This document shows positions 1 through 39,671 of a stretch of DNA of 39,671 nucleotides, piece by piece. This DNA is from Sphingomonas sp. 28-63-12. GTDB lineage: Bacteria > Pseudomonadota > Alphaproteobacteria > Sphingomonadales > Sphingomonadaceae. The translations under genes and the position numbers were made by a program. The notes below the pieces were generated by a model. The model did not search any database. It was not told the origin of the DNA and worked only from the letters and a program-made list of their open reading frames with translations. Position 1 is the first letter of the stretch; each line of letters starts with the position of its first letter. The DNA lies in NCBI GenBank assembly GCA_002281535.1, contig NCGD01000023.1:1-39671 (forward strand), given 5' to 3'.

Positions 1-112
1 TTGGTGCGGGTTGAGCAGATTTTCCTACCCAAAGCGCCCCAAGCAGGACCCAAACGTCGGTCCTACCGAAAGGCCTTCCGCCCTATGTCTCTGAGATTGC
101 CTGATGAAAGAC
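1..112. other. Chromosomal flank left of the island
   Basis: No gene is visible here. If the island is excised by recombination between the two tRNA-Thr 3'-end repeats, this sequence would lie directly downstream of tRNA-Thr. The 6-bp word AAAGAC (107-112) and its complement GTCTTT (151-156) bracket the left att core; this may be chance. Confidence 0.4.
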
Positions 113-144
113 TGGTGCCGCTTACAGGACTCGAACCTGTGACC
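113..144. repeat. Left attachment site (copy of tRNA-Thr 3' end)
   Basis: These 32 bases are identical to 10093-10124, which is the T-arm, acceptor 3' strand and CCA end of the intact tRNA-Thr. There is no tRNA body next to this copy, so it is a duplicated 3' end as left by a tRNA-targeting tyrosine integrase. Identity stops sharply on both sides: AC versus AG on the left, and AAGAAA versus CCGCAT on the right. It marks the distal end of the island. Confidence 0.9.
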
Positions 145-410
145 AAGAAAGTCTTTAATTATCAGTGCTTAGCGTGAAGGCTACTGCATCGATTGGTACA
201 CTCCACTGTAACACTTTTATGAGCGAATGGAAGCGAAGACATTGGTCGCCCGCTCCCCTAGGTCCAGCGGTCGCCTGCATAGCGGACAGCAATATGGGGG
301 TTCCAAAGTCCATCCCGATGCTCGGCGGGCCGATGGCGGTCCTTTCAGGGCTCCATGCGCGGTAATCGGCTGTGTTATTGCGATGTGCCGAATATATCGC
401 CGAGCACCGC
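145..410. other. Island left end, no gene seen
   Basis: The stretch lies between the left att copy and the stop of the methyltransferase gene. Short reading frames occur on both strands but have no family resemblance or convincing ribosome site. It may hold integrase arm-type sites; no repeated arm motif could be defined by eye. Confidence 0.4.
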
Positions 411-1622
411 TTAAACGCGCGTGAGCTTCGAACGATGGGAGTAGAAGTCACAACCGCCGCCGCCCGTCCATCCGACTAACGAGCTTATGCCACCCTCCTC
501 GCCTTCGCAAACGGCCCTCAATCTCTTCACGCAGTGGGTGGTGATGTGAGGCCCCTGCTCGATGCCGAGAAAGTCGCGTCCCATCTTCATGGCGACCGAC
601 GCGGTGGTGCCAGACCCCATGTAGGCGTCTAAGACCAAATCTCCCGGATTGCTTGCGATGTGTAGTATGCGTTGCACCAGCCCTTCGGGCTTCGGTGTGT
701 CGAAAACAGCCTCTTTCGTCAGCAGGGCCATAAGGTGCTTTTTCGCAGAATCCGTAGTGCCGACCTCATCGGCCATCCATAGCGTCGAGGGGGCAACGCC
801 AATCTTCGCCTCTTTCAGGTACTTTTTAAGGCGCGGCACCGCGTTCCCGTCACGACCGAAATAGACGCGACCGGCCCGAATCTCCGACTCCATCTTCACC
901 TTATTGTATACCCAACAGCGACCCTTTGGAGGGCTGTGCAATCGTCCATTTGGAGCGGCAAGCTTATAGAATTGCGACTTTGTGGCATGGCCGTCTTGAA
1001 CGTTGGCAGACACCGACTGCCACGCTCCGCGAGGGTCATTGTCGGGATTTTTATAACGAGCAAGCAACTCCGGCGGGGCAGCTAGCAGATTCCTGGAGCG
1101 TTTGAACGCCTCTGCGCTCTTTGCAAAACACAAAATGTACTCGTGGTTGGTGGAGAACGGTCTGCGGTTTTCTCTGGTCTTGCGGTGGTTCCAGACCACA
1201 GATGAGATAAAGTTTTCTGGCCTAAATACTTCGTCACCGATCTGCCTGAGGTTATGCAACTCGCTGTCATCAATCGATACCCATAGAGAACCGTCTACCG
1301 TTAGCGTTTCCCTAAGCGCGGCCATGCGAAGCGTCATGCGGTCAAGCCATACCCGCCGACCGAGCCGGTCATCGTAGTGCCGGTAAACCTCGGCATTGTT
1401 GTAAGGCGGATCGATGTAGACGCACTTTACGCGCCCCTTGATATCGTCGCCGAGAGAATCGAGCACCGCAAGGTTTTCGCCATGGACAATGGCGTTGCCG
1501 GTATGGGCCTCTCCTACGCACAGCTTCGCCTCTAGGGTAAAGTCGTTGCTCCCTTCCAACAAGCGCGGTAGCGAGACCGGTTCTGAAAAGGTTGTTGGCT
1601 TGCTTCTCATTGCCCTCGCCAT
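411..1622 (-). CDS. DNA methyltransferase, beta class (Mod-like, probably N6-adenine)
   Basis: This is a site-specific DNA methyltransferase of the N6_N4_Mtase family, 403 aa. The catalytic motif IV DPPY is at residues 71-74 in the context CVYIDPPYNN. The SAM-binding motif I (DAYMGSGTT) comes after it, at about 332-340. The order IV before I defines the beta class seen in type III Mod and several type II enzymes. DPPY rather than SPPY favours m6A over m4C. The C-terminus carries a GWTGGGG motif typical of Mod-like enzymes (about 385-391) but stops some 12 residues later, so it is shorter than type III Mod subunits. It is divergent from the D12 methyltransferase, with about 60 bp between the chosen starts. 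With that gene and the PLD nuclease it probably forms one restriction-modification system. The start is ATG at 1622; no strong ribosome site is visible. Confidence 0.88.
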   Translation of the reverse strand: MARAMRSKPTTFSEPVSLPRLLEGSNDFTLEAKLCVGEAHTGNAIVHGENLAVLDSLGDDIKGRVKCVYIDPPYNNAEVYRHYDDRLGRRVWLDRMTLRMAALRETLTVDGSLWVSIDDSELHNLRQIGDEVFRPENFISSVVWNHRKTRENRRPFSTNHEYILCFAKSAEAFKRSRNLLAAPPELLARYKNPDNDPRGAWQSVSANVQDGHATKSQFYKLAAPNGRLHSPPKGRCWVYNKVKMESEIRAGRVYFGRDGNAVPRLKKYLKEAKIGVAPSTLWMADEVGTTDSAKKHLMALLTKEAVFDTPKPEGLVQRILHIASNPGDLVLDAYMGSGTTASVAMKMGRDFLGIEQGPHITTHCVKRLRAVCEGEEGGISSLVGWTGGGGCDFYSHRSKLTRV

Positions 1623-1684
1623 GTTTGATCGTCGCGTTTGCCATTAGTCCGTCGAATCCTAGGGCCTCAAGGATAACAAAGCCA

Positions 1685-3055
1685 TTGCAGAAAAATAGCC
1701 CGGCAGAAGCTCACACTGCGCGCTCTGAGTGGTTCGGCGACGCTGCACCCAGCTTCGTCTTCCGACCAATCCACTATCTCGGGAGCAAGCTTCGCATCTT
1801 GGAAGCAATAGGACAGGCCGTTGACCGGGTTGATCCGTCGGGTGGCCCTGTCTGCGACCTTTTTTCCGGATCGGCCACCGTGTCCCGGTACCTGTCCCAG
1901 CATCGACGGGTCTTGGCAGTGGACGTCCAAGAGTACGGGCGCGTTCTGGCAGAAGCAGTTCTAAACGGCCACCCGACTTGGTCCGCCGCATTGGTCGAGA
2001 AGTCGCTCAGCGACGACGACCGGGGACAAGCGATCCGGCGTGCGGTCGAACCTCTTATCAGGTTTGAGAACGAAGCGGCGAAGTCCGCGATGAGGGGCGA
2101 CATCGAGCCGCTATGCCAGCTTCTAGAGTTAGGCAACCTTGCAAGTCTGAGCGCAAACAATTTCCCTATCAGTTCACAGCTAAGCAAAGCCGTGCATGAA
2201 TCGCAAGGTCGGATTGATGCACTGGCGTTGTCTGGCGCAGAAACCGTTTGTGTTCGGCATTTTGGTGGACAGTACTTCAGCTATGCACAGGCGGTAGAAT
2301 TGGACGCAATCGCCGATCTAGCGCGGGATCACCGAAACTCGGTAATGTTAGCTGCGGCACTGAGTACCGCGAGTCACCTCGTAAACTCAATTGGGAAGCA
2401 ATTCGCCCAACCCATACGGCCAAGGGACAAGTTTGGAGTACCGAAGCGCCACATAGTAAAGAAGATTTTATTGGAACGTAGCCTCTCGGCTCGATCAGTT
2501 TTTATGGGTTACTTACGACAATATGAGAGGCTTGCCGTTAATAGACATGATCACGTCGCAGTTCGGGCTGATTTTCGTGAGATACTGGCTAATCCAACCT
2601 TCAAGCCCGCGGTAGTCTATGCCGATCCACCATACACGCGGGACCACTACAGCCGCTTCTACCACAGCCTTGAGACTATCGCTCTAGGAGACGATCCCCT
2701 TATTACGAATAGCAACCTTGGCGGCGGCAAACTTCAAAGCCGTGGCGGCTATAGAGCGGGGCGACACCAGTCACCTTTTTGCATCAAGTCGGAGGCTCCG
2801 GCGGCGTTCTCGGCACTTTTCGGTGGCGTCGCGGCACTCAACGTGCCCCTTGTTCTTTCTTATTCCGGCTACGACCCAAGCACGGAAGCTCGGCCACGTG
2901 TCATGGCGCTCGACGCAGTCATTGACCTTGCCCGGAAACACTTCGCACAGGTCGAAGTCCAGCAGTTGATGAACCTAGAGCATATGAAGCTCAACAAAAC
3001 CTCACTAAATAAGGCTGCAAACGGTACGACAGAAATATTGCTTCTCTGTCGTTAA
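1685..3055 (+). CDS. DNA adenine methyltransferase, D12 (alpha) class
   Basis: This is an N6-adenine DNA methyltransferase of the MethyltransfD12 family. Counting from the chosen start (456 aa), the N-terminal YLGSK typical of the class is at about 31-35, the SAM-binding FSGSA at 60-64, an acidic VLAVD strand end shortly after, and the catalytic DPPY at 314-317. The frame is open from TTG 1592, but that start would overlap the 5' end of the divergent methyltransferase gene. TTG 1685, preceded by AAGGA at 1669-1673, leaves all family motifs intact, so it is chosen; the start remains uncertain. The stop overlaps the convergent nuclease stop inside a shared TTAA (3052-3055). The sequence between motifs I and IV is long, as expected for a target-recognition insert. 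The likely role is to modify one strand of the target of the adjacent PLD nuclease. Confidence 0.87.
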   Translation: MQKNSPAEAHTARSEWFGDAAPSFVFRPIHYLGSKLRILEAIGQAVDRVDPSGGPVCDLFSGSATVSRYLSQHRRVLAVDVQEYGRVLAEAVLNGHPTWSAALVEKSLSDDDRGQAIRRAVEPLIRFENEAAKSAMRGDIEPLCQLLELGNLASLSANNFPISSQLSKAVHESQGRIDALALSGAETVCVRHFGGQYFSYAQAVELDAIADLARDHRNSVMLAAALSTASHLVNSIGKQFAQPIRPRDKFGVPKRHIVKKILLERSLSARSVFMGYLRQYERLAVNRHDHVAVRADFREILANPTFKPAVVYADPPYTRDHYSRFYHSLETIALGDDPLITNSNLGGGKLQSRGGYRAGRHQSPFCIKSEAPAAFSALFGGVAALNVPLVLSYSGYDPSTEARPRVMALDAVIDLARKHFAQVEVQQLMNLEHMKLNKTSLNKAANGTTEILLLCR

Positions 3056-4119
3056 TGGAGGAGTAGAGGGTTGTCGGCCCAAGCGGCTCTGATGTCGCTC
3101 TGTGTCACAACGACTCTACGTTTTGAATTGCCAGATACGAAGTAATTGTCATTCAGAAATTTCTGTACTTGCATATGCCCTTCCTCGCCCGGCTTGAGAA
3201 GAACATACTTATATTCGGACTTACCAATGCGCTCGAACACCAAGATAAAGTGATCATTTTCTGGGTGCTGTCGACCACTAAGCGCCTCTACCTCGAACCG
3301 GTAGTTGCTACTCTTTACGGCTACCGCGTGGCGATATTCTGGCGGAGCTAGTGATCCGTTCGGCTTAACCTGATAGAAAGTGACTTCACGCGGCTTGCCG
3401 ATCGTTACGCCGAAGAAGCCTTGGTAAGTGTCGATCCCGAAATCAGCCTGACCCGGCCGGTTCTTTGGTACCTCAGCGATCAAAAACGGGTTGAGCGATA
3501 CCGCCTCAGCGGCTTCTTCCTCAAGCGCAGCAAGCGCCTCCCCATCCGTCTCCTTAACCGCTTTCTGGATTCTCGCCCTTGTCTTCGCGTTCAGTGCTGC
3601 CTGGGCGGTCACCCGAGGATCATCTGGCGGGAGCAAGTTGTCCTTGTGGTCAACCACCCACTTGGCCCACTGAGCCTCAAGGAAAGCTGCGTCGGCATTG
3701 GAGACCTCGGCCTTCCAAAATGCCTCCCAGTTGTTCCGAAGACCGCCAAGGGTCAAATTGCCCGAGCCGGTGAGGCAAGTCCCGCCAACGGCGTTTTTGA
3801 AAAACATGGTCTTGGGATGGTACAAGACCCCGCCCTTCGGATTGTAGAATAGTGAGACGCACGCATTCGGAAGAGCCGCTTTTGCCGTCTTGATGGCGGC
3901 TACCGCTGCGGTGTCAGTTATAGCGTCGAGTCCGAGCACCAGCTGGAAGTGCCCCGTTGCAAGGAGCTTGCGCACAGAAGGTTCAGCAAGGGCTGTGTCA
4001 ATGCCGGTTGACGTTGCGAACGCAAAAGCAGCGAACCCGCCTGAGGCACCCGTTGCTGCGTCTACTAGCGCGGCATGAAGGGTGTCAGCGCCTCCGGGAA
4101 CTTGAAACGTAAGGGTCAT
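3052..4119 (-). CDS. PLD-family restriction endonuclease (NgoFVII/BfiI-like)
   Basis: Predicted 355-aa nuclease. The N-terminal half has a phospholipase D-type active site: H101 and K103 (YHPKTMFF), then a GSGN motif with N121 and a glutamate at 132 (NNWEA). This arrangement is typical of single-motif PLD nucleases that act as dimers without a metal ion, such as BfiI. The C-terminal part (about 205-345) contains PKNRPGQADFGID followed by YQGFFG, resembling the B3-like DNA-binding domain of BfiI/NgoFVII-type enzymes; this assignment is by eye. The start ATG 4119 has GGGG at a suitable distance upstream; the frame stays open to 4212, but those residues look like leader sequence. The neighbouring two methyltransferases of different classes support a type II restriction role. 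A non-defence PLD protein is less likely in this context. Confidence 0.8.
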   Translation of the reverse strand: MTLTFQVPGGADTLHAALVDAATGASGGFAAFAFATSTGIDTALAEPSVRKLLATGHFQLVLGLDAITDTAAVAAIKTAKAALPNACVSLFYNPKGGVLYHPKTMFFKNAVGGTCLTGSGNLTLGGLRNNWEAFWKAEVSNADAAFLEAQWAKWVVDHKDNLLPPDDPRVTAQAALNAKTRARIQKAVKETDGEALAALEEEAAEAVSLNPFLIAEVPKNRPGQADFGIDTYQGFFGVTIGKPREVTFYQVKPNGSLAPPEYRHAVAVKSSNYRFEVEALSGRQHPENDHFILVFERIGKSEYKYVLLKPGEEGHMQVQKFLNDNYFVSGNSKRRVVVTQSDIRAAWADNPLLLH

Positions 4120-4409
4120 TCTACAACCCCTAAAATGGTATCGGTCAGGTTCGACCACTGTTGTACAGACTTGCCTATTACTTGATCGATCACCTTTAAC
4201 TCGCCTCACCAACCGTAGATCGGAGGTATGCTAATGCGACCATCTGATCTCGGCAATAATATAGAGCACAAGCTGACGTAGAGCAGCAAAGGGCGAAACC
4301 CATCGGTTCACGGTCTGCGCATGTGGATGCGATACGGGAGGGCTTCACGGCCGAAAGTTGCGATATTTTAGCGCGACATGACATCTGATCGTTACACCGG
4401 GTGGATACC

Positions 4410-4434
4410 CCCATGCCCCCCATGCGGGCATGGG
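4410..4434. repeat. Perfect 9-bp stem-loop
   Basis: CCCATGCCC (4410-4418) and GGGCATGGG (4426-4434) form a perfect 9-bp stem with a 7-base loop. No U-tract follows on either strand, so an intrinsic terminator is not well supported. It could be an operator or a site bound by an island protein. Confidence 0.6.
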
Positions 4435-4547
4435 CCTCCCTTGCTCTACCGATTGTCAGTTGCAGTAGCGATGGCATAAAGCCCCACGGTAAACGACGAC
4501 CCTACCGATGTAACGGTGACGGTCGTATGCGAGCCCCCTTGCAAACT

Positions 4548-4613
4548 TGTATCGGAAAATAGCTTGACTAGCCTTTAGATGCAACGCTAGTTACGAGCTA
4601 CGTCACCGATACA
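4548..4613. promoter_or_regulatory. Nested inverted repeats, candidate res site/operator
   Basis: An outer perfect 8-bp inverted repeat, TGTATCGG (4548-4555) and CCGATACA (4606-4613), encloses an inner 6-bp pair, ACTAGC (4567-4572) and GCTAGT (4586-4591). The two pairs are almost concentric. They end 13 bases before the ATG of the serine recombinase. Resolvases bind and repress at dyad sites in front of their own genes, so this is a candidate recombination site or operator. No binding consensus could be tested here. Confidence 0.5.
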
Positions 4614-4626
4614 GGGATAATGCCTC

Positions 4627-5205
4627 ATGGCTCGCACCTTCGCATACTGCCGCGTTAGCACCATCGACCAGACCACGGACAACCAAGTGGGGGAGATTGT
4701 AGCGGCGGGCTTTGCCATCGATCCCAAGCGGGTTGTGACTGAAACGGTATCAGGCTCAACGGCTGCCCTTGAACGCAAGGGGTTCGCCAAGCTGCTGGAC
4801 AGGCTAGAAGCCGGTGATGTGCTCATTGTCACCAAGCTAGATCGCCTAGGCCGCAACGCTATGGACGTGCGTATGTCTGTGGAAGCCTTGGCCAGCGCCG
4901 GGGTGCGCGTGCATTGCCTCGCACTGGGGGGCATGGACCTCACAAGTTCGGCGGGCAAGATGACCATGGGCGTGATCAATGTTTTCGCCGAGTTCGAGCG
5001 GGATTTGCTGGTGGAGCGAACGCAGTCCGGTTTGCAGCGCGCCAAAGCCGCTGGGAAGGTGCTGGGGCGACCATCCGCACTCGACGGTGCCACGCAGGCC
5101 AAAATCCGCGAACGCCGTCTGGCGGGGCATTCGCTGGGCGTGCTGGCGAAGGAGTATGGGGTATCTCGGGCAGCTATCCAGCGGGTGGAGAAGCGTGCCG
5201 GTTGA
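4627..5205 (+). CDS. Serine recombinase, resolvase/invertase family
   Basis: 192-aa small serine recombinase. The N-terminal catalytic domain begins with YCRVST (nucleophile S11), followed by the conserved VTKLDRLGRN segment and the FAEFERDLLVERTQ stretch of Tn3 resolvases and Pin-type invertases. The C-terminus (about 160-190) is a helix-turn-helix (GHSLGVLAKEYGVSRAAIQ). All expected residues appear intact, so it is probably active. No transposase or transposon ends were found around it. It is therefore an orphan resolvase or invertase within the island, possibly resolving island dimers or acting on the nested repeats just upstream. The start ATG 4627 is preceded by CAGGGAT at a long spacing. 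It reads toward the HNH nuclease gene, which has its own promoter. Confidence 0.93.
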   Translation: MARTFAYCRVSTIDQTTDNQVGEIVAAGFAIDPKRVVTETVSGSTAALERKGFAKLLDRLEAGDVLIVTKLDRLGRNAMDVRMSVEALASAGVRVHCLALGGMDLTSSAGKMTMGVINVFAEFERDLLVERTQSGLQRAKAAGKVLGRPSALDGATQAKIRERRLAGHSLGVLAKEYGVSRAAIQRVEKRAG

Positions 5206-5258
5206 TAGCGCTAATGCCGAAACACCCGGCCTTATCCTTACACTCGCGTAATGGCTTG

Positions 5259-5288
5259 TAGACAGTTCATTTTGTCGGTGCATATAAT
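5259..5288 (+). promoter_or_regulatory. Sigma70-like promoter of the HNH nuclease gene
   Basis: TAGACA (5259-5264, one mismatch to TTGACA) and a perfect TATAAT (5283-5288) are separated by 18 bases. The HNH gene starts 35 bases downstream of the -10. This is a near-consensus promoter in an otherwise GC-rich genome, so the gene could be expressed independently of the recombinase. Confidence 0.6.
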
Positions 5289-5323
5289 CATACTGACAGG
5301 GGGAGCGATCATAGGGATAAATA

Positions 5324-6130
5324 ATGGCAAAGCCTACCTTAAGATCAATGAAGCGCGACGAGGCCGCCTACCTAATCTGGCCCGTGTTGACTAATGTGTC
5401 TCGCAGTAAGGACAAAATCTACTATTCCCAACTCGCTGATACTATCGGAGCAATCGACAGGCGGTTAGGCTGGCCGTTGCGGCTCATTCAAGAATACTGT
5501 TTGACGGGATTGCTACCCCCACTAACCATATTAGTCGTGTCGAAGGCGGACCAAGCCCCGGGACACGGCTTTACAGCCTGGGATTTGAATGAACGCGAGG
5601 CAGGCTACACAGCCGTATGGGACTACCCATGGCCAACCGAGAACCCGTTCCAATATGCCACTTCTGGTCAGACGTTAGAGGGTCTTGCGGACGATATTTG
5701 CGACGATCCGAACGTAGCTGAGCAAGTTTATGCCTTGGTTGCCGTTCGAGGGGCGGCACAAATGGTTTTCCGCCAAGCGGTTTTGGCAGCCTATGGCCAC
5801 CGCTGCGCGATTTGTCGGCTGTCCATTCGAGAGTGCCTAGAGGCTGCGCACATTATTCCATGGTCGGCGGCTAGTGCGGCCCAGCGTGTCAGCCCAACTA
5901 ATGGCCTCTGCTTGTGCGCAAACCATCATCGTCTGTTCGACAGGGGGATGATGACCATCACCGTTGACGGCCTTGTTGCATGCGAACAGGCTCGGTTGTC
6001 CCACCCTGATCGCACATCAGACCAGAAGCTAACGATGGCTTTCCACGGGAAGAAAGCACACCTTCCGGGGAAGAGTAAACTAAGGCCGTCACCCGAAGCG
6101 CTCGCCTACCGCCTTAAAGCTCTTGAATAG
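5324..6130 (+). CDS. HNH endonuclease, restriction-like
   Basis: 268-aa predicted nuclease. The C-terminal half holds an HNH (beta-beta-alpha metal) domain: CAIC at 161-164, AAHII with H176, N193, and NHHRLFD with H201/H202 and D206. The N-terminal about 90 residues (ending near PPLTILVV and GHGFTAWD) match an N-terminal region I recall from HNH-type restriction proteins; its function is unknown. The ATG start has AGGG (5312-5315) at suitable spacing. It follows the serine recombinase by 118 bp and has its own promoter. No dedicated methyltransferase adjoins it, so it could target modified or phage DNA; that is inference. All HNH catalytic residues are present. Confidence 0.85.
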   Translation: MAKPTLRSMKRDEAAYLIWPVLTNVSRSKDKIYYSQLADTIGAIDRRLGWPLRLIQEYCLTGLLPPLTILVVSKADQAPGHGFTAWDLNEREAGYTAVWDYPWPTENPFQYATSGQTLEGLADDICDDPNVAEQVYALVAVRGAAQMVFRQAVLAAYGHRCAICRLSIRECLEAAHIIPWSAASAAQRVSPTNGLCLCANHHRLFDRGMMTITVDGLVACEQARLSHPDRTSDQKLTMAFHGKKAHLPGKSKLRPSPEALAYRLKALE

Positions 6131-6414
6131 CCCATATGACCCGTCGGGAGGGCCTGACTGGCCACGGCATGCAAATCTTTTGAGGTGCCCCTGCCATCGC
6201 CTTGCCCGTTCGACGTCTAACTCATTCCGCACACCCCTCCGCTGTCCAACCACAATGCAGATGTGGGGAGCTACAGCCGGAACGCTATCTGTCTCGTTTT
6301 TGCCGTCAGCCTTCGGGGCACCCCCCCCTTAACGCTATGGGACGCCATCGGCTTGCCATACTGTAAGCCCGAGGAGTTGCCACGGGTTGAACTGATACCA
6401 TCAGCCACAGAGAA

Positions 6415-6453
6415 ACAGCCCGGTCCTTTTCATAGGGTTTTCAGACCGGCTGT
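6415..6453. repeat. Hairpin downstream of the HNH gene
   Basis: ACAGCCCGGTC (6415-6425) pairs with GACCGGCTGT (6444-6453) over ten base pairs with one bulged C and an 18-base loop. The following bases are only moderately T-rich, so it is a weak terminator candidate about 285 bp after the HNH stop. Confidence 0.45.
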
Positions 6454-6484
6454 ATCTATTTCAGGGCGGAGCGGGGTTGACCAT

Positions 6485-6620
6485 TGGTAAGCCCTAGGGA
6501 TGCCCGATGATAGCACGTGATAAGGTTAGAGAATGCCTGCGGTCTGGATACCGTGGGATAGATCCTTGGTGGCTAGACCGACGAGGATAGCATTATAATG
6601 GAAGACCTAGGGGCTTACCA
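6485..6620. ncRNA. Candidate structured element closed by a 14-bp stem
   Basis: TGGTAAGCCCTAGGG (6485-6499) can pair with CCTAGGGGCTTACCA (6606-6620): 14 base pairs with a single bulged G, enclosing 106 bases. Inside are CGGTCT/AGACCG (6540-6545/6575-6580) and the palindrome CATTATAATG (6591-6600). This is compatible with a folded RNA of about 136 nt or with a large dyad for DNA-binding proteins. No known RNA family was recognised, and the strand is undetermined. Confidence 0.3.
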
Positions 6621-6654
6621 TAAGGGATAACCTACGCTGGATATAGAGAAGGGC

Positions 6655-6682
6655 TGGCATGAGGGATGCCATGAGGTATCCC
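6655..6682. repeat. Tandem repeat with competing hairpins
   Basis: Two adjacent 12-base units (6658-6669 and 6670-6681) match at 10 of 12 positions and share CATGAGG. TGGCAT/ATGCCA can form a hairpin across the first unit. GGGATGCC (6663-6670) pairs with GGTATCCC (6675-6682), allowing one G-T pair. The two hairpins share bases and exclude each other. Confidence 0.5.
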
Positions 6683-6892
6683 TAAGGGTAGCGTCATATG
6701 GACGCATGATAATAAAGCCACAGTCATATACTACATAATGTCATTGTAGATACCTTGGGCGTATCCATGGCAGCGACCTTGGTCAGCAACATGACTGATA
6801 ACTAACGCAACAACGACGGAATACCTATAGGTACCATTGGATGCCAATAGGCTACGGCGTCGGCCCGAAGTCATTAATCGGGACCGTTATCG

Positions 6893-7210
6893 TTAGGGAT
6901 GCGACTTAGCATCAAACATCCGGTCAATCTCGATGAAGGCAGCGATGGATTGTATCTGGGCTTGCATGACCATTTTTGTAGCTGCTCTTACGCTCACGCC
7001 GTGCTTAGCGGCTTGCATCCCAGCCAACTGTATGTCGGCCAACTGTTTATCAAGCCGGGCGATGTCTGACGGGTCTAGCTCTAGCAGCGCCCTGTCGCGC
7101 ATGTATAGCAACTGAGTATCGAGGTCGCGTTCATCGGATTTCCTGCCGATCACTATGAGGGCGGCCACCATCGCAACGGCTAGAATGATGCTGGTCAACA
7201 GAATGGTCAT
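6893..7210 (-). CDS. Small single-span membrane protein, unknown function
   Basis: 105-aa protein, not recognised. It begins with a hydrophobic segment (TILLTSIILAVAMVAALIV, about residues 2-20) followed by a basic IGRKSDER stop-transfer. The rest is a soluble, mostly helical, Met/Gln/Ala-rich tail with several acidic patches. The start ATG 7210 is chosen because GGAGAG sits five bases upstream; the longer open frame to 7351 would run into the XRE gene region. It is divergent from the XRE regulator with 85 bp between them. Predicted inner membrane, tail in the cytoplasm by the positive-inside rule. Confidence 0.6.
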   Translation of the reverse strand: MTILLTSIILAVAMVAALIVIGRKSDERDLDTQLLYMRDRALLELDPSDIARLDKQLADIQLAGMQAAKHGVSVRAATKMVMQAQIQSIAAFIEIDRMFDAKSHP

Positions 7211-7295
7211 GTCGCTCTCCGGGTAATGAGCGCGTGCCTTGGGCCTATTATTTTGGGTCGTAAATGCCGTGGTTGAATAAACCCCCCCGGGCGAC

Positions 7296-7550
7296 GTGTC
7301 GGGGGTGGCACGAATATCGGGACAGCAGGATGGCGACGGCCTCCTGATCAAGCTGGGTGAGGCTGTGAGGGCCTTGCGGAAGGCACGCGGGCTGTCTCAG
7401 GAAGCCCTTGCGGACGCGGCGGGGATCGACCGTTCGCACATGGGCAAAATCGAGCGGGGCGAGCGCAACGTCACCATCATGAACATCGCCCGCATAGCCT
7501 CTGCACTCAACGCCAAGCCATCGGATATTTTAGGCGCAGCCGGGCTTTAG
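7296..7550 (+). CDS. XRE-family HTH regulator
   Basis: 84-aa DNA-binding protein consisting almost entirely of a Cro/C1-type helix-turn-helix: LGEAVRALRKARGLSQEALA, then GIDRSHMGKIERGERN, then the IARIASALNAKPSDIL helix. Such proteins act as dimeric repressors, often of their own and the divergent gene. The likely start is GTG 7296; GTG 7305 is an in-frame alternative and neither has a strong ribosome site. It lies divergent to the small membrane protein, whose promoter it may control. No toxin gene overlaps it, so a toxin-antitoxin assignment is not supported. Confidence 0.85.
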   Translation: MSGVARISGQQDGDGLLIKLGEAVRALRKARGLSQEALADAAGIDRSHMGKIERGERNVTIMNIARIASALNAKPSDILGAAGL

Positions 7551-7633
7551 GGGGGCGTCGGTAGTAAGATTGAACTCTCAAGGCCAGCATCGGATTACCC
7601 GGAGCTTGCGGGTTAGGCATCGTCTTGCAGGGC

Positions 7634-8380
7634 CTACGAACGGGTCGCTATCCTAGCATCCACGATACGCAATAAATGGCTTGCCAACATCACGATCTCG
7701 GCTGCTTCTGCTGGATCATCTAGGGGCACACGGCGGTGCGAGTGGGGGTTTTTGTACGACCCTATAGCGCCAGCAACCAGCGACGAGAGAGCCTCCTTCT
7801 CAGCCTCCTCAGCTGCGCTATCTGTAAGCGGACCATTCTCCTTATGAAAAGCCCTGCGAACCATGGGCACGCCATGATCGCCCTGTGGAAACCCAGCACC
7901 CTCGCGCACAGCAATTTCAACCTCGCGCATGGCCTCAAAGACCGCAGTTGCGTAGTTCCCCCGTACGAAGGAGAGCCAAGCGTTGTTGGCAATACGGTGA
8001 TGGAGTAGCCCGCGCGGCAATAGCTGGGCAGAACGATAGTCGGCGAAGTCTTGGGACGTCTTCAACTGCCTAGCGCGCCGAGACATCACAAGGTAGCCGT
8101 TCGATCCATTTGGTCCCGGCGCAGGGATCAACAGCACCTGAGACTGCATCCAAGCAAAGGCTTCCCCTATCGCCATTTCAACGACGTCGCGCTGATGCGC
8201 AGGATACCCGCCAGCGCCGGAAGAGTGGGTGGCCCATATATGGCTAACCACTATGCCGGGGCTAACGAGGCTGTTGGGACTTTCGTTGAACATGGCCACT
8301 AGCTGTTCGCTCAACTCTTCTGGGGTAAGAGCTAGCAAAACTTGAACATCAGGGATGCGGGTCGTGAGATTGGGCATCAC
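7634..8380 (-). CDS. TIGR02391 (Ymh) family protein
   Basis: 248-aa protein of the Ymh/TIGR02391 family. The conserved C-terminal block is recognisable: YATAVFEAMREVEIAVRE, then MVRRAF, then LSSLVAGAIGSYKNPHSHR (about residues 145-222). The molecular function is not established. Members are common near phage-defence and restriction genes and in mobile DNA, which fits this island. The N-terminal about 130 residues contain PEELSEQLVAMFNE and are not recognised. The start is GTG 8380 or ATG 8377, with no clear Shine-Dalgarno. It is convergent with the XRE gene (83 bp apart) and shares the strand of the integrase, 126 bp after the integrase stop. Confidence 0.8.
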   Translation of the reverse strand: MMPNLTTRIPDVQVLLALTPEELSEQLVAMFNESPNSLVSPGIVVSHIWATHSSGAGGYPAHQRDVVEMAIGEAFAWMQSQVLLIPAPGPNGSNGYLVMSRRARQLKTSQDFADYRSAQLLPRGLLHHRIANNAWLSFVRGNYATAVFEAMREVEIAVREGAGFPQGDHGVPMVRRAFHKENGPLTDSAAEEAEKEALSSLVAGAIGSYKNPHSHRRVPLDDPAEAAEIVMLASHLLRIVDARIATRS

Positions 8381-8505
8381 CCGAAGCTATCCGTATGGTG
8401 CGTTGCGACCAAGGCTAATTCTCGACTGTGGTGCATTTGCTTCGCCCGCCACAGCAGCATTCGACGGCGCAGACCGGGATATCCCATGCGCTCCGGGCAT
8501 AGGAA

Positions 8506-9999
8506 CTAAGGCCACCCAGGAATGGCGTGGCGGGGTAGCTTGGCGACTGCCGCCGCCTGAGCTTTCAGCGATACGCTACCGTAGGTCTGGCCTACACTTC
8601 TCGGCTTGTGGCCCTGAATGGCATCAGCAACCCTCTCAGGTATTTCCGCCTCAATCGCCAACGTCTTGAACGTGTGACGCCATGCATGGTTGGGCATGAT
8701 GGCAATGTCCGTAATGCCAACATCATCACGCACCCACTTCGCAAGACGCTCGCCCACCTTTTTCGGGTGCCGGTTTGCAAGGCCCGGCGTCCTTACCAAT
8801 CTGGGGTCGTAAAAGATTGGCGAGGCACCCGCTGCCTCTGCAACAGCCAGAAACCCCTGCTCGATCAAATGGGCGTGTAAGGGGACAATACGTGCCTCGT
8901 TCGTCTTTTGAGTGCCAGCTTCGGGAGTTACTCGCATGGTCCAAAATCCGTCGATCTGGGCAATATCTTCACCGCGAAGCTGGGTTATCTCGTTAACGCG
9001 AGCACCCGTGTAGGCACAAAGCCAAGGCACCCACCGCCGGGCCAAAGCCAAGTGATCCGATATCGCAGACTTGGAAGGAACTAGCGACGCCGCTAGGATT
9101 GCGTTGGCTTCAAGGGATGTGAAATCTCTCTCCCTAAGCTTCACTTTTTTTGGCACCCGAATTACGATCAGTTTCGCCACGTTATCAGTCAACTTACGCT
9201 TTTCGACAGCCCAATTGAGGGTAGCCCTAAGCGCGGCAAAGTACTTGTCCTTGACCGTAGTGGGCGACCGCAGCGACCCGCGCTTGGTAATCTCGCCAAG
9301 TAGCTTTTCACGCCAGCGATCTAGGTCGTCCACGCCAATGCGTGTAGCATCGTCATGTCCCAAGAAATCGACTAAGGCGTTGATGTTCCGACGCCACTCG
9401 TACGTGGTCGTGGGTTTGAGCCCCTGTTCTTTGGCATAGGCATCAAAGATAACAAGCAAGGGCACCGGCTCGGTCCGGCGAGCAGCATCACGAGCTAAAT
9501 TGGCCTGCCCCTCGCTCTGCCGTTCCGCGACAAGCGCGGCGTACCGTGCGTCACGCTCCCGCAGAATATCCCGCATGGCCTGCTCAGAGAGGTGTAATTC
9601 ATTGCTACGCCGTGTCGCCAAGCGGTGCCGCAGGGTTGATCGCTCGGGTGCTCGGGCTTCCCAGCGATCGGCAGCAGCCTTTGCTTCGGCAGCTTCGTAG
9701 TCAGCCTGTTCAGCTTGCCCCGGCGAGGCAGCCAAAGGCTTCACCTGAGCATCAGCGGCAGTGTTGGTCAGTGTCGCCTGCGAACGGTCGCTATCACGCT
9801 GTAGCGCCCCTCTGGCCTCGGCAATCAACGCATCCGTAGCAATGGTGTGCTCGGGGATTTTCCGCTTTGCGGTTTCCCGATCCTTGCACCGCAGCGAGAT
9901 CATCCACTCCCGACGGTTTTGTGCGTAGGGCTGCAACTCCTCAGGCACCGGCCTGCGAAAATAGTAGGTAGCTCCACGCTTGGCGAGGTAGGTGCACAT
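8506..9999 (-). CDS. Tyrosine recombinase, island integrase
   Basis: 497-aa site-specific integrase. The N-terminus (MCTYLAKRGATYYFRRPVP) is the short beta domain found in many proteobacterial island integrases. A long charged segment follows, then a core-binding SAM-like domain (about 182-270). The catalytic domain has R334 (YTGARVNEI), K365, H438 and R441 (HAWRH), H464 (QGHK) and the nucleophile Y473, a complete set. It sits 93 bp from the 3' end of tRNA-Thr, in the same direction as the tRNA, which is the usual layout for an integrase that attacks a tRNA 3' end. AGGACAGG upstream of ATG 9999 serves as ribosome site. It presumably integrates and excises the 113-10124 element. Confidence 0.96.
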   Translation of the reverse strand: MCTYLAKRGATYYFRRPVPEELQPYAQNRREWMISLRCKDRETAKRKIPEHTIATDALIAEARGALQRDSDRSQATLTNTAADAQVKPLAASPGQAEQADYEAAEAKAAADRWEARAPERSTLRHRLATRRSNELHLSEQAMRDILRERDARYAALVAERQSEGQANLARDAARRTEPVPLLVIFDAYAKEQGLKPTTTYEWRRNINALVDFLGHDDATRIGVDDLDRWREKLLGEITKRGSLRSPTTVKDKYFAALRATLNWAVEKRKLTDNVAKLIVIRVPKKVKLRERDFTSLEANAILAASLVPSKSAISDHLALARRWVPWLCAYTGARVNEITQLRGEDIAQIDGFWTMRVTPEAGTQKTNEARIVPLHAHLIEQGFLAVAEAAGASPIFYDPRLVRTPGLANRHPKKVGERLAKWVRDDVGITDIAIMPNHAWRHTFKTLAIEAEIPERVADAIQGHKPRSVGQTYGSVSLKAQAAAVAKLPRHAIPGWP

Positions 10000-10011
10000 G
10001 TGTTGCCTGTC

Positions 10012-10029
10012 CTGTTACGGATGTAACAG
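10012..10029. promoter_or_regulatory. Inverted repeat in front of the integrase gene
   Basis: CTGTTAC (10012-10018) and GTAACAG (10023-10029) form a perfect 7-bp dyad with a GGAT centre, 12 bases upstream of the integrase ATG. The word GATGTAAC also occurs near 4506. It is a candidate operator or integrase/excisionase binding site between gene and attachment site. Confidence 0.5.
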
Positions 10030-10092
10030 CCGCCAGTCAAAAAGTGCTGATATCTGAGGACTTTCCGGGGTAGTCAATGCCTTAACAGGCAG

Positions 10093-10124
10093 TGGTGCCG
10101 CTTACAGGACTCGAACCTGTGACC
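10093..10124. repeat. Right attachment site inside tRNA-Thr
   Basis: This is the 32-base copy identical to 113-144. It covers the CCA end, discriminator, 3' acceptor strand and T-arm of tRNA-Thr, so the tRNA gene stays intact after integration. Confidence 0.9.
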
Positions 10125-10168
10125 CCCGCATTACGAATGCGATGCTCTACCAGCTGAGCTAAAGCGGC
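10093..10168 (-). tRNA. tRNA-Thr (anticodon CGT)
   Basis: 76-nt cloverleaf on the minus strand with encoded CCA. The acceptor stem is GCCGCTT/AAGCGGC with discriminator A. The D-arm contains AGCTCAGCTGGTAGAGC. The anticodon loop is TTCGTAA (anticodon CGT, reading ACG) on the stem TCGCA/TGCGG. The T-loop is TTCGAGT on an ACAGG/CCTGT stem. Its 3' end is the integration target of the adjacent island. Confidence 0.97.
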
Positions 10169-10373
10169 GCCTGGTGACGGCGTGCAGGAGCACGCCGTTA
10201 AGCTGGCGGGCCCTATCAGACGGGTTTCGGGCTGGCAAGCGTCTGGTCAATCGCCATGGCACTTTGGTCCATTCACCAAGGCGCCGAACTTGCGGCAGCG
10301 GCTTTACGCAACATTTACCACAATGGGGCATGACGAGTGCTGGACCGGGCATCAGCCCAATGGGGAAATGCGC

Positions 10374-11648
10374 ATGGACACGCTTCGCGGGTTCGAAGAC
10401 GACCGCACCGAGTATGACAGCCACGATCAGGCGGATTTGCGCGTGGACGATAATGCCCATTTCGACATCGGCGCCGACGAGCGCCGCATGCATGTGCGCG
10501 CCTATAATCACTGGGTGTCGTTGCTGCACGGACGGGCCTATCCGTCGATCGAGGATCTCGACCCCGAAAACATCGCCGATTTCGGCGCGCATAGCGTGTT
10601 GCTCGATTTCACCGCCGGAATCGACAATCCGGCGATCCAGTTTCTCGGCCGCGCGCTGCGCACCGAATGCGATCTCGATTCGAGCGTCACCCATATCAAC
10701 CAGGTGCCGGGTCGATCGCTGCTATCGCGGCTGACCGATCACTATCTGCAGATTATCGCCAATCGCGCACCGATCGGCTTCGAGGCCGAATTTGTCAGCA
10801 TTCGCGGCCATAACACAATGTACCGCGGCATCCTGATGCCGTTTTCGTCGGACGATGACACGATCGATTTCATCTATGGCGTGATCAACTGGAAAGAGCT
10901 GGTCGACGCCGAAACCCAGGCCAAGCTCGATGCAGAAATCGCGGTCGCGGTGCGGCAGGCACCGCGGGCGGCCGTGACGGCACCGGCCTGGGCGAGCGGG
11001 CCCAGCGCCGATCTCGACGCCAGCGCCATCGAACAGGGCCCCGATGAAGCGGCACCTGCCGCGCTGTCCGACCAGCTGATGCTGGCCCAGCAAACCGCCG
11101 CCGCCGCACGGGCTGCCGATACCCGCAGCCGATCCGCGCTGTATCGGGCGCTCGGCCGGGCATTTGATTTCTCGACAGCCGCCAGCGCCGATCCCGCGGG
11201 CTATACCACCCTGCTCGCCAAAGCCGGTATCGCCGAACAGGCGCGCGCGCCGATGACTCCGATCGTCAAGCTCGTCTTCGGTGCCGATTACGACAAGACG
11301 CGAATCACCGAATTCGCCGCCGTGCTGGCGCATGCCCGGCGCTGCAACGTACCGGCCGGCGCGCTGGCCGACTTTCTCGACATGGCCGAAGGTGGCATCA
11401 AGGGGATCGTTGCTGCCGAACGCGCCCTGAAGCGGCCAACCCCGCGACTCGATCCGCTGGCGGTCGCGCGCGATGCGCTGCGCGCCCGGGCACCGATAAC
11501 GACGATCGATTTCCCGGCGGAGTTGGCAACCGGTGACTTTATCCTGCTGGTGGCGCGGGCCGACGATTCGGGCAGGCTGGCAATTGTCGGCAGCGTGGCC
11601 GGGGATGATCGCCGTGCCGACCCGATCATCGTACAGGCCGCGCGCTGA
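10374..11648 (+). CDS. PAS-like domain protein, conserved, unknown role
   Basis: About 424 aa. The first about 190 residues resemble the PAS-type proteins conserved in sphingomonads: MHVRAYNHWVSLL, FGAHSVLLDF, then LLSRLTDHYLQIIANRAPIGFEAEF and a final beta segment MPFSSDDDTIDFIYGVINWKEL. The remaining C-terminal half is Ala-rich and helical, with no recognised domain and no kinase or cyclase motif. It may bind a ligand or partner and signal through protein contacts, but the role is unknown. The frame is open from 10182. ATG 10374 is chosen because GGGGAA sits seven bases upstream; ATG 10323 and 10368 are alternatives. It is divergent from tRNA-Thr and is the first core gene right of the island. 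Confidence 0.7.
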   Translation: MDTLRGFEDDRTEYDSHDQADLRVDDNAHFDIGADERRMHVRAYNHWVSLLHGRAYPSIEDLDPENIADFGAHSVLLDFTAGIDNPAIQFLGRALRTECDLDSSVTHINQVPGRSLLSRLTDHYLQIIANRAPIGFEAEFVSIRGHNTMYRGILMPFSSDDDTIDFIYGVINWKELVDAETQAKLDAEIAVAVRQAPRAAVTAPAWASGPSADLDASAIEQGPDEAAPAALSDQLMLAQQTAAAARAADTRSRSALYRALGRAFDFSTAASADPAGYTTLLAKAGIAEQARAPMTPIVKLVFGADYDKTRITEFAAVLAHARRCNVPAGALADFLDMAEGGIKGIVAAERALKRPTPRLDPLAVARDALRARAPITTIDFPAELATGDFILLVARADDSGRLAIVGSVAGDDRRADPIIVQAAR

Positions 11649-11738
11649 TCGCTTGCGGGCAGAGCGTGTTGCCGGCCTGGTGCGGTCGATCGCTTAGGGA
11701 CTCTTGAGCTACGGCCCGGCTGGGCGCATAGCGGCGCC

Positions 11739-14700
11739 ATGGTCAAAGCCACGTTGAAATCGCTGTCTGATGCGCTTGCTGTCAGGCTGGTCGAGGGGGC
11801 CCTGCCGGGCGAATTGGAGGGGTTCGGCAAGACCGAACGGGCCGAAGCAGCGCGCTTCATGGCAGCAACCGCTGGGCAGCGCCCGCGCGGCACGGCACGG
11901 CTCGAACTGGAAAGCATCGCGGGCGACCCGAGCCACCGCCAGATGCGGCTGGCGATCGTCAATGATGATATGCCGTTCCTGGTCGATTCGATTGCCGCGA
12001 CGATTGGCGCCCACGACATCGCGATCGACCGGATCATTCACCCCGTGCTGCCCGTCGAGCGCGACACAGCGGGCAATTTGCTGACGGTGGGCAGCGGGCT
12101 GCCCGAATCGATGATCTACATCGAAATGGAACGCGCCGATGCCCGTATCCGGCGGCGGCTGCTCGCCGATTTGGAGCGCAATCTCGCCAATGTCCGGGCC
12201 GCCGTTGAAGATTGGCAGACGATGCAGGCGCGCATGGTCGCCGATGCTGAGGCATTGGCGCTCACTACTGCCGCCGAGGCGCGGGAAGGCGCCGCGCTGA
12301 TCAGCTGGTTTGCCGATCGCAAGCTGACGTTGCTCGGCCATGAACATTGGCTACGCGATGGCGGGGTAACCGACAGCCTGGGGATCACCCGCCATCCGCA
12401 GCCGGTACCATTGCTCGCCGAAGCATCGCGCGCGCTGGCGCTCGACTGGTTCGAGGCCGGCAATGCGGCACCGCTGGTGGTGAAATCCAATCTCATCTCG
12501 GGCGTGCACCGGCATGTGCCGCTTGATCTGGTGATCGTGCCGGTGATGGACGGCAAGAAGATCGCCGGCCTGTCGATCCATGCCGGGTTGTGGACCAGCG
12601 CGGCGCTCGGCACCCCGCCGCAGGAAGTGCCTGTGCTGCGCGCTCGCCTTGCCATGCTGCAGCAAAAGCTGGGCTTCGATCCGCGCGGCCATACGGGCAA
12701 GGCGCTCAACCATGCGCTTGGCGCGCTGCCGCATGATCTGGTAACGGCGTTCGATCAGGCCTCGCTAGAACAATTGTCGCTGACAGCAATGTCGCTGGCG
12801 GACCGGCCGCGCGCCGAAATGGTCCTGGTGCGGTCGATGCTCGGCCGGCACATGTTTGCGTTTGTCTGGCTCCAGCGTGACGATCTGTCGACGGCGCGAC
12901 GCATCGCCATTGGCGACATGCTGGCCGCCGAATCGAACGGCTCGCTGCTCAACTGGTCGATCGCACTCGAAGATGGTGTGGTCGCGATGATTCGCTACAC
13001 CTTTGATCTGCGGGGCGAGGGTCGCATGCCCGAGACTGCGCCGCTCAACCGGCGGCTGCAACATATGGTGCGCGGCTGGGTGCCGGCGGTGGAAGCCGCG
13101 TTGGCCGAACATCTCGAGCCAACCCGCGCCGCGCGGCTGGCGCTGCGCCACGCCGCCTGTTTTCCGGCAGGCTATCGCGCGGTCAACCCGGCTGCAGAGG
13201 CGGCGCAGGATATCGTCCGGCTGTCTGCGCTGAACGACAGCGGCGATCGATCGGTGCGGCTTTACCCGACCGACACCGGCCCGAGGCTGAAAATCTATCG
13301 GCTCGGCGGCGCGCTGGCCCTGTCGGATGCGGTGCCGGTGCTGGAGAATTTCGGCTTCCGGGTGATCGAGGAAGTGCCGACCGCGCTGACCGACGAAGCC
13401 AAGGGCTATGTCCATGATTTCTCGATATCGGCCGGCGATCTAGCGGGCGTCGGCGCGGTCGATGGCGACATGACGGTGCTGGAAAACGCAATCGCGGCGG
13501 TGCTGGAGGGCCATGCTGAGAACGATGCCTTTAACAGCCTGATCGTCGATGCCGGGCTAAAGCCTGCGGCGGTGGTGCTGTTCCGCGCCTGGTTCCGCTA
13601 TCTGCGCCAGGCCGGCATGAGCTATGGCCTGATCACGGTTGTTGATGCGTTGCGGCGCGCGCCGGTGGTGGCCAAGGCGCTGATCGACCGGTTCGAAGCG
13701 GCGCACAACCCAAAATCCCGGCTGAGCATTGACGCTGCGGTCGCTGCGATCGATGCCGGGCTGGAGGCGGTCTCCGCGCTCGACGATGATCGCATCCTGC
13801 GTTCGATCCGGGGCGTGATTGCCGCGACCTTGCGGACCAATGCGTTCGCGCCAGCCGCCCAGGAAGCGCTGGCGTTCAAGTTCGACAGCCACATGGTGCC
13901 TGGCCTTCCAGCCCCGCTGCCGTGGCGCGAAATCTGGGTCTATTCACCACGCGTCGAGGGCATCCATCTGCGTGCCGGTCCAGTGGCCCGCGGCGGCTTG
14001 CGCTGGTCTGACCGGCGCGACGATTTCCGAACCGAGATTTTGGGCCTGATGAAGGCACAACGCGTCAAGAACGCGGTGATCGTGCCGACCGGCGCCAAGG
14101 GTGGCTTTTACCCCAAGCAATTGCCGCCGCCTTCTAACCGCGACGCCTGGCTGGCCGAGGGGACGGAAAGCTACCGCATCTTCATTCGATCGCTGCTCTC
14201 GGTCACTGACAACATCGTCGAGGGCAGGATCGTCCATCCCGAGAAGGTGACGATCCTCGACAGTGACGATCCCTATTTCGTCGTCGCCGCCGACAAGGGC
14301 ACAGCGACGTTTTCCGACACTGCCAATGCGATCGCGCTCGAGCGCGGCTTCTGGCTGGGCGACGCCTTCGCCAGCGGCGGGTCGCAAGGCTATGACCACA
14401 AAGCAATGGCGATCACCGCAAAGGGCGCCTGGATCAGCGTACAGCGCCATTTCGCCGAGCGCGGCATCGACGTACAGACCCAACCCATCCGCATCATCGG
14501 CTGTGGCGACATGTCGGGCGATGTGTTCGGCAACGGCATGTTGCTGTCCAAGGCGATCAAGCTGGTTGCGGCGTTCGACCATCGCCACATTTTCTTTGAT
14601 CCCGATCCTGACCCGGCGGTGAGCTGGGAAGAGCGCGCGCGGATGTTCGCGCTATCGCGATCGAGCTGGGCCGACTATAATATGGCGCTGATCTCAAAAG

Positions 14701-16364
14701 GCGGCGGCGTGTTCGCGCGCACCGCCAAATCGATCAAGCTCTCCAAACAGGTCAAGGCGATGCTGGCGATTGATGCCGATGAGCTCGATCCGGCCTCGCT
14801 AATTTCGGCAATACTGAAAAGCCCGGTCGACCTGATCTGGTTCGGCGGCATCGGCACCTATGTGAAGGCGGCGTCGGAAAACAACGTCCAGGTCGGCGAT
14901 CCAGCCAATGATCGGCTGCGGATCAATGCCGAAGATATTCGTGCAACCGCGATTGGCGAAGGTGCCAATCTGGGGGTGACCCAGGCCGGGCGGATCGCGT
15001 TTGCGGGGCATGGCGGGAGGATCAACACCGATTTCATCGATAATTCGGCCGGCGTCGATTGTTCCGATAACGAGGTCAACATCAAGATCGCGCTCAATCG
15101 CGAGATGATCGAAGGCCGGCTGTCCTACGAGAAGCGTAACACGCTGCTCGTTTCGATGACCGACGATGTCGCGACGATCGTGCTGGAGGATAACCGCCTC
15201 CAGACTTTGGCCCTGTCGATCATGGAACATGACGGCGCGCAGGCCCTGCCCAGCTATGTCCGGCTGATCGAGATTTTCGAGGCTACTGGGCGGCTCGACC
15301 GCGTGGTCGAGGGCCTGGCAGGCAACGAGGACCTGCTGCGCCGTGCGCAGGACGGGCGCGGGCTGACCCGGCCCGAGCTTGCGGTGCTGCTCGCCACTGC
15401 CAAGCTCGCGTTGCAGGATGCCATTGAGCACAGCGCGCTTGGCACCGATCCGCTGTTGCACGACGATCTCCGCGCCGCTTTCCCCAAGGCGATGCGCAAC
15501 AAATTTGCGGACGCCATCGATACGCACCAGCTGCGCAGCGAAATCGTCGCTACCAAGCTTGCCAACCGGCTGATCAACCGGCTCGGCGTTCTCCACCCGT
15601 TCGAGCTGGCGGAGGAAGAAGGCGCGGCGATGGCCGACATTGCCGCGATGTTCGTGGTGGTCGAGCAATTGTTCGATCTGCCTGCGCTGTGGGCCGAGAT
15701 CGAAACCGCCGCGATGCCCGAGGAAGCGCGAATCAGCCTGTTCGATGAAGTGGCGGTGGCGACCCGATCGCAAATTGCTGACCTGCTGCGAATCACCCGG
15801 CCGGGCGACAGCCCCGGCACGGTGCTTGGGCGGATTGCCAAGGGCTTCGGCCAGCTCGACAAACAGACCAAGGCCTTGCTGCTTGAGGAAGCGACCGCAC
15901 ATAGCTCCCGCATCGCGGCCCGGCTGGAGGAACGCGGTGCTTCGCCAAAGCTGGCGCAAAAGGTGGTCCGCCTGTTCGAGCTCGACGGTGCGATCGGGCT
16001 TGCCGATCTCGGCACAAGGCTTGGCATCGATGAAGCGGTGCTGACGCGCGCGTTCACTCGGCTGGGGCAAGTGCTTGGGCTCGACTGGGCTCAGGCCAAT
16101 GCCGCGCGGATCGGTTCAAGCGATCCTTGGGAACGGCTCCTGATCGCGGGCCTCGCGCGCGACTTCCAGCAGCTGCGGCTCGAATTTCTCGGTCGTACCG
16201 ATGGCGGCGATCCCCAGAAGCTGGTTGAAAGCTGGCTGGCCGACAACGCCGCCCGCGTCGCGCAGTTCAAGGCGCTGGTGGACCGTGCCCGCCGCGCGCC
16301 CGCGCCTAACGCGGCAATGCTCGCGCAGATCGCCGGGCAGGCACGGGTGTTGCTGGGGCGTTAG
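11739..16364 (+). CDS. gdhZ: NAD-specific glutamate dehydrogenase (large, 180-kDa class)
   Basis: 1541-aa enzyme that oxidatively deaminates glutamate to 2-oxoglutarate with NAD, feeding amino-acid carbon into the TCA cycle. The length and architecture match the Bac_GDH class (Streptomyces, Pseudomonas GdhB, Caulobacter GdhZ). An N-terminal regulatory half with ACT-like segments is followed by the catalytic core: GPVARGGLRWSDRRDDF near 747, VPTGAKGGFYPK near 783-794 with the active-site lysine, and a nucleotide-binding IIGCGDMSGDVFGNGML near 920. GEGANLGVTQAGR near 1073 and a long helical C-terminus complete it. No frameshift is seen. The stop overlaps the convergent receptor stop within TTAG (16361-16364). 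The symbol gdhZ follows alphaproteobacterial usage; gdhB is used in pseudomonads. Confidence 0.96.
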   Translation: MVKATLKSLSDALAVRLVEGALPGELEGFGKTERAEAARFMAATAGQRPRGTARLELESIAGDPSHRQMRLAIVNDDMPFLVDSIAATIGAHDIAIDRIIHPVLPVERDTAGNLLTVGSGLPESMIYIEMERADARIRRRLLADLERNLANVRAAVEDWQTMQARMVADAEALALTTAAEAREGAALISWFADRKLTLLGHEHWLRDGGVTDSLGITRHPQPVPLLAEASRALALDWFEAGNAAPLVVKSNLISGVHRHVPLDLVIVPVMDGKKIAGLSIHAGLWTSAALGTPPQEVPVLRARLAMLQQKLGFDPRGHTGKALNHALGALPHDLVTAFDQASLEQLSLTAMSLADRPRAEMVLVRSMLGRHMFAFVWLQRDDLSTARRIAIGDMLAAESNGSLLNWSIALEDGVVAMIRYTFDLRGEGRMPETAPLNRRLQHMVRGWVPAVEAALAEHLEPTRAARLALRHAACFPAGYRAVNPAAEAAQDIVRLSALNDSGDRSVRLYPTDTGPRLKIYRLGGALALSDAVPVLENFGFRVIEEVPTALTDEAKGYVHDFSISAGDLAGVGAVDGDMTVLENAIAAVLEGHAENDAFNSLIVDAGLKPAAVVLFRAWFRYLRQAGMSYGLITVVDALRRAPVVAKALIDRFEAAHNPKSRLSIDAAVAAIDAGLEAVSALDDDRILRSIRGVIAATLRTNAFAPAAQEALAFKFDSHMVPGLPAPLPWREIWVYSPRVEGIHLRAGPVARGGLRWSDRRDDFRTEILGLMKAQRVKNAVIVPTGAKGGFYPKQLPPPSNRDAWLAEGTESYRIFIRSLLSVTDNIVEGRIVHPEKVTILDSDDPYFVVAADKGTATFSDTANAIALERGFWLGDAFASGGSQGYDHKAMAITAKGAWISVQRHFAERGIDVQTQPIRIIGCGDMSGDVFGNGMLLSKAIKLVAAFDHRHIFFDPDPDPAVSWEERARMFALSRSSWADYNMALISKGGGVFARTAKSIKLSKQVKAMLAIDADELDPASLISAILKSPVDLIWFGGIGTYVKAASENNVQVGDPANDRLRINAEDIRATAIGEGANLGVTQAGRIAFAGHGGRINTDFIDNSAGVDCSDNEVNIKIALNREMIEGRLSYEKRNTLLVSMTDDVATIVLEDNRLQTLALSIMEHDGAQALPSYVRLIEIFEATGRLDRVVEGLAGNEDLLRRAQDGRGLTRPELAVLLATAKLALQDAIEHSALGTDPLLHDDLRAAFPKAMRNKFADAIDTHQLRSEIVATKLANRLINRLGVLHPFELAEEEGAAMADIAAMFVVVEQLFDLPALWAEIETAAMPEEARISLFDEVAVATRSQIADLLRITRPGDSPGTVLGRIAKGFGQLDKQTKALLLEEATAHSSRIAARLEERGASPKLAQKVVRLFELDGAIGLADLGTRLGIDEAVLTRAFTRLGQVLGLDWAQANAARIGSSDPWERLLIAGLARDFQQLRLEFLGRTDGGDPQKLVESWLADNAARVAQFKALVDRARRAPAPNAAMLAQIAGQARVLLGR

Positions 16365-18505
16365 AGCCGAAAGCGCAGCGTGGCGCGGGCATTGATCGGC
16401 GCGCCCGTGGAGATGTTATTGTCGCCGTTCGATGTCGGGAAATAGCCGGCATCGAACAGGTTCTCGACGTTCACCTGCGCCTCGATCGCGTTGCTGATCT
16501 TGTAATAGAGCGCCGCATCGACACGGGTATAAGCGGGCAAGACGACAGTGTTCGATATCGACGCGAACCGGTCGGATAAATGGCTGACGCCGGCGCCAAT
16601 GCCGAGGCGTGGTGTCAGTTGGTAGCGTGAAAAGGCGGAGAAGGTGTGGCGTGGCACCAGCGCGACCTGCCGACCCGCCGGCGCAGCGTTTGTCGTCTCG
16701 ACGATCTTGGCATCCTGTAGCGCATAGGCCAGGCTGAGCTGCCAGCTGGCCGTGATCGCCCCCTGCGCCTCGATCTCGACGCCGCGGCTGCGTTGGGCAC
16801 CAGCCAGCACCGTTGTTCCCGCCACCGGGCCCGGAGCCCGGGTGTTGGTTCGATCGAGCTGGTAAAGATCGGCGGCGATCAGCAGGCCCGGGTGCGGTTC
16901 CCATTTTGCACCGAACTCGTAACTGTCGAAACGCTCGGGCTTGAGGCTCGCGGTCGTGATGTCGAGCGAGGTAAACTGGTCACCAGATTGCGGCAGATAG
17001 GAGCGCGCATAGCTGCCATAGAGGGAGACGCCCCTGATCGGGTGCACCACCAACCCCGCGCGCGGCGACCAAAGCGCATCCGACCGGCTGAAGAGTTGGC
17101 CGGTCAAACGATTGGTAACGTCGAGGTTGAATCGATCATGCCGCACGCCGAGCAGCAACTCGACGGGGCCGAACTCGAGCTGATCCTGCACATAGCCGGC
17201 ATAGACGGTCGCGGTGCTGCGATTGTCGCGCTGGCCGCTGCCCGGACGGAAGATAATGGGCGGGACGATGAACGGATCGGTAAGCGCTGCGGTAACCGTC
17301 AGATTGTTATTGGTCGCGCCTGCCACGCCATCGAAAAAGCCGTTGAGCCGGTGCGAGTTTGTCGTCTGGCGGCCAAATTCGGCGCCGGCGAGAAGGACAT
17401 GCTCGATCGGTCCGGTCGTGGCTTGCCACACGATATCTGTCTGGCTGATCAGGTTGTCGCGGGTGGTCGTGTCAAAATAGGCCTGGACCGGCACACGCCG
17501 TGCTGCGCCGATACCGGTGACCGCGCCTGAAGCAAAGGCGTTGCGATAATATTTGTCATAGGCACCATAAAGCAGCCGTTCGGTGACGCGCAGCCTGTCG
17601 GTAAAACGATGCTCGATCGTCGCACGGCCGACATTGCCGGTAAACTGCGTTCGATTAACGTCGGCCACGCCAAAAAAAGTGTCGCGAAACCCCGCAATGG
17701 CCCGCCCATCGGCCGATGGCACGCCGCGATCGGTCACGCGGTCATCGTCATTATATTCATAGGAAAGCGTCACACTCGTCGTCGACCCGAGCAGCTTCAC
17801 CACCGGGTTTACGGCGGTGACATGACCGGCATAGACATCGCGGTGATTGGCGAGTTGCTCGCGCACTGCGTTGACACGCAACCCCACCCCGTCGGCCAGC
17901 GTCAGATTGGCATCGCCGTCGATATACCAGGCGCCAAATGTATCACCCGAAACGCTGCCTCCACCGAAATTGCCGGCTTCGGGCGTTTTCGTCACGCGGT
18001 TGACGATGCCGCCGCCACCGCCGCGCCCGAACGTCATCGCATTGGGGCCGCGCAGCACCTCGACCCGGTCGAGATTGTAGAGTGGGCGGTAATATTGGAC
18101 GTCATCGCGCAGGCCATCGACGAAGAAATCGGCGGTCGAGCCATTGCCGCGCAGCACGATCTGATCGCGATTGCCCTCGCCTTGCGACGGGATCGCCCCC
18201 GGCACCGCGCGCAGCACATCGGCGATCGAGCGGAAGGCGCGATCGTCAATCTGTTCCTTGCTGATTGCCGTCAGTGCCTGCGGAATATCGAGCAATTTGG
18301 TATCGGTGCGGGTCGCCGAGCGTGTCTCGCTGGTCGCATAACTGGTGCGCTGGCCGTTGACGACGATATCGGGCCGTTGATCGTCGGCATCGACAATCAG
18401 GTCGGCGGGCGCCGCCTCATGCGCAAAGGCCGGCATAGCGACACTGCTGGCAAGGCTCGCGACAAAAAGCGCGCTGGCAATCGTTGCGGGACGAAGATTG
18501 GACAT
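16361..18505 (-). CDS. TonB-dependent siderophore receptor (catecholate type)
   Basis: 714-aa outer-membrane receptor that imports ferric siderophore using TonB energy. The signal peptide is residues 1 to about 28 (ends AMPAFA). A TonB-box-like DIVVNGQR follows near 48-55. The plug domain has LLDIPQALTAISKEQI, VLRAVPGAIPSQGEGNRDQI, FVDGLRDDVQYY and VEVLRGPNAMTFGRGGGGG. The 22-strand barrel ends in ARATLRFRL with a terminal hydrophobic residue suitable for BAM recognition. The plug resembles the Fiu/catecholate family most. It lies 51 bp after the ribbon-helix-helix gene on the same strand; repeated sequences in that gap suggest local regulation. It is convergent with the glutamate dehydrogenase gene. 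Confidence 0.94.
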   Translation of the reverse strand: MSNLRPATIASALFVASLASSVAMPAFAHEAAPADLIVDADDQRPDIVVNGQRTSYATSETRSATRTDTKLLDIPQALTAISKEQIDDRAFRSIADVLRAVPGAIPSQGEGNRDQIVLRGNGSTADFFVDGLRDDVQYYRPLYNLDRVEVLRGPNAMTFGRGGGGGIVNRVTKTPEAGNFGGGSVSGDTFGAWYIDGDANLTLADGVGLRVNAVREQLANHRDVYAGHVTAVNPVVKLLGSTTSVTLSYEYNDDDRVTDRGVPSADGRAIAGFRDTFFGVADVNRTQFTGNVGRATIEHRFTDRLRVTERLLYGAYDKYYRNAFASGAVTGIGAARRVPVQAYFDTTTRDNLISQTDIVWQATTGPIEHVLLAGAEFGRQTTNSHRLNGFFDGVAGATNNNLTVTAALTDPFIVPPIIFRPGSGQRDNRSTATVYAGYVQDQLEFGPVELLLGVRHDRFNLDVTNRLTGQLFSRSDALWSPRAGLVVHPIRGVSLYGSYARSYLPQSGDQFTSLDITTASLKPERFDSYEFGAKWEPHPGLLIAADLYQLDRTNTRAPGPVAGTTVLAGAQRSRGVEIEAQGAITASWQLSLAYALQDAKIVETTNAAPAGRQVALVPRHTFSAFSRYQLTPRLGIGAGVSHLSDRFASISNTVVLPAYTRVDAALYYKISNAIEAQVNVENLFDAGYFPTSNGDNNISTGAPINARATLRFRL

Positions 18506-18526
18506 GAACTCCCCTTTCGAGGAGCT

Positions 18527-18578
18527 CGCTATTGCGAATGAGTTGCAGAGTCAACGCTATTGCGAGACATTCGCAAAT
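18527..18578 (-). promoter_or_regulatory. Direct and inverted repeats ahead of the receptor gene
   Basis: An 11-bp direct repeat CGCTATTGCGA occurs at 18527-18537 and 18555-18565. TTGCGAATG (18532-18540) is inverted as CATTCGCAA (18568-18576). An imperfect dyad TGCGAATGAGTTGCA lies at 18533-18547. TTGACT on the minus strand (18554-18549) could be a -35. Siderophore receptors are usually iron-repressed, so a Fur- or other-regulator operator is plausible; the exact Fur consensus is not matched. Confidence 0.5.
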
Positions 18579-18811
18579 AACCAACTCCGCAGCGCACTAG
18601 CGAGGTTGGGCGGATCGGGCGCGGCAATGCGCAAGGCGTCGATTTCGGCGATGAGCGCGTTGAGCGGCAAGCTGTGGTCCGCAGCCGCGACTTCAAGACC
18701 AGCCCAGAACGCAGGTTCGAGGCTGATCGAGGTTTGGTGGCCGGCAATCGTGACCGAGCGTTTGACCGGGCCGGCAAAGCCGCAGGCGGGCGGGTCGATC
18801 CGCCCGGTCAT
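18557..18811 (-). CDS. Ribbon-helix-helix domain protein (RHH_4)
   Basis: 84-aa protein of the RHH_4 family. The diagnostic stretch [17 protein letters not shown] (beta strand) is followed by [24 protein letters not shown] (two helices) and [13 protein letters not shown] proteins bind DNA as dimers through the paired beta strands; targets of this family are not established. Its ATG overlaps the cobT stop by four bases (ATGA, 18808-18811), so it is translationally coupled to cobT. Its 3' end overlaps the repeat cluster in front of the receptor gene, making autoregulation or receptor control conceivable. Confidence 0.85.
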
Positions 18812-20637
18812 TTGGTGTCGAACAACGCCGCCAGCTGTTCGATCATCGTGCCGCCCAATTGATCGGCATCCATGATCGTCACCGCGCGCGCATAATAACG
18901 CGTCACGTCATGGCCGATGCCGATCGCACATAGTTCCACCGGCGAGCGCGACTCGATCCAGCCGATCACCTGGCGCAAATGGCGTTCCAAATACGAGCCG
19001 CTGTTCACGCTGAGCGTCGAATCGTCGACTGGCGCGCCGTCCGAGATCACCATCAGGATCTTGCGATCCTCCGGCCGCCCGATCAGCCGGCTATGCGCCC
19101 AGAGCAGGGCCTCACCATCGATATTCTCCTTCAGCAGCCCTTCACGCATCATCAGGCCCAGATTGGTCTTCGCGCGCCGCCAGGGCTCGTCGGCCTGTTT
19201 GTAAACGATATGGCGGATGTCGTTGAGGCGGCCGGGTTGCGGTGGCCGGCCCGCAGCCAGCCAGCTCTCGCGGCTTTGCCCCCCTTTCCAAGCGCGGGTA
19301 GTGAAACCGAGAATCTCGGTCTTGACCCCACAGCGCTCGAGCGTGCGCGCCAAGATGTCGGCACTGATCGCCGCGATCGAGATCGGCCGGCCGCGCATCG
19401 ATCCCGAATTGTCGATCAGCAAGGTGACGACGGTGTCCTTGAAATCGGTCTCGCGCTCGATCTTGTAGCTGAGCGATTGCATCGGGTTAATGATAACCCG
19501 CGCCAGCCGGGCGGCATCAAGCATGCCTTCGTCCTGGTCAAAATCCCAGCTTCGGTTCTGCTGCGCCATCAGCCGGCGCTGCAGCCGGTTGGCGAGCTTC
19601 GAGACCGCACTTTGCAAGTGCACGAGTTGCTGATCGAGATAGGAACGCAGCCGTGTCAATTCCTCGGCATCGCACAATTCAGTGGCGGCGATCACCTCGT
19701 CGAACTGATTGGTCCAAGCCTTGTACTCGAACTGTGGCGCGAAATCCGCCATCGGCCGGTTGGGCCGCACCGGCATCATCCCGTCCTGCCCGTCCTCGCC
19801 GGGCTCGCCATCGGCATCGTCGAGCGATTCGTCGCGCTGCTCGCTGCCTTCGCCTTCCTCCTGCTCCGAATCGCCGGCCTCGCCGCGCTGTTCGATCTGG
19901 CCGTCGCCCTGCTCGCCAGCGTCGTCGCCGGTGTCGCTATCGTCCTGTTGCTGGTCGTCCTGGCCCTCGTCGTCGCTGCCACCGTCATCGGCCTCGTCGG
20001 GCAGCAAATCGCCCTCGACCAGCTCAAGATCCTGCAGCAGCTTCATCGACAATTGCGCGAAAGCCGCCTGATCGTCGATGACGAGACCGAGAGCGTCGAG
20101 ATCGCTGCCGGCCTTGTCCTCAATCCAGCTGCGCACCATCGCCAGCCCGTCTTCGCAAGCGGCAGGCGGGGCGAGCCCGGTTAGCCGCTCACGCACCAGC
20201 AGTGATACGGCGGTCGATAGCGGCACTTCATCGCGAGTCCGGGCACGGACGATCGGGTCAGCGCGCAGCCGCACGCCGAGCGCCGTTTCGAGATTGTCGG
20301 TGATGCCCTGATAGCCACGCGAGCCCAGCGCCTCTACCCGGGCACCTTCAACCGCATCGAACACCGCCCGCGCAACCGCTTCAACCGGCGCGCCTCTCAG
20401 ATGCAGCGCGCTATTGTGATGCTTTAGCCGCAGCGCGAAGCCATCGGCAAAGCCGCGGGCCTCCGCCACCTGCTCGGCGGGCAGGCTCCGGGCCGGCATC
20501 GGCACCTTGATGTGCTTGCCCGATTGTGTCGGCGCATCGGCGGTATAGGCAAGCTCCACCTCGGGCTCGTCGGACAGCACACGCGCGGCGCCGCCAAGCA
20601 CGGTTTTGAAGCGATCGAGGGGCGTTTCATTGGCCAT
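18808..20637 (-). CDS. cobT: Cobaltochelatase subunit CobT
   Basis: 609-aa subunit of the aerobic CobNST cobalt chelatase, which inserts cobalt into hydrogenobyrinate a,c-diamide. With CobS it forms the ATP-driven chaperone part. An N-terminal domain is followed by a long Asp/Glu/Gln/Gly-rich linker (about 214-286), typical of CobT and BchD. The C-terminal von Willebrand A domain has the MIDAS motif DNSGS at 409-413 and [11 protein letters not shown] further on. The start is placed at ATG 20637 ([10 protein letters not shown]) with a G-run just upstream; the frame is open to 20688. cobS lies upstream on the same strand, separated by an SPFH gene. CobN and the rest of the pathway are not in the window. 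Confidence 0.95.
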
Positions 20638-20723
20638 CCCCCGGCTATAGCGGCGGCGCGACGTCAAAAGAAAGAGCCCCCGGTGCAAAACGCGTCGGCG
20701 GGGTCACCACCGACGCATCATGC

Positions 20724-21602
20724 TCACTTCACGTCAATAAAGGGCAATGGCCCACCGCCGGCATAAGTGGGCAGCTTGCCGTCCCATTTCTCGACCGCGC
20801 GCAGCTTGACGATCTCGGGATTGGTCCGGATCGCTTCGGCCTCGACCTGGATCGCCTCGGCATCGCCGCGCGCTTTCTGGATGCGCGCATTGGCATTGGC
20901 AGTCGCCGTCGCGACATTGGCCTGAGCCGCGAGCGCTGCCTGTTCATTGGCGATCTTCGCGTTGATCTGATCGAGCACGGCTTGCGGCACGGCGATATTG
21001 CCGGCCCAATAGATTTGTTCGACCTGCAGCCCGACAGGCGCGAAAAAGGCCTGCACGCGCTGCCTGGCGGTGTTGATCAGTTCAGCCTTGTGGTCGCCAT
21101 AGATCTGCTCGACCCCCAGCTGCGACGCGCGTTCGACGATCGCGTTGCGAATCGCATTACGCAGCGGCCCGGCAATGATCTGATCCATGTCAGTGCGATA
21201 GCGCTGGAACAGAATCGACGCCTTCACCGGATCGACATGATAGCTGACTGCCACATCGGCCCTGAGCGACAGCCCGTTTTTGTCTTGAAAGCTGAAGCTC
21301 TCGTCGATCGGGCTCTGCTCGGTATCCGTCGCAGTCCAGGTATAGGTGCGCGTGAAGACCGGATATTCATAAATATGCGTCCCCGGCGGCGCGAAATACC
21401 AGCCGACCGACAGCGAGTTGGGCGACACGCCGCCCGCGATATTGTTCACTCGGATGCCGACATTGCCGGGCTGGACGCGGGCAAAGCTGCTCATGAAAAT
21501 GCCGATCACAGCAAGCGTGCCCAGCACTGCGATCAGGACTCGGCCAATGCTCCTGCGACGACCCAAGCTGGGGCTCAGATATCCCTGTTTGTCATTCATC
21601 AT
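20724..21602 (-). CDS. SPFH/band-7 (prohibitin-like) membrane protein
   Basis: About 292 aa. A short cytoplasmic N-terminus precedes one transmembrane helix (VLIAVLGTLAVIGIFMSSF). The SPFH domain follows, from VQPGNVGIRVNNI through SLRADVAVSYHVDP and IRNAIVERASQLGVEQIYGDH. A coiled-coil rich in Ala/Asn/Gln comes next, and the protein ends in a hydrophobic GGGPLPFIDVK. Such proteins oligomerise at the inner membrane and scaffold proteases or lipid domains; the specific role here is unknown. GGAG precedes the ATGATG at 21602/21599, so these are preferred over the further upstream ATG 21650. It lies between cobS and cobT on the same strand, 86 bp before cobT. Confidence 0.87.
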   Translation of the reverse strand: MMNDKQGYLSPSLGRRRSIGRVLIAVLGTLAVIGIFMSSFARVQPGNVGIRVNNIAGGVSPNSLSVGWYFAPPGTHIYEYPVFTRTYTWTATDTEQSPIDESFSFQDKNGLSLRADVAVSYHVDPVKASILFQRYRTDMDQIIAGPLRNAIRNAIVERASQLGVEQIYGDHKAELINTARQRVQAFFAPVGLQVEQIYWAGNIAVPQAVLDQINAKIANEQAALAAQANVATATANANARIQKARGDAEAIQVEAEAIRTNPEIVKLRAVEKWDGKLPTYAGGGPLPFIDVK

Positions 21603-21943
21603 CGTCTCCATCGCCGGGGGAACCCGCCCCCAAGTCGGTTCATCCGACACAGGCGACGCAATGGATCAGCGCTCGATGAGGACGCGGAGAACCGATCGGT
21701 AGGAATGTGGGTCGGGCGGATGCGCCTTTTTCAAGGGCGCAGGCGGGACAACACAAGCAGCAGCCAAATCGCGGGACAGATCCGAACAACGGATCGCCAC
21801 CATCATCAAGCTCAAGCCAAAGCGTCTGTCTGCCTGCTCCTTAACACTCATCGGACCAAGCGATATTTACGGCTCCGCGACCGCAGCTGAAAGCGAAACC
21901 GGACATCGTGCAAGCGCCGCAACGACGATTGCGCTGCGTGCAA

Positions 21944-22948
21944 TCAGCCCTTGCCGACCACACTTTCGGGCAAGTCCTTGCCGAAAACGCGCTGATAATA
22001 TTCGGCGACCAGCGCCCGCTCCGCCTCATCACATTTGTTGAGGAAGCTCAGCCGGAACGCGAAGCCGACATCGCCGAAGATCAGTGCGTTCTGGGCCCAA
22101 GTGATGACGGTGCGCGGGCTCATCACCGTCGAGATATCGCCATTGATGAAGCCCTTGCGCGACAGATCCGCCACGCGGACCATGTTGTCGACGACTTCCT
22201 TGCCGTGCGGCTTGTCATATTCGCCCGATTTGGCGAGCACGATCTGCGCCTCGACCGCGGCGGGCAGATAGTTGAGCGTGACGACGATGTTCCAGCGGTC
22301 CATCTGGCCTTGGTTGATCTGCTGCGTGCCGTGATAGAGCCCGCTGGTGTCGCCAAGGCCGACCGTATTGGCAGTCGCGAACAAGCGGAACCACGGGTTC
22401 GGGCGGATCACGCGGTTCTGGTCGAGCAGGGTCAGCTTACCCTCGGTCTCCAGCACGCGCTGGATCACGAACATCACATCCGGCCGCCCGGCATCATATT
22501 CGTCGAACACCAAAGCAGTCGGCGACTGGAGGGCCCAGGGAAGCAGGCCTTCGCGGAACTCGGTGACCTGCTGGCCGTCCTTCAGCACGATTGCGTCGCG
22601 CCCGACCAGATCGATGCGGCTGATATGCGCATCGAGGTTGATCCGGATGCACGGCCATTTCAGGCGCGCGGCAACCTGTTCAATGTGAGTCGATTTACCC
22701 GTGCCGTGATAGCCCTGCACCATCACCCGGCGGTTGAATGCAAAGCCTGCACAGATCGCCAGCGTTGTATCCGCATCAAAGACATAGGCCGGATCGAGAT
22801 CGGGCACGCGTTCATCGGCTTCGGAGAAAGCCGGCACTTCCATGTCCGAATCGATGCCGAACATGTCACGGACCTTCACCACCTTGTCGGGGGCGTCCAT
22901 CACGGTGGTTTCGCGACTATCAGGTTGGGTATTGGGAATGTTGGTCAT
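21944..22948 (-). CDS. cobS: Cobaltochelatase subunit CobS
   Basis: 334-aa AAA+ ATPase subunit of the aerobic cobalt chelatase, partner of CobT. The Walker A motif GYHGTGKST is at 79-87, Walker B ALVFDEYD at 145-152, and the sensor segment [10 protein letters not shown] follows. The conserved N-terminal [16 protein letters not shown] and the full length match CobS. ATG 22948 has AAAGG upstream; an internal ATG at residue 17 is an alternative. About 135 bp separate it from the divergent VOC operon. Confidence 0.96.
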
Positions 22949-23083
22949 CGCTTAGGCCTTTAGTGAGTCTTCCCCCTAGCCCGACGCATCGCGCCAAGTC
23001 GAGATATCTTCGCGCAGCGCTGGTGATCGGGTATCCTGCCGCTACCGAATCGCGCAGCGCGCGCGCTCGATGAGGAGTGGATC

Positions 23084-23506
23084 ATGGTCGATGCACCGCA
23101 GGGGGCCACAATGGGCCTGACACCGCATATCACCATTGCCGGAAATCGCGCCGCTGAGGCGATCGCTTTCTATGTCGCCGCATTCGGCGCGACCGAACAC
23201 GAACGCTTGCTCGCCGACGATGGACAGCGGCTGATGCACGCCGACGTGCTGATCAACGGCGGGTTGTTGATGCTGAATGACGATTTTCCGGAATATCATG
23301 GGCCGGCCGATGTCGGTGCCGGCCCGCCGTCGGGCGTCACGCTGCATCTGCAAGTCGATGACGCCGATGCCTGGTTCGCGCGCGCGGTGCAGGCCGGGGC
23401 AAGGGTCAAGATGCCGCTTGCCGACCAATTCTGGGGCGACCGCTATGGGCAGGTCGTCGACCCGTTCGGCTATGTCTGGTCAATCGGCGCGCCGATCGCA
23501 CAATAA
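23084..23506 (+). CDS. VOC family protein (PhnB-like)
   Basis: 140-aa glyoxalase/bleomycin-resistance superfamily protein. It shows the PhnB-like pattern: LTPHITIAGNRAAEAIAFY, then GATEHERL, GLLMLNDDFPE, the second half VTLHLQVDDADAWFARAV, and the closing WGDRYGQVVDPFGYVWSIG. The substrate is unknown. GAGGAG seven bases before ATG 23084 is a near-perfect ribosome site and fixes the start. First gene of a + strand operon of small metabolic proteins. Confidence 0.9.
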   Translation: MVDAPQGATMGLTPHITIAGNRAAEAIAFYVAAFGATEHERLLADDGQRLMHADVLINGGLLMLNDDFPEYHGPADVGAGPPSGVTLHLQVDDADAWFARAVQAGARVKMPLADQFWGDRYGQVVDPFGYVWSIGAPIAQ

Positions 23507-23518
23507 GGAGCTGACCCG

Positions 23519-23872
23519 ATGGCCTATATCGACGGTTTCGTGATCCCCGTACCAACCGCCAACCGGGAAGCGTTCATCCACCATGCTCGCGTCGTCGACG
23601 CCATGTTCCTTGAATTCGGGGCGACCCGCATCGTTGAGGGATGGGGCAATGACGTGCCCGTCGGCAAGGTCACCGACTTCCCTCGGGCGGTGTCGTTGGC
23701 GCAGGGCGAAACGGTCGCGTTTTCGTGGATCGAATGGCCCGACAAGGCGACGCGAGACGCGGCGATGGAGCGCATGCGCGCCGACCCCCGCATGATGGAG
23801 ACGCCTGTGCCCTTCGACGGCAAACGAATGATCTTCGGTGGGTTCGAACCGGTTATCGACATGAAGGGCTGA
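23519..23872 (+). CDS. DUF1428 family protein (YbaA-like)
   Basis: 117-aa protein of the DUF1428 family, a ferredoxin-like alpha/beta fold related to dimeric ABM-type proteins. The start MAYIDGFVIPVP, the central IVEGWGNDVPVGKVTDFP and the closing PFDGKRMIFGGFEPVID are characteristic. Function is unknown; it often accompanies VOC genes, as here, 12 bp after the first VOC gene with AAGGAG in the gap. Confidence 0.92.
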   Translation: MAYIDGFVIPVPTANREAFIHHARVVDAMFLEFGATRIVEGWGNDVPVGKVTDFPRAVSLAQGETVAFSWIEWPDKATRDAAMERMRADPRMMETPVPFDGKRMIFGGFEPVIDMKG

Positions 23873-23909
23873 CCGACCGCAAAAGGCGGCAGCGACAAGG
23901 AGAGCGACA

Positions 23910-24695
23910 ATGGCCAACCCGCAAGGCAGCTTTATCTGGTACGAGCTGATGACGCCCGATCAGGACGCGTCCAAGGCGTTTTATGATCAAGTCATGGCCT
24001 GGTCGGTCCAGCCTGAACAATCCGGCGCTTTGGATTATCGGATGCTGCAGGGAACGGGCGATCCGATCGGCGGCGCCTTGAAGCTGACCGACGAGATGAT
24101 CGCTGGCGGCGCGCGGCCCGGCTGGCTCGGATATATCTATGTCGATGATGTCGACGCTAGCCTTACCCGCATTCGGGCAGCCGGCGGCAAGATCATGATG
24201 CCCGCGCACGACATGCCGGGTGTCGGCCGGTTCGCGATGGTCACCGACCCGCTGGGCGCGCCCTTCTATCTGATGAAGCCCGTCCCGCCCGCTGATGACC
24301 CCGACAAGGCCAGCCAGGCCTTCCATCCGACCGCGATTGGCCATGTCGCCTGGAACGAGCTCGCATCGAGCGATCACAAGGCCGCACTCGGTTTTTATGG
24401 CGATCTGTTCGATTACCGATGCAACGAGGTGATGCCGATGGGCGAAATGGGCGATTACGCCTTTCTCGATCATCACGGCACGCGCATCGGCGCGATGATG
24501 ACGCGCAAGGATAGTCCAAACGCCTGGACCTTCTATTTCCGTGTCGCCAGCGTCTCCGAAGCAAAAGCAGCGATCACGGCGGCAGGTGGCACGGTGATGT
24601 TCGGGCCAACGCCGGTCCCAGGCGGCGACCATGTCGTCATTGCAATGGACCCTCATGGCGCGGTGTTCGGCATCGTCGGCCAGCAAGGAGCGTAA
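23910..24695 (+). CDS. VOC family protein with two glyoxalase domains
   Basis: 261 aa with tandem VOC modules. The first runs from GSFIWYELMTPDQDASKAFY to VTDPLGAPFYLMKP (about 5-126). The second runs from GHVAWNELASSDHKAALGFY to AMDPHGAVFGIVG (about 145-258). The paired modules form one metal-binding fold; similar proteins are annotated as glyoxalase or hydroxylase-like, and the substrate is not predictable. AAGGAG upstream supports the start; it lies 37 bp after the DUF1428 gene. Confidence 0.92.
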   Translation: MANPQGSFIWYELMTPDQDASKAFYDQVMAWSVQPEQSGALDYRMLQGTGDPIGGALKLTDEMIAGGARPGWLGYIYVDDVDASLTRIRAAGGKIMMPAHDMPGVGRFAMVTDPLGAPFYLMKPVPPADDPDKASQAFHPTAIGHVAWNELASSDHKAALGFYGDLFDYRCNEVMPMGEMGDYAFLDHHGTRIGAMMTRKDSPNAWTFYFRVASVSEAKAAITAAGGTVMFGPTPVPGGDHVVIAMDPHGAVFGIVGQQGA

Positions 24696-24698
24696 GTC

Positions 24699-25187
24699 TT
24701 GGCCAGAATCTCCCCATGCCTCTGGTATGACGGCACCGCCGAAGAGGCTGCGACCTTCTATGCATCGACTTTTCCCGATTCATCGGTTGATGCAATCCGC
24801 CGCGCGCCAGGGGACTTTCCCGACGGCCGTCAGGGCGACGTGTTGACGGTCGAGTTCACGGTGCTCGGCATGCCGTTCCTTGGATTGAACGGCGGGCCGA
24901 AGTTCAAATTCGACGAGGCAGTGTCTTTCCAGGTCCATACCGACTCGCAGGAAGAGACTGACCGCTATTGGAACGCGATCGTCGGCAATGGTGGCGAAGA
25001 GAGCATGTGCGGCTGGTGCAAGGATAAATGGGGCCTGTCATGGCAGATCACCCCCCGCGCCCTGACCAACGCGATGTCCAACCCCGACAAGGCCGCGTCC
25101 AAGCGCGCGTTCGAGGCAATGATGACGATGCGCAAGATCGACATTGCCACGATCGAGGCGGCGCTGACGGCAAAATCTGTGGCATGA
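24699..25187 (+). CDS. VOC family protein (3-demethylubiquinone methyltransferase-like fold)
   Basis: 162-aa PhnB/3-dmu-9_3-mt family protein. Recognisable are ARISPCLWYDGTAEEAATFY, then GMPFLGLNGGPKFKFDEAVS and the GWCKDKWGLSWQITPRAL block near residues 107-125. Despite the family name, members are not proven ubiquinone methyltransferases. The start is TTG 24699, with AAGGAG (24685-24690) eight bases upstream and only 3 bp after the previous stop. The stop overlaps the GST start in ATGA. Confidence 0.9.
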   Translation: MARISPCLWYDGTAEEAATFYASTFPDSSVDAIRRAPGDFPDGRQGDVLTVEFTVLGMPFLGLNGGPKFKFDEAVSFQVHTDSQEETDRYWNAIVGNGGEESMCGWCKDKWGLSWQITPRALTNAMSNPDKAASKRAFEAMMTMRKIDIATIEAALTAKSVA

Positions 25188-25843
25188 CGATCCAGTTTTT
25201 CGGTCACCCCTTTTCTTCCTATTGCTGGAAGGTGCTGATCGCACTGCACGAGAACGCGACGGCGTTCGACTGGCGACCGCTCGGCCCAGACCAGCCCGGC
25301 AATAACGCTGAATTCGCCCGACTCTGGCCGCTCGGCAAATTCCCGCTGATCGTCGATGGCGATGCGGTGGTGGGGGAATCGAGCGCGATCATCGAGTATC
25401 TGCACGCCTTTCATCCTGGGCCGGCAAAACTCATCCCCGACGATCCGCGCCAGGCCGTGCAAGCGCGGATGCTGGACCGGGTGTTCGACAATTTTGTCAT
25501 AAACGCCATGAATGTCAGCGTCGCCAACAAGCTGCGGCCCGAGGGCCAGGCCGACGCGTACGGCGTGGCGCAATCGCGCGAGGCATTGCATGCCGCCTAT
25601 CGCTGGCTCGAAATCGCGCTGCCGGCGGGCGATTGGGCGATCGGCGCCCCGTTCACGATCGCCGATTGCGCCGCCGCCCCTTCGCTTTTCTACGCCGACT
25701 GGGTCGAGCAAATCCCCGAAGCGCTCACCCGCCTGCGCGCCTATCGCGCCCGGCTGCTCGCGCGACCATCGGTTGCGCGGGTCGTCGATGCTGCCCGGCC
25801 TTATCGCCCCTATTTTCCGCTCGGCGCGCCCGATCGCGACTGA
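25184..25843 (+). CDS. Glutathione S-transferase family protein
   Basis: 219 aa. The N-terminal thioredoxin-like domain has GHPFSSYCWKVLIALHE, the cis-proline segment GKFPLIVDG and the GSH-gamma-glutamyl contact ESSAIIEYL. The helical C-terminal domain has AIGAPFTIADCAAAPSLFYADW, the N-capping/hydrophobic staple of GSTs. It probably conjugates or reduces electrophiles; the substrate is unknown. ATG 25184 overlaps the preceding stop (ATGA); the longer open frame to 25028 lies inside the VOC gene and is discounted. Confidence 0.93.
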   Translation: MTIQFFGHPFSSYCWKVLIALHENATAFDWRPLGPDQPGNNAEFARLWPLGKFPLIVDGDAVVGESSAIIEYLHAFHPGPAKLIPDDPRQAVQARMLDRVFDNFVINAMNVSVANKLRPEGQADAYGVAQSREALHAAYRWLEIALPAGDWAIGAPFTIADCAAAPSLFYADWVEQIPEALTRLRAYRARLLARPSVARVVDAARPYRPYFPLGAPDRD

Positions 25844-25864
25844 CACCAACCAAGGATTGCCCCG

Positions 25865-26338
25865 ATGTCGATGCCGGACGCCTCCGTTGCCCCGCTATAT
25901 GAACTCAGCGTCACCCGCCTGATGGACGTGTCGCGCGCTATCGTCTGGCGGGCCTGGACCGAGCATTTGACCGAATGGTGGTGCCCAAAACCCTGGACCA
26001 CCGAGGTGATCGCGAATGACATGCGCCCGGGCGGCCGATCCGCGATGATCATGCGCGGCCCGAACGGCGAGGAATCGGCGATGGAGGGCGTGTTTCTCGA
26101 GGTTATCCCGGGCGAGAAGGTCGTCTTCACCAATGCCTTTACCAAGGGTTGGATTCCCCAAGCCCCCTTCATGATCGGCATCATGACCTTTGCCGATGAG
26201 GACGGCAAAACCCGCTATGTCGGCAGCGCGCGGCATTGGGACCAAGCCGCGATGGAGCAACATGCCGCGATGGGTTTTGTCGATGGCTGGAGCGTCGTCG
26301 CCGAACAGCTTGAGGCCGTCGCCCGTGGCCTCGTCTGA
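25865..26338 (+). CDS. SRPBCC/AHSA1 domain protein
   Basis: 157-aa START/AHSA1-like protein. Typical elements are LSVTRLMDVSRAIVWRAWTE, HLTEWWCPKPW, MRPGGRSAMIMRGPNGEE, VIPGEKVVFTNAF and the last helix MGFVDGWSVVAEQLEAVA. The fold binds hydrophobic ligands; the bacterial AHSA1-like branch has no proven Hsp90 role. Last gene of the VOC-DUF1428-VOC-VOC-GST run, 21 bp after the GST gene with CAAGGA in the gap. Confidence 0.9.
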   Translation: MSMPDASVAPLYELSVTRLMDVSRAIVWRAWTEHLTEWWCPKPWTTEVIANDMRPGGRSAMIMRGPNGEESAMEGVFLEVIPGEKVVFTNAFTKGWIPQAPFMIGIMTFADEDGKTRYVGSARHWDQAAMEQHAAMGFVDGWSVVAEQLEAVARGLV

Positions 26339-26466
26339 CGAGACTCAGCCGGCGGGTGCGGCTCATCGCAATCGCAGCACAATCACCCGCATTTTTCATC
26401 TTTGATCCGCGCGGCAATCGTGAGAAAGTGACGTCATGACGCCATGGCGGCGAATCGGAGAATGGC

Positions 26467-27309
26467 GTGGCCAAAAGACTGATTCTCCTCTTGGTGATGA
26501 TCGGCATGGGGTTCAGCCTCGCCAGCTGTGATCCGTGGAACAACCGATCCGGCTATGGCCGCACCGATGCACAGCGCGAATATGACCGGCGCGCCTATGA
26601 TGAGCGAATCGCGCGCGAGCAGGACAAGCGGGATCGCAAGGCGGCAGCACAGGACCGGCGCGACAATGGCGATATTTATGCAATCTTCGATCCGCCCCCC
26701 GCGGCGTGGCTGTCGCTCGATTTCGCCTGCTCGGGCGCGTTGCGTCGCGCGCAATGGCTGATTTGCGAGCATGACGATCTGGGATTGCTCCACCGCCGGC
26801 TCGCGCTGCAATGGGAGGCTGCGCGCCGCACCGCCTCACCCGAGCGACTGAGCGTGCTGACCGCGCAGCAACATGCGTTTTTGAGCGAGCGCAACGCCTG
26901 CGAGGATATAGCTTGCGTCTCCGCCGCCTATCGTCGCTATCTTACCGGCGAGGCCAGGCCCTATGCGCCTTGGTACAAAGCAGCGCCGCGCCGTTATTTT
27001 GCCAGCTACCGTGATGAGCCCGGCTATCATCGGCGGCCGGCCGACCGGCGTTATTGGCATGACCGCGCCAAGGATCGCGATGACCTGCATGATCGCGACG
27101 GCCATTCCCGACCCCCGCCCGAGCCGAGAAGCTGCATGGCGGAGATCGGCTTTGCCGGCGCGAACCAGCTCGCCAGCAAATGCGATGCCGTTACGCCGAC
27201 GCTCAGTTCACAATGCACCGTCCACAACAGCTGCGGCGGTATCCGCACCCAGATCGATCGCGGCTGCCGCCTGACCAGCGACAAGCCGGGTTTTTGCCGG
27301 CATTTTTAG
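26467..27309 (+). CDS. Putative lipoprotein with LprI-like Cys segment
   Basis: 280-aa exported protein. The signal peptide ends in a lipobox LAS-C21, indicating a lipid anchor. A charged Arg/Asp/Tyr-rich region (about 25-75) follows. DFACSGALRRAQWLICEHDDL (about 85-105) resembles the LprI/DUF1311 motif in which two cysteines flank a short helix. Further cysteine pairs occur at about 143-148 (CEDIAC) and in the C-terminal 70 residues, so several disulfides are expected. The C-terminal module from CMAEIG to the end (C..C..C..C pattern) is not recognised. GTG 26467 has GGAGAA five bases upstream. The LprI link suggests a periplasmic inhibitor or envelope protein; low certainty. Confidence 0.7.
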   Translation: MAKRLILLLVMIGMGFSLASCDPWNNRSGYGRTDAQREYDRRAYDERIAREQDKRDRKAAAQDRRDNGDIYAIFDPPPAAWLSLDFACSGALRRAQWLICEHDDLGLLHRRLALQWEAARRTASPERLSVLTAQQHAFLSERNACEDIACVSAAYRRYLTGEARPYAPWYKAAPRRYFASYRDEPGYHRRPADRRYWHDRAKDRDDLHDRDGHSRPPPEPRSCMAEIGFAGANQLASKCDAVTPTLSSQCTVHNSCGGIRTQIDRGCRLTSDKPGFCRHF

Positions 27310-27339
27310 CCGCCCGGCGATCCGCGCCTCAACGCTGAG

Positions 27340-27945
27340 TTACGCAAAGGCGGGCGCACCCTTGAGCTGCTGATAGGCGGCGATCACCTGCTGCAGCTTT
27401 GTCTCGAAGCTGCGGTCTCCCCCATTACGATCCGGATGATATTGCCGAACCAGCGACGCATAGCGTTCGCGCAGCGCGCGCCGGTCGACATCGGTGCCGA
27501 GCCCGAGCACCTTGAGCGCGCGGCGATCACCTTCGGACAAGGGACGGCCATCGGTGCGTTGAGCGGCGGTGCGGGCGCGAAAGCGGGCGCCGATCGCATC
27601 GAGCGGATCGCTGAAATCGGCCCAGGCGGGCGGACGATCTGCACCACTTGTGGCAAAGGCCCGGGTTTCGCGCTCCCAGCCCGCATAGGGGCGCTGCGCT
27701 GCATTAATCTCGTCGATGCTCATCCCCGCGAAAAAGTTATAGCGTGCGTTGAAGGCGCGGACATGATCAAGGCAGAACCAGCGATAAATCGCTGGCTCAT
27801 CGCGCAAGCTGGCGCCGTCCGGCGGCGGCGCGCGGAATTCGCCGGGGGCATCGCAGCCCGGCTCCATGCACGGCCGCGCACCATCGCCGACGCGGCCATG
27901 AAAGCGCGGCGAGGGTCGATCCTTCTTTTCACGCTCGTGCGTCAC
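27340..27945 (-). CDS. J-domain protein with C-terminal DnaJ domain
   Basis: 201 aa. The N-terminal part has a Cys cluster (CMEPGCDAPGEFRAP, later WFCLDHVRAFN) that could bind metal. The J domain is at the extreme C-terminus, with ALKVLGLGTDVDRRALRERYASLVRQY and the HPD signature at about 170-172, so it should stimulate a DnaK-type ATPase. The same layout is common in alphaproteobacteria beside bolA and cobS. GTG 27945 is chosen because GGGGAG sits just upstream and the family begins with this THER sequence; the frame stays open to 28098 into the bolA gene. It is divergent from bolA, with 39 bp between starts. Confidence 0.88.
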   Translation of the reverse strand: MTHEREKKDRPSPRFHGRVGDGARPCMEPGCDAPGEFRAPPPDGASLRDEPAIYRWFCLDHVRAFNARYNFFAGMSIDEINAAQRPYAGWERETRAFATSGADRPPAWADFSDPLDAIGARFRARTAAQRTDGRPLSEGDRRALKVLGLGTDVDRRALRERYASLVRQYHPDRNGGDRSFETKLQQVIAAYQQLKGAPAFA

Positions 27946-27984
27946 GTGGCTCCCCGAATGCCAAAAACGGTCTATATAGGGTGC

Positions 27985-28272
27985 ATGAAAAATGCTGCCA
28001 CTGGCCCTGTTGCCACCCAGATCGCCGTCCGCCTCGCCCGTGCGCTCGAGCCCAGCCTGCTCGAAATCATCAACGATAGCGCCAGCCATGCCGGCCATAT
28101 GGGCGATGATGGATCGGGCGAATCACATTTCACCGTAGTGATAGAAAGCGCCGCCTTCGCCGGCCAGTCGCGGGTTGCCCGGCAGCGGCTGGTCAACCAG
28201 GCGCTGGGTGATCTGATGGACGGCACCGTCCATGCGCTGGTGATCAAGGCGCGGGCACCCGAGGACGCGTGA
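27985..28272 (+). CDS. bolA: BolA family protein
   Basis: 95 aa. The BolA fold is clear: SHAGHMG and GESHFTVVIES, then SRVARQRLVNQAL and the closing HALVIKARAPED. BolA proteins bind monothiol glutaredoxins through Fe-S clusters and act in Fe-S delivery and iron or stress responses. ATG 27985 is preceded by AGGG; upstream open sequence belongs to the divergent J-domain gene. The stop overlaps the nudix GTG by four bases. Confidence 0.93.
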   Translation: MKNAATGPVATQIAVRLARALEPSLLEIINDSASHAGHMGDDGSGESHFTVVIESAAFAGQSRVARQRLVNQALGDLMDGTVHALVIKARAPEDA

Positions 28273-28718
28273 GCGCGCGCCAGCCTCGCCCGGCGGCGCG
28301 ATTGCTGCTGCTCGATCCGCTCGACCGGCTGCTGATGTTCCGTTTCGCCGCCGACGACCGTCCACCCTTCTGGGCGACGGCAGGAGGGGGCTGCGATCCC
28401 GGCGAAAGTTATGAAGCTGCAGCCCGGCGCGAACTGCTTGAGGAAACCGGGTTTGATCTCGATCCCGGCCCGCAGATCGCCCGCCGCGAGGTGACGTTCG
28501 TCACGCTGGAAGGCGTGCCGGTCTTTGCCGATGAACGCTATTTCCTGATCCGTACTGCTACTACCGAGATCGCGACCCATGGCCACACGGAACTTGAGCG
28601 CCGGGTGATGGCGGGGTGGCGCTGGTTCACCACAGCCGAACTGGCCGACTGGCCAGAGAAGATCTTCCCTGAGGATATTGTCGACATGCTCAACGGCCTG
28701 GCGGTGTGCGCATCATGA
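28269..28718 (+). CDS. NUDIX hydrolase
   Basis: 149-aa nucleoside-diphosphate-X pyrophosphohydrolase. The Nudix box spans about residues 40-62, beginning GGCDPGES and ending RRELLEETGF, with all metal-binding glutamates present. Substrate is unknown. It starts with GTG 28269 overlapping the bolA stop (GTGA) and its stop overlaps the pirin start (ATGA at 28715), so the three genes are translationally coupled. Confidence 0.93.
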   Translation: MSARQPRPAARLLLLDPLDRLLMFRFAADDRPPFWATAGGGCDPGESYEAAARRELLEETGFDLDPGPQIARREVTFVTLEGVPVFADERYFLIRTATTEIATHGHTELERRVMAGWRWFTTAELADWPEKIFPEDIVDMLNGLAVCAS

Positions 28719-29617
28719 CCGCGCCCCTCATCCTGCAGACGATCTTGCCGACCAGCCACGACCTTGGCGGCTTCAAGGTGCACCGGACCTTGCCCTCACG
28801 CCCGCGCACGATGGTCGGCCCGTTTATCTTCTTCGATCAGATGGGCCCGGCGAATCTGGCCGTCGGCGCCGGCATCGATGTGCGCCCCCACCCGCACATC
28901 AATCTGGCCACCGTCACCTATCTGTTTGCCGGGGCGATCGACCATCGCGATTCGGTTGGCAGCTTCGCGACCATCGAGCCGGGTGCGGTCAATCTGATGA
29001 CGGCGGGCCACGGCATCGCCCATTCGGAGCGCTCGCCGGCAAGCGAACGCGCCGCCGGGCCCGCGCTGTCGGGAATCCAGACCTGGCTTGCCTTGCCCGA
29101 GGCAGACGAGGAGATGGACCCCGCCTTCGAACATGTCGCCAAGGGCGACCTGCCGATCATCGACGGCAGCGGCGCGCGCGCGCGGATCATCATGGGATCG
29201 CTTTGGGGGAAAACGGCGCCGACCACGACCTATGCCCAGACCATCTATGCCGATATCCTGCTCGATGCAGGCGGCAGCATCCCGATCGACGCCAGCGCCG
29301 ATGAACGCGCGCTCTATGTCGCAATTGGCGATGCGCGCCTGGACGGGATGACGCTTGATCCGATGACGCTCTATGTCCTCAAACCTGGCACCGCCGCGAC
29401 GTTGCGCTCGGCGGGTGGCGGGCGGGTGATGCTGTGCGGTGGCGAAGCCTTTGCCAGCCCGCGCCACGTCTGGTGGAACTTCGTGTCGTCGAGCCGCGAC
29501 CGGATCAACCAGGCCAAGGCCGACTGGACCGCCGGCCGCTTTCCCAAAGTGCCGGGGGACGAAACCGACTATATTCCGATCCCCGCCGTGCCCAACACGA
29601 TCAGCCACCCGCAATAA
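28715..29617 (+). CDS. Pirin family protein
   Basis: 300-aa bicupin. The N-terminal cupin carries the pirin metal ligands H59, H61 (RPHPHINL), H103 and E105 (GIAHSE). The C-terminal cupin continues to GGRVMLCGGEAF and the typical WWNFVSSSRDRINQAKADW. Bacterial pirins act as quercetinases or bind metabolic enzymes; the role here is unknown. ATG 28715 overlaps the nudix stop; a GTG nine bases upstream is possible. Confidence 0.94.
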   Translation: MTAPLILQTILPTSHDLGGFKVHRTLPSRPRTMVGPFIFFDQMGPANLAVGAGIDVRPHPHINLATVTYLFAGAIDHRDSVGSFATIEPGAVNLMTAGHGIAHSERSPASERAAGPALSGIQTWLALPEADEEMDPAFEHVAKGDLPIIDGSGARARIIMGSLWGKTAPTTTYAQTIYADILLDAGGSIPIDASADERALYVAIGDARLDGMTLDPMTLYVLKPGTAATLRSAGGGRVMLCGGEAFASPRHVWWNFVSSSRDRINQAKADWTAGRFPKVPGDETDYIPIPAVPNTISHPQ

Positions 29618-29666
29618 TGTCCGCAAGCCAGCAGGGCATCGGCGCGGCGCGGCGCGAGGAGAAACA

Positions 29667-30551
29667 ATGATCCCACCCTTTCCGCTGCAGCGGATCGCAC
29701 TGCCAACCGGTGTCGTCCTCGAGGTCGCGGTCGCCGGCAACCCTGCGCATCCGCCGATCATCCTGCTCCATGGCTGGCCCGAATCGCACCGCACCTGGCG
29801 CCACCAGATTCCCGAACTGGCCCGGACGCATTTCGTGATCGCGCCCGATCAGCGCGGCTTTGCCCGCTCTTCAAAACCGGCTGCCGTCAGCGACTATGCG
29901 CCGCCCAAGCTGCTCGGCGATGTTCTGGCGCTGGCCGATCATTTCGGGGTGGATCGCTTCACCCTGGTTGGTCATGACTGGGGTGGCGCGGTCGCGTGGA
30001 TGGGCGCGCTCAACCGGTCCGACCGGGTGCAGCGGCTGGTGATCATCAACGCACCGCACCCGCTGATCTTTCAGCGCACGATGTTCGATGACCCCGACCA
30101 GCGCGCCGCCAGCCAATATATCACGGCGTTCCGTAACCCGGCACTCGAAGCGCATATCGCGGAGATCGGCGTCGATGCCTATTTCGCCAAGACCTTTGTC
30201 GGCCATGCCGATCAGGCGAAGCTGGCTGAAGAGAAGCCCTTTTACCTCGATCAATGGCAACAGCCCGGTGCCCTGACCGCGATGTACAACTGGTACCGCG
30301 CCAGCCCGATCATCGTTCCGCAGATAGGGGAGGAGCTGGCGCGCCCGGCATTCCTCGACAAGCCCTTCCCGCCGCTCGCCATGCCCGCGCTGGTGATCTG
30401 GGGCATGGCCGATACCGCGCTCAAACCCAGCCAGCTGGTCGGGCTTGACACGCTCGTCCCCGACCTGACCCTGGTGAAGGTCGATGCCGGCCATTTCGTG
30501 ACCTGGGAAGCACCGGACGCGGTCAACGCTGCGATGCGCGATTGGCTGTGA
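29667..30551 (+). CDS. Alpha/beta hydrolase, epoxide hydrolase-like
   Basis: 294 aa. The oxyanion motif is HGWPE at 35-39. The nucleophile elbow GHDWGG has aspartate (D104), which points to epoxide hydrolase or haloalkane/haloacetate dehalogenase rather than esterase. A cap-domain tyrosine in AMYNWYRA could activate an epoxide. The acid is in WGMADTAL and the catalytic histidine in DAGHFVTWEAP. GAGGAG precedes ATG 29667, so the longer open frame inside the pirin gene is not used. It lies 49 bp after pirin and probably belongs to the same operon. Confidence 0.9.
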   Translation: MIPPFPLQRIALPTGVVLEVAVAGNPAHPPIILLHGWPESHRTWRHQIPELARTHFVIAPDQRGFARSSKPAAVSDYAPPKLLGDVLALADHFGVDRFTLVGHDWGGAVAWMGALNRSDRVQRLVIINAPHPLIFQRTMFDDPDQRAASQYITAFRNPALEAHIAEIGVDAYFAKTFVGHADQAKLAEEKPFYLDQWQQPGALTAMYNWYRASPIIVPQIGEELARPAFLDKPFPPLAMPALVIWGMADTALKPSQLVGLDTLVPDLTLVKVDAGHFVTWEAPDAVNAAMRDWL

Positions 30552-30642
30552 TTTTGGGCTGATATCAGCGGGTCGCGCGCATTCGCCGATGTCAATCGCG
30601 ATCGGTTGCGCCTAGCGTATTGCCATGCCCAGGGAAAAAGCC

Positions 30643-32034
30643 ATGCGAAAGATAGTCTGTTTTGCCATTTTCGGCGCAGCGTTGGCGAGCAACGCGTCGG
30701 CGCGTCCGGCCGCCCCGGTTGCCGCTGCCGATCAGGCACTGAGCCTCGCCAAACAGGCGATCGCGCTGCGATCGGTGCGCGGCCCGGGCAACCAGACTCC
30801 CGAAGTCGCCGCGCTGTACAAGGCGGCGCTGGTCGCCGGCGGCATGCCTGCCGAGGCCATCGAAATCGTGCCCGTCGACGACACGGCCTATCTGATCGGC
30901 ACCTGGCACGGCAGCGATCCCACCCTGAAGCCGTTGGTCATTTCGGGGCACATGGACGTGGTCGAGGCCAAGGCAGCCGATTGGCAGCGCGATCCGTTCA
31001 CCGCGGTGGTCGAAAATGGCTATCTCTATGGTCGCGGCGCCACCGATATGAAGCTCGACGGCACGATCGCGATCGCCGCGCTGAATGATCTGCGCCGGAC
31101 GGGCTACAAACCGCGCCGGACCATCATCATCGAATTTTCGGGCGATGAGGAAACCGTGATGAAAACCTCGGCGCTGATTGCCGAGCGCCTCAAGGGCGCA
31201 GATCTCGTCCTCAATATCGATGGCGGCGGCGGGGTGCTTGACGAGGCGACCGGCAAGCCGAAATATTGGAGCTGGCAGGGCGCCGAGAAAACCTATGCCG
31301 ATTTCCAGCTGACCGTCACCAACCCCGGCGGCCATTCCTCCATGCCGCGCCCGATCAACGCAATCGTGCAGCTGTCGCGTGCGCTCGAAAAAATTGGTGC
31401 CTATCACTTCACGCCCGAACTCAGCCCGCTGACCCGTGAAGCGTTGGCGAAGGCAGCGGCATTTGAGGAACCGGCGATCGGCGCCGCACTCCGGGCTTTT
31501 GTTGCCGACCCCAGCGACCGGGCGGCGATCGCAACGCTCACCGCCAACCCGGCAACCGTGGGCAAGATCGGCACCACCTGCGTGCCCACGATGGTCAGCG
31601 GCGGTCATGCCGAAAATGCCCTGCCCCAGCGCGCCACCGCCAATATCAACTGCCGCATCTTCCCCGGCCACAAGCCCGCCGACATTATGGCCGAACTGGC
31701 CACGATAGTCGCTGATCCCGCGGTGGTGCTGACTGACGTCACCGAAGGCTCGGTTGCCAATGACGCCTCGCCGATGCGCCCCGATTTTGTCGCTGCCGTC
31801 GATCGGGCAATGAGCAAGGTTTATCCCGGCGTGCCGGTATTTCCGGCAATGGCGTCGGGCGCGAGCGATAATATGTGGTTCCGCTACAACCATGTCCCGG
31901 CCTATGGCGCGAGCCCGACCTTCATCAAGCCATCGGATGATTTCAGCCACGGCCTGAACGAGCGCACGCCGATTGCCACGATCGCACCGGCGATCTTGTA
32001 TTACCGCTCGCTGGTGGTCGATTTGTCGAAATAG
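30643..32034 (+). CDS. Exported M20/M25/M40 metallopeptidase
   Basis: 463-aa zinc hydrolase with a signal peptide (about residues 1-20, ending NASA). The metal sites of the family are visible: H103 and D105 in SGHMDVV, D135 in GRGATDMKLDG, and E169/E170 in SGDEET. A dimerisation domain starts at the GGHSSMPRP motif and a late histidine lies in FSHGLNER. It probably cleaves dipeptides or N-acyl amino acids in the periplasm. ATG 30643 is favoured over ATG 30625 because AGGG lies eight bases ahead and the signal peptide then starts with MRK. Confidence 0.92.
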   Translation: MRKIVCFAIFGAALASNASARPAAPVAAADQALSLAKQAIALRSVRGPGNQTPEVAALYKAALVAGGMPAEAIEIVPVDDTAYLIGTWHGSDPTLKPLVISGHMDVVEAKAADWQRDPFTAVVENGYLYGRGATDMKLDGTIAIAALNDLRRTGYKPRRTIIIEFSGDEETVMKTSALIAERLKGADLVLNIDGGGGVLDEATGKPKYWSWQGAEKTYADFQLTVTNPGGHSSMPRPINAIVQLSRALEKIGAYHFTPELSPLTREALAKAAAFEEPAIGAALRAFVADPSDRAAIATLTANPATVGKIGTTCVPTMVSGGHAENALPQRATANINCRIFPGHKPADIMAELATIVADPAVVLTDVTEGSVANDASPMRPDFVAAVDRAMSKVYPGVPVFPAMASGASDNMWFRYNHVPAYGASPTFIKPSDDFSHGLNERTPIATIAPAILYYRSLVVDLSK

Positions 32035-32241
32035 GCAGGGGCCTTGCCGCCCCGACGATAATCGGCATCGCGTTGGCCACCGGTTCACGCTATAGCGCGC
32101 CAGCCGATGGCGACAGATTCGAATAGCCTGAGCAACGAAATTGTAACTAGATTACGCGAGAGCGCTTGACGAGCGTATTTTACACCCCTAATGGCGCACT
32201 TCGCATTATTTTGTTGCGCTGCAATATCCGAAGGAAGCCTG

Positions 32242-33987
32242 ATGACCGAGAAATCCGGAGCCGATATCCTTGTCGAGGCGCTGTGCGATCTCGGCGTGGA
32301 GATCGTATTCGGCTATCCCGGCGGTGCCGTCCTGCCGATATATGATGCCTTGTTCCGGTCGGGACGGATCAAGCATATCCTTGTTCGCCACGAACAGGCC
32401 GCAACGCACGCCGCTGAGGGCTATGCCCGATCGACCGGCAAGCCGGGCGTGGTGCTCGTCACCTCCGGCCCGGGCGCGACAAATGCCGTCACCGGCATCA
32501 CGGATGCGCTGATGGATTCGATCCCGATGGTGGTGATCACGGGCCAGGTGCCGACCGCGCTGATCGGCACCGATGCGTTTCAGGAGGCTGATACCGTCGG
32601 CATCACCCGCCACTGCACCAAGCATAATTATCTGGTGAAGGACCCGGCCAAGCTCGGCGCGATCGTCCATGAAGCCTTTCATATCGCCACCTCGGGCCGG
32701 CCCGGCCCGGTGGTTGTCGATATCCCGAAGGACGTGCAGGTCGCGCTGGCGCGCTACACCAAGCCCGGCCCGATCAAGCACAAGACCTATCGCCCGCAGA
32801 TCAAGCCCGATCCGGCCGCGATTGAACAACTGGTCGACATGCTGGCGGCGGCCGAACGCCCGGTCTTCTATACTGGCGGCGGGATCATCAATTCGGGGCC
32901 GGCGGCAAGCCAGCTGCTGCGGGAACTGGCACAGATCACCGGTGCCCCTGTGACTTCGACCCTGATGGGTCTTGGCGCCTTTCCGGCCTCGTCAAAGCAA
33001 TGGCTTGGCATGCTTGGCATGCACGGCACCTATGAAGCCAATTGGGCAATGAATCAGGCCGATCTGATCATCGCGATGGGATCGCGCTTCGATGATCGCG
33101 TGACGGGGCGGCTTGACGCGTTCAGCCCGAATTCGCGCAAGGTCCATATCGATATCGATCGCAGCAGCATCAACAAGACGGTGCGGGTCGATTTGGCAGT
33201 CATTGCCGATGTCGGCTATGCGCTCGAGGCGATGATCCGCGTGTACAAGGCGCGGCAGCATCCCAAGCCCGACCTGACCGACTGGTGGCAGCGGATCGAG
33301 GGCTGGCGCGCGAAAAGGAGTCTGGATTTTGCCGATTCCAGGACCGAGATCATGCCGCAACGCGCGATCAGGGCGCTGTGGGAGGCAACCCACCGGCAGT
33401 CCCCGATCATCACCACCGAGGTCGGCCAGCACCAGATGTGGGCGGCGCAGCATTTCGGCTTCGAGCAGCCAAATAAATGGCTGACCAGCGGTGGGCTGGG
33501 CACGATGGGCTACGGCCTACCCGCCGCGATCGGCGCGCAACTCGGCCATCCCAAGGCGCTGGTGATCGACATCGCCGGCGAGGCATCGATCCAGATGAAC
33601 ATCCAGGAACTGGCGACCGCCACGCAATATCGGCTGCCGGTCAAGATCTTCATCCTCAACAACCAATATATGGGCATGGTCCGCCAGTGGCAGGAGCTGA
33701 CCTATGAGAGCCGCTATGCCGAGAGCTACAGCGACTCGTTGCCCGATTTCGTCAAGCTGGCCGAGGCTTATGGCTGGAAGGGCATCAAGATCGAGAAGCC
33801 GGGCGAGCTCGACGCGGGGATCGCCGCGATGCTCGCGCATGACGGGCCGGTGATGGTCGATTGCCGGGTGTCGCAAATGGCCAATTGCTTCCCGATGATT
33901 CCATCGGGTGCCGCCCATACCGACATGATCCTGGCCGCCGATCAGGTGACCGGGGTGATGGATGACGAAGCCAAGGCGCTGGTCTGA
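32242..33987 (+). CDS. ilvB: Acetolactate synthase, large subunit
   Basis: 581-aa ThDP enzyme that joins pyruvate with pyruvate or 2-oxobutyrate, the first common step to valine, leucine and isoleucine. The N-terminus has GYPGGAVLPIYDAL and the catalytic E51 (HEQAATHAAEG). The FAD-binding middle has GSRFDDRVTGRLDAF. The ThDP/Mg motif near 443-450 reads DIAGEASIQMN, with Glu where many enzymes have GDG or GDA, followed by FILNNQYMGMVRQWQ. The start is ATG 32242 with AAGGAAG upstream; the frame is open to 32191, and no leader peptide with a run of branched-chain codons is seen. The stop overlaps the ilvH start by one base. Also called ilvI or ilvG in some species. Confidence 0.96.
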   Translation: MTEKSGADILVEALCDLGVEIVFGYPGGAVLPIYDALFRSGRIKHILVRHEQAATHAAEGYARSTGKPGVVLVTSGPGATNAVTGITDALMDSIPMVVITGQVPTALIGTDAFQEADTVGITRHCTKHNYLVKDPAKLGAIVHEAFHIATSGRPGPVVVDIPKDVQVALARYTKPGPIKHKTYRPQIKPDPAAIEQLVDMLAAAERPVFYTGGGIINSGPAASQLLRELAQITGAPVTSTLMGLGAFPASSKQWLGMLGMHGTYEANWAMNQADLIIAMGSRFDDRVTGRLDAFSPNSRKVHIDIDRSSINKTVRVDLAVIADVGYALEAMIRVYKARQHPKPDLTDWWQRIEGWRAKRSLDFADSRTEIMPQRAIRALWEATHRQSPIITTEVGQHQMWAAQHFGFEQPNKWLTSGGLGTMGYGLPAAIGAQLGHPKALVIDIAGEASIQMNIQELATATQYRLPVKIFILNNQYMGMVRQWQELTYESRYAESYSDSLPDFVKLAEAYGWKGIKIEKPGELDAGIAAMLAHDGPVMVDCRVSQMANCFPMIPSGAAHTDMILAADQVTGVMDDEAKALV

Positions 33988-34502
33988 TGCACATCACGCA
34001 GGAAAAGGCCGAGCGCCACACGCTCGCGGTCATCGTCGACAACGAACCCGGCATCTTGGCACGGATCGCTGGGCTGTTCACCGCGCGCGGCTATAATATC
34101 GAAAGCCTGACAGTGAGCGAGATCACCGCCGACAAGGCAGTCAGCCGGATCACCATCGTCACCTCGGCCAGCCCATCGGTGCTCGAACAGATCGTCGCGC
34201 AGCTTGACCGGCTGGTCCCGGTCCACAAGGTCACCGACCTGACGACGGCGGGCGCGCATGTCGAGCGCGAGCTGGCGCTGATCAAGGTCGTCGGCACGGG
34301 CGATCACCGGATCGAAGCGTTGCGCCTCGCCGATGTCTACCGCGCTCGCGTCGTCGATGCGACCACGTCCAGCTTCGTCTTCGAAGTCACCGGCGGCACC
34401 GACAAGATCGACAAATTCATCGAACTGATGCGCGAAGTCGGCCTGATCGAAGTCGCGCGGACCGGAATCGTGGCGATTTCGCGGGGCAAGGACGCGGCGT
34501 AG
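33987..34502 (+). CDS. ilvH: Acetolactate synthase, small regulatory subunit
   Basis: 171-aa regulatory subunit that activates the large subunit and gives valine feedback inhibition. The ACT domain starts with HTLAVIVDNEPGILARIAGLFTARG and YNIESLTVSE. The C-terminal ACT-like domain has ELALIKVVGTGDHR and VFEVTGGTDKIDKFIELMR. It begins in TGATG at the ilvB stop, so it is translationally coupled. Also called ilvN. Confidence 0.96.
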   Translation: MHITQEKAERHTLAVIVDNEPGILARIAGLFTARGYNIESLTVSEITADKAVSRITIVTSASPSVLEQIVAQLDRLVPVHKVTDLTTAGAHVERELALIKVVGTGDHRIEALRLADVYRARVVDATTSSFVFEVTGGTDKIDKFIELMREVGLIEVARTGIVAISRGKDAA

Positions 34503-34531
34503 AATTTAGGACGACCACAAACCACCACAAT

Positions 34532-35671
<1,140 letters not shown>

Positions 35672-35699
35672 TCCGGCCCACAGGGTCTGAACATGCGAA

Positions 35700-35730
35700 G
35701 GGCGGGTCTCCACCGGAGGCCCGCCCTTTT
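35700..35730 (+). terminator. Intrinsic terminator after ilvC
   Basis: GGGCGGGTCTCC (35700-35711) pairs with GGAGGCCCGCCC (35715-35726), 12 base pairs including one T-G pair, with an ACC loop and then TTTT. It lies 28 bp after the ilvC stop and should end the ilvBHC transcript. Confidence 0.9.
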
Positions 35731-35848
35731 CGTTGCGGTGTTCGCTTCGGTCAATCGACGAACGGCATACAGCGCCCGCCCATTGCCGGTTGCGAGGCAG
35801 TCGCAAACCCGATACCTCCATTTTCGAAGTATCGGGGAAAACAATCGC

Positions 35849-36133
35849 ATGAAGTTCCGATTTGGCGCGGCGGCGCTGGCTTTTTCCCCTTGTTGCGCCG
35901 CATGGGCAGACGCACCCGCGCCGCCGCCTGATACCTGCCGCCTCACCACCACCGAACGGTTCATCGGCGCCAAGGCGATCCGTCAGGTGCGCAGCGCGGT
36001 GCAGCAGATCGCCCGCCCCAATCCCGTGCGCTGGATCACCCCGGGCCAGCCCATCACGCTGGATTTCAGCGCACGCCGTCTTAACGTGATTCTGGATGAG
36101 AGCGGCCACATCGCCGCCATGCGCTGCGGCTGA
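35849..36133 (+). CDS. Peptidase inhibitor I78-like exported protein
   Basis: 94-aa protein with a signal peptide (about 1-24, ends AAWA). The mature part matches the I78 inhibitor pattern: a Cys at the start (DTCRL), FIGAKAIRQVRSAV, then PVRWITPGQPITLDFSARRLNVILDESGHIAAMRC with the partner Cys near the end. I78 proteins inhibit serine proteases. ATG 35849 is preceded by GGGGAAAA; the upstream open frame runs through the ilvC terminator. Its last 151 bases are overlapped antisense by the tail of the large surface-protein frame. Confidence 0.83.
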   Translation: MKFRFGAAALAFSPCCAAWADAPAPPPDTCRLTTTERFIGAKAIRQVRSAVQQIARPNPVRWITPGQPITLDFSARRLNVILDESGHIAAMRCG

Positions 36134-39100
36134 TCACACCAGTCGGGCCACCGCAAGCCTCTTGCCAGCCCGCCTGTTGCCGTTACGGTGCCAGCGTTCT
36201 GAACGAAGTTACCAGTTACCGTGACGCGCGCTGGGGCATTGATAGTACCGGTGTTCGTCAGTGTATTGAACGTCACGTTTGCGTTCGCAACCAAGGTGCC
36301 TGCGTTCGTCACAGAACGCAGAGCATCATTCGTTCCAAGGATAAGCTGCGCACCGAGCGCAACTGTCGCATCCATCGTGTCCGCAAAGGTACCACCACCG
36401 GTCGTATCAAGTGTCCCAGCACTAACTGTCAGACCACCTGTGAAGGTGTTCGCGCCAGTGAGGTTGAGCGTGCCCTGACCAAGCTTCTCCAAGAAACCTG
36501 GGCCGACGACAACACCGGAATAGGTGCTGTCGCCGGACTGATCTATGACCAGGGTGTTCGCGACGGTGCCGCTTAGTCCGCCGAGGTTGACGATACCTGT
36601 CGGATCTTGGAAGCCCGCAGTGATGATCCTCCGCACAGCGGCACGTTCGACTGCATTCGTAATGTTGCCAACAACGACCATCAGGCCATCGTTGGTCACA
36701 GTCGAACCTGCAGTGACATTACCGGAAAGATAGACGGTTCCGCCATCAACGTTCGTGATCTCACCGGTGGCGGATACGTCGCCGTCGATGTAGGCAATCC
36801 CACCAACCAAGTTAACAAGGCTCGTCAGGGCCGTTGCGCCGCCGAGCGAGAGCCTGCCAGCGTTGCTGACATCCCCAAGTACTGAACCGGCAGAAAACTG
36901 GAGAATGCCGCTCGCCGTGTTCGAGACGTCGCCCACAGTCGCTAGAGCATTATTGACGACAAGCCTGCCCGAATTGTCGATCGTAACAGCAGTCAGACCG
37001 GCATTTGCAGCAATGTCGCCTGTGTTTGTGATCGAACCGGTGTTGGCGGTCCCATTGAACGAAATGTTGCCAGAATTGCTGATTGCGCCAGTTGTAGCCG
37101 CGCCATCAATGGTCAAGCTGCCATCGTTGGCGATGAAGCCTGTGACGAGATTGGCATAGGCCCGCACGGTACCCGGTGCGTCGATCGCAACCGTTGTCAG
37201 CAGCTCGTTCGAGTAGAACTCTGCAGAGCCGCCTGTAACGGTGAGGAAGCCGCCGTTGGTTGCGTCCATCAGGCGACCCGTCAGGTTACCCAAGCGCGTG
37301 CTGACCAGACCATTATTCAGGGTCAGGCCCGAAAGGCTGTTCTGATTGGTGAAATAAGCCGTGCCCGCATAACCAGTGTCGTTCAGCTCAAGCGTACCGT
37401 TTGAGAACTTGCCGCTCAGGACCGCCCAATCGCCATCAGAATCGGTGTTGTCGTAGACCGCAATGCGGCCCTGCTGTGCGTTTAGGTTGACGTTGTTAAC
37501 GAGGTTCACTGCACCGATGCCATAGGGCGAACCGAAAACAAGGGTCGAACCGGTCGTCACGAACCCACCAGAATTCCAAAATAGCGTCTGGCCCACCGAC
37601 CCGGTGATCTTGCCAAAGTTGAGCGAGAGACCTTCATCAGTGGCTGCAAAGCCCCCACTACCGGTCCAGTTGACCTGATTGGGCAAGATCGTGCCAACCC
37701 GACGAATAATCTCGCCCGAGGTCAGAACGACGCCTGCGGTGTTCTCAGACAGGGTAGCAGCTGCGCCCACGCCGCCGATAGTTCCGGCCCCATTAAAGGT
37801 GACCCTGCTGTCAAAGTGAATGCCCGCGCCGATATCGGCTTGCAGCGTCGCACCGCTGATGAGGGTGGCACCCGAATAGGTATTGTCACCAGCGAACTGG
37901 ACGAGGCCGCCCCCGCCGATCTGAACATTCGCACCGCTGCCCGAACGCAGCGAAGCGCCACCAATGCTGGCTGCACTATCGTCCGCAATGGATCCTTCAA
38001 AGCGGATCGTGTTGCCCACGCCAGGCAAAAGGTTGATCGAGCTCCCCTTCATGATGAAGAGGTCTGTCCCAGCCGCCTGGCCAGCTTCGCCACCATTCTC
38101 GCTGTTGCCACCCAAGACGTAGTTGTCTGAGAAAAGCGCATTGTCAGTGATGTTTAGCGTACCGCCGCTGGCTACAAAGATTGCGCCGCCGAAGCCGGAG
38201 CCGCCACCGCCGCCCGCATCATCGCCATCGGACCCGACACCGGCGCCAAAGCCAGCTGAACCGCCAGCACCTGCGTCGCCGTCCAAATAAGCCCCGCCAA
38301 CGCCACCGGCGGAACCAGAGTCACCACCTGAACCGCCTGTACCGCCCGACGCGCCACCGGCGCCAAAGCCGCTGACACCGCCCGAGCCGCCAGCACCGCC
38401 GCCGCCGCCTACGGCACCGCTTGTGCCAACCGCGTATCCGCCATAGCCGCCAAAGCCGCCTTCGCCGCCGCTAAAGAAGCGGCTCCCGTCGCCGCCGACG
38501 CCACCGCTACCGCCGTCGCCGCCGACACCTGCCGCGCCCACCTGATAAGCAGTGATCGTCATGGCAATTTGGTAAGTTGTGTCGCCCGCCAGGCGGACAA
38601 GCTCTTCCCTTGCGTCTGCCACTTCAGCCGCCGCCATTTCCGTAAACTTAGCTGCAAGTAGCGTGAAGCTCGGCGCCAAAGCAGTTGTCGTTGGTCCACC
38701 GGCATTGACCCCAGCTGCAGCAGCGGCAGCTAGAGCAGTCATTTGAGCCGCGATTTCGACGAAATCGGGTCCCTCCTTAAGTGCCTTAATGGTCTTCGCC
38801 GCATCATAAGCAACGTTAAGCGCATCCAGGACAGTATCAGCGGTTACAGCGAGGCCATTGGACCCATGTCCGCCGGATCCACCAGTCCCACCGACGCCAA
38901 TGTCGGCATTTTCGCCGTTATAACCAGAATAGCCTGGGCCGCCCTTACCACCGTCAAAATTTGCAAAGCCGACATCTGAATCAGCACCATTCTGCCCCGA
39001 TGAAGCAGTGCCCGGGGAAGCGAGACCGTTCATCGAGCCACCAACGTTACCGATGCCGCCATTGCCGCCTTCGGCTGTGTTGCTGCGCAGCGTAACGTTT

Positions 39101-39474
39101 TTAAGCGTCAGAGTGCTCCCGCTATCGACGAAGAATACGCCACCTAAACCTGCGCCGCCGCCGCTACCATCAGCGCCGTGAGTAGAAAAATTGGTGAATG
39201 TGGTGAGTTGGGAATCGACGCCGATCTGCAACGAACTGCCTGACGACACTGCGGACACGCTGTCTGACAACGTCAGAACGCCACTGTCGGAGTTCACAAC
39301 AAGCGGATTGAGCGCGCTGACCGTAATCGCGTCAGTAACAGCATAACCCGATCCAGAAGCGCCATCGACAACAGAAACCGAGGCGTCAGAAGGCGCTGCG
39401 TTGGCTGCGCCTGCTGCAAGAATGAAGCTCGTTGCAAGCACTGAAGCAGATGAGCGGAAGGCGGTCTTTTTCAT
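35983..39474 (-). pseudogene. Autotransporter-type surface protein lacking its beta-barrel
   Basis: Open frame of 1163 codons. The signal peptide is residues 1 to about 27 (ends GAANA). A beta-helix-like region follows, then an Ala-rich helical block (about 210-315), a Gly-rich block with GGxGG repeats (about 308-438), and autotransporter-associated beta-strand repeats such as LVQFAGDNTYSGATLISGATLQ and LNLTGANTFTGGLTVSAGTLDT. Family proteins normally end in a 250-300 aa beta-barrel. Here the repeat region breaks off after TVTATGGL (codon end at 36166). The last 60 residues are Arg/Trp/Cys-rich, unrelated, and antisense to the I78 gene. I infer 3' truncation by deletion or rearrangement near 36140-36166. 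A secreted product might still be made: AGGGAA precedes the ATG and no internal stop exists. Codon use is visibly less GC-rich than in the ilv genes. Confidence 0.75.
38160..38550 (-). repeat. Gly-rich coding repeat in the surface protein
   Basis: Degenerate GGC/GGT-rich codons encode irregular GGxGG and GAGGxGG units, with few aromatic residues (GGYGGYA). The opposite strand reads as Arg/His/Pro-rich frames, which are shadows. Such tracts form flexible or polyglycine-like segments and are prone to length change. Confidence 0.7.
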
Positions 39475-39671
39475 GTATCGTTCCCTGTAATCCAGAATTG
39501 TTGGTTAATTTTTGAACCGGCGCTTGGCGGCTACAAGCCAATCAAATGACTGCGACCCTGACGAAGAAATTGAAAAAATTTTCTCGAGCTTTTTTTCTAA
39601 AACCTCATTCTAATCTAAGGGTTTAGACCGCAAGTTTATACCGTCCGCCTAGGGATTGCTTCGCGATCAAA
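39475..39671. other. Upstream region of the surface-protein gene
   Basis: An AT-rich stretch with runs of A/T (39570-39620) that differs from the rest of the window. On the minus strand AGGGAA sits 6 bases before the ATG. A promoter is likely here but no unambiguous -35/-10 pair was assigned. Confidence 0.4.

What the first reader, a model, noticed from the sequence alone, without database searches (positions are those of the whole stretch)
411..4119. Two unlike methyltransferases plus a metal-independent-type PLD nuclease: a probable type IIS restriction system
A beta-class DPPY enzyme, an alpha-class D12 enzyme and a PLD-fold nuclease (H101, K103, N121, E132) with a probable B3-like C-terminal domain are packed together. 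BfiI-type systems need two methyltransferases because the target is asymmetric. Here both enzymes look like adenine methylases of different classes, which suggests an asymmetric target with A on both strands. The combination and specificity appear worth defining.
Basis: partly seen in the sequence, partly recalled or inferred. Interest (0 to 1): 0.75.

Follow-up and report, generated by a model that had tools for sequence, protein, structure and literature searches.

The report
BfiI-like restriction system, Mod-derived methylase
A small mobile DNA island carries what looks like a complete restriction system: a DNA cutter built like the unusual enzyme BfiI plus two unrelated protecting methylases, one of which looks like a cut-down type III methylase; it is a new variant of a known kind, and its DNA target is still unknown.

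The parts
411..1622 (-). beta-class DNA methylase, 403 aa, related to type III Mod but without the Mod C-terminal domain; probably marks one strand of the target
   Evidence: Pfam N6_N4_Mtase 1.4e-40; PADLOC MTase_III 9.9e-98; PDB Mods 6k0w 8.8e-40 and 4zcf 3e-20; chain ends where the roughly 115-aa tail of the L016 Mod begins
1685..3055 (+). D12 (alpha-class) DNA methylase, 456 aa from TTG 1685; probably marks the other strand
   Evidence: Pfam MethyltransfD12 8.2e-14; start chosen because L013, L014 and L002 copies are also 456 aa; 35% identical to the A. pittii copy
3052..4119 (-). PLD-B3 restriction endonuclease, 355 aa
   Evidence: BfiI best PDB profile hit, E 0.0021, and best Foldseek hit, E 7e-12; catalytic residues invariant in 7 of 7
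3055..3504 (-). C-terminal B3 DNA-recognition domain (residues 206-355)
113..144 (.). left attachment repeat of the island (32-nt copy of the tRNA-Thr 3' end)
   Evidence: direct repeat, the last 32 of 47 aligned bases identical
8506..9999 (-). tyrosine integrase of the island, 497 aa
   Evidence: Pfam Phage_integrase 1.7e-7
10093..10168 (-). tRNA-Thr(CGT), integration site; its 3' end (10093-10124) is the right repeat
   Evidence: ARAGORN, repeats

Best explanation
A type IIS restriction-modification cassette that works like BfiI. Shown by sequence and predicted fold: the nuclease has an N-terminal PLD domain with one HxK...N...E half-site and a C-terminal B3 domain; two methylases of unlike class travel with it; the beta methylase is an offshoot of type III Mod without the C-terminal domain that contacts Res in EcoP15I, and no Res was found in the island. 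Inferred from BfiI: two subunits pair so that their PLD domains form one metal-independent active site, the B3 domains bind a short asymmetric sequence, and DNA is cut a few bases downstream through a phospho-histidine intermediate. Inferred from gene content: each methylase marks one strand of that site, most likely at N6-adenine, so that both daughter duplexes stay marked after replication. The D12 enzyme would make good the type III habit of marking one strand only.
For: Profile match to BfiI 2c1l, E 0.0021, with the four catalytic residues aligned. Foldseek of the whole model: BfiI first, 7e-12 over 376 columns. B3 fold of the C-terminal domain folded alone. Catalytic residues invariant in 7 of 7 full-length relatives. 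Three-gene cassette in 5 complete loci including the window. Beta methylase clade 100/99 inside the Mods. BfiI has two methylases acting on opposite strands (PMC4267653, table note in a passage). None of the 8 island proteins scanned with Pfam is a helicase or ATPase.
Against: Each single piece of the BfiI profile match is weak on its own (i-Evalues 0.11 and 270), and structural identity is only 13-14%. The whole-chain model has pLDDT 72 and superposes on BfiI with rmsd 13.4, so the domain arrangement is not supported. By VIA Z, SauUSI (15.7, PLD part only) ranks above BfiI (14.6). NgoAVII R-protein has the same two domains and needs an ATPase. L016 has the nuclease without D12, so two methylases are not obligatory in the family. 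No activity was measured.
Confidence: 0.8

Rival explanations
1. CglI/NgoAVII-like: the PLD-B3 protein binds the site but needs a separate helicase-like ATPase to cut.
For: NgoAVII R-protein is Foldseek rank 4 (7.4e-6); R-proteins of that type do not cut alone (PMC4267653, passage). In L016 the nuclease does sit beside a helicase-type Res.
Against: No ATPase among the 8 island proteins scanned; BfiI scores better; CglI and NgoAVII have a C5-cytosine methylase (PMC4267653), here there are two amino-methylases. A partner elsewhere in the genome was not searched for.
Confidence: 0.07
2. The nuclease works in a complex with the Mod-like methylase, which helps to find the site, as a type III-like assembly without Res.
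For: A Mod-like methylase is next to the nuclease in 6 of 6 full-length loci whose neighbourhood is complete, also where D12 is missing (L016).
Against: The nuclease has its own B3 recognition domain and the methylase has lost the domain by which Mod contacts Res (PMC4490356, passages).
Confidence: 0.06
3. The nuclease is a modification-dependent (type IV) enzyme and the methylases belong to something else.
Against: SauUSI reads modified DNA with an SRA domain and has an ATPase domain (PMC12707154, one passage); here the C-terminal domain is B3. The methylases would be targets of such an enzyme, yet the three genes are kept together.
Confidence: 0.03

Closest known systems
BfiI (and BmrI) type IIS system, ACTGGG 5/4
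   Same: PLD domain plus C-terminal B3 domain, 355 against 358 aa, same four catalytic residues; two methylases (PMC4267653)
   Different: 13-14% identity in structural alignment. The classes of BfiI's methylases were not seen in any call, so I cannot say whether a CTD-less Mod plus D12 pair is new to that system; target unknown
CglI / NgoAVII
   Same: R-protein with PLD and B3 domains (PMC4267653)
   Different: They have an ATPase subunit and one C5 methylase; no ATPase was found in this island and there are two amino-methylases
Type III systems (EcoP15I, 6k0w Mod)
   Same: Beta methylase core with inserted target-recognition region, 35-56% identical to 25 other Mods in BLASTP
   Different: No Mod C-terminal domain and no Res in the island; PLD-B3 nuclease and a second methylase instead
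LlaJI.R1, UbaLAI, EcoRII B3 domains
   Same: Fold of the recognition domain
   Different: Joined to other catalytic parts there (recalled)

Membership tests
BfiI-type type IIS restriction system | N-terminal PLD nuclease domain with a single HxK...N...E half-site | tested here: met
BfiI-type type IIS restriction system | C-terminal B3 DNA-binding domain | tested here: met
   (fold; binding itself not tested)
BfiI-type type IIS restriction system | Two methylases encoded with the nuclease | tested here: met
   window and 4 other complete loci; not in L016
BfiI-type type IIS restriction system | Methylases act on opposite strands of one asymmetric site | not testable with these tools
   needs a methylome
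BfiI-type type IIS restriction system | Metal-independent cutting at a fixed distance outside the site | not testable with these tools
   needs an assay
CglI/NgoAVII | Helicase-like ATPase subunit encoded with the R-protein | tested here: not met
   none among 8 island proteins scanned with Pfam
CglI/NgoAVII | C5-cytosine methylase | tested here: not met
   both methylases hit amino-methylase families
Type III restriction system | Mod-type beta methylase core | tested here: met
Type III restriction system | Mod C-terminal domain that contacts Res | tested here: not met
   absent in all five cassette copies (alignment); role taken from PMC4490356 (passages)
Type III restriction system | Res helicase-nuclease subunit | tested here: not met
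   none in the island; present in relative L016

The most novel reading that the evidence does not exclude
The PLD-B3 nuclease moves between type III and type IIS systems, and the window cassette is a type III system turned into type IIS: its Mod lost the domain that contacts Res, a D12 methylase was added to mark the second strand, and the PLD-B3 nuclease took the place of the motor. L016 (PLD-B3, full Mod, full Res in a row on one strand, no D12) would be a related hybrid in which a type III complex commands a second, metal-independent nuclease.
Probability: 0.3. Interest if true: 0.65.

Novelty: new variant of a known kind. Interest (0 to 1): 0.45.

Why it matters
BfiI is an odd restriction enzyme: it cuts without metal and uses one active site for both strands. 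A distant relative with its own methylase pair would show which features of BfiI are general, and might give an EDTA-tolerant type IIS enzyme with a new target. The CTD-less Mod clade makes a question testable: how a one-strand type III methylase is re-used in a system that needs both strands protected.

Tried and rejected
Searches with the nuclease sequence alone were too weak: phmmer against PDB found nothing at E up to 10; the class search found only the window's own copy, 1 of 289; one viral-contig scan with it and one with a 7-row alignment gave no confirmed relative; tblastn against phages found none. Profile searches: 19 of 398 genomes of the phylum matched at E up to 1e-3, and the 18 besides the window's own matched only within profile positions 11-190 of 362, the PLD part; in the phylum of G659, 3 of 345, of which two partial and one the known L017 copy; in the window's family, 8 of 347, of which seven partial and one its own. 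So full-length relatives were rare in what I searched: 7 loci in all (window, L002, L013-L017). Of the 7 loci of the genome scan, L018 and L019 match only part of the PLD domain and were left out of the counts of full-length relatives. The second profile match inside BfiI (its C-terminal half) is too weak to count alone (i-Evalue 270).

The target site could not be derived; no methylome and no table of methylase specificities was at hand. The place of the L016 Mod in the tree is unresolved (open fork), so I do not claim that it is ancestral. The D12 enzyme has no PDB relative by phmmer; the only row is an unrelated one at E 0.6. Of 10 plasmids with a D12 relative I looked at 6 (L002, L004-L008); of 275 with a Mod relative, at 5 (L002, L009-L012). 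The rows of the VIA list for the whole model that are neither PLD restriction enzymes nor B3 (for example polyphosphate kinase) were set aside as shared general fold. An alignment of the DNA between the divergent methylase genes showed no obvious operator to me.

Paper searches for this combination showed no description of it in the rows listed; most subscription papers are not held, and two BfiI structure papers that I asked for were not. I recall, without a source here, that BfiI's two methylases may differ in the base they modify.

Full report
Setting. The first 10 kb of the window hold a genomic island. A 32-nt copy of the tRNA-Thr 3' end at 113-144 is repeated exactly at 10093-10124, inside the intact tRNA-Thr(CGT) gene at 10093-10168. 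A tyrosine integrase lies next to the tRNA at 8506-9999. The contig begins at window base 1, so only 112 bases lie outside the left repeat. In 1 of 9 loci fetched from the same genus, 30 of these bases match at 90% identity, in the same orientation and 69 against 56 bases from the tRNA end. This is weak support that the left flank is chromosomal.

Cassette. Beta methylase 411-1622 (-), D12 methylase 1685-3055 (+), PLD nuclease 3052-4119 (-). The methylase genes diverge across 62 bp; D12 and the nuclease converge and their ends overlap by 4 bp. The same order with the same overlap is seen in L013, L014 and the A. pittii plasmid copy L002. L017 (Chitinophaga MAG) has all three genes on one strand. 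L015 has the nuclease and part of D12 and is then cut by the contig end. So 5 complete copies are known here, the window's included.

Nuclease. The sequence alone finds nothing in PDB. A 7-row profile finds BfiI (2c1l) as best chain with a whole-sequence E of 0.0021; the two matched pieces are in the right order, but each is weak alone (i-Evalues 0.11 and 270). In that alignment window H101, K103, N121 and E132 stand on BfiI H105, K107, N125 and E136 (counted by me from the printed alignment), and they are invariant in 7 of 7 full-length relatives, the window included. The model of the whole chain is moderate (pLDDT 71.9, pTM 0.56). Its best Foldseek match is BfiI, E 7.0e-12 over 376 columns, rmsd 13.4; SauUSI (2.4e-6) and NgoAVII R-protein (7.4e-6) follow. 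VIA-align ranks SauUSI first by Z (15.7, 159 residues of the PLD part) and BfiI second (14.6, 285 residues, rmsd 13.4). The large rmsd means that the two domains match BfiI one by one, not their mutual placing.

Methylases. The beta enzyme is closest to type III Mods in PADLOC (9.9e-98) and in PDB (6k0w 8.8e-40, 4zcf 3e-20). In a tree of 31 proteins (6 from loci with the nuclease, 25 other Mods: 4 from plasmids, 21 from genomes) the five of the PLD-D12 cassettes form one clade with 100/99 support inside the Mods. These five end close to the methylase core, L017 about 20 residues later; the L016 Mod goes on for about 115 residues. The 25 other Mods have 37-218 aa after the part aligned with the window's, 23 of them more than 100. 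In the stretches held, a Res relative lies beside 15 of the 25, a PLD or D12 relative beside 0 of 25; many of these stretches are short (3-4 kb), so absence means little. In EcoP15I the C-terminal domain (aa 539-644) of one Mod contacts Res, and the Mod dimer methylates one strand only (PMC4490356, passages). D12 relatives on five further plasmids: one beside a LlaJI-type nuclease, two beside BglII/BstYI-type nucleases, one of these and one more beside DGQHR genes, and one (L005) beside a hypothetical and a DUF2357 protein.

The exception. L016, a Terriglobia MAG contig, has a nuclease 36% identical to the window's, followed on the same strand by a 532-aa Mod and a 924-aa frame that is a type III Res (PADLOC REase_III 3.1e-108). 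Pfam sees ResIII (1.6e-20) and, below its cut-off, a TnsA-like nuclease domain near the end (3.2e-5); the letters there hold a D...E-V-K pattern (read by eye). No D12 relative was found in that genome at E up to 0.01 with the A. pittii D12 as query; how complete the MAG is was not told. So the PLD-B3 protein is not tied to D12 and can sit beside a type III system. It is one case.

How it most likely works. By analogy with BfiI (PMC4081073, PMC4267653 and PMC10388346, passages): a homodimer with one active site between the PLD domains, B3 domains that bind two copies of an asymmetric site, metal-independent cutting of one strand after the other through phospho-histidine. Two methylases protect the two strands. 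Shown here: gene content, folds, catalytic residues, recurrence of the unit, kinship of the beta methylase with Mod. Inferred: dimer, site, methylated bases, cut position, metal independence, phage defence.

Against my reading. Identity to BfiI is low (13-14%). NgoAVII-type proteins have the same two domains and need an ATPase; I looked for one only in the island. DPPY does not settle m6A for a Mod-like enzyme (PMC8259958, one passage). L016 lacks the second methylase. Nothing was measured.

Noticed in passing
window 5324-6130 (+): HNH protein, 268 aa: Pfam HNH_2 4.6e-16, PADLOC HNH 1e-26, NCBIfam phosphorothioate-DNA restriction enzyme 71 bits (below its cut-off of 180). Perhaps a second restriction gene in the island.
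   Followed up: no
window 4627-5205 (+), 7296-7550 (+), 7634-8380 (-): Other island genes: a small serine recombinase, an XRE-like helix-turn-helix frame of 84 aa (judged by eye), and a Hypoth_Ymh protein with a weak PADLOC PD-Lambda-3_B match (4.7e-7).
   Followed up: no
L016:7956-13358: Terriglobia contig: PLD-B3, full Mod and full Res in a row on one strand, without D12. A possible type III system with a second nuclease.
   Followed up: partly
L003:5956-6441: Paenarthrobacter plasmid: a 161-aa protein that matches only the C-terminal B3 part of the nuclease, beside two methylase genes and near an AAA ATPase.
   Followed up: partly
L002:1294-2505: The A. pittii nuclease has a run of VED repeats in the linker between its PLD and B3 parts, a repeat that could change linker length.
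   Followed up: no
L018:7905-11268; L042:5822-7779; L039:5587-8568: More distant PLD proteins lie next to methylase genes: two beta-type frames (L018), one beta-type (L042), and one 539-aa frame whose first letters look like a gamma-class methylase (L039, by eye).
   Followed up: partly
L013:12042-12118; L017:7450-7523: A tRNA gene lies within about 0.5 kb of the cassette in these two loci as well (tRNA-Arg, tRNA-Lys).
   Followed up: no
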